A stretch of 64,000 nt of DNA from Sporisorium sorghi (Eukaryota; Basidiomycota; Ustilaginomycetes; Ustilaginales; Ustilaginaceae), in NCBI GenBank assembly GCA_023212695.1, contig JALCCG010000042.1, positions 1-64,000 of the forward strand, written 5' to 3'. A program made the translations under genes and the position numbers. Below the pieces are notes generated by a model. That model saw nothing but the letters and a program-made list of their open reading frames with translations, was not told the DNA's origin and did not search any database. Positions 1 through 64,000 of this stretch are shown here, in pieces (position 1 is the stretch's first letter; every line of letters begins with the position of its first letter).

Positions 1-33
1 CGGCTGATTCCGAACTGGAGGGATGAAGCTTGA
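1..33 (+). CDS. C-terminal end of a BceR-like response regulator (partial)
   Basis: The reading frame open from base 1 encodes ten residues ending RLIPNWRDEA before a TGA at 31-33. It overlaps the TTG start of the following histidine kinase by four bases (TTGA), the coupling typical of regulator-kinase operons. The preceding gene of a BceS-type kinase is normally its OmpR-family regulator BceR. Only the tail is visible, so the identity rests on context. Confidence 0.6.
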   Translation, partial: RLIPNWRDEA

Positions 34-1037
34 GATTATTTCTGCAGGAGCAGCGTCCCCTAATCATTATTTATATTGCACAGCTTCTTGTCGTATCGCT
101 GATCTACAGACTTGACGGCTTCCGGAATTTCACGGTCAGCCTGTACGCCGGCATCATCAGCCTGCTGCTGCTTCTCGGCTACCTGATCTTCCGATATATT
201 GCCAACCGTTCCTTCTATAAACGACTGGAGCAGCCTCTCCCGGGAGAATCTCTCACCGGCGAATCCTCTGCAGAATCCTCCCACACTCCGCTCGCCGAAG
301 CACTTCATCAGCTGCTTAGAACCCAGTTCCGGCAATACACAACGGATCTGCATAACTACAAGCACAAAATCGAGGGCCATCTTCAGTTCATCAACCAATG
401 GGCCCATCAGATGAAAACACCGATATCGGTCATTCACCTGATTCTTCAGGATGACGATGATCCCCGTTTTGCAGCGATTGGCGACGAGCTGGATCGACTC
501 AAAAAAGGGCTTGATCTGGTGCTGTATACCGCCAGGCTCGATACGTTCGAGCACGATTTCTATGTCGAGAACCTGCCGCTTGAACGCATCGTCCGAGGTG
601 TCACCTCAGAGCAAAAACGGCTGTTTATCCGGCGCCGAATTTACCCCTCCATCCGGATGGAGAGCGGATTAACGGTCGCTACGGACGAGAAATGGCTCTC
701 TTTCGTGCTGACTCAGCTGCTGACTAACGCAGTCAGGTATACCCTGGAGGAACAAGGGCGCTTGTATTTTGACGGTTATGCCCGGGAGGGTAAGGTTGTG
801 CTTGAGATCCGGGATGAGGGCATCGGCATCCCTCCAAGCGATCTGCCCCGGGTGTTCGATCCCTATTTTACCGGAGAAAACGGGCGCCGATTCCGGGAAT
901 CGACGGGCATGGGGCTGTTTCTGGTCAAACAAATATGCGATAAGCTCGGACATGCCTTCGAGATCGAATCCAAGGTGGATGAGGGAACGACGGTGCGCCT
1001 TATTTTTGAAGGTACCGGCAGCCATAACTCGCACTGA
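30..1037 (+). CDS. bceS: BceS-like intramembrane-sensing histidine kinase
   Basis: This 335-residue kinase has two closely spaced membrane segments (about residues 12-28 and 36-57) with almost no extracellular loop, the layout of intramembrane-sensing kinases that read the state of a partner ABC transporter. The phosphoacceptor His126 lies in HQMKTPIS. The ATPase domain has the N box around Asn233 (NAVRYT), DEGIGIP at 262-268 and GMGLFL near 293-298. The TTG start is preceded by GGAGGG at 17-22 and overlaps the regulator stop. The bceAB genes follow, so it probably senses flux through that transporter and activates its promoter, as BceS does for bacitracin. Family assignment is firm; the actual inducing peptide is unknown. 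Confidence 0.88.
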   Translation: MRLFLQEQRPLIIIYIAQLLVVSLIYRLDGFRNFTVSLYAGIISLLLLLGYLIFRYIANRSFYKRLEQPLPGESLTGESSAESSHTPLAEALHQLLRTQFRQYTTDLHNYKHKIEGHLQFINQWAHQMKTPISVIHLILQDDDDPRFAAIGDELDRLKKGLDLVLYTARLDTFEHDFYVENLPLERIVRGVTSEQKRLFIRRRIYPSIRMESGLTVATDEKWLSFVLTQLLTNAVRYTLEEQGRLYFDGYAREGKVVLEIRDEGIGIPPSDLPRVFDPYFTGENGRRFRESTGMGLFLVKQICDKLGHAFEIESKVDEGTTVRLIFEGTGSHNSH

Positions 1038-1069
1038 TCCCGTATCTGAAGATAAGGGATTGGCTTTGT

Positions 1070-1123
1070 GCCGGTTCAAATCCTGGTTAAGATGCTTTAA
1101 CCCAGGTTCCCGAAGCACCGGCT
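1070..1123. other. two-stem inverted repeat downstream of bceS
   Basis: An outer GCCGGT/ACCGGC pair encloses an inner pair, CCTGGTTAA and TTTAACCCAGG. No T-run follows on the + strand, so it is not a convincing intrinsic terminator. It may be a processing or attenuating hairpin between bceRS and bceAB. Low confidence. Confidence 0.3.
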
Positions 1124-1142
1124 TGCGATGCAAATAGAAACC

Positions 1143-1171
1143 TTACAAGGTTGTAAGGTAACTGTAAGTTA
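1143..1171 (+). promoter_or_regulatory. BceR-type operator of bceAB
   Basis: Bases 1143-1156 read TTACA-AGGT-TGTAA, an exact match to the TNACA-N4-TGTAA consensus described for BceR-like regulators. A second dyad, TAACT-GTA-AGTTA, follows at 1159-1171 and could be a secondary site. A TACAAT -10 element lies at 1202-1207 with no good -35 box, as expected for an activator-dependent promoter. The site is upstream of the ATPase gene that such regulators control. Confidence 0.8.
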
Positions 1172-1235
1172 CGAACATGGCATGGACGCGGTCAATTATT
1201 TTACAATGATACCATCGTATTAGAGGAGTGAAGAT

Positions 1236-2006
1236 ATGCCCATCCTGAGCGTCAAGCATCTATCCAAAATCTACGAGGGCAAAGTGGCGTTTCAAGCGCT
1301 GAGCAACATTCACTTCAACGTCACCCAAGGGGAATTTGTCGGCATTATGGGTCCTTCGGGCAGCGGGAAAACCACGCTCCTCAATCTGATTGCCACCATT
1401 GATCAGCCCACCGCGGGCGAGGTTATCATCAATGGACGCAACCCTCATCTTCTCAGCAGAAGTGACACCGCTCTGTTCCGGCGCCGGGATCTGGGTTTTG
1501 TCTTCCAGCATTTCAATCTGCTGGATACGCTGACAGTTGAGGAAAATATCGTTCTTCCGCTAACGCTGGAAGGTATGGCTCTAGGTGAAATGGACAGCAG
1601 GCTGGGCCGGATTGCCAACCAGCTCGGCATCGAGTCCATTCTGAACAAACACACATATGAGATCTCCGGCGGGCAGATGCAGCGAACGGCCATTGCCAGA
1701 GCGCTCATTCAGGAGCCCTCCCTGATTCTTGCCGACGAGCCCACGGGCAATCTGGACTCCAGGGCTTCCAAAGAGGTCATGCAGACGCTCTCTGCCTCAA
1801 GCAAAGAGGCTTCTGCAACGATCCTCATGGTCACTCATGATCCGGTAGCAGCCAGTTACTGTGATCGCGTCTTGTTCATTAAGGACGGACAACTATATAA
1901 TGAAATGTATTGCGGCGACAACCGGCAAGCCTTTTTCCAGAAAATCATCGATATGCTGGCTCTGCTGGGAGGGGGAAGTCATGACCTTTCGACAATTCGC
2001 TTTTAG
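1236..2006 (+). CDS. bceA: BceA-like ABC transporter ATP-binding protein
   Basis: This is a 256-residue cytoplasmic ATPase of the MacB/LolD-like class that pairs with a BceB permease. It shows Walker A GPSGSGKTT (39-47), a Q-loop at Gln91, the signature SGGQMQR (144-150), Walker B LILADEP (163-169) and the switch His201 in VTHD. GAGGAGTG lies just before the ATG. Its 3' end overlaps the permease start by 26 bases. In known Bce modules the complex frees undecaprenyl-pyrophosphate-bound peptides such as bacitracin from their target and signals to the kinase. The operator at 1143 indicates control by the upstream two-component system. Confidence 0.9.
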   Translation: MPILSVKHLSKIYEGKVAFQALSNIHFNVTQGEFVGIMGPSGSGKTTLLNLIATIDQPTAGEVIINGRNPHLLSRSDTALFRRRDLGFVFQHFNLLDTLTVEENIVLPLTLEGMALGEMDSRLGRIANQLGIESILNKHTYEISGGQMQRTAIARALIQEPSLILADEPTGNLDSRASKEVMQTLSASSKEASATILMVTHDPVAASYCDRVLFIKDGQLYNEMYCGDNRQAFFQKIIDMLALLGGGSHDLSTIRF

Positions 2007-3930
2007 GAATGTCCTGAGGAATAAGCGGACCTATGCAGCCTATTTCCTAAGCAGCGCATTCTCCGTCATGATTTTCTTTGTCTGTGCTTTGTTCCTGTTC
2101 CATCCTGCCATTGCAAATGAGATGTTCTATCCGGTTGTAATTCAGGCCATGCTCGGAGCAGAGCTGATTATGTATGTGTTCTCGTTCTTCTTCGTGCTGT
2201 ATTCCGTCGGGGCTTTTCTCAAGACACGCAAACGCGAGTTCGGCATTCTGTTCATGCACGGGATGACAGACCGCCAGTTTAACAAGATGGTGTTTCTCGA
2301 AAATATGATCATCGGCTTAAGCGCCATAGCAACGGGTATCGTATTCGGCATCATTACAGGCAAGCTGTTCCTGATGGCCGGTTCGGCATTTCTTGGCATT
2401 CCGCCCCTGCCGTTTCGATTGCCGCTGCGCGCGCTTGGACTGACCGTTGCAAGTTATGTACTGCTGTTCATCATTATCTCGCTGTGCACATCCTGGCTGA
2501 TTCGGCCCAAAGCGTTAATCGAATTGTTTCAATCCGGGCAGCGTCCGAAAACCGCACCCGAGACATCACCATGGCTATCGGCACTGGCCGCTGTCCTGCT
2601 GATCGTCAGCTACAGCCTGGCGGCCACGACAACGGCCTCAACCCTCGAGCTGCGCATGTTCCCGGTAACCATAATGACGATAATCGGCACCTATCTGATC
2701 TATTCTCAGCTCGGGGTTGCTCTCGTTCGCAGGCTGAAGCGGAGCCGCAGGTTAACCTGGAGACGAACCAAACTCATCTCGCTTTCGAGCCTGCAGTATC
2801 GGCTCAGGGATCACGCCCAGATGTTCTCGATGGTGACCATCGTGCTGGCCGTGTCTTTTTGCTCGGTTGGCGTATTTGCCTCCATCCCGGTGCTTACGAA
2901 ACAATTCAACGAGGATTATCCTGCCGCCATCGGCTATCTTGCCAAAGCAGGTGATACCTTCGAGAAACAGCATTTGAATGAAATCAAGCAGGAGCTTGAA
3001 TCTAAAAAAATACCGTTTGAAACGCTATCGTTTCGCGTTAAATATACGGAAGCCACATCGGCCTCCGCTCTGGATCAGCCTGTGGAGAATCCGTTAGCCT
3101 TGATATCCTTCTCCGACTACAAGGCAGCGGTGCTGATGGCGGGGCTGCCGTTCGACGAACAGCCGCTTCGGGGCGAAAATGCGCTTGTTCTGATTGCTTC
3201 TCAAAATGACAGAGCCTATACCCGCAACCGGGAGCACGCCTCTTACCAGCTTCAGGATTCCGGAATCAGGGTGCACGAAATCGGTTATTCCGATCATGTC
3301 GGTGTGCCGGAATATTTGCTGCCGGAGATGGATGACGATTCCCGCTTCGGCGGGCTTGTCGTCCGTGATGCGACCTTCGCCGCCATCACGGACCCGGTAC
3401 GACAGGAACGGTACACCGGCTTTTACGTGGATGATTTCACGAAAACGGAAGGCATCGTTCCCCATCTCGCGCCGCGAGGGGCCGTACGTTATGAGATGGG
3501 CCAGCCTTACGCGCTGGCGGTCAGCGGCACGCTGTTTGCCCTGCGGGACAGCCTGTATAATATGCTGCTCTTCGCGGCACTGCTTGTGGGCACGGTGTTT
3601 TTTATTGCGGCAGGCAGTTTCCTGTATTTCCGACTCTATGCCGACCTGGATTATGACCGCAGGCATTATGCCACGATATCCCGGCTCGGGATGACCGATA
3701 AGGAGTTCCGGCGAATCGTAACCGGACAGCTGGCGCTGCTGTTTTTTGTGCCGATTGGCCTTGCGATTGTGCACAGCATCTTTGCGTTTATTGCGCTGCA
3801 GAGCTACTTCTATCTATCCATTGCAGCTGAGATGGGGATTGTGCTGATCAGTTTCCTGATGATGCAGGTCCTGTACTTCTTCTTCATCCGCAGTCAATAT
3901 CTGCGCAAGCTGAAGCAGTCACTTATATAA
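1981..3930 (+). CDS. bceB: BceB-like FtsX-family permease
   Basis: The protein begins MTFRQFAFRNVLRNKRTY and is 649 residues long. The ATG at 1981 follows a GGGAGGGGG ribosome site inside the bceA end; an in-frame start further upstream would run through most of the bceA tail and lacks such a site. About ten membrane helices are visible, with a large hydrophilic domain roughly at residues 300-515, the extracellular domain that defines BceB-type permeases and determines peptide recognition. The C-terminal helices carry the FtsX-like fold. It is the membrane partner of BceA and the sensory partner of BceS. The exact antibiotic cannot be predicted from sequence. Confidence 0.9.
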   Translation: MTFRQFAFRNVLRNKRTYAAYFLSSAFSVMIFFVCALFLFHPAIANEMFYPVVIQAMLGAELIMYVFSFFFVLYSVGAFLKTRKREFGILFMHGMTDRQFNKMVFLENMIIGLSAIATGIVFGIITGKLFLMAGSAFLGIPPLPFRLPLRALGLTVASYVLLFIIISLCTSWLIRPKALIELFQSGQRPKTAPETSPWLSALAAVLLIVSYSLAATTTASTLELRMFPVTIMTIIGTYLIYSQLGVALVRRLKRSRRLTWRRTKLISLSSLQYRLRDHAQMFSMVTIVLAVSFCSVGVFASIPVLTKQFNEDYPAAIGYLAKAGDTFEKQHLNEIKQELESKKIPFETLSFRVKYTEATSASALDQPVENPLALISFSDYKAAVLMAGLPFDEQPLRGENALVLIASQNDRAYTRNREHASYQLQDSGIRVHEIGYSDHVGVPEYLLPEMDDDSRFGGLVVRDATFAAITDPVRQERYTGFYVDDFTKTEGIVPHLAPRGAVRYEMGQPYALAVSGTLFALRDSLYNMLLFAALLVGTVFFIAAGSFLYFRLYADLDYDRRHYATISRLGMTDKEFRRIVTGQLALLFFVPIGLAIVHSIFAFIALQSYFYLSIAAEMGIVLISFLMMQVLYFFFIRSQYLRKLKQSLI

Positions 3931-3973
3931 AGGGTGGAAGAGCCGTCCTTATCTTTTGAAAGAGGTGTAACTT

Positions 3974-4585
3974 TTGGAAAACTGGATTACGGATATTATG
4001 GAGCAATTCGGCTACATCGGCATTCTGCTCATGATTGCTCTGGAAAACGTGTTTCCTCCGATCCCCTCCGAGGTCATTCTTACCTTCGGCGGATTCATGA
4101 CAACCTATACGAATTTGACGGTGCCCGGCGTCATTATTGCCGCTACGATCGGCTCTGTGGTCGGTGCGGTTATTCTGTACGGCATTGGTCGTCTGCTCGA
4201 TGTCGAGCGGCTTGAGAAGATTGTGGATCGCTGGGGACATATCCTCCGCGTGAAAAAAGAAGACATCCGCAAAGCGGATGCGTGGTTTGATAAATACGGC
4301 TACTGGACGGTGCTGTTCTGCCGCATGATCCCGCTGATCCGGAGCTTGATCTCCATCCCGGCGGGCATGTCCAACATGAAGTTCGGCATGTTCCTGCTCT
4401 TCACCACCATCGGGACCTTGATCTGGAACATCATCCTGGTGTCCGTTGGAGCCGCCGTCGGCGATTCATGGGAGAATATCGTGGCCTTCATGGACGTCTA
4501 CTCCAATATCGCTTATGCTGTAATTGCTGTGGCAGTTATTGCGTTTTTGTTCTTTTTCTTCCGCAAGCGGAGAAAATCCGCATAA
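3974..4585 (+). CDS. DedA-family membrane protein (candidate undecaprenyl-phosphate flippase)
   Basis: This 203-residue multi-span protein has the DedA/SNARE-associated signature: an N-terminal FPPIPSEVIL segment and the conserved CRMIPLIRSLISIPAG arginine motif near residues 115-130. The TTG start follows AGAGGTG and begins MENWITDIMEQFGYIG. Some DedA proteins (UptA/PetA type) return undecaprenyl phosphate across the membrane; others do not, so specificity is inferred. It starts only 43 bases after bceB and precedes uppP, and both neighbours act on the same lipid carrier. That supports a carrier-recycling role. Confidence 0.85.
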   Translation: MENWITDIMEQFGYIGILLMIALENVFPPIPSEVILTFGGFMTTYTNLTVPGVIIAATIGSVVGAVILYGIGRLLDVERLEKIVDRWGHILRVKKEDIRKADAWFDKYGYWTVLFCRMIPLIRSLISIPAGMSNMKFGMFLLFTTIGTLIWNIILVSVGAAVGDSWENIVAFMDVYSNIAYAVIAVAVIAFLFFFFRKRRKSA

Positions 4586-4905
4586 CGTCAACTTGGGATT
4601 ACGACATGAAATGACCATGAGATCCGATTGGGCTCGTGTTTGAGTGCGAATTGATCAGGCGTTGGTGATTACGTATTTGGTCGCATGGATCACTTATTCG
4701 GCAAAATATTAGTCAGGCGTTTGGCGCGCAGTTCGCACGCATGGGTCGCGTAATTGATCATGCATTCGGTCGTTTTGTTCCACGCCTGGGCACGCACTTG
4801 TCGCACATTCGATCACCCATTGCTCAGGTTATTTCATGCCATACATCATTAACGTCATTACGGTTTAACATTTTATATTATCATGTAAGGGAGAGGCTGT
4901 AGGTC
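4586..4905. other. intergenic region between the DedA gene and uppP
   Basis: No gene is seen in these 320 bases. Degenerate copies of a motif like TTGATCA followed by CATTCGG occur near 4651, 4687, 4754 and 4808 without exact periodicity. A GGGAGAGG ribosome site precedes uppP. The AT-rich stretch around 4865-4880 is the likeliest promoter location. Confidence 0.4.
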
Positions 4906-5748
4906 ATGGATTTTTTAACCATCCTCAAAGCAATTATTCTGGGAATCGTCGAGGGACTGACCGAGTTCGCTCCTGTATCCTCAACCGGTCATATGATCAT
5001 CGTTGATGACATGTGGCTTAAATCCGAGGAGTTTCTGACGAAATACGTAGCTAACACATTCAAGGTTGTCATTCAGCTTGGCTCCATCCTGGCGGTCATC
5101 GTTGTGTTTAAAGACCGTTTCCTGGACCTCTTGGGACTTAAGCGCAAAAAGCCTGAAGCCGGCGCTCCGGCTGATACAGGCAGACTGAAACTCAGCCAGG
5201 TTATCGTAGGATTGATTCCTGCGGGTATCCTCGGCGTATTGTTCGAAGATTTCATCGATGAACATTTATTCTCTACCGAAACAGTGCTTATCGGACTTGT
5301 GATCGGGGCCATTTTTATGATCGTTGCCGACAAAGTCAGCTCGAAAAAAGAGCCGAAGGTTGTGTCCGTCGACCAAATTACGTACAGGCAGGCCTTCAGC
5401 GTCGGACTGATCCAGTGTCTGTCGCTCTGGCCGGGCTTCTCACGCTCCGGCTCCACCATCTCCGGGGGCGTCATGCTCGGCATGAGTCACCGCGCGGCAG
5501 CGGACTTTACCTTCATCATGGCTGTACCGATTATGTTCGGGGCCAGCTTCCTGTCGCTGCTGAAGAACTGGGAATACTTCACCCTGGAGGCCCTTCCGTT
5601 CTTCATCGCCGGATTTGTAGCGGCCTTCGTATTCGCTCTGATCTCCATCCGCTTCTTCCTGAAGCTGATTAACCGGATCAAGCTGGTACCGTTTGCGATC
5701 TATCGGATCGTGCTCGCTGCTGTAATTGCGTTGGTGCTGTATCTGTAA
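4906..5748 (+). CDS. uppP: undecaprenyl-diphosphatase UppP (BacA family)
   Basis: This 280-residue integral membrane enzyme removes phosphate from undecaprenyl pyrophosphate outside the cell, regenerating the carrier for cell-wall synthesis and giving bacitracin tolerance. The catalytic glutamate motif EGLTEFAPVSSTGH is at residues 16-29 (Glu16, Glu20, His29), and PGFSRSGST carries Arg180. Length and overall sequence match the Bacillus YubB type. It is the last gene of the BceRSAB-DedA cluster on this strand and shares their substrate. It is probably transcribed from its own promoter, because a 320-base gap precedes it. Confidence 0.95.
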   Translation: MDFLTILKAIILGIVEGLTEFAPVSSTGHMIIVDDMWLKSEEFLTKYVANTFKVVIQLGSILAVIVVFKDRFLDLLGLKRKKPEAGAPADTGRLKLSQVIVGLIPAGILGVLFEDFIDEHLFSTETVLIGLVIGAIFMIVADKVSSKKEPKVVSVDQITYRQAFSVGLIQCLSLWPGFSRSGSTISGGVMLGMSHRAAADFTFIMAVPIMFGASFLSLLKNWEYFTLEALPFFIAGFVAAFVFALISIRFFLKLINRIKLVPFAIYRIVLAAVIALVLYL

Positions 5749-5993
5749 GTAAGTTGGGTAACTCTGTGGGTGATTTGTGGGTGATTGGTAAGTCTCTGCG
5801 TTTGAGTCTCTATGAACCCGTTAGAGCTGTGGAGACGCTTAGCAAACATACCGTTGCTCCAACTACTGTAGTTCCCCGGATTGCTGATATGACTCATCAT
5901 ACGAAGAAATCCGGGGCAAAGGTGACCACTCCGTTTTTCCGGAATCGATTCGTTCGCTTCGCTGATTCATGTGAGTGACGCTCTTTTTAGAGT

Positions 5994-6034
5994 AAAAAGG
6001 CAGGTCAAGATCTAAAAATCTTGCCCTGCCTTTT
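5994..6034 (+). terminator. intrinsic terminator after uppP
   Basis: AAAAGGCAGG pairs with CCTGCCTTTT and CAAGAT pairs with ATCTTG around a short loop, followed by T-rich sequence. It is nearly symmetrical and could act in both directions. It lies 246 bases past the uppP stop. Confidence 0.8.
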
Positions 6035-6120
6035 GTTATTTCAGCTGCCAGGTTCCCACGAATTATTGGGTTCCTCTATTCGAACACCTTGACCTTGATT
6101 ACTGATAACCGTGATTCCTA

Positions 6121-6184
6121 ATGCGTTACTGTGCCTAATGCGTACTGTGCCTGCTGTGTTACTGTGCCTAGTGCGTTACTGTGG
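6121..6184. repeat. short tandem repeat, four copies of a 16-17 bp unit
   Basis: The unit resembles TGCGTTACTGTGCCTA and recurs at 6121, 6138, 6154 and 6171 with a few substitutions and one deletion. It lies in non-coding DNA and no function is evident. Confidence 0.75.
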
Positions 6185-6234
6185 ACGAAGGTATGGAGAC
6201 TGGAGTATTGCAAGGCTAACAACGGAGGCTGTTC

Positions 6235-6412
6235 CGGACCAGAGATCCGTTATTTTCGAAAAATCGACTCATTTTTAAAATGAGCGGACACCAGAGCCGT
6301 TATTATACAAAATTATGCTCAACAACTGCTCATTTTCGGGGAATAGCGGATCTCTTGTCCGTAACCTTTGCGAAAATGCCTAGTTTCCACCAAATAAGGT
6401 ACTCTGTGTCCG
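6235..6412. repeat. palindromic intergenic repeat element
   Basis: Four copies of a roughly 20-base unit, approximately CGGAC-AGAGATCCGTTATT, are arranged two direct (6235-6254 and 6285-6304) and two inverted (6342-6361 and 6393-6412). TGCTCATTTTCG-like arms lie between them. The whole block can fold on itself. It looks like a dispersed, REP-like intergenic element. Whether it is repeated elsewhere in the genome cannot be seen here. Confidence 0.6.
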
Positions 6413-6527
6413 CTAGCGATTCACGATTTTAATTTTGCCTATAACAACAGGCTGTTTCCCCATACAAGGCCATAAGGATACCAAAAGGAACCAGCGCGGT
6501 TTTGATCTTTTTTGCCAACATAACAAA

Positions 6528-6554
6528 CCCCTTCGAATATACGTTTCGAAGGGG
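6528..6554 (-). terminator. hairpin terminator after the oxidoreductase operon
   Basis: CCCCTTCGAA and TTCGAAGGGG form a perfect 10-bp stem with a 7-base loop. It lies 108 bases beyond the stop of the leftward oxidoreductase pair. The flanking T-tract is weak on both strands. Confidence 0.65.
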
Positions 6555-6662
6555 CTTATTTAACGATTTATTCAAGTCACTCCGGTCCTGATAATGGAAT
6601 GGCTCCTTATAGCGCCAAAGACTGCGCCGTGAACAAAGGCACAGCCCTATCTACAAACCATA

Positions 6663-7658
6663 TTACCCCTGCGCCTTCAGCTGGACGGTGCGCTTGGTGC
6701 TTGCGGACTCGTACGCTGCAATGGCGACACGGGCAGAGTAGTAACCGTCCTCACCGGTTATTTCAACCGGTTTGCCGTCGCGGATGCTTTCCACAAAGCT
6801 GTTCACAAGACCTTCGTCCATATCGTCGCCCCAGAAGCTCCATGCGGCCTTACCTGTCACATCGCTGTACACGTCGTTCTTCTGGGCGAAGGAATCGATG
6901 TTCAGCACACCCTTGGTGCCAATAATCTCAAGTGTCACATCTCCCCAGGTCGGGAAGCTGCGGTTACGGGACCAGCTCGGGTCCAGCACGGCTACAACGC
7001 CATTCGAGAATTTGACGTGCACCATGCCTGCATCATCAATCTCCGTGTCATTGAACAGGGTCTCCGCATGGGCATAGACTTCCTCTGCTTTGCTGCCGGT
7101 AAACCAGTGCATCAGATCCATGACATGGACGGTATGGTCCAATACGGCTCCGCCACCCGATTTGTCCCGTTCAATAAACCAGCCCCCGGGCATGCTGCCC
7201 CGGTTGGTCCCCTTCATGGCCAGAATATCGCCGATCTGTCCGGCGTCAATCGCTTCCTTGGCCTGACGTACGGACGTAATGTAACGGCAAGGAAAAGCGG
7301 TCATAAGCTGAACACCGTTATCCTGGCACACTTGGATCATCTCCAGCATCTCCGATTCAGACAAGCCTAAAGGCTTCTCGCACAGGACATGCTTGCCCGC
7401 TGCAGCAGCGTGCTTGGTGATTTCCGCATGACGCGAATTTTCCGAACAGATCACGACGGCATCCAGTTCCTCTGCCAGCAGCTCGTTATAATCCGCATAG
7501 TACCGAAACCCTCGATCCACGGAGTATGGTCGCACGCGTTCCGCGTCTTCATCCGCGATTCCGACTACCTCGACATCATCCCGCTTCAGCATGCCCAACA
7601 GATAACTTGCTGCATGCATATGGGCGAAGCTGATAAATCCTACTTTTACTTTCTTCAT
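6663..7658 (-). CDS. Gfo/Idh/MocA family oxidoreductase (second gene of pair)
   Basis: This 331-residue protein has an N-terminal Rossmann fold, the EKP motif at 94-96 and the family's C-terminal alpha/beta domain with DHTVHVMDLMHWF. The ATG at 7658 follows GGAGGG and overlaps the stop of the upstream paralogue (ATGA). The usual GxGxxG nucleotide loop is replaced by GFISFAHMHA, so cofactor binding may differ or be weak. Family members oxidise or reduce sugars and inositols with NAD(P). The substrate cannot be assigned. It is co-transcribed with the gene at 7655-8653. Confidence 0.85.
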   Translation of the reverse strand: MKKVKVGFISFAHMHAASYLLGMLKRDDVEVVGIADEDAERVRPYSVDRGFRYYADYNELLAEELDAVVICSENSRHAEITKHAAAAGKHVLCEKPLGLSESEMLEMIQVCQDNGVQLMTAFPCRYITSVRQAKEAIDAGQIGDILAMKGTNRGSMPGGWFIERDKSGGGAVLDHTVHVMDLMHWFTGSKAEEVYAHAETLFNDTEIDDAGMVHVKFSNGVVAVLDPSWSRNRSFPTWGDVTLEIIGTKGVLNIDSFAQKNDVYSDVTGKAAWSFWGDDMDEGLVNSFVESIRDGKPVEITGEDGYYSARVAIAAYESASTKRTVQLKAQG

Positions 7659-8653
7659 GAAACCGTCCCTCCGATCGTCACGGGCTGTCCGGTCTGAGCC
7701 GATTGCTCCGCTGCTTGAGCGATTTGAACAGCATAACAAGCATCCTTGATGCTTACGAGCGGCTCGCTGCCGTCACGGATACACTCGATGAAATGCAATA
7801 CCTCTTTATAATAAGGGTCATGGAGGCTTGGACTTGCGGGAACTTGTACCGCTGCTCCATCCCCTGCCTCTGCACTTACCCGTTTAATGTCCAGGGACTG
7901 CACCTGATTGCTATCGAATCTGATGATTCCTTGATCTCCGGAAATCTCGAACTGTGTCGTAAACGGTCCGGGATACCCCCAGTAGCCGGTTAAACTCGCA
8001 ATTGAGCTATTCTTAAAATGAAGCGTCAGCTGGGCGTACTCCATCTCGGGCTCGGCCCGTTTAACGATGGAAGCATATACCGACTCCACCTCCCCGAACA
8101 GCCAGCAGGCGAAATCGATGTCATGAATCATGAGATCCATGATAACGCCGCCGCTTTTGCCCGGGTCGTTATACCATAAATCCATGCCCTGCGGATAGGA
8201 CCCGTACCGCTTAAAGTGAGCCATCTTCGGCGTTCCGATATGACCGGAGTGGGCCTTCCGATAAGCATCCTGATAGTTCGGAAAGAATCGGACGACATGT
8301 CCGATAAACAAACGGACTCCGTGCTTTTCGCAGGCCGCCTTCATCTCCAGTGCATCCTCCAGCGTTAAAGCTGCCGGTTTTTCGCAGATGACGTGCAGCC
8401 CTTTTTCCGCCAACTTCAGTACAAACGGTTTATGGAGATAGGTGGGCAGACACACCGCAACCGTTTCCAAATCTTTTTGCTCCAACAGCGAATCTACATC
8501 CGTGTATGCCTTCGCCCCGGTCAAGGCAGCAGCCTGCTCAGCCCGTTCGGCGTTCAGATCGACCACGCCCGTTACTGTTACGCCCGGCATTTTCGCCAAA
8601 TTATGCGCATAGGCCGTCCCCATCGTTCCACAGCCCAATATCGCTATGTTCAT
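7655..8653 (-). CDS. Gfo/Idh/MocA family oxidoreductase (first gene of pair)
   Basis: This 332-residue protein has an intact nucleotide-binding loop, GCGTMGTAYA, at residues 7-16 and the EKP motif at 91-93 that contacts cofactor and substrate. MDLMIHDIDFACWLFG carries the conserved His of the catalytic region. The ATG at 8653 has GGAGGGATAAGC just upstream. It overlaps the next oxidoreductase by four bases, and the two probably act on related sugar intermediates, for example successive oxidation and reduction of a glycoside. No sugar transporter is in the same operon, so the substrate is unknown. Confidence 0.88.
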   Translation of the reverse strand: MNIAILGCGTMGTAYAHNLAKMPGVTVTGVVDLNAERAEQAAALTGAKAYTDVDSLLEQKDLETVAVCLPTYLHKPFVLKLAEKGLHVICEKPAALTLEDALEMKAACEKHGVRLFIGHVVRFFPNYQDAYRKAHSGHIGTPKMAHFKRYGSYPQGMDLWYNDPGKSGGVIMDLMIHDIDFACWLFGEVESVYASIVKRAEPEMEYAQLTLHFKNSSIASLTGYWGYPGPFTTQFEISGDQGIIRFDSNQVQSLDIKRVSAEAGDGAAVQVPASPSLHDPYYKEVLHFIECIRDGSEPLVSIKDACYAVQIAQAAEQSAQTGQPVTIGGTVS

Positions 8654-8920
8654 GCTTATCCCTCCAGTATGCCTATAATGACCTGAATCAATAGGTGATG
8701 CCGTATCCACGATCCGCGAATACTTTCTACCCTGTTTACATTCTTCATGTGACATGACATTCCTGCCTGTTTTTCAGGATTCGTGCTTTTTTGAACTTAT
8801 GCCGCTAACTTGGTAAAGTGTATATAGTAAGTAGTAATAATAACATCCCTTAGCGCTGCAAATTCGAAATTGGGATGCGTTCCAATCCAGCACAATAGAG
8901 AGAAAGGGTGTAGAGAGAAC

Positions 8921-10384
8921 ATGTCAGAACTTGTCGTACAGACGAAAGACGGGCGTATTCAAGGCATTTTGGAAAACGGAGTGCGTGTTTGGAAAGGCAT
9001 TCCGTATGCGAAGCCCCCGATTGGACCGCTTCGGTTCCGTGCCCCCGCAGCTCCCGAGCCTTGGGACGGGATAAAAGACACCACCGCCTTCAGCCCCATG
9101 TGCCTCCAGCCGTTGGAATCCACATCAAGCATGCTTGGAGGAGGCGTAACCAAGACCGTGTCGGAAGATTGCCTTTACCTCAATGTGTGGGCACCCCGGA
9201 ACGCTCCTGCTGAGCCGCTGCCAGTCATGGTATGGATTCATGGCGGCACGTTTGTCACCGGCTCTGGCAGTTTGCCAAGCTATGACGGTTCGGCCTTCGT
9301 TCTCCGCGGCAGCGTTATTATGGTTACCATTAATTACCGCCTGGGCCCTCTCGGATTTCTTCATCTGGCTCCGTTCGGTGAATCTTATGCCTCCAACACC
9401 GGCTTGTTGGACCAAATCGCAGCTTTGCAGTGGGTGCAGGACAATATTGGCGGCTTCGGTGGAGACCCGGATCGGGTTACAGTATTCGGCGAGTCAGCCG
9501 GCAGCATGAGCATTGCCGCCCTGCTGGCCATGCCTGCGGCAAAGGGGCTGTTCCACCGGGCCATCATGGAAAGCGGTGCTGCCCAAGTTATCACATCGGA
9601 AGAGGCACAGATGATTACGGCAGGTTTATTGAAGGAGCTTGATATCCCGCGAGCAGAGATGCATCGGCTGGAATCCCTCACCGGAGAGCAAATATTCGAA
9701 GCCGGGGAACGGCTGAAGAAGCGGGTGGGTCCTGGTGTAAGCATGCTCTTCCAGCCCGTCCTGGACCCGGACACACTCCCCCAGGATCCGCTGCAAGCTG
9801 TTCAGGAAGGCTCGGCCAAGGATGTACCCATCCTGATCGGAACGAATCTCGATGAAGGCGCTTTGTTCTTCCGGCCGGACATGCCCCTGGTGAAGGAGAG
9901 AGATCTGGTCCACGTCGTTGAACGGATGACCGGGATCCCCGATGCGGCTCCCCTTACCAAGGATTACCCTTATACCATTGACGGACATGCCCAGATTATG
10001 ACCGACCTGTATTTCTGGCGTTCGGCCCTGCAGTTCGCTTCAGCTCAGATCGGACATGCACCGGTATGGATGTACCGATTCGACTGGACACTGCCGAATC
10101 ACCCGATTCTCGGAAAAGCGATGCATGCACTCGAAATTCCATTTGTATTCAATACGCTGGCGCTGTTCCGGAATATCGGCGTTCAGGTGGATGCTCAAAC
10201 GCAGGCCTTGTCCGACCGGATGCAGGATGCATGGATTGCCTTCGCACGGGGCGGCTCACCGGATACGGAGGGACTGCCGTGGCCGACTTATGAGCCAGCG
10301 TCGCGCTCAACGATGATATTCAACTCCGATTGCTCGATCATCGAGGACCCGGATGCGGTAAAGCGCATGAATATGGGTTTATAG
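8921..10384 (+). CDS. type-B carboxylesterase (para-nitrobenzyl-esterase-like)
   Basis: This 487-residue alpha/beta hydrolase of the cholinesterase-like family shows the oxyanion loop HGGTFVTG (107-114), nucleophile Ser192 in FGESAGS, a glutamate in NLDEGALF and a histidine in HALEIPFVFN. No signal peptide is present, so it is cytoplasmic. The ATG at 8921 begins MSELVVQTKDGRIQG; upstream in-frame ATGs would add unrelated residues. It hydrolyses carboxylic esters, with unknown natural substrate, and resembles Bacillus PnbA. It is divergent from the oxidoreductase pair across a 267-base gap. Confidence 0.92.
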   Translation: MSELVVQTKDGRIQGILENGVRVWKGIPYAKPPIGPLRFRAPAAPEPWDGIKDTTAFSPMCLQPLESTSSMLGGGVTKTVSEDCLYLNVWAPRNAPAEPLPVMVWIHGGTFVTGSGSLPSYDGSAFVLRGSVIMVTINYRLGPLGFLHLAPFGESYASNTGLLDQIAALQWVQDNIGGFGGDPDRVTVFGESAGSMSIAALLAMPAAKGLFHRAIMESGAAQVITSEEAQMITAGLLKELDIPRAEMHRLESLTGEQIFEAGERLKKRVGPGVSMLFQPVLDPDTLPQDPLQAVQEGSAKDVPILIGTNLDEGALFFRPDMPLVKERDLVHVVERMTGIPDAAPLTKDYPYTIDGHAQIMTDLYFWRSALQFASAQIGHAPVWMYRFDWTLPNHPILGKAMHALEIPFVFNTLALFRNIGVQVDAQTQALSDRMQDAWIAFARGGSPDTEGLPWPTYEPASRSTMIFNSDCSIIEDPDAVKRMNMGL

Positions 10385-10410
10385 CATATATCACACATCT
10401 TGCCGCAGCA

Positions 10411-10456
10411 AAAAGCTGTACTCCGCGCATCTCGAATCGCGCAGAGTACAGCTTTT
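10411..10456. terminator. bidirectional terminator between the esterase and an ABC operon
   Basis: AAAAGCTGTACTC at 10411-10423 pairs perfectly with GAGTACAGCTTTT at 10444-10456. It sits between two convergent genes and can serve both. Confidence 0.9.
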
Positions 10457-10483
10457 CATTTGTCTTCGTCTATTCTTCACTCA

Positions 10484-11302
10484 TTATTTTACGGCACCCT
10501 GCGTAATGCCGTTGATGATCCACTTCTGCGCGAACAGATAGATGATAATCATCGGCAGCATCGCCATCAGATACGAAGCAAAGGCCAGATTGAAGTCCGT
10601 ATTGAACTGCCCTTGGAATATATACTGCACCAGCGGCAGCGTGTAGGAATTCGTATCGCTGATGATGATCAGCGGCAGCAGGAAGTCATTGTAGGTGGAG
10701 AGGCAGATCAGAATCCCTACCGTTGCATTGATCGGTGCCATGATCGGGAATATGATTCTCCAGAACGTTCCCCAAGTCGATGTGCCGTCCACTCTGGCCG
10801 CTTCCTCCAAGGCAACCGGAATGGATTTGATGTAACCCACATACACAAATACGTTAAATGCCAAAGCATATACGGTATGCAGGATCGTAAGCCCGACCAG
10901 ATTGGTCATATGGAGCCCGGCCGTCAATTTGACCAGCGGCAGCATGATGATCGGGAACGGAATGAACATCGCGCTGATGAAATAGAAGTACAGTCCCTTG
11001 AAGAATCTACGATTCATATTGCGAGCGATGGCATACGCCACAAGTGAATTGGTCAATAGCGTCAGCACCACCGTTGCCGTTGTTACCATCGCGCTATTGC
11101 CCAGCGCATTGAAGAAATTGGTCATTCGTATCGCATTGGTAAAATTCTCGAAATGAAGCTCCTTCGGCAAACCGAACAGGGAGGTAAGCATGTCCTCCGG
11201 CGTTTTAAGCGCAATAGTGATTGTCATGTACAGCGGGAACAGGATGAGGATGGTACCCAGTGTGATGAGAATCATCACCGTCCAATTGGTTTTGGTCCGC
11301 AT
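10484..11302 (-). CDS. carbohydrate ABC transporter permease (MalG/UgpE type)
   Basis: This 272-residue inner-membrane permease has six predicted helices and the cytoplasmic EAA loop, EEAARVDGTSTWGTFWRIIFP, that docks on the ATPase. The start overlaps the stop of the partner permease (TAATG). It is the third gene of an operon of binding protein, MalF-type permease and MalG-type permease. No ATPase gene accompanies it, so a shared MsmX/UgpC-type ATPase must be used. The sugar is not predictable from sequence. Confidence 0.9.
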   Translation of the reverse strand: MRTKTNWTVMILITLGTILILFPLYMTITIALKTPEDMLTSLFGLPKELHFENFTNAIRMTNFFNALGNSAMVTTATVVLTLLTNSLVAYAIARNMNRRFFKGLYFYFISAMFIPFPIIMLPLVKLTAGLHMTNLVGLTILHTVYALAFNVFVYVGYIKSIPVALEEAARVDGTSTWGTFWRIIFPIMAPINATVGILICLSTYNDFLLPLIIISDTNSYTLPLVQYIFQGQFNTDFNLAFASYLMAMLPMIIIYLFAQKWIINGITQGAVK

Positions 11303-12168
11303 TACATCTCCCCCTCCCTTCTCTGCAGGAATCGGATTTGCACGATCGAGATCGTGGCAATCAGAATGAAATAGATCACGGAGTTAGCCGATTGATAGGC
11401 AAACTCCCCTCCCTCGAAGCCGCCGGTGTAGATCAGATGGGAGATGGACTGTGTCGCCCGTCCCGGCCCCCCGTTGGTGAGGGCAACGATCTGGTCAAAC
11501 ACCATCAGGGAATTCTTCATCGCAAGCACCATGTTAATCGTAAAGAACGGTGCAATCAGCGGGAACGTAATCCTCCAAAACTCCTGCCAGCGGTTGGCTC
11601 CATCCAGATTGGAAGCCTCGTACAGCGTATGGGGAATAGTCTGCAGCCCGGCCAGATACAGAATCGTGTTATAGGCAATACCCTGCCATACCGCTACGAC
11701 TACGATACCAATCCAGGCATGCTGCTCGCTGCCCAGAATATTGGTGGACAGCCACTCGATCCCCAGGTTTTGTCCCCAAATGGTGAATACATTCGAGAAC
11801 AGGTAATTGAATATGTAGCCTACAATCAGCACACTCAGAATATTCGGCAGGAAGTAGATGCCTCTGAAGAAATTCCTCGCCTTGATTTTGGCATTAAGCC
11901 CCATGGCAATCAGCAGGCTGAAGATATTGATGAGGATCGTTACTACCACCGCGAATTTAAATGTGAACCAGTACGCATTGCCCACGTTGCTGTCCTTAAA
12001 CAGGTTCGCATAATTCTTGAATCCGATGAAATCGAAGTTGTCCCCGAATCCGTTCCAGTTCGTGAAGGAGTAATACACCCCTTGCAGTGCCGGCAGTGTC
12101 AGAAATACGAAGAACAGTATCACCGCAGGCACGGTCATCAAATAGTAAGGCATAAGCCGCTTGTTCAT
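11302..12168 (-). CDS. carbohydrate ABC transporter permease (MalF/UgpA type)
   Basis: This 288-residue multi-span permease begins MNKRLMPYYLMTVPAVILFF. It carries the EAA motif in LYEASNLDGANRWQEFWRIT and a typical GGPGRATQSISHLIYT segment near the C terminus. GGAGGACCC precedes the ATG. It forms the heterodimeric channel with the downstream permease, one base overlapping. The 167-base gap from the binding-protein gene contains no obvious terminator, so the three genes are probably one transcript. Confidence 0.9.
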   Translation of the reverse strand: MNKRLMPYYLMTVPAVILFFVFLTLPALQGVYYSFTNWNGFGDNFDFIGFKNYANLFKDSNVGNAYWFTFKFAVVVTILINIFSLLIAMGLNAKIKARNFFRGIYFLPNILSVLIVGYIFNYLFSNVFTIWGQNLGIEWLSTNILGSEQHAWIGIVVVAVWQGIAYNTILYLAGLQTIPHTLYEASNLDGANRWQEFWRITFPLIAPFFTINMVLAMKNSLMVFDQIVALTNGGPGRATQSISHLIYTGGFEGGEFAYQSANSVIYFILIATISIVQIRFLQRREGEM

Positions 12169-12335
12169 GTTGGGTCCTCCTCAGTGCATCTTGGATATCG
12201 TGTATGTCACAGAAAACTCGCTTGAGAAGCTTACCGGGGAATGATCGTATTGCAACATGGCAACGTTCCTCCGTCTCTTCATTATGGAGCCCTTCTTCTC
12301 ATGTTGCCGCACTTCATTCCCTCGTGCTGCAACTG

Positions 12336-13556
12336 TTAGCGCCTGTCTGCTACCTTGTCCCATTCGGTGTCCAGTTTCTTCAAATACCCATCAATGTCCC
12401 GGTTCTGTAAAAAGGACTGGATAACCGAGTTCAGCTGCACTGCGGCAGGTATGTAATGGTCGGCAAAGTCTATCACTTGCCCCCGCTCCAGGTAAGGCAG
12501 CAGCTCTGCAACGGCAGGATCGTCCTGCGTTACACCCTCAACGGTGGAGAACAGTGTTTGCTCCGTTATATATTGCTTGCTATTTTCAGGCTCCAACAGA
12601 AATTGAATGAACTGCTGGGCCTCCTCTTTATGCTTCGAATCCTCGGATATAGCCAGCAGGGTGTCCACTCCCGAAATCAGCTTGTTCTCTTCCGGATTGT
12701 TGCCGGTCGGCAGCGGAAAGAAGCCGATCGGTGCATCCGGATTGGCTTTCCGAATCTCCGGAATCGCCCAGGTCCCTTGGATGTACATGGCGGATTCACC
12801 TCTGGCGAACTCCCGGTTACCATCTGCATAATTCTTGCCGAAGTTATCCCCATGACCATAATCCATCAGCGCCAACTGCTTCTCTGCAATCTCTTGGTAT
12901 TTGTCGGCAAAGGTTACAGTGCCTTCCCGCCGCTCCATATAAAATTCGATGCCTTCCAGGTTGGACGCCAGCGCATTGAACGGAAGCACCGTCTGCCAAT
13001 CGTCTTTATAGGTAAGATAGAACGGGATTTTGCCAGCATCCTTGGCCTTCTGTGCTGTAGCCAATAACTCATCCCATGTCTTCGGAACGCTAAGTCCCAG
13101 TTCTTTAAAAATTTCCGTATTGTACATTACGCCGTTAGCGTTCGTGGAATATGGAATGCCCGTAACCTCGTCCATGCCCGCTACGTCTTTCAGCATCTGA
13201 ACATAAGTCTCATCCACCTGATTCAGCAGCGGGTTATCTGTCAAATTCATAAAGATGCCGCTCTGTGCCAGCAATGAATAGGTATCCGTTGCACCCATGC
13301 CGATAATGTCAGGAATGTCATTCTTGACAACTCTCGTCTTAAGCACCGTCTCTGCATCCGGCGGATTTACCTGTACCACCTTAATCTCGGATTGGGATGA
13401 ATTAAACTTCTCAATCAGTGCATCAAAAGAGCCCTTCGCCTCAGGTTTATTCTGAAAAAACTCTACCTGTACCCGTCCGGATTCCTCTTTAGCTCCGCAA
13501 GCGGTCAGCACCAATACAGTCAACAAACATGCAGCGATATATTTACCAAGCTTCAT
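12336..13556 (-). CDS. extracellular sugar-binding lipoprotein of an ABC importer
   Basis: This 406-residue family 1 solute-binding protein begins MKLGKYIAACLLTVLVLTAC; LTAC is the lipobox, with Cys20 the lipidated residue. The body has the family features AESAMYIQGTWAIPEI and ISEDSKHKEEAQQFIQFLLEPENS. It captures a saccharide outside the membrane and delivers it to the two permeases downstream. It starts the operon, with a purine-rich GGAAGTGGGGG ribosome site. No glycosidase lies in the operon, so the ligand is unknown. Confidence 0.9.
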   Translation of the reverse strand: MKLGKYIAACLLTVLVLTACGAKEESGRVQVEFFQNKPEAKGSFDALIEKFNSSQSEIKVVQVNPPDAETVLKTRVVKNDIPDIIGMGATDTYSLLAQSGIFMNLTDNPLLNQVDETYVQMLKDVAGMDEVTGIPYSTNANGVMYNTEIFKELGLSVPKTWDELLATAQKAKDAGKIPFYLTYKDDWQTVLPFNALASNLEGIEFYMERREGTVTFADKYQEIAEKQLALMDYGHGDNFGKNYADGNREFARGESAMYIQGTWAIPEIRKANPDAPIGFFPLPTGNNPEENKLISGVDTLLAISEDSKHKEEAQQFIQFLLEPENSKQYITEQTLFSTVEGVTQDDPAVAELLPYLERGQVIDFADHYIPAAVQLNSVIQSFLQNRDIDGYLKKLDTEWDKVADRR

Positions 13557-13763
13557 GGTCTGCCCCCACTTCCTATCCTGATGTAATTTAGGTCAATGCC
13601 CATATCTATTTACTACCCTTATTGCTTGGTTGGTAAACGTCCGCTCCCTCACGTGTGGCCCCGTAGACCCATCGCCGTGGAGGCCTTGTCCCCTTGTCTG
13701 CCCAGCAGGAAATGGCCTACAGGTTATGGAATGTATAGGGAACCTGATAGGAGTGATCCCGAT

Positions 13764-14516
13764 TTGTCATCCCCATTCTCTGAAGCCATATCCTCTTACC
13801 TCCCGGACCTCCGGCGTTACTGCATGCAGCTTGCATCAGGGTCCAAGTGGGATGCAGAGGACATCGAGCAAGAATCCTTAATCAAAATTCACAAAGCCCT
13901 TGAGCAGTCCCCTGACCGGCCCATCACCAAAGCCTATCTGTATCGGATAGCGCGGAATACGTGGATCGATTCCTACCGTAAGCACACCGGGAAACCCGTT
14001 CTGCTGCCCGATGCCGGCAATGATCGGGAATATCATGAGAGCCGCTTCTTGGTAAGGGAGACGCTGGAGCTGCTCGCAGCCCAACTCACGGCACATCAGA
14101 CGGTATTGATCATTCTGATCGACATTTTCTCGTATACGGCCAGGGAAGCTGCCCAACTGATACAAAGCACCGAGGGAGCCGTGAAAGAAGCATTGAAACG
14201 GGCCCGTAAACGGTTGAAGGGAATTCGGGCAAGCGGAGAAATTCATGGTTACGCCCTGCCATCCGAGCGGAATCAGGAGAGCCGTGACACTTTGGAATGG
14301 ATGGAATCCTTGATACGCGGCTTTCAATCTGCCAATCCGTACGCCATTGCCAACGCCTATCTGTCCATGCAATCTCGGCGTATTCAGCTGCAGCGGGTGC
14401 AGCGTGCCGGGGAGAGGCTTCTTTTTACCTTCCGTGATCCGGACGGTCATCTACTTACCATGACAACAGAAATTTTTTGGGACCCCGTTTCTTATGCACC
14501 CTCTTCTTCCGTTTAA
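13764..14516 (+). CDS. ECF-like sigma-70 family RNA polymerase sigma factor
   Basis: Region 2 is recognisable in DAEDIEQESLIKIHKAL and AYLYRIARNTWIDSYRK, and region 4 in the segment from ELLAAQLTAHQTVLI to the basic helix EALKRARKRLKG. A 75-residue C-terminal extension, from about residue 170, resembles the SnoaL-like tail found in some ECF sigmas. The best start is TTG at 13764, eight bases after AGGAGTG; an ATG at 13731 lacks a ribosome site. No anti-sigma gene adjoins, so the C-terminal domain may regulate the protein. It directs polymerase to an unknown promoter set. Confidence 0.85.
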   Translation: MSSPFSEAISSYLPDLRRYCMQLASGSKWDAEDIEQESLIKIHKALEQSPDRPITKAYLYRIARNTWIDSYRKHTGKPVLLPDAGNDREYHESRFLVRETLELLAAQLTAHQTVLIILIDIFSYTAREAAQLIQSTEGAVKEALKRARKRLKGIRASGEIHGYALPSERNQESRDTLEWMESLIRGFQSANPYAIANAYLSMQSRRIQLQRVQRAGERLLFTFRDPDGHLLTMTTEIFWDPVSYAPSSSV

Positions 14517-14583
14517 TTTAATTGAGATCGCATATATAGCGAAGTCCTCAGGATAGAACTATCAAAAAAGGAGTGTATAATCA

Positions 14584-14994
14584 ATGGCAGCAACCCCCCA
14601 CCGGATAGCTGTAATTCAGTGGCCTGTAAAAAATGTAGAGCGATCGCTAAAGTGGTACCAGGATGTGCTCGGCGTTACGCTGACCTTCCCTTTTACCCCG
14701 GGAGATCCTGCGGCCTGGCTCTGCATTGGCGATGCCGGGTTCGGTCTTGTGCAGACAGAAGATGTTCCTCGTCTGGAATTTACGGATTCACAAGGCAATC
14801 TTCAATCCATCGTTCAATTGCAGGTGAATGAAATTCACGAGGTATACCAGGACCTGCAAAATAAAAAGGTAGCCGTCAGCGATATGAAATATATTCCGGA
14901 TGGCGGCTACAGCTTCAGCCTCACCGATCCGGATGGAAATACCGTCAGTCTCTGGGGCGGCTGGCCTTCACCCGGCGAAGAACAAGCGGAATAA
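14584..14994 (+). CDS. VOC superfamily (glyoxalase/bleomycin-resistance fold) protein
   Basis: This 136-residue protein begins MAATPHRIAVIQWPVKNVERS and ends in the typical FSLTDPDGNTVSLWG strand. The two beta-alpha-beta-beta-beta modules of the family are visible, with candidate metal ligands in the first and last strands. AAAAAGGAGTG precedes the ATG. Members include lyases, dioxygenases and antibiotic-binding proteins, and the activity is not predictable. It follows the sigma gene by 67 bases and may share its transcript. Confidence 0.8.
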   Translation: MAATPHRIAVIQWPVKNVERSLKWYQDVLGVTLTFPFTPGDPAAWLCIGDAGFGLVQTEDVPRLEFTDSQGNLQSIVQLQVNEIHEVYQDLQNKKVAVSDMKYIPDGGYSFSLTDPDGNTVSLWGGWPSPGEEQAE

Positions 14995-15011
14995 ATTTCC
15001 CAGATGAGCAA

Positions 15012-15062
15012 AAAAGGCTGTTCCTTCAAAGCAGATTAATCTGCTATGAGGAACAGCCTTTT
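15012..15062. terminator. bidirectional terminator between the VOC gene and the AraM-like gene
   Basis: AAAAGGCTGTTCCT pairs with AGGAACAGCCTTTT, with an inner GCAGATTAATCTGC palindrome extending the stem. It separates convergent genes. Confidence 0.9.
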
Positions 15063-15090
15063 ACTTCTTTAACAACGTTCGCAGCCTTAC

Positions 15091-16311
15091 TTAATCCACG
15101 AATAAAACATCCTGTTCATTGTATGCACGAAGAAGTGTGTACCGGCTGTACCGAACCTTGTGGGCTTCACGCAGGCTCCGCATCAGCAGCTCGCTCTGGA
15201 TCGGGAGCTCCGACACGGCTGCTGGGCCGCCCACCATTGACATCAGATCGCCAAGCTCGGACGGTTCCGGGATCCCTTTAATCCCTTCGCTGATATCATC
15301 CCAATGACGGGAGATGCGCTCCGCCATAGAATCAACGTCTGTGGCAGCATTAGGGACGATCCCGAGTTTCTGCTCACCGAGGCGGTGATACAGCTTCGAG
15401 ATTTCAATACTGGCAGCGCCTACCTTAGCCCCGTGCAGCAGCTGCTTCTCCCCGAGCCGGATGAACTCCATCTCCCAGTAGTGGGACAGATGATGTTCAG
15501 CACCCGAAGCCGGATGGGATTGACCGAACAGCAGCATAGCCAGGCCGGATTCAATGAGTGCACCCATTAAGGTGCACACCCCCTCCTCGCTCCGCCGGGC
15601 AATCTGTTCCACCCCACTCACACATTGGCTGAGCGCGAATTTCGTAATGTCCGCCGAAAGCTGCAAATATGGCTCCTCTGCCACCAGGCTTCCAAACTTC
15701 CAGTCGAACAGGGACGTATACTTGCCCAGCATATCGCCAAAGCCAGCTGCGGTAAGCTCGGTGGGAGCAGACATGAGAATATCGACGTCGGCAAAAATCG
15801 CACTTGGCCCAATAGCCGGTATGGTTTTCTTCTGTCCCCGGATCATGATGGGAGCTCCCTTGGAATTGAAACCATCCACTGACGCGGCCGTTGGTATCGA
15901 GAGGAATGGAATCCCAGTGGTATAAGCCGCGTACCGGCTAATATCGTGGATCGTCCCTCCGCCAACTGCAAGCACAGCCTTCGCCCTGCTCTGCTGGATA
16001 TCCAGTATGACCTGGATCAAGGAGGGTTCATCCGCGATGACATCTCCCTTCTGATCCGAAGAAAGCTTGGTAACCTGGGCCTGAATAGCGGATTTCGTGA
16101 GCAGTCTCTCCAACGACTGGCCAGCCGCATCATAGGTATTGCCATCAACCACGATCACGACCACCGTCCATTGCTTCGTCTCTAGATAACCGGCGACCTC
16201 GCGTAGGGCTCCGGCTTGAATCCGGACAGAATCCACTTCATCCAGATTTGCATGCTGATGGACCGGCAAACCTGCCGCCAAGCTTCGGATGTTCGATAAT
16301 AGATCGGTCAT
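15091..16311 (-). CDS. araM: sn-glycerol-1-phosphate dehydrogenase (AraM/EgsA family)
   Basis: This 406-residue member of the iron-alcohol-dehydrogenase-like fold has the NAD loop VGGGTIHD (116-123), the SIPTAASVDGFNSKGAP substrate segment and histidine-rich HPASGAEHHLSHYWE for metal binding. The family interconverts sn-glycerol 1-phosphate and dihydroxyacetone phosphate. The ATG at 16311 overlaps the glycerophosphodiesterase stop by four bases. It is the last gene of a six-gene operon that imports and cleaves glycerophosphodiesters, which suggests a catabolic role here. The classic alternative is supply of G1P for heptaprenylglyceryl phosphate. Confidence 0.88.
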   Translation of the reverse strand: MTDLLSNIRSLAAGLPVHQHANLDEVDSVRIQAGALREVAGYLETKQWTVVVIVVDGNTYDAAGQSLERLLTKSAIQAQVTKLSSDQKGDVIADEPSLIQVILDIQQSRAKAVLAVGGGTIHDISRYAAYTTGIPFLSIPTAASVDGFNSKGAPIMIRGQKKTIPAIGPSAIFADVDILMSAPTELTAAGFGDMLGKYTSLFDWKFGSLVAEEPYLQLSADITKFALSQCVSGVEQIARRSEEGVCTLMGALIESGLAMLLFGQSHPASGAEHHLSHYWEMEFIRLGEKQLLHGAKVGAASIEISKLYHRLGEQKLGIVPNAATDVDSMAERISRHWDDISEGIKGIPEPSELGDLMSMVGGPAAVSELPIQSELLMRSLREAHKVRYSRYTLLRAYNEQDVLFVD

Positions 16312-17075
16312 ATCAGGGTGTCCTTCTTGCCTGTAACCGCCAGGGCCGGGAGCGGGTCGTTGCAGGTCATGCCGGTAACTCCGCACTCCAGCGAGTACCT
16401 GACACCATCCTCTTCGTCCGGGCAATAGCTCCAGACTAACAGCCCCTGTTCCTGGAACCGGGCAACAAGCGCTGGTGTAAGCAGCGACATCTCCACACCG
16501 ATCGCCCACATCCTGGTATAGGTTCCTGCTTCGCCAGAGACAAAATGGGACATTTTCTCGCCGAGGAACCCTTGCGTCTTCAGACCATACGTATCGTGAA
16601 TATAGGTCAGAACTTCTGCATCGAAGCAGGTGAATACACAGCGTGGCAGGTATCCGTATCGGCCCAGTATGGCAACGGCCCGATCAGCAGCCTCTATGGC
16701 GTCGGGACTTGGCTTAATCTCAACGTTGCACAATACCTCAGGATATTCCTTGAGCAGATCGCAGAGCTCTCCAAGCGTCGGAATTTTCAACCCTTCAAAC
16801 TCATGTGCGAACCAGCCTCCCGCATCCAGAGACTTCAGCTCCTCCAGGGTAAAATCCCGAACCGCGCCCGAACCGCTCGTCGTACGCTGAACGGTTGCAT
16901 CATGGATGACCACCACTTCATGGTCCTGTGATAGCCGGAGATCAAATTCCAGCATATCCACACCTAATTCAAGCGCCTTGCGAAAGGCCAGCAGCGTATT
17001 TTCCGGATAAGCTGCTTTGTACCCGCGATGTGCAGCCACCATCATACAGGATGGTTCCTGTAGTCGTTCGATCAT
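16308..17075 (-). CDS. glycerophosphodiester phosphodiesterase (UgpQ/GlpQ family, cytoplasmic)
   Basis: This 255-residue TIM-barrel enzyme has catalytic His16 in AAHRG, the metal-binding pair Glu43/Asp45 in LEFDLRL and His58-Asp59 in VVIHD. It has no signal peptide, so it acts after import and cleaves a glycerophosphodiester to glycerol phosphate and an alcohol. ATG at 17075 is preferred because AAAGGAG lies 11 bases upstream; an in-frame GTG at 17087 overlaps that ribosome site. It is translationally coupled to the G1P dehydrogenase gene and follows the binding-protein gene by 26 bases. Confidence 0.9.
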   Translation of the reverse strand: MIERLQEPSCMMVAAHRGYKAAYPENTLLAFRKALELGVDMLEFDLRLSQDHEVVVIHDATVQRTTSGSGAVRDFTLEELKSLDAGGWFAHEFEGLKIPTLGELCDLLKEYPEVLCNVEIKPSPDAIEAADRAVAILGRYGYLPRCVFTCFDAEVLTYIHDTYGLKTQGFLGEKMSHFVSGEAGTYTRMWAIGVEMSLLTPALVARFQEQGLLVWSYCPDEEDGVRYSLECGVTGMTCNDPLPALAVTGKKDTLI

Positions 17076-17101
17076 ATGTCCTGCCACTCCTTTACCGATT
17101 G

Positions 17102-18415
17102 TTATTGGGCGAGAATCCGCTCCGTCTCTTTCTTGAAGGTATCCAGCGTAGCCGGAATATCCTTGCTGTCGTACATAATCGCTTCAATAGCCGAGAAGAA
17201 CTCATGCATAATTTCTGGCCATGCCACATCCTTATTGGTATCTACGGCAAATTCCAGCTGATCATAGGCGACTTTGCGATTCGGTTCTTTGGCCCACAGC
17301 GCTTGCATCTTCTCCGACTCCACCATCTTCTTCGTGAAGGGCAGGTATCCCGATTGCAAAATAAATTCCAGACCGCCTTCCTCCTCCATCTCCATCCACC
17401 GGATGAACTCCCACGCCGCTTCCTTGTTCTTGGAAGAAGAGAGCATTGTCACATTCGCGCCCCCGGTCGGATTCGCGTACACTTCGTCCTTCGGCAGGAA
17501 TGCCGTCACGTAATCAAAATCCACCGTGCTGGACAGCCCGCCGATCGACCCCGTGGATTGATACATCATGCCGACCTTGCCTTCCACAAACATGCTGTTC
17601 ACAATGTTGCCGGAATCCTGTGCCGGCGGATAATACAGTGCGCCCGTGCTTTGCAGGTCTTTAAGGTATGCAAACATTTTGGCGCCGGCTCCGTTATCGC
17701 CGAATCCTATCGACGAATGGTCATCATTGAAAAAGGTGCCGCCCGCCTGCGAGATCATGGCAATGGGATACCAGGTGTCATAAGGCATCGTAACTCCGTA
17801 ACGTTTATACTCGCTGCCTTCTTTGACAACCAGCGCATTTGCGACTTCCTTCATCTCCTCCCACGTGGTCGGAATTTGCAGCCCCAGCTCATCCAGCAGC
17901 GTTTTATTCACATGCAAAATCGGGGTGGAACGGTTCAGCGGCAGTGACACCAATTGATCATTGAAGGTGGAGTGCCCCATCAGCCCCGGCGTGAAATCAT
18001 CGACGCTGATGCCGGAGCCTTCAAGATAAGGCGTCAGATCCTCCAGCACCTCCGAATCGGCGAACATCTGAACGTAGGCGCGCTCCAGCATGCTGACATC
18101 GGGACCGGTACCGGAGGCAATCGCCTGCTGGAGCTTGGTAACCGTCTCGTCATAACTTCCCTGGAACGTGCCGACAACTTCAATATCTTCATGAGATGCA
18201 TTGAAGCGCTGAATAAGCGCGTCCATGTACTCCCCGTTCTTGCCTCCGAGCGAGTGCCAGAACTGAACCGTGGTCTTCCCCTTATCACCGGACGGAGCTT
18301 CGGTGCCCCCGCCTCCCGGCGCTTCGCCAGTCTCCCCGGAACCTCCTCCACTGCACGCGGCAAGCAAACTGAACAGCAGGATGACGGATAGCAGTGAATA
18401 CCATTTGGATTTCAT
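17102..18415 (-). CDS. ugpB: UgpB-like glycerol-phosphate/glycerophosphodiester-binding lipoprotein
   Basis: This 437-residue protein is exported and anchored at Cys21 (LLAAC lipobox), followed by a glycine-rich linker. Several segments resemble E. coli UgpB around its ligand pocket: TTVQFWHSLGGKNGE, NRSTPILHVNK, STGSIGGL and SGYLPFTKK. ATG at 18415 lies 10 bases from GGAGG, while the ATG nine bases earlier is almost adjacent to it. The ligand is probably a glycerophosphodiester or glycerol phosphate, given the adjacent phosphodiesterase and dehydrogenase. The stereochemistry of the ligand is the open question. Confidence 0.82.
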   Translation of the reverse strand: MKSKWYSLLSVILLFSLLAACSGGGSGETGEAPGGGGTEAPSGDKGKTTVQFWHSLGGKNGEYMDALIQRFNASHEDIEVVGTFQGSYDETVTKLQQAIASGTGPDVSMLERAYVQMFADSEVLEDLTPYLEGSGISVDDFTPGLMGHSTFNDQLVSLPLNRSTPILHVNKTLLDELGLQIPTTWEEMKEVANALVVKEGSEYKRYGVTMPYDTWYPIAMISQAGGTFFNDDHSSIGFGDNGAGAKMFAYLKDLQSTGALYYPPAQDSGNIVNSMFVEGKVGMMYQSTGSIGGLSSTVDFDYVTAFLPKDEVYANPTGGANVTMLSSSKNKEAAWEFIRWMEMEEEGGLEFILQSGYLPFTKKMVESEKMQALWAKEPNRKVAYDQLEFAVDTNKDVAWPEIMHEFFSAIEAIMYDSKDIPATLDTFKKETERILAQ

Positions 18416-18477
18416 TCGATTCATTCCTCCATTTAATTATTCGATTATGATTTGTATAAACCTGTCATTTCCTGTAA

Positions 18478-19311
18478 TTATTTAATGCCTGAATAAACAA
18501 ATGCCTTCACGATATGCTTCGAGCAAAACAAATACACAAGCAGGATAGGCACCACCAGAATGACGTTTCCGGCCATAATGATATGCCAGTTGCTGATGCC
18601 CTCCGTCTCCCGGAGCATGGCAATGCCCAAGGTCAACGGCCGGACAGCAGCCGAATCCGTCATGACGAGCGGCCAGAAATAATCATTCCAGTGACTGACA
18701 AAACTGAACAGCGCAATGGTAGCAAGTGCCGGCTTCGACATGGGGATCATAATTTTCCGCATAATTTTGAATTCATTGGCGTTATCAAGACGGGCCGCTT
18801 CGATAATCTCTTCCGGGATCTGCATGAAATATTGCCGCAGCAGGAAGATGCCAAAGGCATTCGAGATGAACGGTATGATCTGCGGCAGCAAGGTTTTGAC
18901 CAGGCCCCAGTCCGCCATCATCAGATACACCGGAATGAACGTAACCTGTCCCGGAATCATGAACGCCAGCAGAATCATGCCAAACAGCAGGGTTTTGCCA
19001 GGGAATTTGTATTTGGCAAAGGCATATGCAGCCGGAATCATGATCAGGAACTGCAGAACGATGATGGAACCCGTAACCACAACGGAGTTCTTAAAATAGG
19101 TCAGGAAAGGACCGGCATTCATGGCCTCCATGAAATTGCTCCATTGCGGCGAAGCCGGAATCCAGGTCGGCGGAAACGTCATCGTCTCCCGGAATGTCTG
19201 GAGCGAGGTGGAGATCATCCACAGAAACGGGAAGATAAAAATCATGAGAACCGCAGCCTTCAGTACATAGCCGAGCAGGATCCATACGGTTTTTAATTCA
19301 AAGGTCTTCAA
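18478..19311 (-). CDS. ugpE: UgpE-like ABC transporter permease
   Basis: This 277-residue permease begins MKTFELKTVWILLGYVLKA and has six membrane spans and the EAA loop EEIIEAARLDNANEFKIMRK. It starts with TTG, six to seven bases after AGGAGG, which decides the start. It forms the channel with the UgpA-like protein encoded just upstream. Confidence 0.88.
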   Translation of the reverse strand: MKTFELKTVWILLGYVLKAAVLMIFIFPFLWMISTSLQTFRETMTFPPTWIPASPQWSNFMEAMNAGPFLTYFKNSVVVTGSIIVLQFLIMIPAAYAFAKYKFPGKTLLFGMILLAFMIPGQVTFIPVYLMMADWGLVKTLLPQIIPFISNAFGIFLLRQYFMQIPEEIIEAARLDNANEFKIMRKIMIPMSKPALATIALFSFVSHWNDYFWPLVMTDSAAVRPLTLGIAMLRETEGISNWHIIMAGNVILVVPILLVYLFCSKHIVKAFVYSGIK

Positions 19312-19342
19312 ACTGTGCCTCCTTTCTGCATGGACGCGCCCT

Positions 19343-20221
19343 TTATTGATAGTGAACCTTCTTGGACAGCAGCCGGAAATAGATGAACGTCAGCAGACCG
19401 ATAATCGCCATGAGCACAACGCCGGTTGCTGCCGAGTACCCGATATTGGTCGTTCGGAAGCCGTATATGTAGTACACAAGCGTGGTTGTTGCATTGTTCG
19501 GTCCACCGCCTGTCATCACCTGAACCGTATCAAATACCTTGAAGGAACCAATCGTCATGATGATCAGGATAAAAAACAGCTGTGGCGAAATCATCGGCAA
19601 TGTGATTTTATAAAACACCTTGAACTTACTGGCGTTATCCAGCGCAGCCGCTTCATAAATGCTCGGCGAAATGCTCTGCAAGGCCGCTACGATAATCAGC
19701 GTGTAGTAGCCGATGGCCTGCCAGACCGATACGATAATAATCGAGATTAATGCTGTCTTGGAGCTTTGCAGCCATGCAGACGGCGGGAGCCCGACCAGCT
19801 TAAACACATAATTAAGCAGACCTTGATTCGGCTCCATCAGCCACAGCCACACCAGCGAGATCGATACGATGGATACGACATGAGGCGTGAAAATCCCGGC
19901 CTGAACGACGGAGTTGAAACGGCTTTTTTTGTTAAGCCATACCGCAATCAGCAGAGACAGCAGCATGGTCAATACCACAACGCCGGCTGTATAGATGGTG
20001 GTGTTCCAGAGCGCCTTGTAGAAATCGCCGCGGCCCAGAATCTGCGTGAAATTATCCCATCCGACAAACTTGCTCTTGTCTTTGTTCATCAGATTGTATT
20101 TGAACAAACTTAAGTAAATCAGATACCCTACCGGATACATCACGAACAGCATAATGCCCGCCATCGCCGGTGCGATCAGCACATAAGGTCTGAGCCCCTC
20201 CCATATTCGCTTCTTATCCAT
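19343..20221 (-). CDS. ugpA: UgpA-like ABC transporter permease
   Basis: This 292-residue permease begins [20 protein letters not shown] and has the EAA loop IYEAAALDNASKFKVFYKIT and the conserved MTGGGPNNATTTLVYYIY segment. Its start overlaps the end of the ATPase gene by eight bases, which indicates translational coupling. It belongs to the six-gene glycerophosphodiester operon running from 21269 to 15091. Confidence 0.88.
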   Translation of the reverse strand: MDKKRIWEGLRPYVLIAPAMAGIMLFVMYPVGYLIYLSLFKYNLMNKDKSKFVGWDNFTQILGRGDFYKALWNTTIYTAGVVVLTMLLSLLIAVWLNKKSRFNSVVQAGIFTPHVVSIVSISLVWLWLMEPNQGLLNYVFKLVGLPPSAWLQSSKTALISIIIVSVWQAIGYYTLIIVAALQSISPSIYEAAALDNASKFKVFYKITLPMISPQLFFILIIMTIGSFKVFDTVQVMTGGGPNNATTTLVYYIYGFRTTNIGYSAATGVVLMAIIGLLTFIYFRLLSKKVHYQ

Positions 20222-21269
20222 GTACCAGCCCTCTCAGCCGCTCCATGAACTCCCGGTAACGAGCATTCTGCTCCTCGACCCGCTTCTCGTCTGCACCGAA
20301 AAAAAACAATTTATCGGCTGGCACGCCGAGATAAACCTCCTGATCCACATGGAACTCATCTTCCAGGCACTTCACCATGAATGCCTGACCCTCCGTCGTT
20401 TTCACCTGATAAATGGTCTCGGCGCCCAGCATTTCACGCGTGATGATCTCACCCTTGGCCTTATAATGAAACGAGCCGGGCTCTGTACCAACCACGACAC
20501 TCTCCGGACGGAAGCCGAATGTTGTGTTATCGTTGCCAAGCGGCGCAATGTTCATCGGAGGAACCCCGATAAACTGTGCGGCAAACCGATTGCTGGGCTT
20601 GCGGTATACTATCTCCGGCGGCGCCTCCTGCTGAATGACGCCTTTGTTCATAAGCACGATGGTATCGGCCATCGACATCGCCTCTACCTGATCATGGGTC
20701 ACATACACAAAGGTCGTTCCGAGCTTCTTGTGCAGCTCAATCAGTTCAATCCGCATCTGAACCCGCAGTTTTGCATCCAGATTAGACAGCGGTTCATCCA
20801 TTAGGAATACCAACGGGTTCTTGACCATCGCCCGGGCTAACGCCACCCGCTGCCGCTGTCCGCCGGACAAGGTGGATGGCCTGCGGTCCAGGTAATCGTT
20901 CAATCCGACGGTTTCTCCAATGGTCTCTACCAGACGTGTCCGCTCCGCTTTGGGAACCTTGTTGTTCACAAGACCGAACTCGATATTCTCGCGGACCGAC
21001 ATGGTCGGATAGATCGCATAGTTCTGAAATACCATGGCCACGCCACGTTTACCCGGTGCAATCCGTGTAACGTCCTGACCATTAATGAGAACGGAACCGG
21101 AGGTTTGAGGATCAATGCCCGCAATCATCCGCAGGAGCGTGGTTTTTCCGCACCCTGACGGACCTACCAATACGGTGAATTTTCCATCCTCAATCGTTAG
21201 ATCCAAATTCTGAATGACGGGTTGACGATCAAACCACTTGCTTACTTTCACAAATTCAATAGATGCCAA
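20214..21269 (-). CDS. ugpC: UgpC/MsmX-like ABC transporter ATPase
   Basis: This 351-residue ATPase has Walker A GPSGCGKT (36-43), the signature LSGGQRQR (134-141), Walker B FLMDEP (155-160) and a C-terminal TOBE-like regulatory domain from about residue 235. The TTG start follows GAGGGGGA. It is the first gene of the Ugp-like operon. It is also the only sugar-importer ATPase in the window, whereas two other importers have none. It may therefore energise more than one transporter, or a separate MsmX may do so elsewhere in the genome. Confidence 0.92.
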
Positions 21270-21633
21270 GAGCGGTCCCCCTCACGAAAATGTAATGATG
21301 CTATCATGACAAGCAAATAATGAACAGAAATCATTAAAATGAAAACCTTTACATGCTCTCGATAATAAATACGCATTAAATGCACATGTAATGATCATTT
21401 TTGTTCATTTTTATTTAGTTTGATTGTAGATCTGCAGTATTAGGGGAGTGTTAGGCCTTCGTACGGATTTTGTAAATTCGCATGGCACCAAGGGATTTAA
21501 CATGGCGTTAACATAGTGAGGGTAAACTGTAGAGACATGGAATCCATAAGCATAAAAGAGCAAAAGTGCGCATTGTATGTACAAACGCATCTAATGAACT
21601 CATGGTCCTAAATAGGAAGGGAGATATCATCGA
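21270..21633. promoter_or_regulatory. divergent promoter region between the ugp-like operon and its DeoR regulator
   Basis: This AT-rich 364-base region has no gene. AATGAACA at 21319-21326 and TGTTCATT at 21402-21409 form a long-spaced inverted pair, and AATGATCATT at 21390-21399 is a perfect palindrome beside the second arm. These are candidate operators for the adjacent DeoR-type regulator. No strong -35/-10 pair was fixed by eye. Confidence 0.45.
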
Positions 21634-22395
21634 TTGCTGGCACATGAACGAAAGAAAAGAATCATTGATTATGTAAGACAATACCGTACGGCAACGGTTG
21701 CTGCACTGGCATCGGAATTCGGCGTTCATACGGCCACCATCCGCCGGGATCTGGCGGAGATTGAACAGGAAGGCGCTTTAAAGCGTACGCACGGCGGCGT
21801 CATCATGGAGCAATGGACGCATAACGAGCCATCATTTAATGAACGAACCAACTTTCACCGGGATGAGAAGATTCGGATTGGCCAGCTCGCGGCATCACTA
21901 GTGGAGGACGGAGAAAATATCATCATTGATTCGGGGACAACCACCCTTCATATTGCTACACATCTGGTACACCGCTCCGACATTACCGTCATTACCAACG
22001 ACATGAACGTGGCTGTCGAACTTCGCGATGCTCCAGGCATCAAGGTTATTCTGACCGGCGGGGAACTCTACCCGTCCAGCTATATGCTGAATGGCATGTT
22101 CACCGATCATGTGCTGAAATCACTGCATGTGGAAAAAGCGTTCATCGGGACCCCTGCCCTGCATCCGCAGTATGGCTTAATGCACCCGGAGGCACTGCTC
22201 GTCCCGGCCAAGCAGAGCATGATTCAGGCTGCCGGTGAAATCGTTGTTGTCACGGACCACAGCAAGATTGGCAAGCTGTCCCTGCACACCGTTGCACCCA
22301 ACAGCGCTATCCACACCCTTGTAACCGGCGCTTCGGCATCCGACTCGGATATTAAGCCGTTTCAAGAACGGGGCATCACGGTATACCGGGCTTAA
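21634..22395 (+). CDS. DeoR/GlpR-family transcriptional regulator
   Basis: This 253-residue regulator has the DeoR N-terminal helix-turn-helix (VAALASEFGVHTATIRRDLAEIEQ, residues 20-43) followed by ALKRTHGG, and a C-terminal sugar-phosphate isomerase-like sensor domain with IIDSGTTTLHIA. The TTG start follows AGGAAGGGAGA. Family members are released from DNA by phosphorylated intermediates. Being divergent from the ugp-like operon, it probably represses it and senses a glycerol or triose phosphate. That assignment is contextual. Confidence 0.88.
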   Translation: MLAHERKKRIIDYVRQYRTATVAALASEFGVHTATIRRDLAEIEQEGALKRTHGGVIMEQWTHNEPSFNERTNFHRDEKIRIGQLAASLVEDGENIIIDSGTTTLHIATHLVHRSDITVITNDMNVAVELRDAPGIKVILTGGELYPSSYMLNGMFTDHVLKSLHVEKAFIGTPALHPQYGLMHPEALLVPAKQSMIQAAGEIVVVTDHSKIGKLSLHTVAPNSAIHTLVTGASASDSDIKPFQERGITVYRA

Positions 22396-22436
22396 GGATG
22401 GTTTCCTTCTGGTTTACCTGTGAAAAACACAAAAAA

Positions 22437-22452
22437 GCACCCGTATGGGTGC
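22437..22452 (-). terminator. terminator of the GAF histidine kinase gene
   Basis: On the - strand GCACCC-ATAC-GGGTGC is followed by TTTTTT. It lies 51 bases past the kinase stop. Confidence 0.85.
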
Positions 22453-22459
22453 CCTGATT

Positions 22460-22482
22460 AAGCTGCTGCCAGCCAGCAGCTT
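22460..22482 (+). terminator. terminator of the DeoR-type gene
   Basis: AAGCTGCTG pairs with CAGCAGCTT, followed by a T-rich tail TCCTATTTTATT on the + strand. It forms a convergent pair with the hairpin at 22437-22452. Confidence 0.75.
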
Positions 22483-22502
22483 TCCTATTTTATTATTATG
22501 AA

Positions 22503-23732
22503 TCATGTATTTACCGGTTCCATCATGCCTATTAAAGGGATTGTAAAGGTAAAACATGCTCCTTCGCCAGAAGTCTCCTCCAGCCAGATTCGACCATTCA
22601 TTAGCTCCGCCAGCTGTTTGCAGATCGACAGGCCAAGACCCGTTCCGGTGTATTCCCTGGTCACTTCAGCATGGTGGGCTTGAGAGAAGGACTTGAACAA
22701 GCGATGTCTCCGGTCAGCCGGAATGCCAATTCCCGTATCTCGAACGGATATCTTGATGGCTTGCGTTTCTGGAGAGATTCCAACAACGACCGATACCTCT
22801 CCTTCACTTGTGAACTTGATGGCGTTGGAGATCAAATTGATGAGCACCTGCCTAATCTTATTGGCGTCTGCTGTCACCTTCTCAGGCACTTCATCGCCAA
22901 TAACGACGTGGAGTCGGATCCCCTTACGCTGCACGTCATTCATAAACAAACAGGTCACCTGCTTCATCAGCGGACGGAGGTAAAACGGCTCCATAACCAG
23001 CTCCATCTTGGTATTCTCAACCTTGGAATACTCCAGGATATGTTCGATCATGGAGAGAAGCGATTCACTGCTCTGCTCAATCAGCTCCACGTATTCCCTC
23101 TGCTCCTCATCAAGCGAGGTCAACTGCAGCAATGCCGACATCCCCATAATCCCGTTCATCGGAGTGCGGATTTCATGACTCATCACGGCCAGCAGCTCTG
23201 ACTTCTCTTGCAAAATTCGGTCGTTCTCATCTTCCATCTTCTTCAATTCACCGATGGTGGACTCCAATTCAAGCATATCTCCAAAGAATGCCGAGAGTGA
23301 CAGCAGCAAATCGATATCCTCTTGGCTGTACTCGTAAAAGTTATGATCGAAAGCACACAAAGAGCCATAAATCTCGCCCGAGCTTGTAACGATCGGAACG
23401 CCCATAAACGAGCATCCGCCAACAAACCGCGTGGCATCCATGTCCTTGGTCAACGCATGCGTCAAATTATTCGGTATCACGAGCGGTCCTTCCGATTTCT
23501 CAATAACAAGATGACAATAGGAATCTTCATTCGCTACGATCAAGCCTTCCTCAAGCATAATCGTTTCCCGGTTAAACGATTTCAAAACGGTTGTTGTATG
23601 CCGGTCGTTCAGTGCAATGCAGAAGGTATTGGCCTGCATTAATCGGCTGGAAGTCTGGATCACTCTAGCTGCAGAATCATATAATTTCGTGGATATTACG
23701 GTCAGTACATCTACATAATCCGTCTTTAACAT
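22503..23732 (-). CDS. soluble GAF-domain hybrid-type sensor histidine kinase (orphan)
   Basis: This 409-residue kinase has no membrane segment. Residues about 10-155 form a GAF-like sensor (GCSFMGVPIVTSSGEIYGSLCAFD), then a short coiled linker, the phosphoacceptor His186 in MSHEIRTPMNG and a full ATPase domain with NLISNAIKFT, DTGIGIP and GTGLGLSI. It resembles kinase cores of hybrid sensors but has no receiver domain. No response regulator adjoins it. It probably senses a cytoplasmic small molecule or redox state and phosphorylates a regulator encoded elsewhere. Confidence 0.88.
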   Translation of the reverse strand: MLKTDYVDVLTVISTKLYDSAARVIQTSSRLMQANTFCIALNDRHTTTVLKSFNRETIMLEEGLIVANEDSYCHLVIEKSEGPLVIPNNLTHALTKDMDATRFVGGCSFMGVPIVTSSGEIYGSLCAFDHNFYEYSQEDIDLLLSLSAFFGDMLELESTIGELKKMEDENDRILQEKSELLAVMSHEIRTPMNGIMGMSALLQLTSLDEEQREYVELIEQSSESLLSMIEHILEYSKVENTKMELVMEPFYLRPLMKQVTCLFMNDVQRKGIRLHVVIGDEVPEKVTADANKIRQVLINLISNAIKFTSEGEVSVVVGISPETQAIKISVRDTGIGIPADRRHRLFKSFSQAHHAEVTREYTGTGLGLSICKQLAELMNGRIWLEETSGEGACFTFTIPLIGMMEPVNT

Positions 23733-23828
23733 GATTCTCCTCTCGTTCTAACAAAATGCCGCCTTCTTACCTTCATATCATAGCATTCTCATAACAAAAG
23801 TAAAGTTTGGCCGTTTCTGCCATTGCAT

Positions 23829-23861
23829 AAAAAAGATCCGGCAGTCATAGGACGCCGGATC
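23829..23861 (-). terminator. terminator of the LPMO gene
   Basis: GATCCGGC and GCCGGATC form the stem. On the - strand it ends in TTTTTT, 16 bases after the stop codon. Confidence 0.9.
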
Positions 23862-23876
23862 CTCTCGTACTGTTGG

Positions 23877-24914
23877 TTAAGGAATTACCTTCCATACTTC
23901 GGCAGATCCAGGAGTTTCACCTTGTGTCCACCATTTCGCTTCATAGTTCACGCCATTGTGGCTGACTTTATTGCCGCCGACATAAACGGCTGTTGCACTC
24001 CAAGCCGGGTAGGCCGTAGAGCCTCCGGACGTTGACACCGTAAGCGGCGCCGATGCGGTGGATTTGCTGCCTGAGCTGTTAACAGCTACCACAGTATACG
24101 TATAAGACGTGCCTGCAGTTAAACCTGTATTGTTGTAAGACGTTGTAGTGGATGTACCCACAAGCGTTCCGTTACGGTAGATTTCATAGCTGGAAGCCCC
24201 TGTGGAAGCTGTCCAGGCCAAGGAAACGCTGCTGCTTGTTTGGGATGGGGAAGTCAGTCCCGTCGGTGCCGGTACGCCTGGATTCGGAGTTCCGCCGCCG
24301 CCACCGAAGTCTACATCGATCGCGTTATAGAAAGCATTAGGTGTATCAGCTACTTCCCATACAGCCAGGATTACATGGTATCCGGACTTAGCAGGGACGT
24401 TACAAGTGGAAGCATAGTTTGTCGGAGGTTTAGCACCGCCGTAGTCAATGGAGCAGAAAGGCGTCAGATCAAAGGAAACTCTGCTCAGTGGAGCATTTTG
24501 ATTCCAGCCGTCTTTCGTAATGTAGTATTTCCAGCTTGCCGTGGCATGGTTGGCTGTCAAATGCCATTGGAACGTTTTGGTTCCCGGGGTAATGCTTACT
24601 TTGCTCCAGCGTGTTGCAGATTGCTCATCAAGTTTAGGGAACACACCGCCTGCACTGGCGATTTTGCCATCAGCAGGACCAGCGTTTGGCCAGCCCTTAG
24701 GGGCTTCCAAACTTTGCGGCTCATACACGATTGCCCCGCAATCGGTGTTTTGCCCCTGCTTACACAGAATGGCACGGCTTCCCGGAGAATCGACATACCC
24801 GTGGGCAAAAGCCTTATCTGCAAATAAAACCATGAATAAAGCCATCAATAACATCGTGGAACCAGCAATAATCAGATTTTTGAGCCAAGCTTTGTTCGGC
24901 AAACTTAAAGTCAT
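23877..24914 (-). CDS. secreted AA10 lytic polysaccharide monooxygenase with FnIII and CBM5/12 domains
   Basis: This 345-residue protein has a signal peptide cut after ADKAFA, so mature His1 (residue 38, HGYVDSPGSR) is the first copper ligand. The second histidine-brace residue is His123 (TANHATASW), and FYNAIDVDF supplies the axial aromatic. The AA10 domain spans about 38-204, then a glycine linker, a fibronectin III domain (about 216-297) and a C-terminal chitin-binding CBM5/12 (about 302-345, aromatic-rich WSATAVYVGG and WWTQGETPG). It oxidatively cleaves crystalline chitin, or possibly cellulose. AGGAGGAAATATTGT precedes the ATG, and no partner chitinase is nearby. Confidence 0.93.
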   Translation of the reverse strand: MTLSLPNKAWLKNLIIAGSTMLLMALFMVLFADKAFAHGYVDSPGSRAILCKQGQNTDCGAIVYEPQSLEAPKGWPNAGPADGKIASAGGVFPKLDEQSATRWSKVSITPGTKTFQWHLTANHATASWKYYITKDGWNQNAPLSRVSFDLTPFCSIDYGGAKPPTNYASTCNVPAKSGYHVILAVWEVADTPNAFYNAIDVDFGGGGGTPNPGVPAPTGLTSPSQTSSSVSLAWTASTGASSYEIYRNGTLVGTSTTTSYNNTGLTAGTSYTYTVVAVNSSGSKSTASAPLTVSTSGGSTAYPAWSATAVYVGGNKVSHNGVNYEAKWWTQGETPGSAEVWKVIP

Positions 24915-25210
24915 ACAATATTTCCTCCTCTTTAATGTTGAATTTATAATTAAAGCGTTTCCACAACCTCCGGGCTGCGCTTCCCACCTCCCTTCATTTA
25001 GACAAGTGCTGCGATCTGAATGGACTGAACTTGGAGATATAATCAAAAAGCGAATGTCCAAGCTTTACCAGTACTATAATTATTTTAAAGCATATGGAAT
25101 CGGTATCCCATAATACTAATCAACGATTTATTACACATATCAATGAAATTGGATAAATATGTAACTTGTTATGTAATGAAAAAGCGCATTTTTTGCTGAA
25201 AAAGATCACA
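24915..25210. other. upstream region of the LPMO gene
   Basis: This AT-rich non-coding region contains a TATAAA-like -10 on the - strand at 24943-24948 and, just upstream, AAAGCGTTTCC at 24952-24962. That resembles a catabolite-responsive element with two or three mismatches. No gene is seen. Confidence 0.35.
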
Positions 25211-25244
25211 AAAAAAGCATGCCTCCCATAAGGATTCATGCTTT
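25211..25244 (-). terminator. terminator of the small conserved-helix gene
   Basis: AAAGCATG at 25214-25221 pairs with CATGCTTT at 25237-25244. On the - strand it is followed by a run of seven T. Confidence 0.8.
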
Positions 25245-25292
25245 GTTCCAAATATGCAGTCCATTCGTACTGCCGGGCAGAACGGAACGGCA

Positions 25293-25610
25293 TTATTCGA
25301 CTCCGTCCTTAAAGTGCTTCTTGTAATGTTTATCGCCTTTGTGCTCCAAATCCTCAATGGTAAGCTCCAGGGTATGCACAATCTGTTCCTTGACCTGATT
25401 CAACGTGTCAAAATACACATGCTCCTCCGTCCCTACGATACGCGTACCACTAAGTGCCTGAACGGCCTGGTAGACCCGGTGCTGTTCGGCCAAATCATCG
25501 ACTGCCTTCAGTGTATGTTTCATCTGAAGAAACAGGTCTTTATGGTGCTGGGTGGTTAAACGCTTCTCAAGCTCTTCGATTCGGGCATTCACAGCAGATC
25601 TCCCCTTCAT
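25293..25610 (-). CDS. small helical protein of unknown function
   Basis: This 105-residue hydrophilic protein starts MKGRSAVNARIEELEKRLTT and appears almost wholly alpha-helical, with a basic, histidine-containing C-terminal end (HKGDKHYKKHFKDG). I do not recognise the family. An in-frame TTG at 25655 would add 15 residues, and neither start has a strong ribosome site. It is divergent from the malic enzyme gene and has its own terminator, which supports it being real. Confidence 0.6.
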   Translation of the reverse strand: MKGRSAVNARIEELEKRLTTQHHKDLFLQMKHTLKAVDDLAEQHRVYQAVQALSGTRIVGTEEHVYFDTLNQVKEQIVHTLELTIEDLEHKGDKHYKKHFKDGVE

Positions 25611-25796
25611 ATTATGATGCTTCCGATTATACTTTGTGCGATCGTCTTTTTCCAATAAATTCTTCTTATATATATCACGGTTTCTTGGTTGCTAAACAGG
25701 AAATCGCCCCCTGCTCAGCGAACTATGATAACGTTAACATTCTGCACAATTACATACCTTGGCATTACAAAAATGATCAAACATTTGGAGGTAGCA

Positions 25797-27212
25797 ATGG
25801 AAAACAACGGACTCGGCGGAAAAAGCATCATCCTCAGGCTGGAAATGAATACTCAAGAGATTAAATTCGGTCAGGTCGCATCCGCGATATTCGAAGCTGG
25901 AGGAGACATGGTCGCTATCGACGTCATTCAAGCGAGCGGCAACATCACCGTGCGGGATATTACCATTACGGTAACGGACAGCGTTGATATCGGCAAGATC
26001 ACAAATAGCGTGAAGGAATTAAAAGGGGTTCGTCTCGTCAACGTTTCAGACCGTACATTCCTGCTTCATCTCGGCGGCAAAATTGAGACCCAGCCGAAAA
26101 TTCCGATTCAAAACCGGGATGATCTATCCCGTGTCTATACACCAGATGTTGCCCGGGTGTGTACAGCCATTCAGGAGGACCCGAAAAAAGCCTTCACACT
26201 GACGATTAAAAGAAATACGGTGGCTGTTATTTCGGACGGCAGCGCAGTACTCGGTTTGGGGAATATCGGCCCTTATGCGGCCATGCCGGTCATGGAAGGG
26301 AAATCCATGCTATTCAAGCAGTTTGCCGGCGTAGACTCCTTCCCCATCTGTCTGGATACTCAGGATACGGAAGAGATCATCGCTTGCATCAAAGCTTTGG
26401 CTCCGGCTTTTGGCGGCATTAATCTGGAGGACATCTCCTCCCCTCGCTGCTTCGAGATTGAGCAAAGACTGCGCGATGAGCTGGATATTCCGGTATTCCA
26501 CGATGATCAGCACGGTACAGCAGTCGTTCTGTATGCCGCACTCATCAATTCCCTGAAAATTGTCGGCAAATCGATTGATAACGTCAGAGTGGTGGTGTGC
26601 GGCATCGGCGCGGCTGGTATAGCATGCAGCAAAATCCTGATGTCGGCCGGCGTTAAGGACATCATCGGTGTCGACCGCGAAGGCGCCCTGGTTGCAGGGA
26701 AGGAATACGGCAATAAGATGTGGCAATGGTATGCCGAGCATACGAATCCGAATAAGGTTGAAGGTACTTTACGCGAGGTGATTCAAGGCGCCGACGTGTT
26801 CATTGGACTCTCTGCCGGCGGTCTGCTGCGCCGCGAGGACGTACAAGCCATGGCCGAGAATCCGATTGTGTTTGCGATGGCAAACCCTACGCCGGAGATC
26901 AGACCCGAAGAGGTGGAAGATATCGTCGGGGTGATCGCAACCGGGCGTTCGGATTATCCGAACCAAATTAATAATGTCCTCTGCTTCCCGGGTATTTTCC
27001 GTGCTGCTCTTGACTGCAGAGCGACCACGATTAATGAGGAAATGAAGCTGGCGGCCGCCGAAGCCATTGCATCGGCCGTATCGGACGAGGAACGCAATCC
27101 ATCCTATATCATTCCTAGCGTCTTCAACCAGAACGTTGTAAAAGCCATACGTGATCTTGTCGTAAAAGCCGCCGTCAAAACCGGCGTAGCCCGGAGAATC
27201 CCGCGTGAATAA
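25797..27212 (+). CDS. NAD-type malic enzyme with N-terminal ACT domain
   Basis: This 471-residue enzyme decarboxylates malate to pyruvate. An ACT regulatory domain occupies about residues 1-85 (SIILRLEMNTQEIKFGQ...). The catalytic part has YTPDVARVC, the metal-binding HDDQHGTA, the Rossmann loop VCGIGAAGIACSKIL and AMANPTPEI. ATG at 25797 is set by TTGGAGGT; longer readings have no ribosome site. The last eight bases overlap a methyltransferase gene. The ACT domain suggests amino-acid or small-molecule feedback. It is cytoplasmic. Confidence 0.92.
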   Translation: MENNGLGGKSIILRLEMNTQEIKFGQVASAIFEAGGDMVAIDVIQASGNITVRDITITVTDSVDIGKITNSVKELKGVRLVNVSDRTFLLHLGGKIETQPKIPIQNRDDLSRVYTPDVARVCTAIQEDPKKAFTLTIKRNTVAVISDGSAVLGLGNIGPYAAMPVMEGKSMLFKQFAGVDSFPICLDTQDTEEIIACIKALAPAFGGINLEDISSPRCFEIEQRLRDELDIPVFHDDQHGTAVVLYAALINSLKIVGKSIDNVRVVVCGIGAAGIACSKILMSAGVKDIIGVDREGALVAGKEYGNKMWQWYAEHTNPNKVEGTLREVIQGADVFIGLSAGGLLRREDVQAMAENPIVFAMANPTPEIRPEEVEDIVGVIATGRSDYPNQINNVLCFPGIFRAALDCRATTINEEMKLAAAEAIASAVSDEERNPSYIIPSVFNQNVVKAIRDLVVKAAVKTGVARRIPRE

Positions 27213-27810
27213 GAATTCCCTCATCCGGAAGTTCAACAAGCAGGCTGCTCGATATGAGAGGAATACAAGACAGCGCAGCCTCGGTGAATGGAGACAACGG
27301 CTTCTTCAGAATGTCGAGGGACATGTGCTTGAAGTCGCTGTTGGCGCCGGTGCCAACTTCCCCTTTTATAATAGAAGCAAGGTGGACGTAACGGCAGTCG
27401 ATTTCAGTCCCGAGATGTTAAGCCGGGCACGGCAGATGGCCTCCGAACTTGGCATCCAGGCGACTTTCCAGGAGCAGGACATCGAGACGCTGGAGCTTCC
27501 GGAACGGTCTTTTGACTGCGTGGTCTCTACCCTTTCATTGTGCGGTTATAAAGATCCGGTCAAAGCACTCAATCAAATCAACCGCTGGGCGAAACCCGGC
27601 GGCCGCATTTACCTGCTGGAGCATGGCATGAGCACGAACCGGCTGCTCGGCTATGCGCAGCATCTGCTCAATCCGGCGGCACGGCGGATATCCGGCTGTC
27701 ATTATAATCGGGATATGATCGAGATCGTGGATGCCTCGGCGCTGAAGGTCGTTAAGACAGAACGCTACTGGAACGGCATTATCCACCTGATCTGGGCGCA
27801 AGCAACCTGA
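27205..27810 (+). CDS. class I SAM-dependent methyltransferase
   Basis: This 201-residue protein has the SAM-binding motif I VLEVAVGAGANFPFY, the acidic motif AVDFSPEML and a post-motif segment, CVVSTLSLCGYKDPVKAL. It resembles UbiE/Coq5-type and METTL7-like small-molecule methyltransferases. The GTG start lies inside the malic enzyme gene (eight-base overlap) with CGGAGAA upstream, so it is translationally coupled. The substrate is unknown, and the link to malic enzyme is positional only. Confidence 0.85.
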   Translation: MNKNSLIRKFNKQAARYERNTRQRSLGEWRQRLLQNVEGHVLEVAVGAGANFPFYNRSKVDVTAVDFSPEMLSRARQMASELGIQATFQEQDIETLELPERSFDCVVSTLSLCGYKDPVKALNQINRWAKPGGRIYLLEHGMSTNRLLGYAQHLLNPAARRISGCHYNRDMIEIVDASALKVVKTERYWNGIIHLIWAQAT

Positions 27811-27887
27811 CCTTTTCATTCATTCATTTGAACCTGTCTGCATAGTTTTAACGTGAGCTCTTATTAATTGATCTGGAGGAACTTGTT

Positions 27888-28403
27888 ATGAATACAAGGC
27901 CTGATTCTCATGAGTATTTGCCCCTCGCTGAACCGTACGTCTCTCTGGTCCCCGAGGGCAGCATAACGGAGATTTTGCAGCAGCAGCATGATGAAACGTT
28001 AAAATCGCTCAGCGATCTGACGGAAGAACAAGCCAATTACAAGTATGCAGAAGGCAAATGGAGCTTAAAACAGGTGGTTGGGCACATCGCCGATGTTGAG
28101 CGCTTGTGGAACTACCGCATACTCTACATCGCGCGGGGGGATGCCCGTGAATTCTCGGGTTATGACCGCGAAATTTTTGTCCGGAATTCTCCCTTCGGCA
28201 GTCTTCCGTTGAGAGAAGCCCTTAAAGATTACGCTGCTGTCAGGCAGTCCAGCATTACGCTCGTAGGAAGTTTGACGGAGGAAGCGCTGCTGCGCGAGGG
28301 CACGTTCAACAATTACCCCCTCTCCGCCCGCGCTGCCGCTTACGTCATTGCAGGTCATGAGCTTCACCACCTGAATATTCTCCGGGATCAATATTTAACG
28401 TAA
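27888..28403 (+). CDS. DinB-family putative metal-dependent hydrolase/transferase
   Basis: This 171-residue four-helix-bundle protein has the DinB metal triad His66 (VVGHIADVERLW), His157 and His161 (GHELHHLNIL). Family members include bacillithiol S-transferases (BstA) and related thiol transferases, so a detoxification role is plausible. CTGGAGGAAC precedes the ATG. It stands alone with its own terminator at 28466. Confidence 0.85.
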   Translation: MNTRPDSHEYLPLAEPYVSLVPEGSITEILQQQHDETLKSLSDLTEEQANYKYAEGKWSLKQVVGHIADVERLWNYRILYIARGDAREFSGYDREIFVRNSPFGSLPLREALKDYAAVRQSSITLVGSLTEEALLREGTFNNYPLSARAAAYVIAGHELHHLNILRDQYLT

Positions 28404-28465
28404 TGTAAGACCTGTGCAAGAGGCTTCGTCATCTTGGCTGCTTCACATATCTACATAAACAAAAT

Positions 28466-28492
28466 GAGGAGGCCCTCAATAAAGGCCTCCTC
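28466..28492 (+). terminator. terminator after the DinB-family gene
   Basis: GAGGAGGCC pairs with GGCCTCCTC around a 9-base loop and is followed by TTTATCG. It may also end the convergent anti-sigma gene. Confidence 0.85.
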
Positions 28493-28508
28493 TTTATCGT
28501 TTTCGAAC

Positions 28509-29573
28509 CTAATCCCAATTCCAAACCTCGATGCGGCCCAAGCGGAATTCCCGGAATTGCGGCTGCTCCTTCAGCTTCTCCAGCTCCCGCACAGGTCCCG
28601 TCACGGTAGCGCCGTAAACCTGAACCCCATGTTTCTTCAAATATGCCAGCCGCTGTTTGTCTATGTCCACACCATTGTATTGAATGCTCTCGGTCAGCCA
28701 TTTGAGGTCGGAGATCATATTCGCAGTATGCTCCGACATCTTGCCTACATCCTCAGCTGTAAAATAGAGCCCCCACATAGACAGTCGATTGTCCTCCTCG
28801 AACCCGTACAGGGGCCGTAGGGTGAGGTGCGGAACATAATAGTCTTTGCCACCGGCAACGGTTCGACCAACCTCGAATTCCTTAAGCTCTCCCGCATATA
28901 CCGGCATTCCTGTCACGGCCAGGTCATAACCTTCCAGAAGTTTCAGCAGCTGCTCGGGCTGCATCAAAGACATCGTTGAAAATGACATATCCGCCACATT
29001 TCCGTCATCGATTCTGCCTAATTGCTCGATCCCCTCCTCCTTGCGCTGTTGATCGGGCGGCGCCGTTTGTTCAGACATAATCGATGAAGGCAGAATAAAC
29101 GCCCCCTGCATATCACTGTCACTATTCAGATAAGCCCCGGTATCTTCAACGGAATACGTCAACTCGCCAAACAATGGCTGCTCAGCTCGAACCTCACCGG
29201 TAATGACTTGCCATCCCCCGATATCTCTATATAACTTCAGCGTTGCCTTCTGAGTCAGGAGGGGCGTAACCTCAACATTCGGAAGACCCGTTTTCTCCAC
29301 CTTAACGCCGTTTCCATGCAGCTCTACCGCCGTGATAACAGACCGGATAAACGTATCATTCCTCTCCGGGGTATCAAAAAATATCTGACTGAGCGACAAA
29401 TACAGCACGTACAAAAGATAGAACAGCAGCAGCGCTCCCACCGCATTCGACAACAGCCTCACGCGCGTCCGCCACACCATCCGGTTAAACTTCTTCTCGC
29501 TCCACTCGGGCTGTTCATCCTCGAAATCCCCGTTCCGGAGCACTTGCTTCTCCTGATCCTCATCATTGCGCAT
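28509..29573 (-). CDS. anti-sigma factor with sigma-regulator N- and C-terminal domains
   Basis: This 354-residue single-pass membrane protein has a charged cytoplasmic N terminus (about 1-45), then MVWRTRVRLLSNAVGALLLFYLLYVLY spanning the membrane near 45-60, and a long extracellular domain. The arrangement and the RTRVRLL motif match the Sigma_reg_N/Sigma_reg_C anti-sigma family. ATG at 29573 follows GGGGAGG; a longer reading into the upstream terminator is rejected. The cognate ECF sigma gene normally lies directly upstream, but here an AGCS transporter does, so the partner is elsewhere. Confidence 0.75.
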   Translation of the reverse strand: MRNDEDQEKQVLRNGDFEDEQPEWSEKKFNRMVWRTRVRLLSNAVGALLLFYLLYVLYLSLSQIFFDTPERNDTFIRSVITAVELHGNGVKVEKTGLPNVEVTPLLTQKATLKLYRDIGGWQVITGEVRAEQPLFGELTYSVEDTGAYLNSDSDMQGAFILPSSIMSEQTAPPDQQRKEEGIEQLGRIDDGNVADMSFSTMSLMQPEQLLKLLEGYDLAVTGMPVYAGELKEFEVGRTVAGGKDYYVPHLTLRPLYGFEEDNRLSMWGLYFTAEDVGKMSEHTANMISDLKWLTESIQYNGVDIDKQRLAYLKKHGVQVYGATVTGPVRELEKLKEQPQFREFRLGRIEVWNWD

Positions 29574-29635
29574 ACTTCTACGCCTCCCCTTCTCACCTAG
29601 ACAACGGTTTGAACGCGCAAATGTTACAGGTAAAA

Positions 29636-29682
29636 ATAAAAAAATCGTCACAGCCGCAACAAATGCTGCTGCCATGACGATT
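29636..29682 (-). terminator. terminator of the AGCS transporter gene
   Basis: On the - strand AATCGTCA pairs with TGACGATT and runs into TTTTTTTATTTTT. It lies 18 bases past the stop. Confidence 0.85.
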
Positions 29683-29699
29683 CCACATTCATTCATCTA

Positions 29700-31124
29700 T
29701 TATTGAACTTCAGAGGACGAGGTGTTCTGTCCATCCCAGCACTCCACATCATGGAGCCCTGGAATGCTGTCCTTGGTGAAGACAGGATCCAGACCTGCCC
29801 GCTTCTGCTTCAAGTAGTCCTTAAGCGCAGCGAAGGCCTTCCGGGAAAGGAGTGTGATCGCCACAAGGTTTACAATGACCATCAATCCCATAAATAAATC
29901 CGCCAGATCCCACACCAGCTTCACGCTTGTAACCGAACCAAAAATGACCATAGCCAGCACGGCTACCCGATAGATCCAAACCCAAGCCCGATTCGACTTC
30001 AAAAATTCGATGTTGGTCTCCCCGTAGTAATAATTGCCGATCAGCGTACTGAACGCAAACAAGAAGATCATAATCGCCAGGAAGTCGGACGCCCACGCTC
30101 CCATCTCCATACCCAAGGCAGCCTGTGTCAGCGCGATCCCGTCAAGCCCGGTCTGCTTGTACGCGCCGGTGAAGAGAATAATGAAGGCCGTGCTTGTACA
30201 TATGACCAGCGTATCGATCAGCACACCAAGCGCCTGCACCAGCCCTTGCTTCGCAGGATGGCTTGTCGTTGCGGTTGCTGCGGCGTTCGGTGCACTCCCC
30301 ATTCCCGCTTCGTTGGAGAACAGGCCTCTTTTGATTCCGTTCAGCAACGCCGCACCGATAGTCCCGCCAGCGATTTGCTCGTAACCGAACGCGCTTTTGA
30401 CAATAAGAACTAACACTTCCGGCAGCTTGGTAATGTTGGCTAATACGATAAAGAGTGCCGCACCGACATAAACCACGGCCAATACAACAACGATCAGCTC
30501 CGACATTTTGGCAATCCGCTTCACTCCGCCAACGATGATCGCCGCAAAAATAACCGCCATGATGATCCCAATGGTTAAACGATTCGCGCCAAATGAATTC
30601 TCGAAGGCAATCGTAATGGTATTGGATTGAACCGCGTTAAAGACAAGGCCGAATGATAACGTGATCAGGATTGCAAACAGCACGCCCATCCACCGTTTCT
30701 TCAATCCTTGCTGCATGTAATAGGCCGGGCCGCCACGATAACCGCCCGCTCCGTCCTTTACTTTATAAATCTGAGCCAGCGTGCTCTCGATAAAGCTTGA
30801 GGCTGACCCGATAATCGCAATAATCCACATCCAGAAGACTGCCCCGGGGCCGCCAAGGGAGATGGCCAGAGCAACCCCCGTAATATTCCCTGTCCCGACA
30901 CGCGCCGCCATACTGATGGCAAATGCCTGAAAGGGCGAAATACTGCCCTTTGTTTTACTTTTGGGTTCGCGGATTACCCGGAACATTTCACCGATCAAAC
31001 GAAACTGCAGGAACCTGGTCCCCACTGTGAAATACAGGCCAACCGCAATCAGCAATACGATGAGCAGTTTAGACCAGAGAAAATCATTAAAGATATTAAC
31101 GGTATGCTGTACAATTTGATCCAT
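29700..31124 (-). CDS. AGCS-family sodium:amino acid symporter (AlsT-like)
   Basis: This 474-residue protein with about ten or more helices imports alanine, glycine or glutamine with sodium. Family signatures include AARVGTGNITGVALAISLGGPGAVFWMW, SASSFIESTLAQIYK and GLFSNEAGMGSAPNAAAT. The ATG follows GAGGGTAGAAT. It is monocistronic, bounded by its own terminator and a 237-base gap upstream. Amino-acid specificity cannot be read from sequence. Confidence 0.93.
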   Translation of the reverse strand: MDQIVQHTVNIFNDFLWSKLLIVLLIAVGLYFTVGTRFLQFRLIGEMFRVIREPKSKTKGSISPFQAFAISMAARVGTGNITGVALAISLGGPGAVFWMWIIAIIGSASSFIESTLAQIYKVKDGAGGYRGGPAYYMQQGLKKRWMGVLFAILITLSFGLVFNAVQSNTITIAFENSFGANRLTIGIIMAVIFAAIIVGGVKRIAKMSELIVVVLAVVYVGAALFIVLANITKLPEVLVLIVKSAFGYEQIAGGTIGAALLNGIKRGLFSNEAGMGSAPNAAATATTSHPAKQGLVQALGVLIDTLVICTSTAFIILFTGAYKQTGLDGIALTQAALGMEMGAWASDFLAIMIFLFAFSTLIGNYYYGETNIEFLKSNRAWVWIYRVAVLAMVIFGSVTSVKLVWDLADLFMGLMVIVNLVAITLLSRKAFAALKDYLKQKRAGLDPVFTKDSIPGLHDVECWDGQNTSSSEVQ

Positions 31125-31286
31125 ATTCTACCCTCGCTATATAAGTCATCACCCATGGTGTAGGTTTGTGAAAAATAGTCCAATTTTCATCTAACCATTA
31201 CTTCCCCCTCAAATACAAGAGGTTAATTGTGGAAATCAGGGGTTTGATGAACAGCGCGGGTTCTTCTTGGCCTTCCATATAAGAGA

Positions 31287-31326
31287 AGTCCCTCTCCACT
31301 GCGTGTTAACAACAGTGAGAGGGACT
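31287..31326 (-). terminator. terminator of the Mta-like gene
   Basis: AGTCCCTCTCCACTG pairs with CAGTGAGAGGGACT with one mismatch. The T-tract on the - strand is broken (TTCTCTTAT). It lies just beyond the regulator stop. Confidence 0.7.
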
Positions 31327-31361
31327 TGCAATCAGAGCAGGGCAACTCTCTTCAGCTTGCC

Positions 31362-32135
31362 TTATAGGGATGGAGGTTTTGCGCCCGTATAGATCAGAAT
31401 CGCATCCCGAAGGAACTCCGCAGTTCCGGGATGCTTCTCATCGTAATGGGCCGTAAAGCGCTCATCGTCGACATACATCTGAGCAAGGCCGGCATGGGCT
31501 TCCTTGCTGTAATCGTTCCAATAATAAGTGAGCCACCGCTTGTGAAGATCGGCTGCCTTCTGCGCCAGATCGCTGGCCGGATCGCCTTGCTTGAACGCTT
31601 CGGCCAGCGTCTCGTACAGATCCTCCGCGAGCCGCGTCACTTCATCATGCTGTGCCTGCGTCATATTTTTCAGCTTGGCATTCGATTTATTCACAGTCTC
31701 TTCGCCATACTTCGCGCGAATTTCCTTACCGTATTTCTGCTCATTATCCTCAATCAACCTCTGTTTGAATCCTTCGAATTTCTCTTGGTCACTCATGGTC
31801 ATTCTCCCTTCCGTGAAGGCGATCGTGTTCTCCACATTGGTAATCAGCATATCCAATTGCTTTCTTTTGTCCAGAAGCTGTGCATGGTGTTCCTGGAGCG
31901 CCCGGGATCTGTTGAAGGATGGCGAGGTCAGAATTTCTTTGATACCGTCCAGATGAAGCCCGAGCTCCCGGTAAAACAGGATCTGCTGCAATTGATCGAC
32001 CTCCTCCTGCCCATAAATCCGATATCCCGACGAGTTGATCCTGGCCGGCTTCAGAATGCCAATCTCATCGTAATACCGAAGCGTCCGGGTACTGATTCCT
32101 GCCAACTTCCCAAGCTTCTGCACCGTGTATTCCAT
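31362..32135 (-). CDS. MerR-family regulator with TipAS ligand domain (Mta-like)
   Basis: This 257-residue regulator has a MerR winged helix (MEYTVQKLGKLAGISTRTL, then RINSSGYRIYG), a dimerising coiled coil around 75-115 and a C-terminal TipAS antibiotic-recognition domain ending YTGAKPP. Length and layout equal Bacillus Mta, which activates multidrug exporters and itself. ATG at 32135 is fixed by AGGAGGTGAAACC. The promoter directly upstream is a typical MerR-activated promoter, so autoregulation is very likely. No exporter gene adjoins. Confidence 0.9.
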   Translation of the reverse strand: MEYTVQKLGKLAGISTRTLRYYDEIGILKPARINSSGYRIYGQEEVDQLQQILFYRELGLHLDGIKEILTSPSFNRSRALQEHHAQLLDKRKQLDMLITNVENTIAFTEGRMTMSDQEKFEGFKQRLIEDNEQKYGKEIRAKYGEETVNKSNAKLKNMTQAQHDEVTRLAEDLYETLAEAFKQGDPASDLAQKAADLHKRWLTYYWNDYSKEAHAGLAQMYVDDERFTAHYDEKHPGTAEFLRDAILIYTGAKPPSL

Positions 32136-32157
32136 GGTTTCACCTCCTGACAACACC

Positions 32158-32188
32158 ACTGTACACCTTCACGTAACGTTAAGGTCAA
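32158..32188 (-). promoter_or_regulatory. MerR-type promoter with 19-bp spacer
   Basis: On the - strand TTGACC (32183-32188) and TACAGT (32158-32163) are separated by 19 bases, the over-long spacer that MerR proteins untwist. The spacer and its flanks hold a 21-base dyad (32165-32185) of the form ACCTT-N-ACGT-N-ACGT-N-AAGGT, symmetrical at every defined position. It drives the Mta-like gene. Confidence 0.9.
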
Positions 32189-32220
32189 CACATTGCTCGA
32201 AAAAAATTCAGGACCAAACC

Positions 32221-32249
32221 AAAAAGTCCCCCACACAAGGTGGAGGACT
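32221..32249 (-). terminator. terminator of the secreted repeat-protein gene
   Basis: AGTCC-CCAC and a TGG-GGACT arm form the stem. On the - strand it ends in TTTTT. It insulates the Mta promoter from the gene upstream. Confidence 0.7.
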
Positions 32250-32355
32250 GAAAACTCGCCCCATAGGATAGCGGGCGACCTCTATCATGAATGGCGGCGC
32301 GGCAGCATCCATTATCTTAGCGTAACCGCACCTGTTTCAAGCAAATGATACATCG

Positions 32356-33123
32356 TTATACCGCTTCATCTTCGGTATCAGTTTTAGCAGCAGATCCCGA
32401 TTTATCCGCGTCCGTATGCTTCTCGTTAATCCACTGCTTCAAGGGCTCGGTCATTTGATCTTTCAGCTTTTGCAGCAGCTGCTCCTCTGTAATTCCCTTG
32501 GTGGCAGCCATCTCGACCAACGATTTACCATCTTCCATGCCTGCCTTAAGCTCGTCCTCCGTTATACCGAGCAGAGCGGCTATTTCCTCCGGATTACCGA
32601 ATTTCCCGAAGCCATGCCCCCCTCTGCCATGACCTTTCATCCCAAAACCGGGATCACTGCTCGCCACCATTTGCTCCAGACGGGCGCTTAGCCCCTCCTT
32701 CCACTCGGCTGCTTCGGTTTCCGTAATACTGCCCTCGCTCAGACGTTCCTCAATCTTGGCGGTCTCCAGCTCGGTGAGCTTCTGTACCAATACAGCTTTC
32801 GTCATCCCTTTACCTTCGGCAATCTCGGCAAATGTACTGCCGCCTTCAAGCGCCGTTCGGATCTCGGCCTCGGTCAGTCCGAGCAGCTCAGCCGTTTCTT
32901 TCAAGATGTTGCCTCCGCGGGGACCTACTCCCTTATGATCCATCCGCTTACCCTCCCAGTTCTTTACGGAATCAGATGTGCCTGTCTGCCCTTCTTCAGT
33001 AACCGAGGCGGAAGTGTCCGTGCTTGCCGCGGCGTAGGTCTTGCTCTGCAGATATCCGGCTCCTCCCAGCGCAATCGCTGCCGCCATGCTGCCCACTAAT
33101 ACTTTTTTACTTATCGTATTCAT
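32356..33123 (-). CDS. secreted protein with two internal DUF2680-like repeats
   Basis: This 255-residue protein begins MNTISKKVLVGSMAAAIALG with a signal peptide probably cleaved after KTYA. Two similar helical modules are visible: AELLGLTEAEIRTALEGGST (about 78-97) with its continuation, and AALLGITEDELKAGMEDGKS (about 181-200). Each is followed by a segment like ITEEQLLQKLK. Glycine-histidine-rich GMKGHGRGGHGFGKFG separates them. Similar repeats occur in YckD-type secreted proteins of unknown function. AAGGAGAG precedes the ATG. A role cannot be assigned. Confidence 0.75.
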   Translation of the reverse strand: MNTISKKVLVGSMAAAIALGGAGYLQSKTYAAASTDTSASVTEEGQTGTSDSVKNWEGKRMDHKGVGPRGGNILKETAELLGLTEAEIRTALEGGSTFAEIAEGKGMTKAVLVQKLTELETAKIEERLSEGSITETEAAEWKEGLSARLEQMVASSDPGFGMKGHGRGGHGFGKFGNPEEIAALLGITEDELKAGMEDGKSLVEMAATKGITEEQLLQKLKDQMTEPLKQWINEKHTDADKSGSAAKTDTEDEAV

Positions 33124-33280
33124 CGTAATCTCTCCTTCAGGGTTATAGTTTGTCTTACCATTTGAAGTATAGAGAAGGAAGCTGAAAGTAAACTTAGGGG
33201 AAGATTATGCCAGGCTTAGGCCTAGCTGAAGGTTTGCTGAATGCGGGGTCGACAACGTAGAAAACCAACTGATCCTGCAC

Positions 33281-33313
33281 AAAAAAACTGCCGGGGATGG
33301 CCTCCCGGCAGTT
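33281..33313 (-). terminator. terminator of the TetR-hydrolase-dehydrogenase operon
   Basis: AACTGCCGGG pairs with CCCGGCAGTT and the - strand continues into TTTTTTT. It lies about 70 bases past the acyl-CoA dehydrogenase stop. Confidence 0.9.
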
Positions 33314-33384
33314 CGTGTTCATCCATTCCCTTCACGATCATATAGCATGCAACTCCATACTGCCTAACCTATTATGAAGGGCCT

Positions 33385-34581
33385 TTATTCATCCCCCTCA
33401 TCCGCAGCTTCCTGAATGGCCCGATTGGCCAGGTTAGTCAGCACCATGTCGTCCATTGGCGGGTTATGAAGCCCTGCCCGAACATCCCTGTACATTCTCT
33501 CCAAGGGGAGATTCCGGGATAGACTTAATCCACCGACTATCCGCATAGCCTGATCTACAATCCGGACAGCTGCGTTGGTCACGATGTATTTGGCGAGACC
33601 GAGTTCGGGCTTTAGCGAAGCGCGGTTCTCCACTTCCTTGTCCCAGCGGTCGGCCGTTTGATACAAATAACTTCGGGCTGTGAGCAGATCCACCTCGATT
33701 TGAGCGATCTGGCGTTTAATATTCGGCAATTCCGCAATGGGGACTGTCAACGAATTCGGTTTATGATGTCGTGCAAAATCGATAGCAAAATTGCGCGCGG
33801 CATAGGCAATCCCCATATAACATGCCGGTATGTGAAGCAGGACGCCTTCTGTAGGTACGGGTTCCTCAGGTTTCTCATAATCAAGTCCACGGATCACTTC
33901 CGCATCCGGCACAAATACATCCTCCAGAATCACATCATGGCTTCCCGTCGCGCGCATGCCCAGCGTATTCCAGGTCTCCTCAACCTTGACACCGGGCCCG
34001 CTGCGAACCAGAAATGCACCAACGTTCTCGCTGTGCTCCATTCCCGCCGTAACAACAAACTGCTTCAAAATCGGACTTAATGTGCTGAAGGTTTTACGTC
34101 CCGTAATGCTCCAGCCACCCGTCACCCGCCGTGCAGTGGTCTCCGGCCTTCCGCCCCGGCTGGGGCTTCCCGTCGCAGGCTCGCTTGCCAGCTCATTCAT
34201 GACGACGCCTTCAGCCACAACGTCCTTGCACAACTTCTCAAATAACGGCGCCGGCCAGGCACCGGAAAGACGCAGCTGCAGCATTTGCCCAATATGCCAG
34301 CCGACGGCCAGCGCAGTGGAGCCGTCTCCTCTGGCAAGCCTTTCCTGGGCAAGCACCATCTCGTATACGGAGGCTTCTTCTCCGCCGAAGGATTCCGGCA
34401 CGGTCAGCTTCAGATAACCCGATGTCTTCAGGTCTTCAAAATTCTCGAACGGAAACGATCCCTCCAGATCATGCTTGGGTGCTCTTTCCGCGAATTTCGC
34501 TCCGAGCTGGTCGGCCCGAGCAACAATCCATGCTTCGCGTTCATTACGTATGAATGGATCTGTATAACCGAACCGATTCAA
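33385..34581 (-). CDS. acyl-CoA dehydrogenase family flavoprotein (YdbM-like)
   Basis: This 398-residue protein has the acyl-CoA dehydrogenase layout: N-terminal helical domain with TVPESFGGEEAS, middle beta domain with TGRKTFSTLSP and the WNTLGMRATGSHDVILEDVFVP loop, and a C-terminal helical domain with IVGGLSLSRNLPLERMYRDVRAG. The usual catalytic glutamate cannot be confirmed by eye. The TTG start is set by GAGGAGGGGACGACC. Related proteins act in sulfur-compound desulfurisation or acyl oxidation. It is third in an operon behind a TetR regulator and a hydrolase. Confidence 0.85.
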   Translation of the reverse strand: MNRFGYTDPFIRNEREAWIVARADQLGAKFAERAPKHDLEGSFPFENFEDLKTSGYLKLTVPESFGGEEASVYEMVLAQERLARGDGSTALAVGWHIGQMLQLRLSGAWPAPLFEKLCKDVVAEGVVMNELASEPATGSPSRGGRPETTARRVTGGWSITGRKTFSTLSPILKQFVVTAGMEHSENVGAFLVRSGPGVKVEETWNTLGMRATGSHDVILEDVFVPDAEVIRGLDYEKPEEPVPTEGVLLHIPACYMGIAYAARNFAIDFARHHKPNSLTVPIAELPNIKRQIAQIEVDLLTARSYLYQTADRWDKEVENRASLKPELGLAKYIVTNAAVRIVDQAMRIVGGLSLSRNLPLERMYRDVRAGLHNPPMDDMVLTNLANRAIQEAADEGDE

Positions 34582-34666
34582 GGTCGTCCCCTCCTCATTA
34601 ACCTATTATTCCGATGGCTATATACATAAAATTGTAGCAACCCTATTTTGGAGTGTCAATGAAGGG

Positions 34667-35446
34667 CTAAATATCGTTTCCTGCCAGAAATGAAGAGATG
34701 GCTTCATTCACTTCATCCGGGTTATCCAGATTCGTGGCGTGGTGGGCGTTCCGGATGATTTCCAATCGCGCATTCGAAATCCTCTCCAGCATGTATTCCT
34801 GCTGCCTGCGGATCATCGTGTCGCTTTCGCCCTGAAGAAGCAATGTTGGACACTGGATCTTGTGGAAGTCCTGCCTGCTCTCCATTCGGGTAACCGCATC
34901 CCATATCCGAACCCAATCGCGATGCGTTATGGAGCCGAAGGCTTCCTCGATATAGGCCTGATTGTCCTTATTATATTTGGATAACATCTTGCCCTGGATT
35001 TTCCCCGATAAAGAGATCGGCATGAGGTAACTCGACCAACGGTTCAGCGGCACAAACATGCGCTCGAACCAATTGAACGCATTCGTGAATGGAGTGCCTA
35101 TCAGTACCAGCGCTTCAACCATGTCAGGATAGCGAACTGCAGTCTGTAACGAGATATGACCGCCCAGAGATAACCCGCAAAGGATAGCTTTATCTATGTT
35201 CAGATGATCCAGCAGATCCGCCAAATCCCGGCTGAAATCCTCCGAATTCACTTGTCCATCGGGCAGGGCAGACGAACCATGTCCCCGAATATCCCACACG
35301 ACGGTTCTATGAGTTTGCGAGAAATAGTCGATCTGCGGCCGCCATTGCTTATGATTCCAGGAGGCCCCGTGCGTAAACACAAGCGGCTTCCCTTCCCCTT
35401 GTACTTCATAATACAAATCGACTCCACTTCCGTTATAAACTGGCAT
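34667..35446 (-). CDS. alpha/beta hydrolase
   Basis: This 259-residue cytoplasmic hydrolase has an HG oxyanion segment (FTHGASWNHKQW), nucleophile serine in CGLSLGGH, an acid in LLQGESDTMI and a histidine in RNAHHATNLDNP. AAGGGGGAGCGTC precedes the ATG. It lies between the TetR gene (25 bases upstream) and the acyl-CoA dehydrogenase (85 bases downstream), so the three probably form one transcript. It may hydrolyse a small ester or lactone. The substrate is unknown. Confidence 0.87.
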   Translation of the reverse strand: MPVYNGSGVDLYYEVQGEGKPLVFTHGASWNHKQWRPQIDYFSQTHRTVVWDIRGHGSSALPDGQVNSEDFSRDLADLLDHLNIDKAILCGLSLGGHISLQTAVRYPDMVEALVLIGTPFTNAFNWFERMFVPLNRWSSYLMPISLSGKIQGKMLSKYNKDNQAYIEEAFGSITHRDWVRIWDAVTRMESRQDFHKIQCPTLLLQGESDTMIRRQQEYMLERISNARLEIIRNAHHATNLDNPDEVNEAISSFLAGNDI

Positions 35447-35471
35447 GACGCTCCCCCTTCAACTCATGAAA

Positions 35472-36065
35472 TTACGGCTTATCGCTGTTTGTTAACGAGG
35501 CAAATATCACATCAAAGCACTCATCAAACAGTTCGTCCAATGACCGGTTGGACTCTTTAATCCAGATCAGCATGGCACCGCTGATGGCAGCCTGTAATAC
35601 CCTGCTGAGCGAAGCGACATCACATGGAATGATTTCGTTGTTTGTTATCGCCTGGTTCAGCATCTGCCGGGTAAACTCATCGATCAGCCGCAACCGGTAC
35701 TGCGTCTTCTCCAGCAGATCGGGATCGGCCGTACTCTCCAGATAGAAGGAAGTGTGGTTAGCCAATTCAACGGGATGGCTCATACGTGAGGTAGAGTGCT
35801 TGAACACGGCCTTTAGTGCATCGATTCTGGGTTGATCAGACAGGCTGGCCTCATGGAAGGCTTGCCGGGTTAATTCAATGACATAATCGCTGTATGCCAG
35901 GAACATATTCTTCTTCGAGCCGAATCTCTTCATTAAGGCTGCCGGCGAGATATGCATTTCATGCGTGATATCCGTTAACGCTACTTGACCGTAGCCTTTT
36001 TTGCACAGTGCTCTGTAGACGCCATCAAATATGGCCTCGTCTTGAAATTCGCGAGGTCGTACCAT
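35472..36065 (-). CDS. TetR/AcrR-family transcriptional regulator
   Basis: This 197-residue protein has a TetR helix-turn-helix near residues 25-45 (VALTDITHEMHISPAALMKRFGSKKNMFLAY) and a helical ligand-binding domain. ATG at 36065 follows GGAG by eight bases; an in-frame start six codons earlier has no ribosome site. It heads the operon with the hydrolase and acyl-CoA dehydrogenase. A palindrome just upstream (36083-36106) is the probable autoregulatory operator. Confidence 0.88.
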   Translation of the reverse strand: MVRPREFQDEAIFDGVYRALCKKGYGQVALTDITHEMHISPAALMKRFGSKKNMFLAYSDYVIELTRQAFHEASLSDQPRIDALKAVFKHSTSRMSHPVELANHTSFYLESTADPDLLEKTQYRLRLIDEFTRQMLNQAITNNEIIPCDVASLSRVLQAAISGAMLIWIKESNRSLDELFDECFDVIFASLTNSDKP

Positions 36066-36082
36066 CCAATACACTCCAATCA

Positions 36083-36106
36083 ATTAGTGAATGATTATTT
36101 ACTAAT
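36083..36106. promoter_or_regulatory. 24-bp palindrome, probable TetR operator
   Basis: ATTAGT and ACTAAT arms enclose AT-rich symmetric sequence, with only one symmetric pair of mismatched positions across 24 bases. It starts 18 bases upstream of the TetR start codon and could also influence the divergent beta-galactosidase gene. Confidence 0.75.
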
Positions 36107-36237
36107 CATTATTTCATAGACCTTTTTACATGTAAACCCTTAATTCCCGGCCACTTATCTTAGAAACGTGAAATATGTCTTATTCTCTTAGGCGGGTTTA
36201 ACCTCTATACTGTCAGTAGAAGGAAACCATAATCTAG

Positions 36238-39375
<3,138 letters not shown>

Positions 39376-39482
39376 AATATACGAATGCTGGTTAACCGTG
39401 ACCCATTGAGCAGCCAGAATATTGCGCAGAGGCCAGAACGCAGGTCACACTGAGAATTCCGATAGAAACATAGAGAATATAA

Positions 39483-39526
39483 CAAAAAAATGCCCTCTCA
39501 CCTCCCAAATGGAGGGAAGAGGGCAT
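39483..39526. terminator. terminator between lacZ and the CNNM genes
   Basis: ATGCCCTCT pairs with AGAGGGCAT, with inner CCTCC/GGAGG. The - strand T-run (TTTTTTTG) marks it mainly as the end of the leftward CNNM operon. Confidence 0.88.
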
Positions 39527-39568
39527 GGTTATTTACTTTTTCTTGATCGGGTGAGAATCCTATATCAC

Positions 39569-40636
39569 TTACGCCTGTACGCCTTGCAGCTCATTGCGAT
39601 CCGATTCGTCCCGGATATCCCCGACGATTTCTTCCAGAATATCCTCCATCGTCACGAGTCCGGCGGCAGCGCCCGACTCATTCGTTACAATCGCCATGTG
39701 GACGCGGGATTGCTGCATCTTGATCAGGACGTCTTTGATTGAGGACGATTCCGAAAGACGCGGCATCTCATGAATAAATTCATGCACGGCGCAGTCCCTT
39801 CCAGCCGCAATGCCTGTCAGCATCTCTTTGGTGTTGATAAACCCGATGAAACGATCGGCATTCCCTGCTTCGGCAACCGGATAGCGGGTATAATCATACT
39901 CACCCAGAACCTCAATGATTTTAGCAAGCGGCCAGCCCTGTTCCACCGTAATGATTCGCTCTCTAGGAATCATGATTTCCTGTAAGGTGCGCTCATCAAA
40001 AGCGAATATATTCTTCAGGTAATCCAGCTCAGTTTGGTTGATCTCGCCGCTCTCGTAGCTCTGATCCACAATCCACTTCAACTCCTCCTCGGAATGGACC
40101 GTCTCATGTCCAGCCGGCTTTACGCCAAATATACGAAGAAGAAGACGTGAAGCTCCGTTCAGTGCATAGATAAACGGGTACATGATTTTACCGAACCAGT
40201 ATAGAGGCGATGCCAGCAGCAGCGTCATCTTCTCGGCAAATTGGATCGCCAATGTTTTCGGTGCCAATTCTCCGATGACAACGTGCAGGAATGTGATAAT
40301 CGAAAGAGCAATGACATAGGAGAGCACGGTTGCAATGGCAGCCGGCACATCAAATCTCTCAAACAGAGGATGGAGCATCCGCTCAACCGTCGGTTCGCCC
40401 AGCGCTCCGAGTACGAGCGCCGTTATGGTTATCCCGAGCTGGCAGGCAGACAAGTAGTAATCCAGCTCGTGTGCTACCTTCTTGGCCTTGACAGCTTTTT
40501 TATTACCCTCTGCAATCAATTGATCGATTCTTGACATCCGTACCTTCAATATCGCGAATTCGGCTCCGACAAAGAACGCTGTCAGTCCTATAAACACAGC
40601 TACTAAAAATAAGTTTAACACGATTATTCCGTCCAA
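39569..40636 (-). CDS. CNNM/CBS membrane protein lacking the CorC domain (HlyC/CorC family)
   Basis: This 355-residue protein has an N-terminal DUF21/CNNM transmembrane domain (about 1-190) followed by a CBS pair that ends in TMEDILEEIVGDIRDE. It stops soon after, so the C-terminal CorC_HlyC domain present in its paralogue is absent. The family includes magnesium and cobalt efflux or resistance proteins (MpfA type). The TTG start is 6 bases after GAGGG, which sits in a conserved hairpin. It follows its full-length paralogue by 80 bases, pointing to tandem duplication and shortening. Confidence 0.87.
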   Translation of the reverse strand: MDGIIVLNLFLVAVFIGLTAFFVGAEFAILKVRMSRIDQLIAEGNKKAVKAKKVAHELDYYLSACQLGITITALVLGALGEPTVERMLHPLFERFDVPAAIATVLSYVIALSIITFLHVVIGELAPKTLAIQFAEKMTLLLASPLYWFGKIMYPFIYALNGASRLLLRIFGVKPAGHETVHSEEELKWIVDQSYESGEINQTELDYLKNIFAFDERTLQEIMIPRERIITVEQGWPLAKIIEVLGEYDYTRYPVAEAGNADRFIGFINTKEMLTGIAAGRDCAVHEFIHEMPRLSESSSIKDVLIKMQQSRVHMAIVTNESGAAAGLVTMEDILEEIVGDIRDESDRNELQGVQA

Positions 40637-40666
40637 TGATTTCCCTCAGTCGAGGGATTCACCTCC
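40634..40666 (-). promoter_or_regulatory. leader hairpin overlapping the ribosome site of the short CNNM gene
   Basis: On the - strand GGAGGTGAAT precedes CCCTC-GACT-GAGGG, and the GAGGG arm is the Shine-Dalgarno for the TTG start. In this copy the frame from GGAGGT runs into a stop, which confirms the TTG. The same arrangement occurs before the paralogue. Confidence 0.7.
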
Positions 40667-40716
40667 AAAAAAATGATGGTCTGAATGTATCAGCGAGAAG
40701 CCCTTAACACGCAATC

Positions 40717-42015
40717 TCAAGCTTGTCTTAGAATGACTTGTTTAATCTGCAAGTTATCGGTTTCCGATACAACCCATACGTGCTCGCCTTGCTTGATCTC
40801 ATCGCCGTCCTGAACCGTAGTGCCTTTCTGATACTGAATCCAGCCGCCAATCGTATCCATCTCTTCACGATTCTCGAAGACCAGTCCAAACTGCTTCTCA
40901 AGCTCATCCAGGAGAACCCGTCCATTAATCAGGTATTCACGTTCCCCGGTCTTCCGGATATCCGCCACTTCGTCGGCATCGAATTCATCACGAATCTCCC
41001 CAACGATCTCTTCCAATATATCTTCCATGGTCAATATCCCAGATGTGCCGCCGTATTCATCGATAACCAGAGCCATATGCATACGTTCCTGCTGCATCTT
41101 CAACATCGCTTCATGGATCGGCGTAACTTCAAGCACGATAGGAAGGTCCCGGACAAATTCCGTCAGTTTGCGCTCCCGTCCAGCCACGATATGCGGCAGC
41201 ATCTTCTTCACGTTGACAACGCCGACCACCCGGTCCTTGCTGCCCTCTTCAATGACAGGATATCGCGTATAGTTGTGTTCATCCAATATACGGACGATAT
41301 CCGGGTTTTTCATATCCTTGTCGAGGGTAACCAGAGCGGTTCTCGGCACCATGATATCCTTGGTCACACGCTCATCGAATGAGAATACGTTCTCCATGTA
41401 AGCCAGCTTGGTCTGATTGATCTCGCCGCCCTGATAGCTTTGCGTCATAATAATGCGCAGCTCGTCTTCCGAGTAAGCCTGTTCATGTCCAGCAGGCTTC
41501 ACGCCAAAGGAACGCAGCAATACTCGTGATGCTCCATTCAATGCCCAAATGAATGGTTTCATGATTTTCCCGAACCCATACAGCGGGGCAGCGAGCAGCA
41601 GGGTCATCTTCTCCGAGAATTGGATTGCCAGCGTCTTGGGTGCCATTTCCCCTACCACGACATGCAGAAATGTCACGAGTATGAAGGCAATGGCGTAGGA
41701 AGCAATCGAAGCCGTTGAGGCCGATACGTTAAAGAGATCAAATACCGGGTACATGATGCGTTCAACGGCAGGCTTACCAATGGCTCCAAGTCCGAGAGCC
41801 GTTACCGTAATCCCGAGCTGGCAGGCCGATAGATAATAATCAAGGTCGCCGGCTACTTTTTTGGCCACAACCGCCTTTTTATTCCCTTCAGCAATTAATT
41901 GATCAATCCGAGACATACGAATTTTTACAACAGCAAACTCAGAGGCCACAAAAAACGCTGTCAATGCAATCAGAACTGCAAGTATGAATAAATTAGTGAT
42001 GGTAATAATGTCCAA
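40717..42015 (-). CDS. CNNM/CBS/CorC-domain membrane protein (HlyC/CorC family, full length)
   Basis: This 432-residue protein has a CNNM membrane domain (about 1-190), tandem CBS domains (DIMVPRTALVTL; GTSGILTMEDILEEIVGEIRDE) and a C-terminal CorC_HlyC domain with INGRVLLDELEKQFGL. Such proteins mediate Mg2+ (or Co2+) efflux or control, sensing ATP through the CBS pair. The TTG at 42015 is preferred because the identical start context occurs in the shorter paralogue; a TTG at 42069 would add 18 residues read through the leader hairpin. Confidence 0.88.
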   Translation of the reverse strand: MDIITITNLFILAVLIALTAFFVASEFAVVKIRMSRIDQLIAEGNKKAVVAKKVAGDLDYYLSACQLGITVTALGLGAIGKPAVERIMYPVFDLFNVSASTASIASYAIAFILVTFLHVVVGEMAPKTLAIQFSEKMTLLLAAPLYGFGKIMKPFIWALNGASRVLLRSFGVKPAGHEQAYSEDELRIIMTQSYQGGEINQTKLAYMENVFSFDERVTKDIMVPRTALVTLDKDMKNPDIVRILDEHNYTRYPVIEEGSKDRVVGVVNVKKMLPHIVAGRERKLTEFVRDLPIVLEVTPIHEAMLKMQQERMHMALVIDEYGGTSGILTMEDILEEIVGEIRDEFDADEVADIRKTGEREYLINGRVLLDELEKQFGLVFENREEMDTIGGWIQYQKGTTVQDGDEIKQGEHVWVVSETDNLQIKQVILRQA

Positions 42016-42045
42016 TGATTTCCCTCTTAAGAGGGATTCACCTCC
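42013..42045 (-). promoter_or_regulatory. leader hairpin overlapping the ribosome site of the full-length CNNM gene
   Basis: GGAGGTGAAT is followed by the perfect palindrome CCCTCTTAAGAGGG (42022-42035), whose 3' arm is the Shine-Dalgarno for TTG at 42015. The flanks match the paralogue leader (GGAGGTGAATCCCTC and GAGGGAAATCATTGGAC) while the loop differs. It could hide the ribosome site when folded. Confidence 0.72.
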
Positions 42046-42071
42046 AGATTTAATTAAGGCTGTATTCAATG

Positions 42072-42170
42072 TTATTCAGAAGCAAGTACATCATGTATTA
42101 CAAATACCCAGGCAGAAGAGGCAGCCAATAGAAAAGATGTCACTCCCTTTAGTTCCGTAACTTGATCCAT
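42072..42170 (-). CDS. possible 32-residue leader peptide upstream of the CNNM operon
   Basis: An ATG frame at 42170 encodes 32 residues with a hydrophobic centre (SFLLAASSAWVFVIHDVL). The strong ribosome site GGAGAGGAGG lies about 30 bases upstream of that ATG. The same frame extends to an ATT codon at 42191, six bases from the ribosome site, while a TTG at 42190 would give a different 13-residue peptide. Thus translation in this leader is likely, but the frame is uncertain. Its stop lies just upstream of the CNNM hairpin. Confidence 0.35.
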   Translation of the reverse strand: MDQVTELKGVTSFLLAASSAWVFVIHDVLASE

Positions 42171-42497
42171 TTGCAATAACGCCTTCCCAATGTACTACCT
42201 CCTCTCCGAATGTAAATTTTCATAATTACGAAAAAAGTATAACACAATCAGAGCCAAACCATCCAGTTGAACGTCATGGTTTAGAACCAGTTCCGCCGTT
42301 TAATTCACACAATTCTCACTTGATTTATGGGTTTAAAATAGGTTTCAGGGTAAATCTGCCTTCTTACGTATTAAAGTTCCCTCTTTCTTCCTTCTTAAAC
42401 CATTTATCTATCAATACGTATGAGCTGATGACTTGCCCGCATACATATCGATCCGTTACTAGAGGACAGTCATGACCATAGCCAAAATTCCTAAAAA
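42171..42497. other. 5' region of the CNNM operon and adjoining intergenic DNA
   Basis: GGAGAGGAGG on the - strand near 42198-42207 is a strong ribosome site for a leader peptide. AT-rich sequence at 42215-42245 is the likely promoter region. Nothing is recognised from about 42250 to 42490. Confidence 0.4.
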
Positions 42498-42530
42498 AAA
42501 CCGCAGGATCGTGGCTTGATCCTGCGGTTT
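42498..42530 (-). terminator. terminator of the PNPOx-like gene
   Basis: AAACCGCAGGATC pairs perfectly with GATCCTGCGGTTT. Eight T follow on the - strand. It lies 24 bases past the stop. Confidence 0.92.
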
Positions 42531-42553
42531 TTATAACTGAATTATTTCCGATC

Positions 42554-43048
42554 TTAATGAAGATCAACGGTTTTGTTAATATCCGAGTTGCCCTCCGGCT
42601 GCTGGCCCACCATTTTTTTGAAAAAGGCCTTCACCGTTTTAGTTTTATTTCCGGTTTCCCAGTACTCTGCCGTGTCCGTATTCACCTTGATCAGAATCAT
42701 GTTAGGATCGTCGTAGGATGTTTGCAGCAGCTTCTCGTATGCTGCATTCCAGAGCGCTTTTTTCCGTTCCACATCCTCTACAACTTCAGCCGTTCCACGA
42801 ATCGATACGTAGGATTTGCCGACATAAGCAATATTCACGTTGGGATTAGCCATGATTTCCGCATATTTGCTGGTATCCCGTTTCGTTAAGAACCAGAGGT
42901 CCCCATCAAATTCAATATCCTGTGTCTGCATCGGCCGGGAATTGATCCCACCCTCCGATATCGTGGAGAACATCGCGGTTTCCACATCCTTGATAATATC
43001 CTTAACAATCTCAACGGCTTCCTCGTTCACGACGGTTCCGTTTGACAT
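42554..43048 (-). CDS. pyridoxamine 5'-phosphate oxidase-like (general stress protein 26 family) flavin-binding protein
   Basis: This 164-residue split-barrel protein has the family segments AMFSTISEGGINSRPM and LWFLTKRDTSKYAEIMANPNVNIAYV, with WETGNKTKTVKAFFKKMVG at its end. It matches GSP26-type FMN or F420-binding proteins rather than true PdxH. ATG at 43048 is preferred to an in-frame GTG three codons earlier, because GGGG lies eight bases upstream. It is monocistronic with its own terminator. The physiological reaction is unknown. Confidence 0.85.
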   Translation of the reverse strand: MSNGTVVNEEAVEIVKDIIKDVETAMFSTISEGGINSRPMQTQDIEFDGDLWFLTKRDTSKYAEIMANPNVNIAYVGKSYVSIRGTAEVVEDVERKKALWNAAYEKLLQTSYDDPNMILIKVNTDTAEYWETGNKTKTVKAFFKKMVGQQPEGNSDINKTVDLH

Positions 43049-43287
43049 ATTGATCACCCCATCCTTCTGTTTAGTCTCTAATTACACTTCCCATAAATAA
43101 GTTAAACGATGAATGAAGACCATTTTCCCTGATTCTTGGATAAGATCAGCCTGTATCATTCCATTTCGGGCCGCAGCGAGTTTCGAATGGCTTTATGTCA
43201 AAAAAAGAGCCGTGACTGTCAGCGCAGTCACGGCTCTTCGGTTATAATAGATACTTTAGTCTTGATGGTCACAGCCAGCCTAGGTGA

Positions 43288-45321
43288 TTATTCCACTCCA
43301 CCGGATTCGGGCTTCGCCCTGAATTCAAGCGCATAAATGGAGGAAGGACGCAATGCGTAACCGCGCTGCAGTTCCTCCGCCGAAACCCCGTATTCCTTAC
43401 ACTTGATTTGCTCAGGCTGGAATACGGAATTGATATCATCGTAAAAATTCCCGGTAATTTCATAAACGGTTGTTTCCCCGGAAGCTTCGAAAGCTTGCAG
43501 CTCAAGCTCGGCCCGAACCTCCCCCAGGCTTCGGTTCACGATAAGCAGCGTAATCACGCTGCCGTCGTCATTCGTACCGGCCACAATGTCCAGATCCGGA
43601 AGCGCATCCAGCTCCACAGGCGTCTTCTTGTGTGACGACACGGAGAAGGTGCCGCATTCCGCCTTAACAGGAAGGATTCGCCGGATATCCCGATTCGCGT
43701 AAAGCTTTAACACTTCATAGGTGGGTGTACCGTATATTTCGAGAGGAAGCCCGCTCCAGCCAGGTTCTTTGCCGCAATACTGGTCGGCATAATAATCCCC
43801 CACTCTGATGCATCCTCCCAGCCAGCCGTTAACTAGATCGGAGAAGCTGCCGATATGCACCATATCGCTGCAACGAATCATTTCATTCAGGTTGGCGGCA
43901 TTGGCCACGGCTGCTCCCAAGGTATGTTCGTTCGGCAGCCCTTTTCTTACGGTGTTCGGATAGTACATCGTGTTGTATTCGGTGATCGCCAGCTTCACGT
44001 GGCTATGCTTCGACTGGGACCGAATAAGCTCCGTCGTCTGCCGGATATAATGCCGGGTCCATTCGGGATAAGAGGCGATCGCTTTATAGCGGTCCTCTGC
44101 CGGGGTGTCCCGGTTCATGCCGAAGGGACCGTAGCCGTGGTACAAATGCAGTGTCAGATAGTCCATATACTCACCGGCCAGATCGAGGACCGTTTGATTC
44201 CAGTCCTGATCATAATGCCCGCAGGCCAGCAGCACGATGGAATCGTCCGCCTCCTTCATGGCCTTGGCAAACGATATCGTCCGCTCCGCAAACCTGTCAG
44301 CTGTGCAAGTGCCGACCTGCCATTGCCCCCAAACCTCGTTGCCAATCTCCCAGTACCTTACATCGTATGGCTCGGGTGATCCATTCTTTGCTCGCAGAGC
44401 TCCCATCGGTGTATCCACGCTTCCATTGCAGTATTCGATCCACTGGGCAGCCTCTTCTGGCGTGCCGGAACCATCGTTCACGCAAATGAGGGGCTCAACC
44501 CGCAGTTCGCGGCAAAAGCGGATGAATTCGTCCGTTCCGAAATATTTGCTGGTCCACCCTCCCCACGCTTCGTTGTACATGACAGGTCTCTCCAGAACAG
44601 GGCCGATCCCATGCTCCCAATGGTACGCGCTGATATAATTGCCTGCCAGTCGCATCATCCCCGCGTTCAGCTCGCGGGTCATGTCTACCACTTCGCGCTT
44701 CACCATGGCAATGCTGTCTACTGGCAGCATTGACACATGATCGATCCAAAGCATGCCGGTGGATACGTGGTCGACCCACCTTGGGTGCCCGGCCGGGATA
44801 TACACCCGAATTTCCGCATCGGCACAAGCACGGGTTATGGACAGCTGCCCCTGGTATTCCTGCCAGTTATGGCTGCTCAGCTCGACCCGCAGCTGCCCCA
44901 GCGTTTCTTCCGTACGCCGGTCCACCGCTTCGATCATCAAATAACGAAGCTCGATGGAAGCCCTTGCAACCATCCGAACGGTGTAATCCTTCGGCCCTTG
45001 CAGCGATGTGATCTGCGTTATGCCGGCATAGGCCTCATCATCGCTCAGAATGCGGATGCGCTGGGCGCGGCCCGAATGCTTGGGTGCCGGCGCCTCCATG
45101 GCATACCTGGTGTTCCTTCCGTTGGTATACGCGCGCCAGCTTCCCGATACCGCGGTCTTTGATTCCGTCTCGCTTTCGAAATCCATGTCCTTCAAGGGAA
45201 ATGCGAGCATGGCCTCCATATGGTCCCGTATATCCTCCACGAAATGTCCGAACAGGTAGGGGTTGACCGTATGCTCGCTCGGCCTGACGCAGTCAATGGT
45301 AATCTTGGCGTTTGTTTTCAA
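43288..45321 (-). CDS. GH51-type alpha-L-arabinofuranosidase
   Basis: This 677-residue protein has no signal peptide. It has an N-terminal family-typical HFVEDIRDHMEAM segment, a carbohydrate-binding-like insertion (about 65-200), a TIM barrel with acid/base Glu329 (EIGNEVWGQW) and nucleophile Glu448 (AITEYNTMYYP), and a C-terminal beta domain. It releases arabinofuranosyl residues from imported oligosaccharides. TTG at 45321 follows TGGAGG by seven bases; the frame continues upstream into the permease gene without a ribosome site. It is the last gene of the importer operon and suggests an arabinose-containing substrate. Confidence 0.88.
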   Translation of the reverse strand: MKTNAKITIDCVRPSEHTVNPYLFGHFVEDIRDHMEAMLAFPLKDMDFESETESKTAVSGSWRAYTNGRNTRYAMEAPAPKHSGRAQRIRILSDDEAYAGITQITSLQGPKDYTVRMVARASIELRYLMIEAVDRRTEETLGQLRVELSSHNWQEYQGQLSITRACADAEIRVYIPAGHPRWVDHVSTGMLWIDHVSMLPVDSIAMVKREVVDMTRELNAGMMRLAGNYISAYHWEHGIGPVLERPVMYNEAWGGWTSKYFGTDEFIRFCRELRVEPLICVNDGSGTPEEAAQWIEYCNGSVDTPMGALRAKNGSPEPYDVRYWEIGNEVWGQWQVGTCTADRFAERTISFAKAMKEADDSIVLLACGHYDQDWNQTVLDLAGEYMDYLTLHLYHGYGPFGMNRDTPAEDRYKAIASYPEWTRHYIRQTTELIRSQSKHSHVKLAITEYNTMYYPNTVRKGLPNEHTLGAAVANAANLNEMIRCSDMVHIGSFSDLVNGWLGGCIRVGDYYADQYCGKEPGWSGLPLEIYGTPTYEVLKLYANRDIRRILPVKAECGTFSVSSHKKTPVELDALPDLDIVAGTNDDGSVITLLIVNRSLGEVRAELELQAFEASGETTVYEITGNFYDDINSVFQPEQIKCKEYGVSAEELQRGYALRPSSIYALEFRAKPESGGVE

Positions 45322-45389
45322 GATAAATCCTCCATAAGCGTGATATATTAGGGGAATTAATTCGTGCGAGAATGGCATGTGAGCTGAGC

Positions 45390-46283
45390 TCACCCTTTTA
45401 CCGAGCCAATCATGACGCCTTTAACAAAATGCCTTTGCACAAACGGATACATAAGCAGTACAGGCAAACTGGAGACAATAATGACCGCGTATTTAATGCT
45501 CTCGGCAAGCAGGATTTTGTCTTCCAAACCAATGCTGCCGTCCACCGCATCAGATTGACTAATCAGCAGAATTTCGCGGAGCACCAGCTGAAGCGGATGC
45601 AAATTCTCGTTACGAATATAGATGAGCGCATTAAAAAATGAATTCCAGTGTCCTACCGCATAGAACAGCACCATGACCGCCAGAATCGGCTTGGATAAGG
45701 GCAGGATGATGCTCAGCAGCAGCCTCCAGTTGGAGCACCCATCGATATGGGCAGCCTCCTGCAGCTCCCACGGAATGCTCGATTGGAAATACGTTCTCAT
45801 CACGATCAGATTGTAGGTCGCGATGGCACCGGGAACAATCAATGCCCACATCGTATCGACCATTCCCAGGTCCTTGACCAACAGATAAGTCGGAATCAGC
45901 CCTCCGCTGAAAAACATGGTCAGGGTGATAAACACCATAATTGTATTGCGTCCTGGAAGGTCAGGTCTCGATAGCGGGTACGCTGCCAGTATCGTCATGA
46001 TGATATTAATTACCGTCCCTACAATCGTATAGAAGATCGTATTGCGGTAACCGATCCAAATCTTATCGTTATGCAAAATATTCGTGTAGGCATCGAGCGT
46101 TACGCTCTTGGGCAGCAGCCAAACCTCCCCGTTCAGCACCCTTGCCGGATCACTGAACGAAGCGCTGACAATAAAGATTAACGGATACAGCACAATGAGA
46201 ATAATGATGGCGGCGACCGCGTAAATGATCACATCGAATACCCATTCATCCGAGGTTCTTTTTATGGCCGATGGCTTGGACAT
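45390..46283 (-). CDS. LplC/YtcP-like carbohydrate ABC transporter permease
   Basis: This 297-residue protein has six helices, with SASFSDPARVLNGEVWLLPK after the first and the EAA loop ELQEAAHIDGCSNWRLLLSIILPLSKP. It ends HFVKGVMIGSVKG, typical of LplC-type permeases. ATG at 46283 follows GGGGGA. It pairs with the LplB-like permease 16 bases upstream. No dedicated ATPase is encoded. Confidence 0.9.
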   Translation of the reverse strand: MSKPSAIKRTSDEWVFDVIIYAVAAIIILIVLYPLIFIVSASFSDPARVLNGEVWLLPKSVTLDAYTNILHNDKIWIGYRNTIFYTIVGTVINIIMTILAAYPLSRPDLPGRNTIMVFITLTMFFSGGLIPTYLLVKDLGMVDTMWALIVPGAIATYNLIVMRTYFQSSIPWELQEAAHIDGCSNWRLLLSIILPLSKPILAVMVLFYAVGHWNSFFNALIYIRNENLHPLQLVLREILLISQSDAVDGSIGLEDKILLAESIKYAVIIVSSLPVLLMYPFVQRHFVKGVMIGSVKG

Positions 46284-46299
46284 GTCGCGTTTTCCCCCT

Positions 46300-47262
46300 T
46301 TACCATAAACTCGTCTCCGACGTTTTACGCGCAATTCGGTTTACAAGCAGCAGCAAAATCAGGTTGATGATCGAATTAAACAGCCCGATCGCTGCCGTGT
46401 AACTGTACTCTCCCTTTAAAATGCCTGTCGTGTAAACAAACGTGGAAATGACATCACTCGATTCGAGATTCAAATTATTTTGCATCAGCAAAATTTTCTC
46501 AAAGCCAATGTTCATGAAATGGCCGATATCCAAAATCAGCAGAATGATAACAACAGGAGCGATGCCGGGTAAGGATATATGCCAAATCCGCTTCAGTCTT
46601 GTCGCTCCGTCCATCTTGGCAGCCTCATAAAGCTGCGGGTTCACCCCGCTCAATGCCGCAATGTAGATAATGGACTGCCAGCCCATGTTCTGCCATATGT
46701 TAGAGCCGATAAAAATGGTCTTAAACCAGCCGGCTTCCTCCATAAAACGGACCGGCGTGCCTCCCATTGCCTCGATCAGCAGATTGACCGGACCGCTGGT
46801 AGGCGAGAGGAATACATTCAATATGCCGACAATCACAACTACGGAAATAAAGTGCGGAATATACGTAATGTTCTGCAGCCATTTGCTGAAGGTCTTGTTA
46901 CGAATTTCATTAATGATCAACGCCAGCAAGATGGGAATCGGAAAAGCGATCAACAGCGAGAACAGATTAATGGACAACGTATTCCACAGCAGCCTCCAGA
47001 AATAATACGAATCGAAGAAGCGTTCGAAATGCCCGAAGCCCTCCCAGCTGCTCCCAAGGATTCCCTTGGCCGGGTTGAAATTCTTAAACGCAATTTGCAG
47101 CCCGTACAACGGACCATAGTGAAAAACCAGATACCAGACGACCGGCACAAGCAGCATGAGGTACAGGTCATACCTTTTGGCCATTTGTCTTAGCAAGCGG
47201 GGACCTCGCCTTCGTTGACCTGGAGGCATAGTGATCGTTGTATCGGCTTTGACACTCTTCAT
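46300..47262 (-). CDS. LplB/YteP-like carbohydrate ABC transporter permease
   Basis: This 320-residue permease has a basic N-terminal tail (QRRRGPRLLRQMAKRYDLYLM), the EAA loop LYEAAKMDGATRLKRIWHIS and the characteristic GPLYGLQIAFKNFNPAKGILGS loop. ATG at 47262 is nine bases from AAGGAG; an in-frame ATG seven codons earlier lies upstream of that site. The protein joins LplC-like and the binding protein to import oligosaccharides, probably arabinose-containing given the GH51 gene. Confidence 0.9.
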   Translation of the reverse strand: MKSVKADTTITMPPGQRRRGPRLLRQMAKRYDLYLMLLVPVVWYLVFHYGPLYGLQIAFKNFNPAKGILGSSWEGFGHFERFFDSYYFWRLLWNTLSINLFSLLIAFPIPILLALIINEIRNKTFSKWLQNITYIPHFISVVVIVGILNVFLSPTSGPVNLLIEAMGGTPVRFMEEAGWFKTIFIGSNIWQNMGWQSIIYIAALSGVNPQLYEAAKMDGATRLKRIWHISLPGIAPVVIILLILDIGHFMNIGFEKILLMQNNLNLESSDVISTFVYTTGILKGEYSYTAAIGLFNSIINLILLLLVNRIARKTSETSLW

Positions 47263-47295
47263 GGGCATCCACTCCTTATCCATGATGTGGCAGCA

Positions 47296-48867
47296 TTATT
47301 TCTGCATCTTGTCATAAGCATCCTGATACAACTTCTCCAGCTCATCGATTTTCATCTTCTTCAGCGTAGACTGGAATTGTTCCCACTTGTCGAAGCTAAG
47401 CGCGCCCACAATGAATTTCGTGCTCTGCTCTTCGTAGTATTTATCGATATCGTTACGCAGAATGTTCACTTGCTGAGCGGTTTGCTCGTCAAACATGGGA
47501 GCCGCGTAGCGAACCTCCGGCATGAATGGATCCAGCTTCTGCTGCGCCTCCTGTACCTGCGGCGGATTGATGAAAGAGGCGACCTGCTCGCTGATGAGAT
47601 GAGGCGCTCCTCCTCCGGCGTAAGGCGTGATTTTTGCCTGGTTGGTAATATCCTTCAAGAAATCCTCTGTATAGTAGGGAATTCCGTCCTTCATCTCGTA
47701 ATGCTCTCCTTCTCTGCCGAACCGGAGAAGGGTAGATCCTTCGTCGCTATAGAAGTAATCGATCCAGCGCATCGTGACTTCTGGGTATTTATTGACGGAC
47801 GTGATGGCAAAAGCTCCAAAATCCCGCGCAATCGGCAGCGCCTGACTTTGCATCCGGTCTCCGTCAGGCCCTGCCGGAGGCGCGATCCCGGTATATTGAT
47901 CCTGGATTGACAAAAAGTTGTTGTTTGTCTGGTCAAAGAAGAATCCCGCATTCCCTGATCCCTGCTTGGCCAAATATTGCGCTTCAGTGTGCGAGAATAT
48001 CTCGGGATCCAGAAGCTTTTCCTTGTAAAGCTTGTTTAGATACATCAGCATCTCTTTATTCTTGTCGCTGCCCATCCAGATGCTTGCCTTGTCATTTTCA
48101 ATGTTGATGTTGTAGCCGAGCTGTGTGTCCAGTCCGAACGATCCGCTCATCGCGCTCACAACCGATAACCCGATTCGGGCGGTCATCGGAATCTCATCCT
48201 GCTTGCCGTTGCCGTTCGGGTCCCCGTCACGGAAAGCAAGCAGCACCTGATACAGTTCTTCGGTTGTCTCCGGCACCTCCAAATTCAGCTTATCCAGCCA
48301 TTTCTGATTAATCCATTTCTTATCCGTACGCGCCGCGCCCAGCGTGACGATGCCCGGAATCGCATAAATGTGGCCCTCCGGCGTTGTGATGCCCGAGCGG
48401 ATTTCGGGATATTCCTCCATCCATTTCTTCAGGTTCGGAGCGTATTCATCGATAAGGCCTTCCAGCGGGATCAATTGGCCTGCCGACCCGTAGCGGACGG
48501 TTTCAAGCGGCGATAGCCCCGAACGGAACAGCGCATCGGGCAGCTCATTCGACGCGAACAGCAGGTTTTTCTTCTCCTGGAAGCCGTCTGTCGGCGCTTC
48601 GATGAACTCCACCTTTACATTGCTCAATTTCTCGTAATCCTGAAAAACCGGCATCTCCTTAAACGGACCATTAACGGGGGCAATCCGGGTGAACATCTTG
48701 AGTTCCACCACCTGCTCTACGATCGGAAATCCCGTGGTGTGAACGATATTCTCCGAACCTTCGGGTGCGGCCTCCTTCTTCGAACCTCCATCTGAACTGC
48801 ATCCGGCCAGCATCAAGCTGGAAACGATCATGGTCATGATCGCGTTTCTTCCCCAGTGTTTACGCAT
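47296..48867 (-). CDS. LplA/YtcQ-like extracellular oligosaccharide-binding lipoprotein
   Basis: This 523-residue protein has lipobox LAGC in its N-terminal signal (MRKHWGRNAIMTMIVSSLML). The mature protein has the large-ligand features of the family, including TRIAPVNGPFKEM and YFYSDEGSTLLRFGREGEHYE. It captures oligosaccharide for the two permeases downstream. ATG at 48867 is set by the signal peptide; the ribosome site is weak (GGGGGTCACC). A consensus -10 and a catabolite-responsive element lie directly upstream, so glucose probably represses it. Confidence 0.9.
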   Translation of the reverse strand: MRKHWGRNAIMTMIVSSLMLAGCSSDGGSKKEAAPEGSENIVHTTGFPIVEQVVELKMFTRIAPVNGPFKEMPVFQDYEKLSNVKVEFIEAPTDGFQEKKNLLFASNELPDALFRSGLSPLETVRYGSAGQLIPLEGLIDEYAPNLKKWMEEYPEIRSGITTPEGHIYAIPGIVTLGAARTDKKWINQKWLDKLNLEVPETTEELYQVLLAFRDGDPNGNGKQDEIPMTARIGLSVVSAMSGSFGLDTQLGYNINIENDKASIWMGSDKNKEMLMYLNKLYKEKLLDPEIFSHTEAQYLAKQGSGNAGFFFDQTNNNFLSIQDQYTGIAPPAGPDGDRMQSQALPIARDFGAFAITSVNKYPEVTMRWIDYFYSDEGSTLLRFGREGEHYEMKDGIPYYTEDFLKDITNQAKITPYAGGGAPHLISEQVASFINPPQVQEAQQKLDPFMPEVRYAAPMFDEQTAQQVNILRNDIDKYYEEQSTKFIVGALSFDKWEQFQSTLKKMKIDELEKLYQDAYDKMQK

Positions 48868-48908
48868 GAATAGGTGACCCCCACATTTCTTAATCACCAC
48901 ACGCTTAG

Positions 48909-48964
48909 TGTAAGCGTTTACCGTTGGTGTGTGATTATTATAATTCAACGGCCCTGGCAGCCAA
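48909..48964 (-). promoter_or_regulatory. promoter of the Lpl-type operon with cre site
   Basis: On the - strand a -35 TTGGCT (48959-48964) and a consensus -10 TATAAT (48937-48942) are 16 bases apart. TGTAAGCGTTTACC at 48909-48922 matches the cre consensus TGTAANCGNTNACA at all but the last defined position. It sits just downstream of the expected start, where CcpA would block transcription. Confidence 0.78.
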
Positions 48965-49065
48965 TTACAATAATATGATCATTTACTCCACATATTTTAC
49001 GGTTTTTTTTATACTGGCTGCTTCCGAAACACGGTTTCTGCCGATCCGAATGCTTGGTTTTTCTC

Positions 49066-50151
49066 TTATCCTTTTCCCAGACTGTTCAAGTACTCTTGCG
49101 GTGTCATTCCCGTAATCTCCTTGAACACTTTAAAAAAATAGTTATGAGTCGTGAACCCCACTTGATTGCTGATTTCCTTGATGGTATAGCGCCCGCTTTC
49201 CATCAGTTTGCACCCTGCGTCGATTCGTACCCGATTCAAGTATTCCGAGAAGGTCCGCTGCGTCTCCTCCTTGAAAATTCGGCTTAAGTAGGATGAGTTC
49301 AACCCGATGGCGCCTGCCGCTAGCTCCAATGTGACATACCCCGGATATCTCTCCAGGATGAAGTGGATGGCTTGCGTGACATGACGAGAATATGCCCCGC
49401 TCACACGGTGCTGCTTCAGCAGGCCCAGCAAGTCGGCATAGAAGGATAACAGCCACTGCTCCAATTCCCCGACACTGCCCATCCTTCCGAGTTCGGTTCT
49501 TGCAGGAAGCCTGTCCCCTGCTGCTTCAATGGATGGCATCCATGTTTTCAATGCCTTATCACCGGTCTGTATCAGCTCACTGACAATGATCTGAACCGTA
49601 TGCGAATGGATTGGCTGATGGGAGATCGAAGCAAATATGGATGAAATTAAAGCCTGCACATCTTGGGTGTCCAGTCTTTCGATGGAGAGCAGAAGCTGCT
49701 TGTGCTCTTCGATCGTCAAAGAAACGCGCTCTTTGTACCCTCCGGCAAATCCGACAGCGTGGTCCATTATCCTTGGCGGCGTATTCTCGGCGAGCGGCAC
49801 CTTGACGGATGAAGCATCTAGTTCCCGCTCAGCTGAGCTGTAACTGGATCCAAGCTGGGATAAGCTGGTGCACACATGTCCTATAGCGGTTACGCATCTT
49901 AAATTGAGGAATAATTCAAGGGCGTGCTGAATCTTCCTTATTCGTCCATCTGCCTCGCTCATCACGGCAAATTCACTTCGTTCCTTGTTCGCAAACACAA
50001 CAACAAACCGCCCATCCTCCACATAAGCTGCCGTCCGCTCATGGATATCCCCCAAACTCTGCTGCATCATATCCACTACCTGCTGAACCAGCCGATTCGT
50101 TTGCACATCGCTGTACGATTCCGTCAGCAGCCGAAACGGGATAATCTGCAC
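49066..50151 (-). pseudogene. AraC/YesN-type C-terminal part of a frameshifted response regulator
   Basis: These 361 residues comprise the central linker of a YesN-like regulator (DVQTNRLVQQVVDMMQQSLG) and a C-terminal AraC DNA-binding domain (LELAAGAIGLNSSYLSRIFK and IKEISNQVGFTTHNYFFKVF). There is no receiver domain and only a GTG start without a ribosome site. The open frame begins at 50187, inside the end of the receiver fragment, which is read in another frame. The two pieces together equal one full YesN-type regulator, so a one-base frameshift or a sequencing error splits them. Confidence 0.8.
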
Positions 50152-50711
50152 AGCCGCAGCCGTATAACTGAAGGTCTGGGATACAGGTTATTCCTCTGGG
50201 AGAAGGTTTCAAACTCCAGGCTTGCGTCCATCCCTCCCCGGATCAAATGCACAACATAATCGCGGATCAGAACAGGGTTCATCCTCTCTTCCAGAGCCTG
50301 CCGGGCAATGCGTTCTTCAAGCAGCCGATCCTCCTGCCGCAATGCCAGGACCGCTTTATTCAGCATGGCGGTCAGCGTTGCTCCGTCCAGCCGATGCTTC
50401 AATACATAATCGATGGACCCGTTCTTCAGGGACTCCCGCACGTAGTCATAGTCATCAAAGCTGCTGAGCATGATGGTCTTAATGGCCGGGAAGCGTTCTT
50501 TGATCGCTCGGTTGAGCTCTACACCGTTCATGCCGGGCATGTTCACGTCAATAATTGCAATATGAGGAGGGGACTGCTCCATCATCGCCAGGGCCATGAA
50601 TCCGTTATGCGCTTGGCCGCACAGCTGAAATCCATGCTCATTCCAGTCGAGTAACGTCCACAGATTATGCCGCACCAGCGGCTCATCGTCGACAAGCAGC
50701 ACTTGAAACAT
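50124..50711 (-). pseudogene. receiver-domain N-terminal part of a frameshifted YesN-type response regulator
   Basis: This reading frame has a complete receiver domain, MFQVLLVDDEPLVRHN, with phosphoacceptor Asp in AIIDVNMPGMNGVE and Lys in DYVLKHRL, followed by a coiled linker. The reading frame then drifts into low-similarity sequence and stops at 50124, overlapping the AraC part. AGAGGTGAT precedes the ATG, four bases after the kinase stop. If the frameshift is real, phosphorylation no longer controls DNA binding and the locus regulation is crippled. Confidence 0.82.
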
Positions 50712-50714
50712 CGC

Positions 50715-52514
50715 TTATATCACCTCTTGTTCGGATTCTCCCTTACGCTCCGTAAGTTTCGGCAGCCGGATCTCAACCTTGGTATACAGACCCGGCTCAC
50801 TGTACAACTTGACGCCGTATGAATGACCATACAGGTGTACGATCCGTTCATGCACGTTACGCACCCCCATTCCGCTAAAACGGGACGTATTCCCGCTCTT
50901 TCCCTTCTCACCCAACAAAGCAGCCTTCTGCCTCTCTGTCATACCCTTGCCATGGTCGATCACTTCAATCTTGAGGTCGCCCCCCTCTTCGCTTACGCGT
51001 ATCAGCACAAGTCCCTCCCGCTCCAGCGGTCCGATACCATGAATAATGGCATTCTCCACAAGAGGTTGCAGCATCAGCTTCAGCACCCGATATTCCAGCA
51101 AAGCATCATCCTCAATCTGGGCAACCATCCGGATCGGCTCCATATACCTGTACTTGACGATGGAGATATAGCGTTCAACATAATCCAGTTCCTCCCGCAT
51201 CGTTAGAAATTCGCTTGAATTGCCCAGAACCCCGCGCATGAGCTCAATCAACGATCCCGACACTTCTTCGATGTTCGGCACGCCGTTCATCTTGGCCAGA
51301 TACTTAATGGTGTTCAGCGAATTATATAAAAAATGAGGATGAATCTGCGCCTGAAGGGCCGTTAACTCGGCTTCCCGCTTGGCCCTCTCACTGACCCGGA
51401 TTCCTTCCATCAGCCGCTTCAAATCCTCCACCATGCTGATAAAGACGCGGTACAGCTGCCCGGTCTCATCCTCGCCCTTGATCTCCTTCCTGGGAAACGT
51501 TAAATTCCCCTCCTTCACCAACATCATCAACGATTTCAATCTCCGGATATTAAGGGTGATCCGCGAAGACACCTGCAGCGACCCGATGAGAACCACAACA
51601 AAGACGATGACCGACACCTCCGCCAGCAGCTTGCGCAGCCTTGCCGATTCGCTCAGCAGCGAATCCATCGGAATCAACGCCAGCGTGGTCCAGCCCGTAT
51701 AACCGGATCGGCGGCTGACCACGATATAGTCTCTCCCGTCAATAACTTGCTTGATAGCATCACCATTACCTGCAAGCTCCTGATTGAGGCCGACAATCCT
51801 TTCGGATAAAGGGGCAAAAGACGGTGCCGATTCGGCCTCATAAACGAACCCGCCCTGCTTGTCCAGCACATAGATCATGCTGTCCGTAGTCGGCTTCACG
51901 CCGTAGGTTTTTTGGATAAAATCATAATTCAAGTCCACCATGACCACCCCGATCGGTTCACGATTGTAGCGGATCTCCCGCCCTACCGTGATGGCGTCCG
52001 ACACCCCCGTCTGCTTGAAATACGCATGGCGGGATCCGTTCTGCAGCATATAATCCAGCATCGGTGACCCCAGCACCGTCCTGTCCAGCCACGGCCCACC
52101 GGAGAAATACACCTTTCCGCTCAGACCGACCACAGCGATCCGTGTAATGTAGGGCTTATAATCGATCAGAACGGACAGGAACTCATCGATCCGCTTCTGC
52201 TCCTGAAACCACTCATAACTGATCTCTTCATTCGGGCTTAACAGGGTGTCAATCACCGTGTTTTTGTTGGTCACCACAACGGTGTTCAACCGATCGATCT
52301 CTTCCAGCATCATATTCAGCGATTCATCCGCCTGCCGAATGCTGTCCGATACCGAGGTGACCGCATTGTGCATGATCGTCTCACGCATGCTCATGTAAAC
52401 AATGACCGTAATCGAGACAATGGACACGAGGGTAACCGCACTAAACGCAATGAATATTTTCCCTTGAATGCTTCGACCGGGCGATATCCACCTCTGAATC
52501 GTAGAGAGCTTCAT
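50715..52514 (-). CDS. YesM-like sensor histidine kinase
   Basis: This 599-residue membrane kinase has one helix near residues 20-45, an extracellular sensor domain of about 240 residues, a second helix near 280-300, HAMP (IRRLKSLMMLVKEGNLTF), the histidine-kinase region with His392 in QIHPHFLYNSLNTIKYL, and the ATPase with LMLQPLVENAIIHGI and IDHGKGMTERQ. ATG at 52514 follows AAAAGGAG. It is the sensor for the adjacent frameshifted YesN-type regulator and probably detects a saccharide outside the cell. A cre site lies in its promoter spacer. Confidence 0.93.
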   Translation of the reverse strand: MKLSTIQRWISPGRSIQGKIFIAFSAVTLVSIVSITVIVYMSMRETIMHNAVTSVSDSIRQADESLNMMLEEIDRLNTVVVTNKNTVIDTLLSPNEEISYEWFQEQKRIDEFLSVLIDYKPYITRIAVVGLSGKVYFSGGPWLDRTVLGSPMLDYMLQNGSRHAYFKQTGVSDAITVGREIRYNREPIGVVMVDLNYDFIQKTYGVKPTTDSMIYVLDKQGGFVYEAESAPSFAPLSERIVGLNQELAGNGDAIKQVIDGRDYIVVSRRSGYTGWTTLALIPMDSLLSESARLRKLLAEVSVIVFVVVLIGSLQVSSRITLNIRRLKSLMMLVKEGNLTFPRKEIKGEDETGQLYRVFISMVEDLKRLMEGIRVSERAKREAELTALQAQIHPHFLYNSLNTIKYLAKMNGVPNIEEVSGSLIELMRGVLGNSSEFLTMREELDYVERYISIVKYRYMEPIRMVAQIEDDALLEYRVLKLMLQPLVENAIIHGIGPLEREGLVLIRVSEEGGDLKIEVIDHGKGMTERQKAALLGEKGKSGNTSRFSGMGVRNVHERIVHLYGHSYGVKLYSEPGLYTKVEIRLPKLTERKGESEQEVI

Positions 52515-52545
52515 AGCGAATTCTCCTTTTTCAAGATCAAGCGAA

Positions 52546-52574
52546 ATTATAAGTAACCGTTTACAAAATGTCAT
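52546..52574 (-). promoter_or_regulatory. sigma-A promoter of the YesM-like gene with embedded cre site
   Basis: On the - strand ATGACA (52569-52574) and a consensus TATAAT (52546-52551) are 17 bases apart. The spacer contains TGTAAACGGTTACT (52552-52565), a match to the cre consensus TGTAANCGNTNACA except at its last base. CcpA bound here would directly exclude polymerase. Confidence 0.85.
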
Positions 52575-52601
52575 TCACATGGTCATTCCCATGGTACGCA
52601 C

Positions 52602-53456
52602 TCAGCATTGGGTTCCCCGCATGGTAACGGGAGGCACCTTGTAATAAATCTTGAAGGCTCTTGTGAATGAGTATAAATTGGGATAGCCAAGAGACAGGGC
52701 AATCTCCGTAATCGTTGCGTCCGTTTCGGTCAGCAATCGTTTCGCCTTCTCCATCCGTATCTTCTGCATGTATTTTAACGGAGGCATCCCTACCTGACTG
52801 GTGAACATATTGGAGAAGTACGAACGGTGCACCCCCGCAAATTCAGCCACCTGCTGTACCGAAATCCCTTCGGTCGCGTGAAGTTCCATGTAATCCAAAC
52901 ACTCATGAATCCATCCCGCAAGCTCTGTCGGCTGCGAAGAAACCGTGTCCGGCACCAGTCCGGCAAGCAGTCCGTAGATCAAGCCATGCAGTTCCAGTGA
53001 AACCGAGGGCTTCCAGCGTTCCACGCCAGCCAGGGCATGAATCGCGCTTTCCGACGACTCCTTGACCCGGGCGGATAACATTTGTTTGCCAAACGGGCTA
53101 TCCGGAAGCAAACCGGCAAGCTCCAATAACGGCTTGACCCTGTTGCCGTCCAATGCGAGCCAGCTCATTTGCAGCGGAGAATCCGAGGGAAGCATGTGGT
53201 AGTAATAGGTCCGCCCCGGAAACAGGCAGAACACATCGTTCTTCTGCAGATCCACCCGTTTACCGTCGAACTCAAGCCGGACCATGCCTTCATGCACAAA
53301 ATGCAGACTGTAACACTCGATCCGTTTCGGTCCGACCTTGTAATTGGGCTTGGCTGCAGTTCGTCCTGCCCGAACCGGCCAAATTTGTTCCTCCTTATCC
53401 AAATATCCCGGCGTATAGTAGATGAATTCCGCATACTCGTATTCATATTCCTGCAT
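52602..53456 (-). CDS. AraC-family transcriptional regulator
   Basis: This 284-residue regulator has an N-terminal cupin-like sugar-sensing domain (LHFVHEGMVRLEFDGKRVDL, FCLFPGRTYYYHML) and two C-terminal helix-turn-helices (ISVQQVAEFAGVHRSYFSNMFTS and ATITEIALSLGYPNLYSFTRAFK). AGGAGGGG precedes the ATG. It is transcribed divergently from the sulfatase operon across a 125-base AT-rich gap. It is therefore the likely direct activator of that operon. It could also compensate for the broken YesN regulator. Confidence 0.9.
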   Translation of the reverse strand: MQEYEYEYAEFIYYTPGYLDKEEQIWPVRAGRTAAKPNYKVGPKRIECYSLHFVHEGMVRLEFDGKRVDLQKNDVFCLFPGRTYYYHMLPSDSPLQMSWLALDGNRVKPLLELAGLLPDSPFGKQMLSARVKESSESAIHALAGVERWKPSVSLELHGLIYGLLAGLVPDTVSSQPTELAGWIHECLDYMELHATEGISVQQVAEFAGVHRSYFSNMFTSQVGMPPLKYMQKIRMEKAKRLLTETDATITEIALSLGYPNLYSFTRAFKIYYKVPPVTMRGTQC

Positions 53457-53581
53457 TTGGCGACGCCCCTCCTTTCCTTCATTTTTTGCTTAATCATAAC
53501 AAAATGACAACAAAAATATAACACTAAGCTATTTTTATAACTGACTTTTTTCAATATTATCATACTAGGAGGGGATTACAC

Positions 53582-55120
53582 TTGTCGAGAACACCTAACA
53601 TTTTGCTAATAACGAGTGATCAACAGCATTGGAACACCATCGGTGCATTTCAGTCTGAAATTTCCACGCCGAATCTGGACCGTCTCGCCCGGCAAGGGAC
53701 AACGTTCGATCGGGCCTATTGCCCCAATCCCACCTGCACCCCCAGCAGAGCATCCATCATTACCGGAATGTATCCCAGTCAGCATGGAGCATGGACTTTG
53801 GGTACAAAACTGCTGGAAGACCGCCACACCGTGGGTCAAAGCTTCAAGGAAGCCGGATATCGAACGGGTCTTGTCGGCAAAGCTCATTTTCAGCCACTGA
53901 AATCCACGGATGTTTATCCTTCGCTGGAAGCGTACCCGATCCTTCAGGATTTGGAATATTGGAGAAATTTCCATGGACCATTTTACGGATTCGACCATGT
54001 TGAACTGGCCCGCAACCACACCAATGAAGCCCATGTCGGTCAACATTATGCACAATGGCTGGAAGAACAAGGGTGTGCCAACTGGCGGGAATACTTCCTG
54101 CCGCCGACGGGAACCATGGATCCTTCCCGGACGTACACATGGCCCATCCCGGAGAAATACCATTACAACGCCTGGATTGCCGAACGAACCGGCTCCCTTT
54201 TGGACCAATACCAGAGCTCGGATGACCCTTTCTTTCTGTGGGCCAGCTTCTTCGACCCGCATCCGGAATATCTGGCCCCGGAACCGTGGGACTCGATGTA
54301 TGACCCTGACGAACTGACCATCCCATCCGTAACACCGGGAGAGCATGACCGGAATCCGCCGCATTTCCAGTTGACGCAAGAGGACGATCCGGACTTCTCA
54401 CATCTTGCAGAGACGGGGTATGGCATACACGGCTACCGTTCCCATCACTATTACGAGTATGGCGCAAAGGCACGATTAACGGAGTATGACAAGAAAAAGC
54501 TTGTCGCCGTGTATTACGGCATGATCAGCCTGATGGACAAATATATCGGCAAAATCCTCGATAAACTGGATGATCTGGGACTGGCGGAGAATACCGTCGT
54601 TGTATTCACAACGGATCACGGCCACTTCTTCGGCCAGCACGGCCTTCAAGCCAAGGGAGGGTTCCATTACGAGGATTTAATCCGGATTCCGTTTATGGTA
54701 AGGTACCCCGATCAGGTGCCTGCCGGAAAAAAATCAAATGCCATGCAATCCCTGGTCGATCTGGCCCCGACCTTCCTATCGCTCTGCAACGTTCCGATTC
54801 CGCACGCCATGACGGGCGTCGACCAAAAGGACGTGTGGCTCGGCAAGAAGGCGGCCGCTCGGGAGCATGCCCTCTGCGAGTTCCGGCACGAGCCGACAAC
54901 GATTCATCAAAAAACGTATGTCGAACAGCGTTATAAGATCACCGTCTATTACAATCAATCCTACGGTGAGCTGTTCGACCTTGAGACCGATCCTAACGAG
55001 CTGCATAACCTGTGGAACGAGCCGGAGCACGAGCAGCTGAAGGCCGAGCTATTGCTCAAATATATCTGGGCCGAGCTTGGCAAGGAACCGATGCCGATGC
55101 CCAGAATCCATCATGCGTAA
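53582..55120 (+). CDS. type I sulfatase (formylglycine-dependent)
   Basis: This 512-residue protein has the sulfatase signature C-T-P-S-R at Cys52-Arg56 (NPTCTPSRASIITG), where the cysteine becomes formylglycine. Asp13 is in the metal-binding TSDQQ, and the second metal motif is TTDHGHFFGQHG. There is no signal peptide, so it acts in the cytoplasm on imported substrate. The TTG start is set by AGGAGGGG. It hydrolyses sulfate esters, and the GH51 neighbourhood suggests a sulfated arabinose-containing sugar. The last base overlaps the next start (TAATG). The maturation enzyme is encoded three genes downstream. Confidence 0.93.
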   Translation: MSRTPNILLITSDQQHWNTIGAFQSEISTPNLDRLARQGTTFDRAYCPNPTCTPSRASIITGMYPSQHGAWTLGTKLLEDRHTVGQSFKEAGYRTGLVGKAHFQPLKSTDVYPSLEAYPILQDLEYWRNFHGPFYGFDHVELARNHTNEAHVGQHYAQWLEEQGCANWREYFLPPTGTMDPSRTYTWPIPEKYHYNAWIAERTGSLLDQYQSSDDPFFLWASFFDPHPEYLAPEPWDSMYDPDELTIPSVTPGEHDRNPPHFQLTQEDDPDFSHLAETGYGIHGYRSHHYYEYGAKARLTEYDKKKLVAVYYGMISLMDKYIGKILDKLDDLGLAENTVVVFTTDHGHFFGQHGLQAKGGFHYEDLIRIPFMVRYPDQVPAGKKSNAMQSLVDLAPTFLSLCNVPIPHAMTGVDQKDVWLGKKAAAREHALCEFRHEPTTIHQKTYVEQRYKITVYYNQSYGELFDLETDPNELHNLWNEPEHEQLKAELLLKYIWAELGKEPMPMPRIHHA

Positions 55121-55767
55121 TGGAAATCATGAGAGATCGCATCAAGGGACTGAAGCATAAATTCAAGCTGCTGAACCAGCTGTTCTGGACCTTCTTCCGC
55201 ATCGGGCCCTCCACCTTCGGAGGCGGGTATGCCATGCTGCCGATTATTGAGCGCGAAGTGGTGAGCAAGAAAAAATGGATGCAAGAGGATGAAATCGGTG
55301 AGCTTATATCGCTCGCCGGCTCAGCTCCCGGAGGCGTTGGCGTCAATGCGGCTGCCATCATCGGCCACCGTCAGGCTGGCGTTGCCGGAGCTGTGTCGGC
55401 GGTCATCGGAGTGACATGTCCCACGTTTCTGATTGTGATTCTGATCAGCATATTTGCCATGGTGTTCCGAAACCAGCCTAAAGTCGAAGCTGCTCTAAAG
55501 GGGATGAACGGTGCCATTATAGCGCTAATCCTCATGGCAGCATATCGGATGGCCAAGTATTCCGTCTTTGACAGGACGACAGCGATAGCTGCCCTTGCTA
55601 CCGTCTCCGTGCTGTTATTTGCTGGTGTCCACCCCCTCTATCTTATAGCTCTGGGTTTGTTATGCGGCATGACGGTCATCCGGATCAAACTACGGCTTGG
55701 ACTTCGGGCCCGGACCGAGAAGCAGACAGCAACCGGCAGCCCTTCGGAGCTGGAGTATTACATTTAA
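55120..55767 (+). CDS. half-size CHR-family (chromate/sulfate) transporter, first subunit
   Basis: This 215-residue protein has about five helices and one CHR domain: FFRIGPSTFGGGYAMLPIIEREVVSKKKW and the repeated LISLAGSAPGGVGVNAAAIIGHRQAG motif. Short CHR proteins occur in pairs that together form the equivalent of a full-length transporter. Members export chromate or move sulfate. Placed in one operon with a sulfatase and a formylglycine-generating enzyme, its likely cargo is sulfate released in the cytoplasm. The ATG overlaps the sulfatase stop by one base. Confidence 0.87.
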   Translation: MEIMRDRIKGLKHKFKLLNQLFWTFFRIGPSTFGGGYAMLPIIEREVVSKKKWMQEDEIGELISLAGSAPGGVGVNAAAIIGHRQAGVAGAVSAVIGVTCPTFLIVILISIFAMVFRNQPKVEAALKGMNGAIIALILMAAYRMAKYSVFDRTTAIAALATVSVLLFAGVHPLYLIALGLLCGMTVIRIKLRLGLRARTEKQTATGSPSELEYYI

Positions 55768-55793
55768 GCGAGAGAAATCGGGGCGATCGAATC

Positions 55794-56324
55794 ATGTATT
55801 GGGACTTGTTTATCATGTTTATAAGCGTAGGCCTTGTGTCGTTTGGCGGCGGTTATGCAGTCATTCCGATGATTCAGTATGAGGTCACGGAAAAAGGATG
55901 GCTGACAGCCGCGGAGTTCCAACAGACAGTGGCGCTGGCTGGAATGGCGCCCGGCTCGATTGCAACCAATGCCGCCACGCTGATCGGCTATGAAACAGCA
56001 GGCTATCTCGGAGCCGCCGTCTCCACCGCTGGGATCATTATCCCGTCGTTGATCGTTGTTGTGCTGCTCTCTGCCTTCTTCTACCGCTTGCAGGACAATC
56101 CATGGCTGAAATCTTCCCTGTACGGCTTGCGGCCTGTAACGACCGGGCTCATTCTATATGCAGCCATTCACTTTGGCTTGTCAAATGAAGGCGCAGCGAT
56201 AACCTGGGGCATCGTCCCCACGCTCCTTATCAGTGGTGCTTGCCTGTATCTCTTGCTGAAGCACAAGCTCCACCCGCTGCTCCTTCTCATTGTCGCCGGC
56301 GCTGCCGGCATTGTTTTATTCTAA
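55794..56324 (+). CDS. half-size CHR-family (chromate/sulfate) transporter, second subunit
   Basis: This 176-residue protein is a second CHR domain: FISVGLVSFGGGYAVIPMIQYEVTEKGW and TVALAGMAPGSIATNAATLIGYETAG. It probably inserts in the opposite orientation to its partner, as paired short CHR proteins do. ATG at 55794 begins MYWDLFIMFISVGLV. The ribosome site is weak, with a 26-base gap from the first CHR gene, so coupling is plausible. Sulfate export is inferred from the operon; chromate resistance is the alternative. Confidence 0.86.
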   Translation: MYWDLFIMFISVGLVSFGGGYAVIPMIQYEVTEKGWLTAAEFQQTVALAGMAPGSIATNAATLIGYETAGYLGAAVSTAGIIIPSLIVVVLLSAFFYRLQDNPWLKSSLYGLRPVTTGLILYAAIHFGLSNEGAAITWGIVPTLLISGACLYLLLKHKLHPLLLLIVAGAAGIVLF

Positions 56325-56344
56325 CTTGAACTGGGAGGTGCATG

Positions 56345-57322
56345 ATGGAATCCCAACCGTCCTGCTGCACCGCAGCACGAAACAGGCTGAACGTCTCGGC
56401 CCCAACTCCTGCTGCAGGCCAGGCAGCGTTACCTGGCATGACGATTGCCGAATCCGAGAAGGACCGTATGGTTCAGCTTCCTGGCGGTCTATTTCTGATG
56501 GGCACCTCCGATCAGGAAGCCAATCCGTATGATGGAGAAGGACCCGTTCGGGAAGTAAATGTCAACGCTTTTGCGATTGCTCCCTATACGGTGACCAACA
56601 GCGATTTCGTCCGTTTCATACAAGCGACCGGATATAGGACAGAAGCTGAGAAGTTTGGCTGGTCGTATGTGTTTCACTTGTTCTTGACCGAACAGGCTGC
56701 TGCGGCAACACAGGCCCCGGCCCATACGCCATGGTGGAGAGCGGTACCCGGTGCGGACTGGGCTCATCCGGAAGGCCCCGGGTCAAGGCTCGTTCATCGT
56801 ATGGACCATCCCGTCGTCCATGTGTCCTGGAACGATGCCGACGCCTACTGCAAGTGGGCCGGAGTCAGGCTGCCCACGGAAGCCGAATGGGAATATGCCG
56901 CACGCGGCGGACTCGTGCAGAAACGATACCCTTGGGGCGATGAATTGAAGCCTGCTGGAGAGTTTCGCTGCAATATCTGGCAGGGGAGGTTTCCCGTGAA
57001 GAACCATGCCAGCGATGGTTATCCTGGCACGGCACCGGTTGGAGCCTATCGGCCGAACGGGTACGGTCTGTATCAGATGTCGGGCAATGTGTGGGAATGG
57101 TGCTCGGATTGGTATGACCGAAGCTATGATGTGACTGGACACACGGACAATCCCAAGGGACCACTGGAAGGACAAGAACGAGTCATGCGCGGCGGCTCCT
57201 ATTTATGCCATCGATCCTATTGCAATCGCTATCGCGTTGCCGCAAGGAACAAAAATACGCCGGACAGCTCATCCAGTCATGTCGGATTCCGCTGCGTCAA
57301 GGATATGGGTTATCTATCGTAG
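56345..57322 (+). CDS. formylglycine-generating enzyme (SUMF1/EgtB-type)
   Basis: This 325-residue protein has the FGE fold segments MVQLPGGLFLMGT, VSWNDADAYCKWAGVRLPTEAEWEYAARGG and GNVWEWCSDWY, ending in the active-site cysteine pair Cys288 and Cys293 (CHRSYCNRY), which in known FGEs bind copper. It converts the sulfatase cysteine to formylglycine. ATG at 56345 is six bases after GGAGG and is preferred to the ATG one codon earlier. It is last in the sulfatase operon, 20 bases after the second CHR gene. Sulfatase-FGE cotranscription strongly supports function. Confidence 0.93.
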   Translation: MESQPSCCTAARNRLNVSAPTPAAGQAALPGMTIAESEKDRMVQLPGGLFLMGTSDQEANPYDGEGPVREVNVNAFAIAPYTVTNSDFVRFIQATGYRTEAEKFGWSYVFHLFLTEQAAAATQAPAHTPWWRAVPGADWAHPEGPGSRLVHRMDHPVVHVSWNDADAYCKWAGVRLPTEAEWEYAARGGLVQKRYPWGDELKPAGEFRCNIWQGRFPVKNHASDGYPGTAPVGAYRPNGYGLYQMSGNVWEWCSDWYDRSYDVTGHTDNPKGPLEGQERVMRGGSYLCHRSYCNRYRVAARNKNTPDSSSSHVGFRCVKDMGYLS

Positions 57323-57559
57323 TCTTGGGGGATCAAGCCATATCGTGTACAATAAGTCCACTCATGCTCCTTAGACACACATATCCTGTATCATAGGGAA
57401 GTTTGGTGACATTAACACACCTTATAGATAATGTAATAACCAGGGAGTATCTTCCTGATCTAACCTGTGTGATTGGTGGAACAGAATATAGATTGCTTCA
57501 TTCCGCTAGTAACTTAGTGTAGTTGTTGTTTAAATCGGCCTCTTGTTCTGCCAAAGAAA
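57323..57559. other. non-coding region downstream of the FGE gene
   Basis: I see no gene or clear repeat in this stretch before the terminator at 57560. Confidence 0.5.
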
Positions 57560-57597
57560 AAGACTAGTAAAATCAGGAATCTGATTTCACTAGTCTT
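57560..57597. terminator. terminator between the FGE gene and the ABC operon
   Basis: AAGACTAGT pairs with ACTAGTCTT, and inner AAATCAG/CTGATTT continue the stem. It serves convergent operons; the A-run upstream favours the leftward one. Confidence 0.82.
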
Positions 57598-57634
57598 ATA
57601 CATTCGTCTCATTTAAACCATTTCTTTTAAAACT

Positions 57635-57820
57635 CTATTGTTTTCGTTTACCAAACGCCCACAGACCAACACAGGCTAATACTGCCCCAAAGCCCATCAA
57701 CACTCCCTGAACGGCCTCTTTCAGCATAGAACCTGTAGTATCCATAGTTGTTCCAAGCAGAATAAGCAGGACCGCTGAGATCAAGACCATCATCATACTT
57801 TGATTCTTACCCATTGTCAT
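57635..57820 (-). CDS. small two-helix membrane protein
   Basis: This 61-residue protein begins MTMGKNQSMMMVLISAVLLI, has two hydrophobic helices and ends AFGKRKQ. ATG at 57820 is 11 bases from GGAGG, while an earlier ATG contains that site. It is 60 bases from the NatB-like permease, so it may be an accessory subunit of that transporter or an immunity-like protein. No family recognised. Confidence 0.65.
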   Translation of the reverse strand: MTMGKNQSMMMVLISAVLLILLGTTMDTTGSMLKEAVQGVLMGFGAVLACVGLWAFGKRKQ

Positions 57821-57880
57821 GTCTATCTTTACCTCCATGTACCTTTTATTTTGGTTTAAAGCCTCTTGTTCTTACTTTGA

Positions 57881-59185
57881 CTACATCTTATAAGCCTTCA
57901 TCGCTTTTCTAAGCTCCTTGAATGTAGGGCGTTTGCCGTACATCAGGACACCGGTGCGATAGATTTTTGCAGCCAACCAGCCAAACACGAGGATGGATAC
58001 GATCAGGATAGCAAGGGATAACAGGATCTCCCACATCGCTACGTCGCCAAGTCCGATACGAACCAGAATCGTTGTTGGCGAGATGAATGGAATATAACTG
58101 GACACCTTCATCAGCATCGAGTTCGGAGCGCTCAGGCTAAAGATTGCGATATAAAATGCCACCAGCGACAGCATGGTAATCGGCATGACAGCCTGCCCCA
58201 AATCCTCTGTACGGCTGACAATCGAACCAATGGCCGCGTATAACATCGCGTACAAGAAATATCCGAGAATGTAGAAGATTAAGCCAAACACCAGCAGCAT
58301 CGGATCAATCGCGGTAAGGTCAAGATTCATTTCCTTCAATGTGTCCATGTTGTGAGGCAGCATCAAATTCGCTGCGGCAACAATGCCGAACGTCAAGATC
58401 TGTGACAGACCCAGCAGGAACATGCCGATAACCTTACCGAACATTTGACTCAGCGGAGAGACGCTGGTAATGAGGATCTCCATAATGCGGGAACTCTTCT
58501 CTGTCGTCACTTCCGAAGCAATCATGTTGCCGGTCCCCATCAAGGTAAAGAAGAAGAGAATAATCAGTGCATACACCACGATGTAGTTAATAACCTCGGA
58601 AGCCCCATCCTTCTCATCGGAACCTCCTGCTGCACTGCCTGATGGATTCGTGCCAATACTGCGAGCATCAATCTGAACCGGCGCATTCAGCTCATTGATC
58701 TGTGCATCAGACAAATCAAGCCCATCTACAATGCTGCGCGTCTTCGCCACTTGAAGAGCCGCTTGCAGATTCGATTGCAGCTCCGGACTCATTTCCTCTT
58801 CTTCGGAGCTGTAAACCACGGCTGGGAACGTGCTGCCTTCTTGTTCTTCAAATTTTAAATAACCTTCAATAGTGCCATCTTCAATGTCTTTATTCAAGGC
58901 AGCTTCATCTGCCGTTTCATATTTCACAAATTCATAGGTAGTTGACGGCAGGCTGCTCCAAGTTGTCTCCAATTGTTCAGCGAGCACTTGCTCCTGTCCA
59001 TACACCAGACCTATGCGAGTGGTTTCCTCAGATCCTGCCTTGTCACCCGTGAACATTTGGATCAGAAAAGGAAGATTAATTCCGATTGTAATGATCAGTG
59101 CAAAAATCAGGGTTGATACGAGAAACGATTTCGTTCTTACCTTATTCATAAACGTAAATCGGATAACGGTCCACATATTATTCAT
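57881..59185 (-). CDS. ABC-2 type permease (NatB/YhaP-like)
   Basis: This 434-residue protein begins MNNMWTVIRFTFMNKVRTKSF and has one N-terminal helix, a large extracellular loop (about 40-200) and five to six C-terminal helices including FFFTLMGTGNMIASEVTTEKSSRIMEILITS, the ABC-2 motif. ATG at 59185 follows GGTAGGTG and overlaps the ATPase stop by eight bases. NatB-type proteins extrude sodium or other small substrates, and YhaP-type roles are unknown. It completes an ATPase-permease pair within the GntR operon. Confidence 0.87.
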   Translation of the reverse strand: MNNMWTVIRFTFMNKVRTKSFLVSTLIFALIITIGINLPFLIQMFTGDKAGSEETTRIGLVYGQEQVLAEQLETTWSSLPSTTYEFVKYETADEAALNKDIEDGTIEGYLKFEEQEGSTFPAVVYSSEEEEMSPELQSNLQAALQVAKTRSIVDGLDLSDAQINELNAPVQIDARSIGTNPSGSAAGGSDEKDGASEVINYIVVYALIILFFFTLMGTGNMIASEVTTEKSSRIMEILITSVSPLSQMFGKVIGMFLLGLSQILTFGIVAAANLMLPHNMDTLKEMNLDLTAIDPMLLVFGLIFYILGYFLYAMLYAAIGSIVSRTEDLGQAVMPITMLSLVAFYIAIFSLSAPNSMLMKVSSYIPFISPTTILVRIGLGDVAMWEILLSLAILIVSILVFGWLAAKIYRTGVLMYGKRPTFKELRKAMKAYKM

Positions 59186-60080
59186 TAGATTCACCTACCG
59201 CCTTTATGAAGATTTGATTGAGTGTCGGCTCCTTCACTTCAAACCGATGGATCACGCTTTGCGACATCGCTGTATTCAAAATATTCTGGGCAGCGTCGAT
59301 GTGGCTTATGCGGATGGAGTAACCATCCTCTGTCCGCTCAACAGCCGTTATGCCCGGCAGTGAATCGAGCCCCTGAACTTCACCAGAGGTGCCGAGCACC
59401 ACTTCTTCTCGCGGATACTTGGATTTAATGTCCTTCAGGTTCCCCTTCACTACGGTGTTGGAGCGATGAAGAATGGTAATGTTCTTACATAATTCCTCAA
59501 CATGCTCCATCCGGTGGGTGGAGAACAGAATGCTTGTGCCTTTGTCGCGAAGTTCTTTAACCGTCGATTTCAATAGTTCAACGTTCACCGGATCCAGTCC
59601 GCTGAATGCTTCGTCCAGAATCAGGATCTGCGGATCATGAACCACTGCTGCAATAAAGCCCATCTTTTGTTGATTACCTTTAGACAGTTCCTCAATCTTC
59701 TTATCGTAATAGTCAGGCACTTCAAAGCGCTCCAGCCAGTACTTCAAGCTCTTATCGGCGTCTTTAGCTGACATGCCCCGAAGCTGGGCCAAGTATGAAA
59801 TCTGCTCGCTGACTTTCACTTTCGGATATAACCCGCGCTCCTCCGGCAAATAACCCATAATGTGACGAAGTTCCTTGTTGTAAGGCTTCCCATTATACAA
59901 AATCGTTCCATCATCCGGGTAGATCAAGCCAAGCACCATCCGCATGGTGGTAGTTTTACCGGCACCGTTCGCACCGAGCAGGCCGTAGATTTCTCCTTCC
60001 TCAACCTGAAGCGAAATCTGGTTTACGGCTGTTTTGTCCGCATAAATCTTAACTACATCCTCTAATTGCAATCGTTGCAT
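59178..60080 (-). CDS. ABC transporter ATPase (NatA/YhaQ-like)
   Basis: This 300-residue ATPase has Walker A GANGAGKTTT near 36-45, the variant signature ELSKGNQQKMGF, Walker B ILILDEAFSGLDP and a C-terminal DUF4162-type domain. It pairs with the NatB-like permease downstream (eight-base overlap). It lies 21 bases after a second ATPase of a different type, so the operon encodes two distinct ATPases. Confidence 0.9.
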   Translation of the reverse strand: MQRLQLEDVVKIYADKTAVNQISLQVEEGEIYGLLGANGAGKTTTMRMVLGLIYPDDGTILYNGKPYNKELRHIMGYLPEERGLYPKVKVSEQISYLAQLRGMSAKDADKSLKYWLERFEVPDYYDKKIEELSKGNQQKMGFIAAVVHDPQILILDEAFSGLDPVNVELLKSTVKELRDKGTSILFSTHRMEHVEELCKNITILHRSNTVVKGNLKDIKSKYPREEVVLGTSGEVQGLDSLPGITAVERTEDGYSIRISHIDAAQNILNTAMSQSVIHRFEVKEPTLNQIFIKAVGESNE

Positions 60081-60101
60081 ATTGTGAAACCCCTCTCTAT
60101 C

Positions 60102-61004
60102 CTAGTTCTGCACGTTGGCAGGAATATTACCTTCAATCCATAGTCGAAGCACTTCATCCAGCTCCAAGGAACGGGCCTGAATAAACGGTATGCCTGCAGA
60201 CTGGAGGATCTTTTCTACTTCCAAACATTCCGTCGTTATAAAAGAAATCGTATTCGCTGTCTCTTGTTTGCAGCTAAGAATACCAGGCAATTCCTCTACG
60301 ATGGAAGCATCGCCTTGAATCCAGCATTCCTTCCAATTGTCGAGCAGCGAATCCTTCTCCACCATACCCAGCAGCTTTCCATGATGGATAAGGATCACAT
60401 AATCCGCCAGCCGCCGGATTTCATCCACCACATGGGTGGACAGCACGATGGTGGTATCCATAGATTTCATCACCTTGTGCAGCTGGTCGATCATCAGCTT
60501 CCAAGCGAACGGATCCAGACCGGAAGAGGGTTCATCCAGAAGCAGGAGTTTCGGCTTCGGCGCAAGCGCCGCTGCAATCTCGAATTTGCGCCGCTCCCCT
60601 TTGGACATCTTGCGAAGTTTTACGCCCCTCGGGACATCAAATCGTGACAGAAGCTCATCGAAAAAGTAACCATCCCAACTGTCATACCAAGATGCCCGAA
60701 AGCTGGCCGCCTCATCCACCGTCATATGCTGTTCTTCTGAGCTCAGCTGTTCGGGAACGAACCCCATCTGTTTACGAATCGAGACGGGGAGCTCTCTCGG
60801 ATGGGATTCACCGAACCAGGTGATCTCCCCTTCATCTGGAAACACGGTCTGCATCATCATGTTCAGCAGCGTGCTTTTCCCCGAGCCGTTAGGTCCCACC
60901 AGAGCAACGATGTATCCTTGAGGTATCGATATTTGGATGGGTCCGATGGTTTTCGTTTTCCGCCGTTTAATGACATTACGAATTTCAATGATATGCGGTT
61001 CCAT
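60102..61004 (-). CDS. ABC transporter ATPase (YtrB-like)
   Basis: This 300-residue ATPase has Walker A GPNGSGKSTL, the signature MSKGERRKFEIAAAL, Walker B LLLLDEPSSGLDP and the H-loop LSTHVVDEI. Its layout resembles ATPases encoded beside GntR-YtrA regulators and ABC-2 membrane proteins in cell-envelope-stress operons. Its start is seven bases from the GntR gene stop. Its membrane partner is probably the 241-residue protein at the head of the operon. Confidence 0.88.
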   Translation of the reverse strand: MEPHIIEIRNVIKRRKTKTIGPIQISIPQGYIVALVGPNGSGKSTLLNMMMQTVFPDEGEITWFGESHPRELPVSIRKQMGFVPEQLSSEEQHMTVDEAASFRASWYDSWDGYFFDELLSRFDVPRGVKLRKMSKGERRKFEIAAALAPKPKLLLLDEPSSGLDPFAWKLMIDQLHKVMKSMDTTIVLSTHVVDEIRRLADYVILIHHGKLLGMVEKDSLLDNWKECWIQGDASIVEELPGILSCKQETANTISFITTECLEVEKILQSAGIPFIQARSLELDEVLRLWIEGNIPANVQN

Positions 61005-61010
61005 TGAATG

Positions 61011-61412
61011 CTAGCGACCTCCTCTTGCTTGGTATTTATCCCGGACAACTTCCATGAACAGTTCCTTTAATTCATCTTCATTAAACTGAACAGCAAGCCC
61101 CTTATCTACCGCAATCTTTAATGCCTCAACGACCGAATCGCGTTTATATTGTTCACGGGCCCGGTCACCGACACCAGCAACAAAAGTTCCCGTTCCTTGT
61201 CTCGTTCGAAGCAGCCCTTCATTCTCTAGATCCTGATACACCCTGCGTACCGTAATGACGCTGCAGTTCAGATTCCCGGCAAATTCCCTGATGGACGGCA
61301 ACAGCGTTCCCTCCTCGATCTGACCGCTGATAATAAGTGAGCGCAGCTGTGATTCAATCTGGTGATATAAAGGCTCTGCGCTATTTTCATTAATCTGAAT
61401 CGGAATTCGCAC
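61011..61412 (-). CDS. GntR-family regulator, YtrA subfamily
   Basis: This 133-residue protein consists of a GntR winged helix (EPLYHQIESQLRSLIISGQIEEGTLLPSIREFAGNLNCSVITVRRV is the core, about 13-57, with TRQGTGTFV closing the wing) and a short helical tail, the YtrA subfamily layout. GTG start follows AGAGGTG. Subfamily members repress their own ABC-transporter operon and respond to cell-wall antibiotics. The operator candidate lies upstream of the first gene at 62318-62341. Confidence 0.9.
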   Translation of the reverse strand: MRIPIQINENSAEPLYHQIESQLRSLIISGQIEEGTLLPSIREFAGNLNCSVITVRRVYQDLENEGLLRTRQGTGTFVAGVGDRAREQYKRDSVVEALKIAVDKGLAVQFNEDELKELFMEVVRDKYQARGGR

Positions 61413-61486
61413 CTTGTATCACCTCTCTTCTTCCTTGTACATAAGCGGCGAACCTCCGACACCAACGTGTATGTGTTCTATATAAA

Positions 61487-62212
61487 TCATGTTAGATCCC
61501 TTGTGTGCTGCCGGGTGTACGTGAAATTACTCATGAGCAGCATGGCCCCCAGTCCGATGATAAGTGATCCCCACATGACCGGTGATATCAAGCTCCATCT
61601 GATGGATGCCTTAGCAATGAAATCGGTTAGGCTGTAACCCAGCAAGTTAAACAGAACGACGGATCCGGTGGTTAGCACCATCACCACAAGGGTGTTTCTG
61701 AAGTACGCCTTGCCGCTGCACATATGCTCCCAATAAATATAGGGCCCGGTCATTAAAAATCCGATGCCGATCCATGTCAGCATGAATGCGATATAACTCG
61801 GGATATCCATTGCGGATCTGATATGATCACCTATCGCATACATGACCCCAAAAAACACGATGCCGTTTATGGCATAAGCTATCAGGCTGTTTATAATGCG
61901 GCTTACGAAAATCGCGGAGGCCGGCACCGGTATGCTGCGGTAAAAATACAGCATCCGCGTATACGAATCCTCGCTCAGATAACGGAAGGATCTTCTGCTG
62001 AAGAGGTATCCCAATAACGGAGCGTAAAGCACCAATATGAAGTCAATGAACGGGTTGCTGCGCTCATACAAATGTTCAAACTGATTGTCTATGATAACGC
62101 TGGCGGCAAATCCCATGTATACCATGAAGAGAATGGTCCATAAAATCTGCAGCTTGTCGCTTGCAAAATCCTTCTTTACGATCTTCATTGCATTATGGAG
62201 TACTTGTTGCAA
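61487..62212 (-). CDS. membrane protein of the GntR operon (putative ABC permease subunit)
   Basis: This 241-residue protein has about six helices and begins MQQVLHNAMKIVKKDFASDKLQ. The segment LFSRRSFRYLSEDSYTRMLYFYRSIPV lies on the cytoplasmic side and FVSRIINSLIAYAINGIVFF in the membrane, a layout seen in ABC-2-type permeases. TTG start with GGGTGAGG upstream. It is first in a six-gene operon and is the probable partner of the YtrB-like ATPase. Sequence family is not recognised with certainty. Confidence 0.7.
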   Translation of the reverse strand: MQQVLHNAMKIVKKDFASDKLQILWTILFMVYMGFAASVIIDNQFEHLYERSNPFIDFILVLYAPLLGYLFSRRSFRYLSEDSYTRMLYFYRSIPVPASAIFVSRIINSLIAYAINGIVFFGVMYAIGDHIRSAMDIPSYIAFMLTWIGIGFLMTGPYIYWEHMCSGKAYFRNTLVVMVLTTGSVVLFNLLGYSLTDFIAKASIRWSLISPVMWGSLIIGLGAMLLMSNFTYTRQHTRDLT

Positions 62213-62317
62213 CGCGCCTCACCCTTTCCCTCGTATATACAATCCATTTCTATACAATCAATTTCGTAATCATTGCAGTTGTGCACTTCCACTGTGCTTA
62301 GTGTAATTACTGTGCTC

Positions 62318-62368
62318 ACTGTGTATATCTTTATATACAGTATATAGTCTGTATCTAAACAGTGTCAA
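62318..62368 (-). promoter_or_regulatory. promoter of the GntR-ABC operon with probable GntR operator
   Basis: On the - strand TTGACA (62363-62368) and TATACT (62339-62344) are 18 bases apart. Directly downstream, 62318-62341 is an imperfect 24-base dyad with ACTGT and ACAGT ends around TATAT arms, overlapping the -10 and start. ACTGTG repeats follow toward the gene. The position fits repression by the YtrA-like protein. Confidence 0.75.
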
Positions 62369-62466
62369 TAGAATTTGTAAATATTTATGATTTTCCTGGT
62401 TGATGGCAGCGACCGGAGCGGATATACTCCCCCACTACATCCTGCAAATGAGCCAGCCCGCCTCCA

Positions 62467-62502
62467 TAAAAAAACACCCGCCAGATCTCTCTGACGGGTG
62501 TT
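62467..62502 (-). terminator. terminator of the CtaM-like gene
   Basis: AACACCCGTCAG and CTGGCGGGTGTT form the stem with one mismatch on the - strand, followed by seven T. It lies nine bases past the stop. Confidence 0.9.
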
Positions 62503-62511
62503 CTCCCACAC

Positions 62512-62976
62512 TTACATTCCAAATATGACTTTCCATACAGGCTGAGTATGACCGCCTGGATACAACAGATACAGCAACGTGTACACGGCCACGCCGGTAA
62601 TTGCTGTAAAGAACCAAATAATGGACGTAACTCTGCCCCATTTACGGTGCTTGGAATATTTCTCCCTGAGTCCAAGAGTCAATGTCGTAATGCCAAAGAC
62701 CGCAGCGACGGTAGCCAGCACAATATGGAAGATCAAGAATACCTGATAATAAGGCTTCAGTTCATCCGGTCCGCCCCACGACGTGTTGCCAATGAATATA
62801 GTGCGCGATGAATAGATGATAAAGAAGATCACCGCTGCCACCGCTGCCCAGATCATCACTTTTTTGTGAGCTGCGCGTTTGCCTTTAATAATAAGTCCCC
62901 AACCGATAGCTACCAGCACGGCGCTTATCACGATAAATGTAGTGCTGACCGTGGGAAATATAAAATACCAATCCAT
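62512..62976 (-). CDS. ctaM: DUF420-family membrane protein (CtaM-like oxidase assembly factor)
   Basis: This 154-residue protein has four membrane helices and the family-typical GLIIKGKRAAHKKVMIWAAVAAV and FLIFHIVLATVAAVFG segments. DUF420 proteins such as CtaM (YozB) are needed to mature aa3-type terminal oxidases, and histidines in helix loops are conserved. It follows ctaG by 25 bases in the same direction, which supports the role. AAGGAGGATC precedes the ATG. Confidence 0.85.
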   Translation of the reverse strand: MDWYFIFPTVSTTFIVISAVLVAIGWGLIIKGKRAAHKKVMIWAAVAAVIFFIIYSSRTIFIGNTSWGGPDELKPYYQVFLIFHIVLATVAAVFGITTLTLGLREKYSKHRKWGRVTSIIWFFTAITGVAVYTLLYLLYPGGHTQPVWKVIFGM

Positions 62977-63001
62977 ATGGATCCTCCTTCATTAATCCTA
63001 A

Positions 63002-63910
63002 TTAAGCTTGATTCAGGTTACCCGGAGGCACCTCACCAGGCAAAGGATCGTCTTCCTGATTCTCTCGTTTGTACCAATGGAAGAACACATAGGCCAGCAT
63101 CGAAGCGAAGATGATCTCCTGGAAGAATTTCATGATAATCCCGCCAACACGCTGGTCAATGGCCGGCTCCAAGTAGCCGAAAAATTCGGGTCCTCCGAAT
63201 TGGCTTAGTAATGCTGAGGTGTCACCAGACACACAATAACCCATCGCATTCGCCCATACAACCGGGTCACTATATGTAGCGTACATCGGCTCGTTTGCGA
63301 AAATAATGAGCCCACACGCCGGTGTCAGCAATACCATATTGAGGAAGATATACCCCATCTTCATAAGCCCCGAGGACTTGTCCTTCTCAGGAATCGGATT
63401 CAATATGGCCCACCACATGAGCAGTGAGGCAATTAACAGAATCAGATAGTACAACCGATGCACCCAGAAATTCAACATGACAAAGTCATGGATTACTGGA
63501 ATGTGATAAAACGAAAACAAACCGTTAAACACTACTGCTGCCACAATCGGATGCGTGAGGAAGCCCAGCTTCTTAAATGGATTTACCCTGTCGAAAGCAC
63601 GCCACAGCCAAACCGGAATGCCCAGAATCAGGAGTGGTGTTGCCATGAGATAAGACATCGCCATACTCACCATATGGAACGAGAACATTGTATGTCCAAG
63701 CAGATTAACCGGTCCACCTTGGGCAAGATAGAACGTAATCATCCCCGCAACAAATAAAGATTTCCGCCCGGCCGAAACCGGAGCACTTCCTTGGAATCGA
63801 TGGCTCAAGGGCCCGGTCAGCAAGAAATAGCCGGCAGTCAGGAGCAGCATAAACGCCAGGAACATGGGGGTCCATTTATCTGCAAAACTAAAGTATTCTA
63901 AGCCCAGCAT
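63002..63910 (-). CDS. ctaG: cytochrome c oxidase assembly factor CtaG (caa3 type)
   Basis: This 302-residue protein with about seven helices begins MLGLEYFSFADKWTPMFLAF. Conserved features are HTMFSFHMVSMAMSYLMATPLLILG, NPIPEKDKSSGLMKMGY and GDQQIGGI-like AIDQRVGGIIMKF. CtaG of Bacillus is required for formation of active caa3 oxidase, probably in copper delivery to CuB. TTAAGGGGAGG precedes the ATG. It probably follows the ctaCDEF genes, which would lie beyond the right edge. Confidence 0.92.
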   Translation of the reverse strand: MLGLEYFSFADKWTPMFLAFMLLLTAGYFLLTGPLSHRFQGSAPVSAGRKSLFVAGMITFYLAQGGPVNLLGHTMFSFHMVSMAMSYLMATPLLILGIPVWLWRAFDRVNPFKKLGFLTHPIVAAVVFNGLFSFYHIPVIHDFVMLNFWVHRLYYLILLIASLLMWWAILNPIPEKDKSSGLMKMGYIFLNMVLLTPACGLIIFANEPMYATYSDPVVWANAMGYCVSGDTSALLSQFGGPEFFGYLEPAIDQRVGGIIMKFFQEIIFASMLAYVFFHWYKRENQEDDPLPGEVPPGNLNQA

Positions 63911-63967
63911 GCAAAAACCTCCCCTTAACGGGTTAAATTCTGTCGAAATTGTGACACCTTCCTACGA

Positions 63968-63997
63968 CTTAAAAAAAGAGGGGGCTGAAAGTAGCCC
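63968..63997 (-). terminator. terminator upstream of ctaG
   Basis: On the - strand GGGCT-ACTTTC-AGCCC is followed by CCTCTTTTTTT. It would end or attenuate transcription entering from genes to the right of the window. Confidence 0.75.
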
Positions 63998-64000
63998 ACC

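What the first reader, a model, noticed from the sequence alone, without database searches (positions are those of the whole stretch)
53582..57322. Self-contained sulfate-removal operon: sulfatase, paired CHR transporters and formylglycine-generating enzyme
Seen: a cytoplasmic sulfatase with a C-T-P-S-R motif, two half-size CHR proteins and an FGE with its Cys-x4-Cys pair lie in one tightly spaced operon. Known: FGE matures the sulfatase cysteine, and CHR proteins move chromate or sulfate. Inferred: the CHR pair exports sulfate released inside the cell, coupling desulfation to anion disposal. I know of no characterised system with this exact design.
Basis: partly seen in the sequence, partly recalled or inferred. 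Interest (0 to 1): 0.85.

Follow-up and report, generated by a model that had tools for sequence, protein, structure and literature searches.

The report
Sulfatase operon with putative sulfate exporter
A soil bacterium keeps a sulfate-clipping enzyme, the enzyme that switches it on and a pair of small membrane proteins in one operon, and relatives often keep the membrane pair beside sulfatase-activating genes, which suggests, without proving, that the pair pumps out the sulfate released inside the cell.

Summary
The four genes are real and form one tight cluster on a Paenibacillus glucanolyticus-like contig: Cys-type S1 sulfatase (53582-55120), two half-size CHR proteins (55120-55767, 55794-56324) and a formylglycine-generating enzyme, FGE (56342-57322). 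The sulfatase stop overlaps the first CHR start. The exact set is rare, but CHR-maturase linkage is widespread in Paenibacillaceae: of 138 FGE genes from 245 genomes, 69 have a CHR gene within 4 kb; so do 23 of 49 genes for the unrelated maturase anSME. The order sulfatase-CHR-CHR-FGE occurs at 6 of 138 FGE loci, with three sulfatase families at most 26% identical. The linked CHRs form a subfamily apart from chromate-efflux pairs: the window's miss the curated cut-offs, while the same species keeps a pair that passes them. Best reading: the pair exports sulfate freed by cytoplasmic sulfatases. Transport was not tested. Against a sulfatase-only role: 38 of 106 genomes without either maturase carry the subfamily, and 56 of 80 loci of this sulfatase have no CHR pair near. 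The link was not seen in ten searches of open papers, nine papers opened for passages.

The parts
53582..55120 (+). S1 sulfatase, Cys type (C52-T-P-S-R56), 512 aa, no signal peptide seen; TTG start
   Evidence: PF00884/PF16347; D13, C52, R56, K100, H102, D345, H346, K358 invariant in 81 of 81 sequences, the window's included; nearest PDB chain 9ihk, 1.2e-46
55120..55767 (+). CHR1, half-size CHR protein, 215 aa, first of the pair; start codon overlaps the sulfatase stop (TAATG)
   Evidence: PF02417 155.5 bits; motifs SAPGGVGVNA and GGGYA; overlap kept in 7 of 7 co-directional loci
55794..56324 (+). CHR2, half-size CHR protein, 176 aa, second of the pair
   Evidence: PF02417 150.8 bits; motifs MAPGSIATNA and GGGYA
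56342..57322 (+). Formylglycine-generating enzyme, 326 aa, with C289-x4-C294
   Evidence: PF03781 305.6 bits; solved FGEs at E about 1e-114; C289 and C294 in 139 of 139 aligned FGEs
52602..53456 (-). AraC-family regulator, divergent from the sulfatase
   Evidence: PF12833/PF02311; its family is in 61 of 80 homologous loci, not always in the divergent position
50715..52574 (-). Sensor histidine kinase of the neighbouring operon
   Evidence: PF06580, PF02518; family in 29 of 80 loci
49066..50711 (-). Response regulator of that operon, split over two frames in the window (50124-50711 and 49066-50151)
   Evidence: PF00072 and PF12833 on separate ORFs; one 550-aa frame in L009
47296..48948 (-). ABC transporter solute-binding protein, possible import route for the substrate
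   Evidence: PF01547; family in 35 of 80 loci
45390..47283 (-). Two ABC transporter permeases (46300-47283 and 45390-46334)
   Evidence: PF00528
43288..45393 (-). Arabinofuranosidase-like glycoside hydrolase, next in the same orientation
   Evidence: PF06964 53 bits; family in 12 of 80 loci

Best explanation
A desulfation operon with its own anion exporter. A sulfated sugar probably enters through the neighbouring ABC transporter (inferred). The FGE converts Cys52 of the sulfatase to formylglycine in the cytoplasm (inferred from families and motifs). The sulfatase hydrolyses the sulfate ester inside the cell (inferred). The CHR1-CHR2 pair, of a subfamily distinct from the chromate-efflux pairs, exports the released sulfate (inferred from linkage; the central untested step). 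Shown here: the gene cluster, the repeated linkage of this CHR subfamily to two unrelated maturases and to several sulfatase families, and its separation from chromate-type CHR pairs.
For: Stop-start overlap of sulfatase and CHR1, kept in 7 of 7 co-directional loci. A CHR gene within 4 kb of 69 of 138 FGE genes, and the subfamily within 4 kb of 23 of 49 anSME genes. Of the 150 subfamily rows listed (the list was cut), 80 lie within 4 kb of a maturase gene; about 0.2-0.4 expected from random placement. The two maturases are non-homologous and swap while the CHR pair stays: anSME in 10 and FGE in 5 of 80 homologous loci. Exact order sulfatase-CHR-CHR-FGE at 6 of 138 FGE loci with three sulfatase families. 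Co-occurrence: subfamily in 116 of 139 genomes with a maturase against 38 of 106 without. Sulfatases in stretches with both FGE and CHR look cytoplasmic, 30 of 30 by a crude rule. The pair is tied to the maturase, which serves all such sulfatases, so a product common to all, sulfate, fits better than one substrate (inference). Chromate is a structural analogue of sulfate (PMC2751784, passages).
Against: No transport data. 38 of 106 genomes without FGE or anSME carry the subfamily; of these 38, 20 were read: 0 of 20 has a sulfatase, FGE or anSME in the stretch and 15 of 20 have a ROK regulator (tip labels). 56 of 80 loci of this sulfatase have no CHR pair within about 4 kb (7 of the 80 loci are cut short by contig ends; L071 has one about 7 kb off). 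23 of 139 maturase genomes lack the subfamily at the cut-off used. Outside Paenibacillaceae no CHR was seen near 15 anSME loci or 7 plasmid FGEs, though the anSME test is weak. The cross-table has no correction for relatedness or genome size. The CHR1 model matched no solved structure convincingly.
Confidence: 0.58

Rival explanations
1. The CHR subfamily is a sugar-regulated exporter of a different or broader anion, not sulfate in particular. Sulfatase regions are one of several places where it is useful.
For: A ROK-family regulator is in the fetched stretch of 85 of 122 subfamily tips against 0 of 19 chromate-type or long-chain tips. 38 of 106 genomes without either maturase have the subfamily; 0 of the 20 read has a sulfatase gene in the stretch.
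Against: 80 of 116 listed subfamily genes in maturase-bearing genomes lie within 4 kb of a maturase gene. The two deepest groups of the subfamily in the tree are 8 of 10 and 17 of 17 FGE-linked (the sample was enriched for FGE loci).
Confidence: 0.22
2. The pair works inwards: it imports sulfate or the sulfate ester.
For: CHR proteins act on oxyanions; direction cannot be read from sequence.
Against: Import of sulfate would not serve a cell that frees sulfate inside. The neighbouring ABC transporter is the likelier importer. The B. subtilis ywrBA pair is described as an efflux system (PMC8940164, passages).
Confidence: 0.1
3. An ordinary chromate-resistance pair that happens to sit beside the sulfatase.
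For: Sources that name its close relatives call them chromate transporter; PF02417 membership.
Against: 64-93 bits against the 250-bit cut-offs of the chromate pair; another pair of the species passes them at 314.8 and 282.2 bits and has an Lrp/AsnC regulator; motif LPGPIATK replaced by APGGVGVN and APGSIATN; linkage far beyond chance.
Confidence: 0.06
4. Adjacency inherited by descent or arisen by chance, without functional coupling.
For: Part of the linkage is shared by close relatives; for example four of the six exact-order loci carry sulfatases 90-94% identical to each other.
Against: Co-directional, convergent and divergent arrangements, two unrelated maturases, three sulfatase families in the exact order, and 16 changes of linkage state needed on a quick CHR tree.
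Confidence: 0.04

Closest known systems
Bacillus subtilis ywrB/ywrA (chr3N/chr3C) short-chain chromate efflux pair with ChrS
   Same: Two half-size CHR proteins encoded side by side; co-extrusion of sulfate has been hypothesised (PMC8940164, passages)
   Different: Chromate-responsive Lrp-type regulator there, AraC here. The window pair misses the curated ChrA/ChrB cut-offs and lacks the LPGPIATK motif of the related Paenibacillus pair L277. The B. subtilis sequences themselves were not compared
Long-chain ChrA chromate efflux transporters (TIGR00937)
   Same: Same Pfam domain, twice in one protein
   Different: Window proteins are half-size, 98.0 and 88.8 bits against the 171.7-bit cut-off; the species has a separate long-chain protein at 369.6 bits
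Sulfatase-FGE gene neighbours
   Same: S1 sulfatase close to an FGE; 74 of 138 FGE loci here have a sulfatase within 4 kb
   Different: A CHR pair lies between the two genes in the window
Anaerobic sulfatase-maturating enzyme (anSME) loci
   Same: 10 of 80 homologous loci carry an anSME with the CHR pair; TIGR03942 399.7 bits, cut-off 349.45
   Different: Radical SAM maturase in place of FGE; a ROK regulator beside the CHR pair

Membership tests
S1 sulfatase (Cys type) | Sulfatase family and C-x-P-S/A-R signature | tested here: met
   PF00884 185.2 bits; C52-T-P-S-R56
S1 sulfatase (Cys type) | Conserved metal and catalytic residues | tested here: met
   D13, C52, R56, K100, H102, D345, H346, K358 invariant in 81 of 81; their roles are recalled
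S1 sulfatase (Cys type) | Sulfate ester hydrolysis | not testable with these tools
   No assay; substrate unknown; no curated NCBIfam cut-off passed
Formylglycine-generating enzyme | PF03781 and similarity to proven FGEs over the domain | tested here: met
   305.6 bits; residues 42-321 aligned to solved FGEs, E about 1e-114
Formylglycine-generating enzyme | C-x4-C active-site pair | tested here: met
   C289 and C294 in 139 of 139; the pair's copper role is recalled (copper as cofactor seen as a cited title)
CHR superfamily | PF02417 domain | tested here: met
   155.5 and 150.8 bits, cut-off 28.6
Chromate efflux pair ChrA/ChrB (NF053760/NF053759) | Curated model cut-offs (250 bits) | tested here: not met
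   CHR1 64.0 and 77.2, CHR2 93.0 and 80.0; positive control, L277 pair: 314.8 and 282.2
Chromate efflux pair ChrA/ChrB (NF053760/NF053759) | Lrp/AsnC-type regulator beside the pair | tested here: not met
   AraC beside the window operon; Lrp/AsnC beside the L277 pair
Chromate efflux pair ChrA/ChrB (NF053760/NF053759) | Chromate export | not testable with these tools
   Needs an assay
Long-chain ChrA (TIGR00937) | Two CHR domains in one protein, cut-off 171.7 bits | tested here: not met
   Half-size; 98.0 and 88.8 bits

The most novel reading that the evidence does not exclude
A subfamily of CHR 'chromate transporters' in Paenibacillaceae is really the sulfate exporter of intracellular desulfation, often carried as a module with whichever sulfatase maturase the genome uses (oxygen-dependent FGE or oxygen-independent anSME). 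Many proteins now named chromate transporter would be misnamed.
Probability: 0.5. Interest if true: 0.75.

Novelty: new variant of a known kind. Interest (0 to 1): 0.62.

Why it matters
If true, cells that desulfate sugars in the cytoplasm have a dedicated way to dispose of the sulfate, tied to the enzyme that activates sulfatases. It would give short CHR pairs a physiological role other than chromate resistance and correct a common annotation. One deletion and one vesicle assay would test it.

Tried and rejected
Chance adjacency: 80 observed against about 0.2-0.4 expected. Plain chromate pair: curated models, regulator and motifs disagree. Spread beyond Paenibacillaceae: not seen, in limited samples. 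In one search, 3 of 398 Bacillota genomes had an FGE at E <= 1e-70, and all three also appear in the Paenibacillaceae draw. In one search, 15 of 299 genomes gave 16 anSME loci with about 1.5 kb of flank; 15 loci are from genomes other than G061. None shows a CHR, but this test is weak: G061 itself has a CHR 1,498 bases away and its locus L337 also shows none, and 18 of the 23 linked anSME genes lie more than 1 kb from the CHR. Of 248 plasmid records with an FGE, 7 were read with 6 kb flanks: 0 of 7 has a CHR.

Literature: ten searches. No CHR-sulfatase or CHR-FGE link was seen in the listings or in passages of nine papers: PMC10434189, PMC6367360, PMC8940164, PMC2751784, PMC6019500, PMC3596284, PMC9281055, PMC12452194, PMC9777792. 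The one paper holding sulfatase, chromate transporter and formylglycine together (PMC6019500) lists them on different clones. The other listed papers were not opened. Nies 1998 was seen only as a title in a reference list and is not held. Only openly licensed PMC papers are searched.

Limits of the counts. One search counts any CHR ORF in the stretch; some stretches are cut by contig ends (such as L147, L155, L157, L254) and L181 and L226 hold broken CHR frames. One search listed 150 rows and said that more exist; so did. I handed 40 of the 80 loci; L021 was not held, leaving 39 genomes. The 40 CHR loci were picked by hand and include linked ones. Of 38 maturase-free genomes with the subfamily, 20 were fetched. 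The tree is a quick one with long branches; 1 of 19 outgroup tips (L280) is misplaced. The signal-peptide rule is crude; it flagged 3 of 46 sulfatases in FGE stretches without CHR and 2 of 81 of the window's family. anSME counts: clustering gave 9 of 80, a profile-free recount 10 of 80.
Full report
What is there. The window contig matches P. glucanolyticus NBRC 15330 (L009) at 98.6% over 11,851 bases. On the + strand lie a Cys-type S1 sulfatase, two half-size CHR proteins and an FGE. The sulfatase stop and CHR1 start overlap; TAATG or TGATG is kept in 7 of 7 co-directional loci, L009 being the same species, which suggests translational coupling (inference). The FGE matches solved FGEs at E about 1e-114, and its C289-x4-C294 pair is kept in 139 of 139 aligned FGEs. 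Eight key sulfatase residues are invariant in 81 of 81. Upstream on the other strand lie an AraC regulator, sensor kinase, response regulator, ABC transporter and glycoside hydrolase.

Conservation of this locus. A scan of one genome per species found 372 stretches encoding a relative of the sulfatase; the best 80 were kept. A CHR pair lies within about 4 kb in 24 of 80: 7 co-directional (L009-L015), 12 convergent, 3 divergent (L052, L053, L056), and L026 and L078. 56 of 80 have none that near; 7 of the 80 loci are cut short. An FGE is in 5 of 80 and an anSME in 10 of 80. The anSME passes the curated model TIGR03942. Of 39 of these genomes searched whole, 9 have no FGE match better than 1e-20, and all 9 have an anSME.

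Linkage beyond this sulfatase. Of 245 Paenibacillaceae genomes, 119 have an FGE at E <= 1e-70. All 138 FGE genes listed were fetched with up to 4 kb on each side. 69 of 138 have a CHR gene there, 74 a sulfatase, 36 both, 8 an anSME. With the window's CHR1 as query at E <= 1e-31 the subfamily (CHR-S here) is in 154 of 245 genomes; anSME at E <= 1e-70 is in 45 of 245. Of 49 anSME rows, 23 have CHR-S within 4 kb. Of the 150 CHR-S rows listed, 65 lie within 4 kb of an FGE, 23 of an anSME, 80 of either; in maturase-bearing genomes 80 of 116. Random placement would give about 0.2-0.4. The exact order sulfatase-CHR-CHR-FGE occurs at 6 of 138 FGE loci: L139 (this species), L140, L142, L148, L152 and L232. 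L140, L142, L148 and L152 carry one sulfatase family (90-94% identical among themselves, CMPAR); L232 another (CGPAR); identities between the three families are 23-26%.

A distinct subfamily. CHR proteins at these loci separate from chromate-type pairs in score, in a quick tree and in motifs. Chromate-type pairs mostly carry LPGPIATK and GGGP; CHR-S carries PGG-[VI]-x-V-N or PG[PS]-I-A-x-N, with GGGY. By a pattern search the Asn is in 117 of 129 first and 106 of 128 second proteins, the Lys in 34 of 44 chromate-type ones. The window CHRs miss the curated chromate models; a second pair of the species, L277, passes them and adjoins an Lrp/AsnC regulator. A ROK regulator is in the stretch of 85 of 122 CHR-S tips and 0 of 19 chromate-type or long-chain tips.

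Results against. CHR-S occurs in 38 of 106 genomes with neither maturase, against 116 of 139 with one (Fisher odds ratio 9.0, p 1.7e-14, no correction for relatedness). Of those 38, 20 were read: none shows a sulfatase, FGE or anSME, and 15 have a ROK regulator (tip labels). Outside the family no CHR was seen near 15 anSME loci or 7 of 248 plasmid FGE records; the anSME test is weak because its flanks, about 1.5 kb, would also miss most of the known linked cases. So the link is shown for Paenibacillaceae only, and CHR-S may have a use apart from sulfatases.

Mechanism. The maturase serves every formylglycine sulfatase of the cell, so a transporter tied to it most simply handles what all sulfatases share, the sulfate product. 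Sulfatases in stretches with both FGE and CHR look cytoplasmic (30 of 30 by a crude rule), so sulfate would be freed inside. Chromate is a sulfate analogue (PMC2751784, passages), and sulfate co-extrusion by a CHR pair has been proposed (PMC8940164, passages). Export of sulfate is therefore the best reading, but it is inference. That FGE needs oxygen and anSME does not is recalled.

Novelty. Ten searches of open papers and passages of nine papers showed no report of this link. Subscription papers are not held, so prior description cannot be excluded.

Changes after checking. anSME count in the 80 loci raised from 9 to 10; weakness of the outside-family anSME test and the stem at 57560-57597 added; five more papers opened.

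Noticed in passing
window 49066-50711: The response regulator of the divergent operon is split over two overlapping frames; L009 has one 550-aa frame. Mutation or assembly error; not resolved.
   Followed up: partly
G000 (whole assembly); L007: The window's assembly is 23.2 Mb in 469 contigs and holds on contig C67 a CHR gene that looks fungal by eye, so the Paenibacillus contig is probably a contaminant or co-culture. The rRNA check did not complete.
   Followed up: partly
L317-L336: CHR pairs of the same subfamily in genomes without FGE or anSME, 15 of 20 with a ROK regulator and 0 of 20 with a sulfatase in the stretch: function unexplained.
   Followed up: partly
L355 6001-8573: On a Halomicrobium urmianum plasmid the FGE is followed by an annotated inorganic phosphate transporter: another anion transporter beside an FGE.
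   Followed up: no
window 56342-57322: An N-terminal Cys-Cys (C8, C9) of the FGE is kept in 137 and 138 of 139 aligned FGEs; role unknown to me.
   Followed up: no
G000:C111:81246-82085: A second full-length FGE in the assembly, 64% identical; its probable P. glucanolyticus counterpart L252 lies next to another sulfatase.
   Followed up: partly
L170: One locus holds anSME, CHR pair, FGE and sulfatase together.
   Followed up: no
window 57560-57597: A 17-pair stem, terminator-like on the - strand, about 240 bases after the FGE stop.
   Followed up: no
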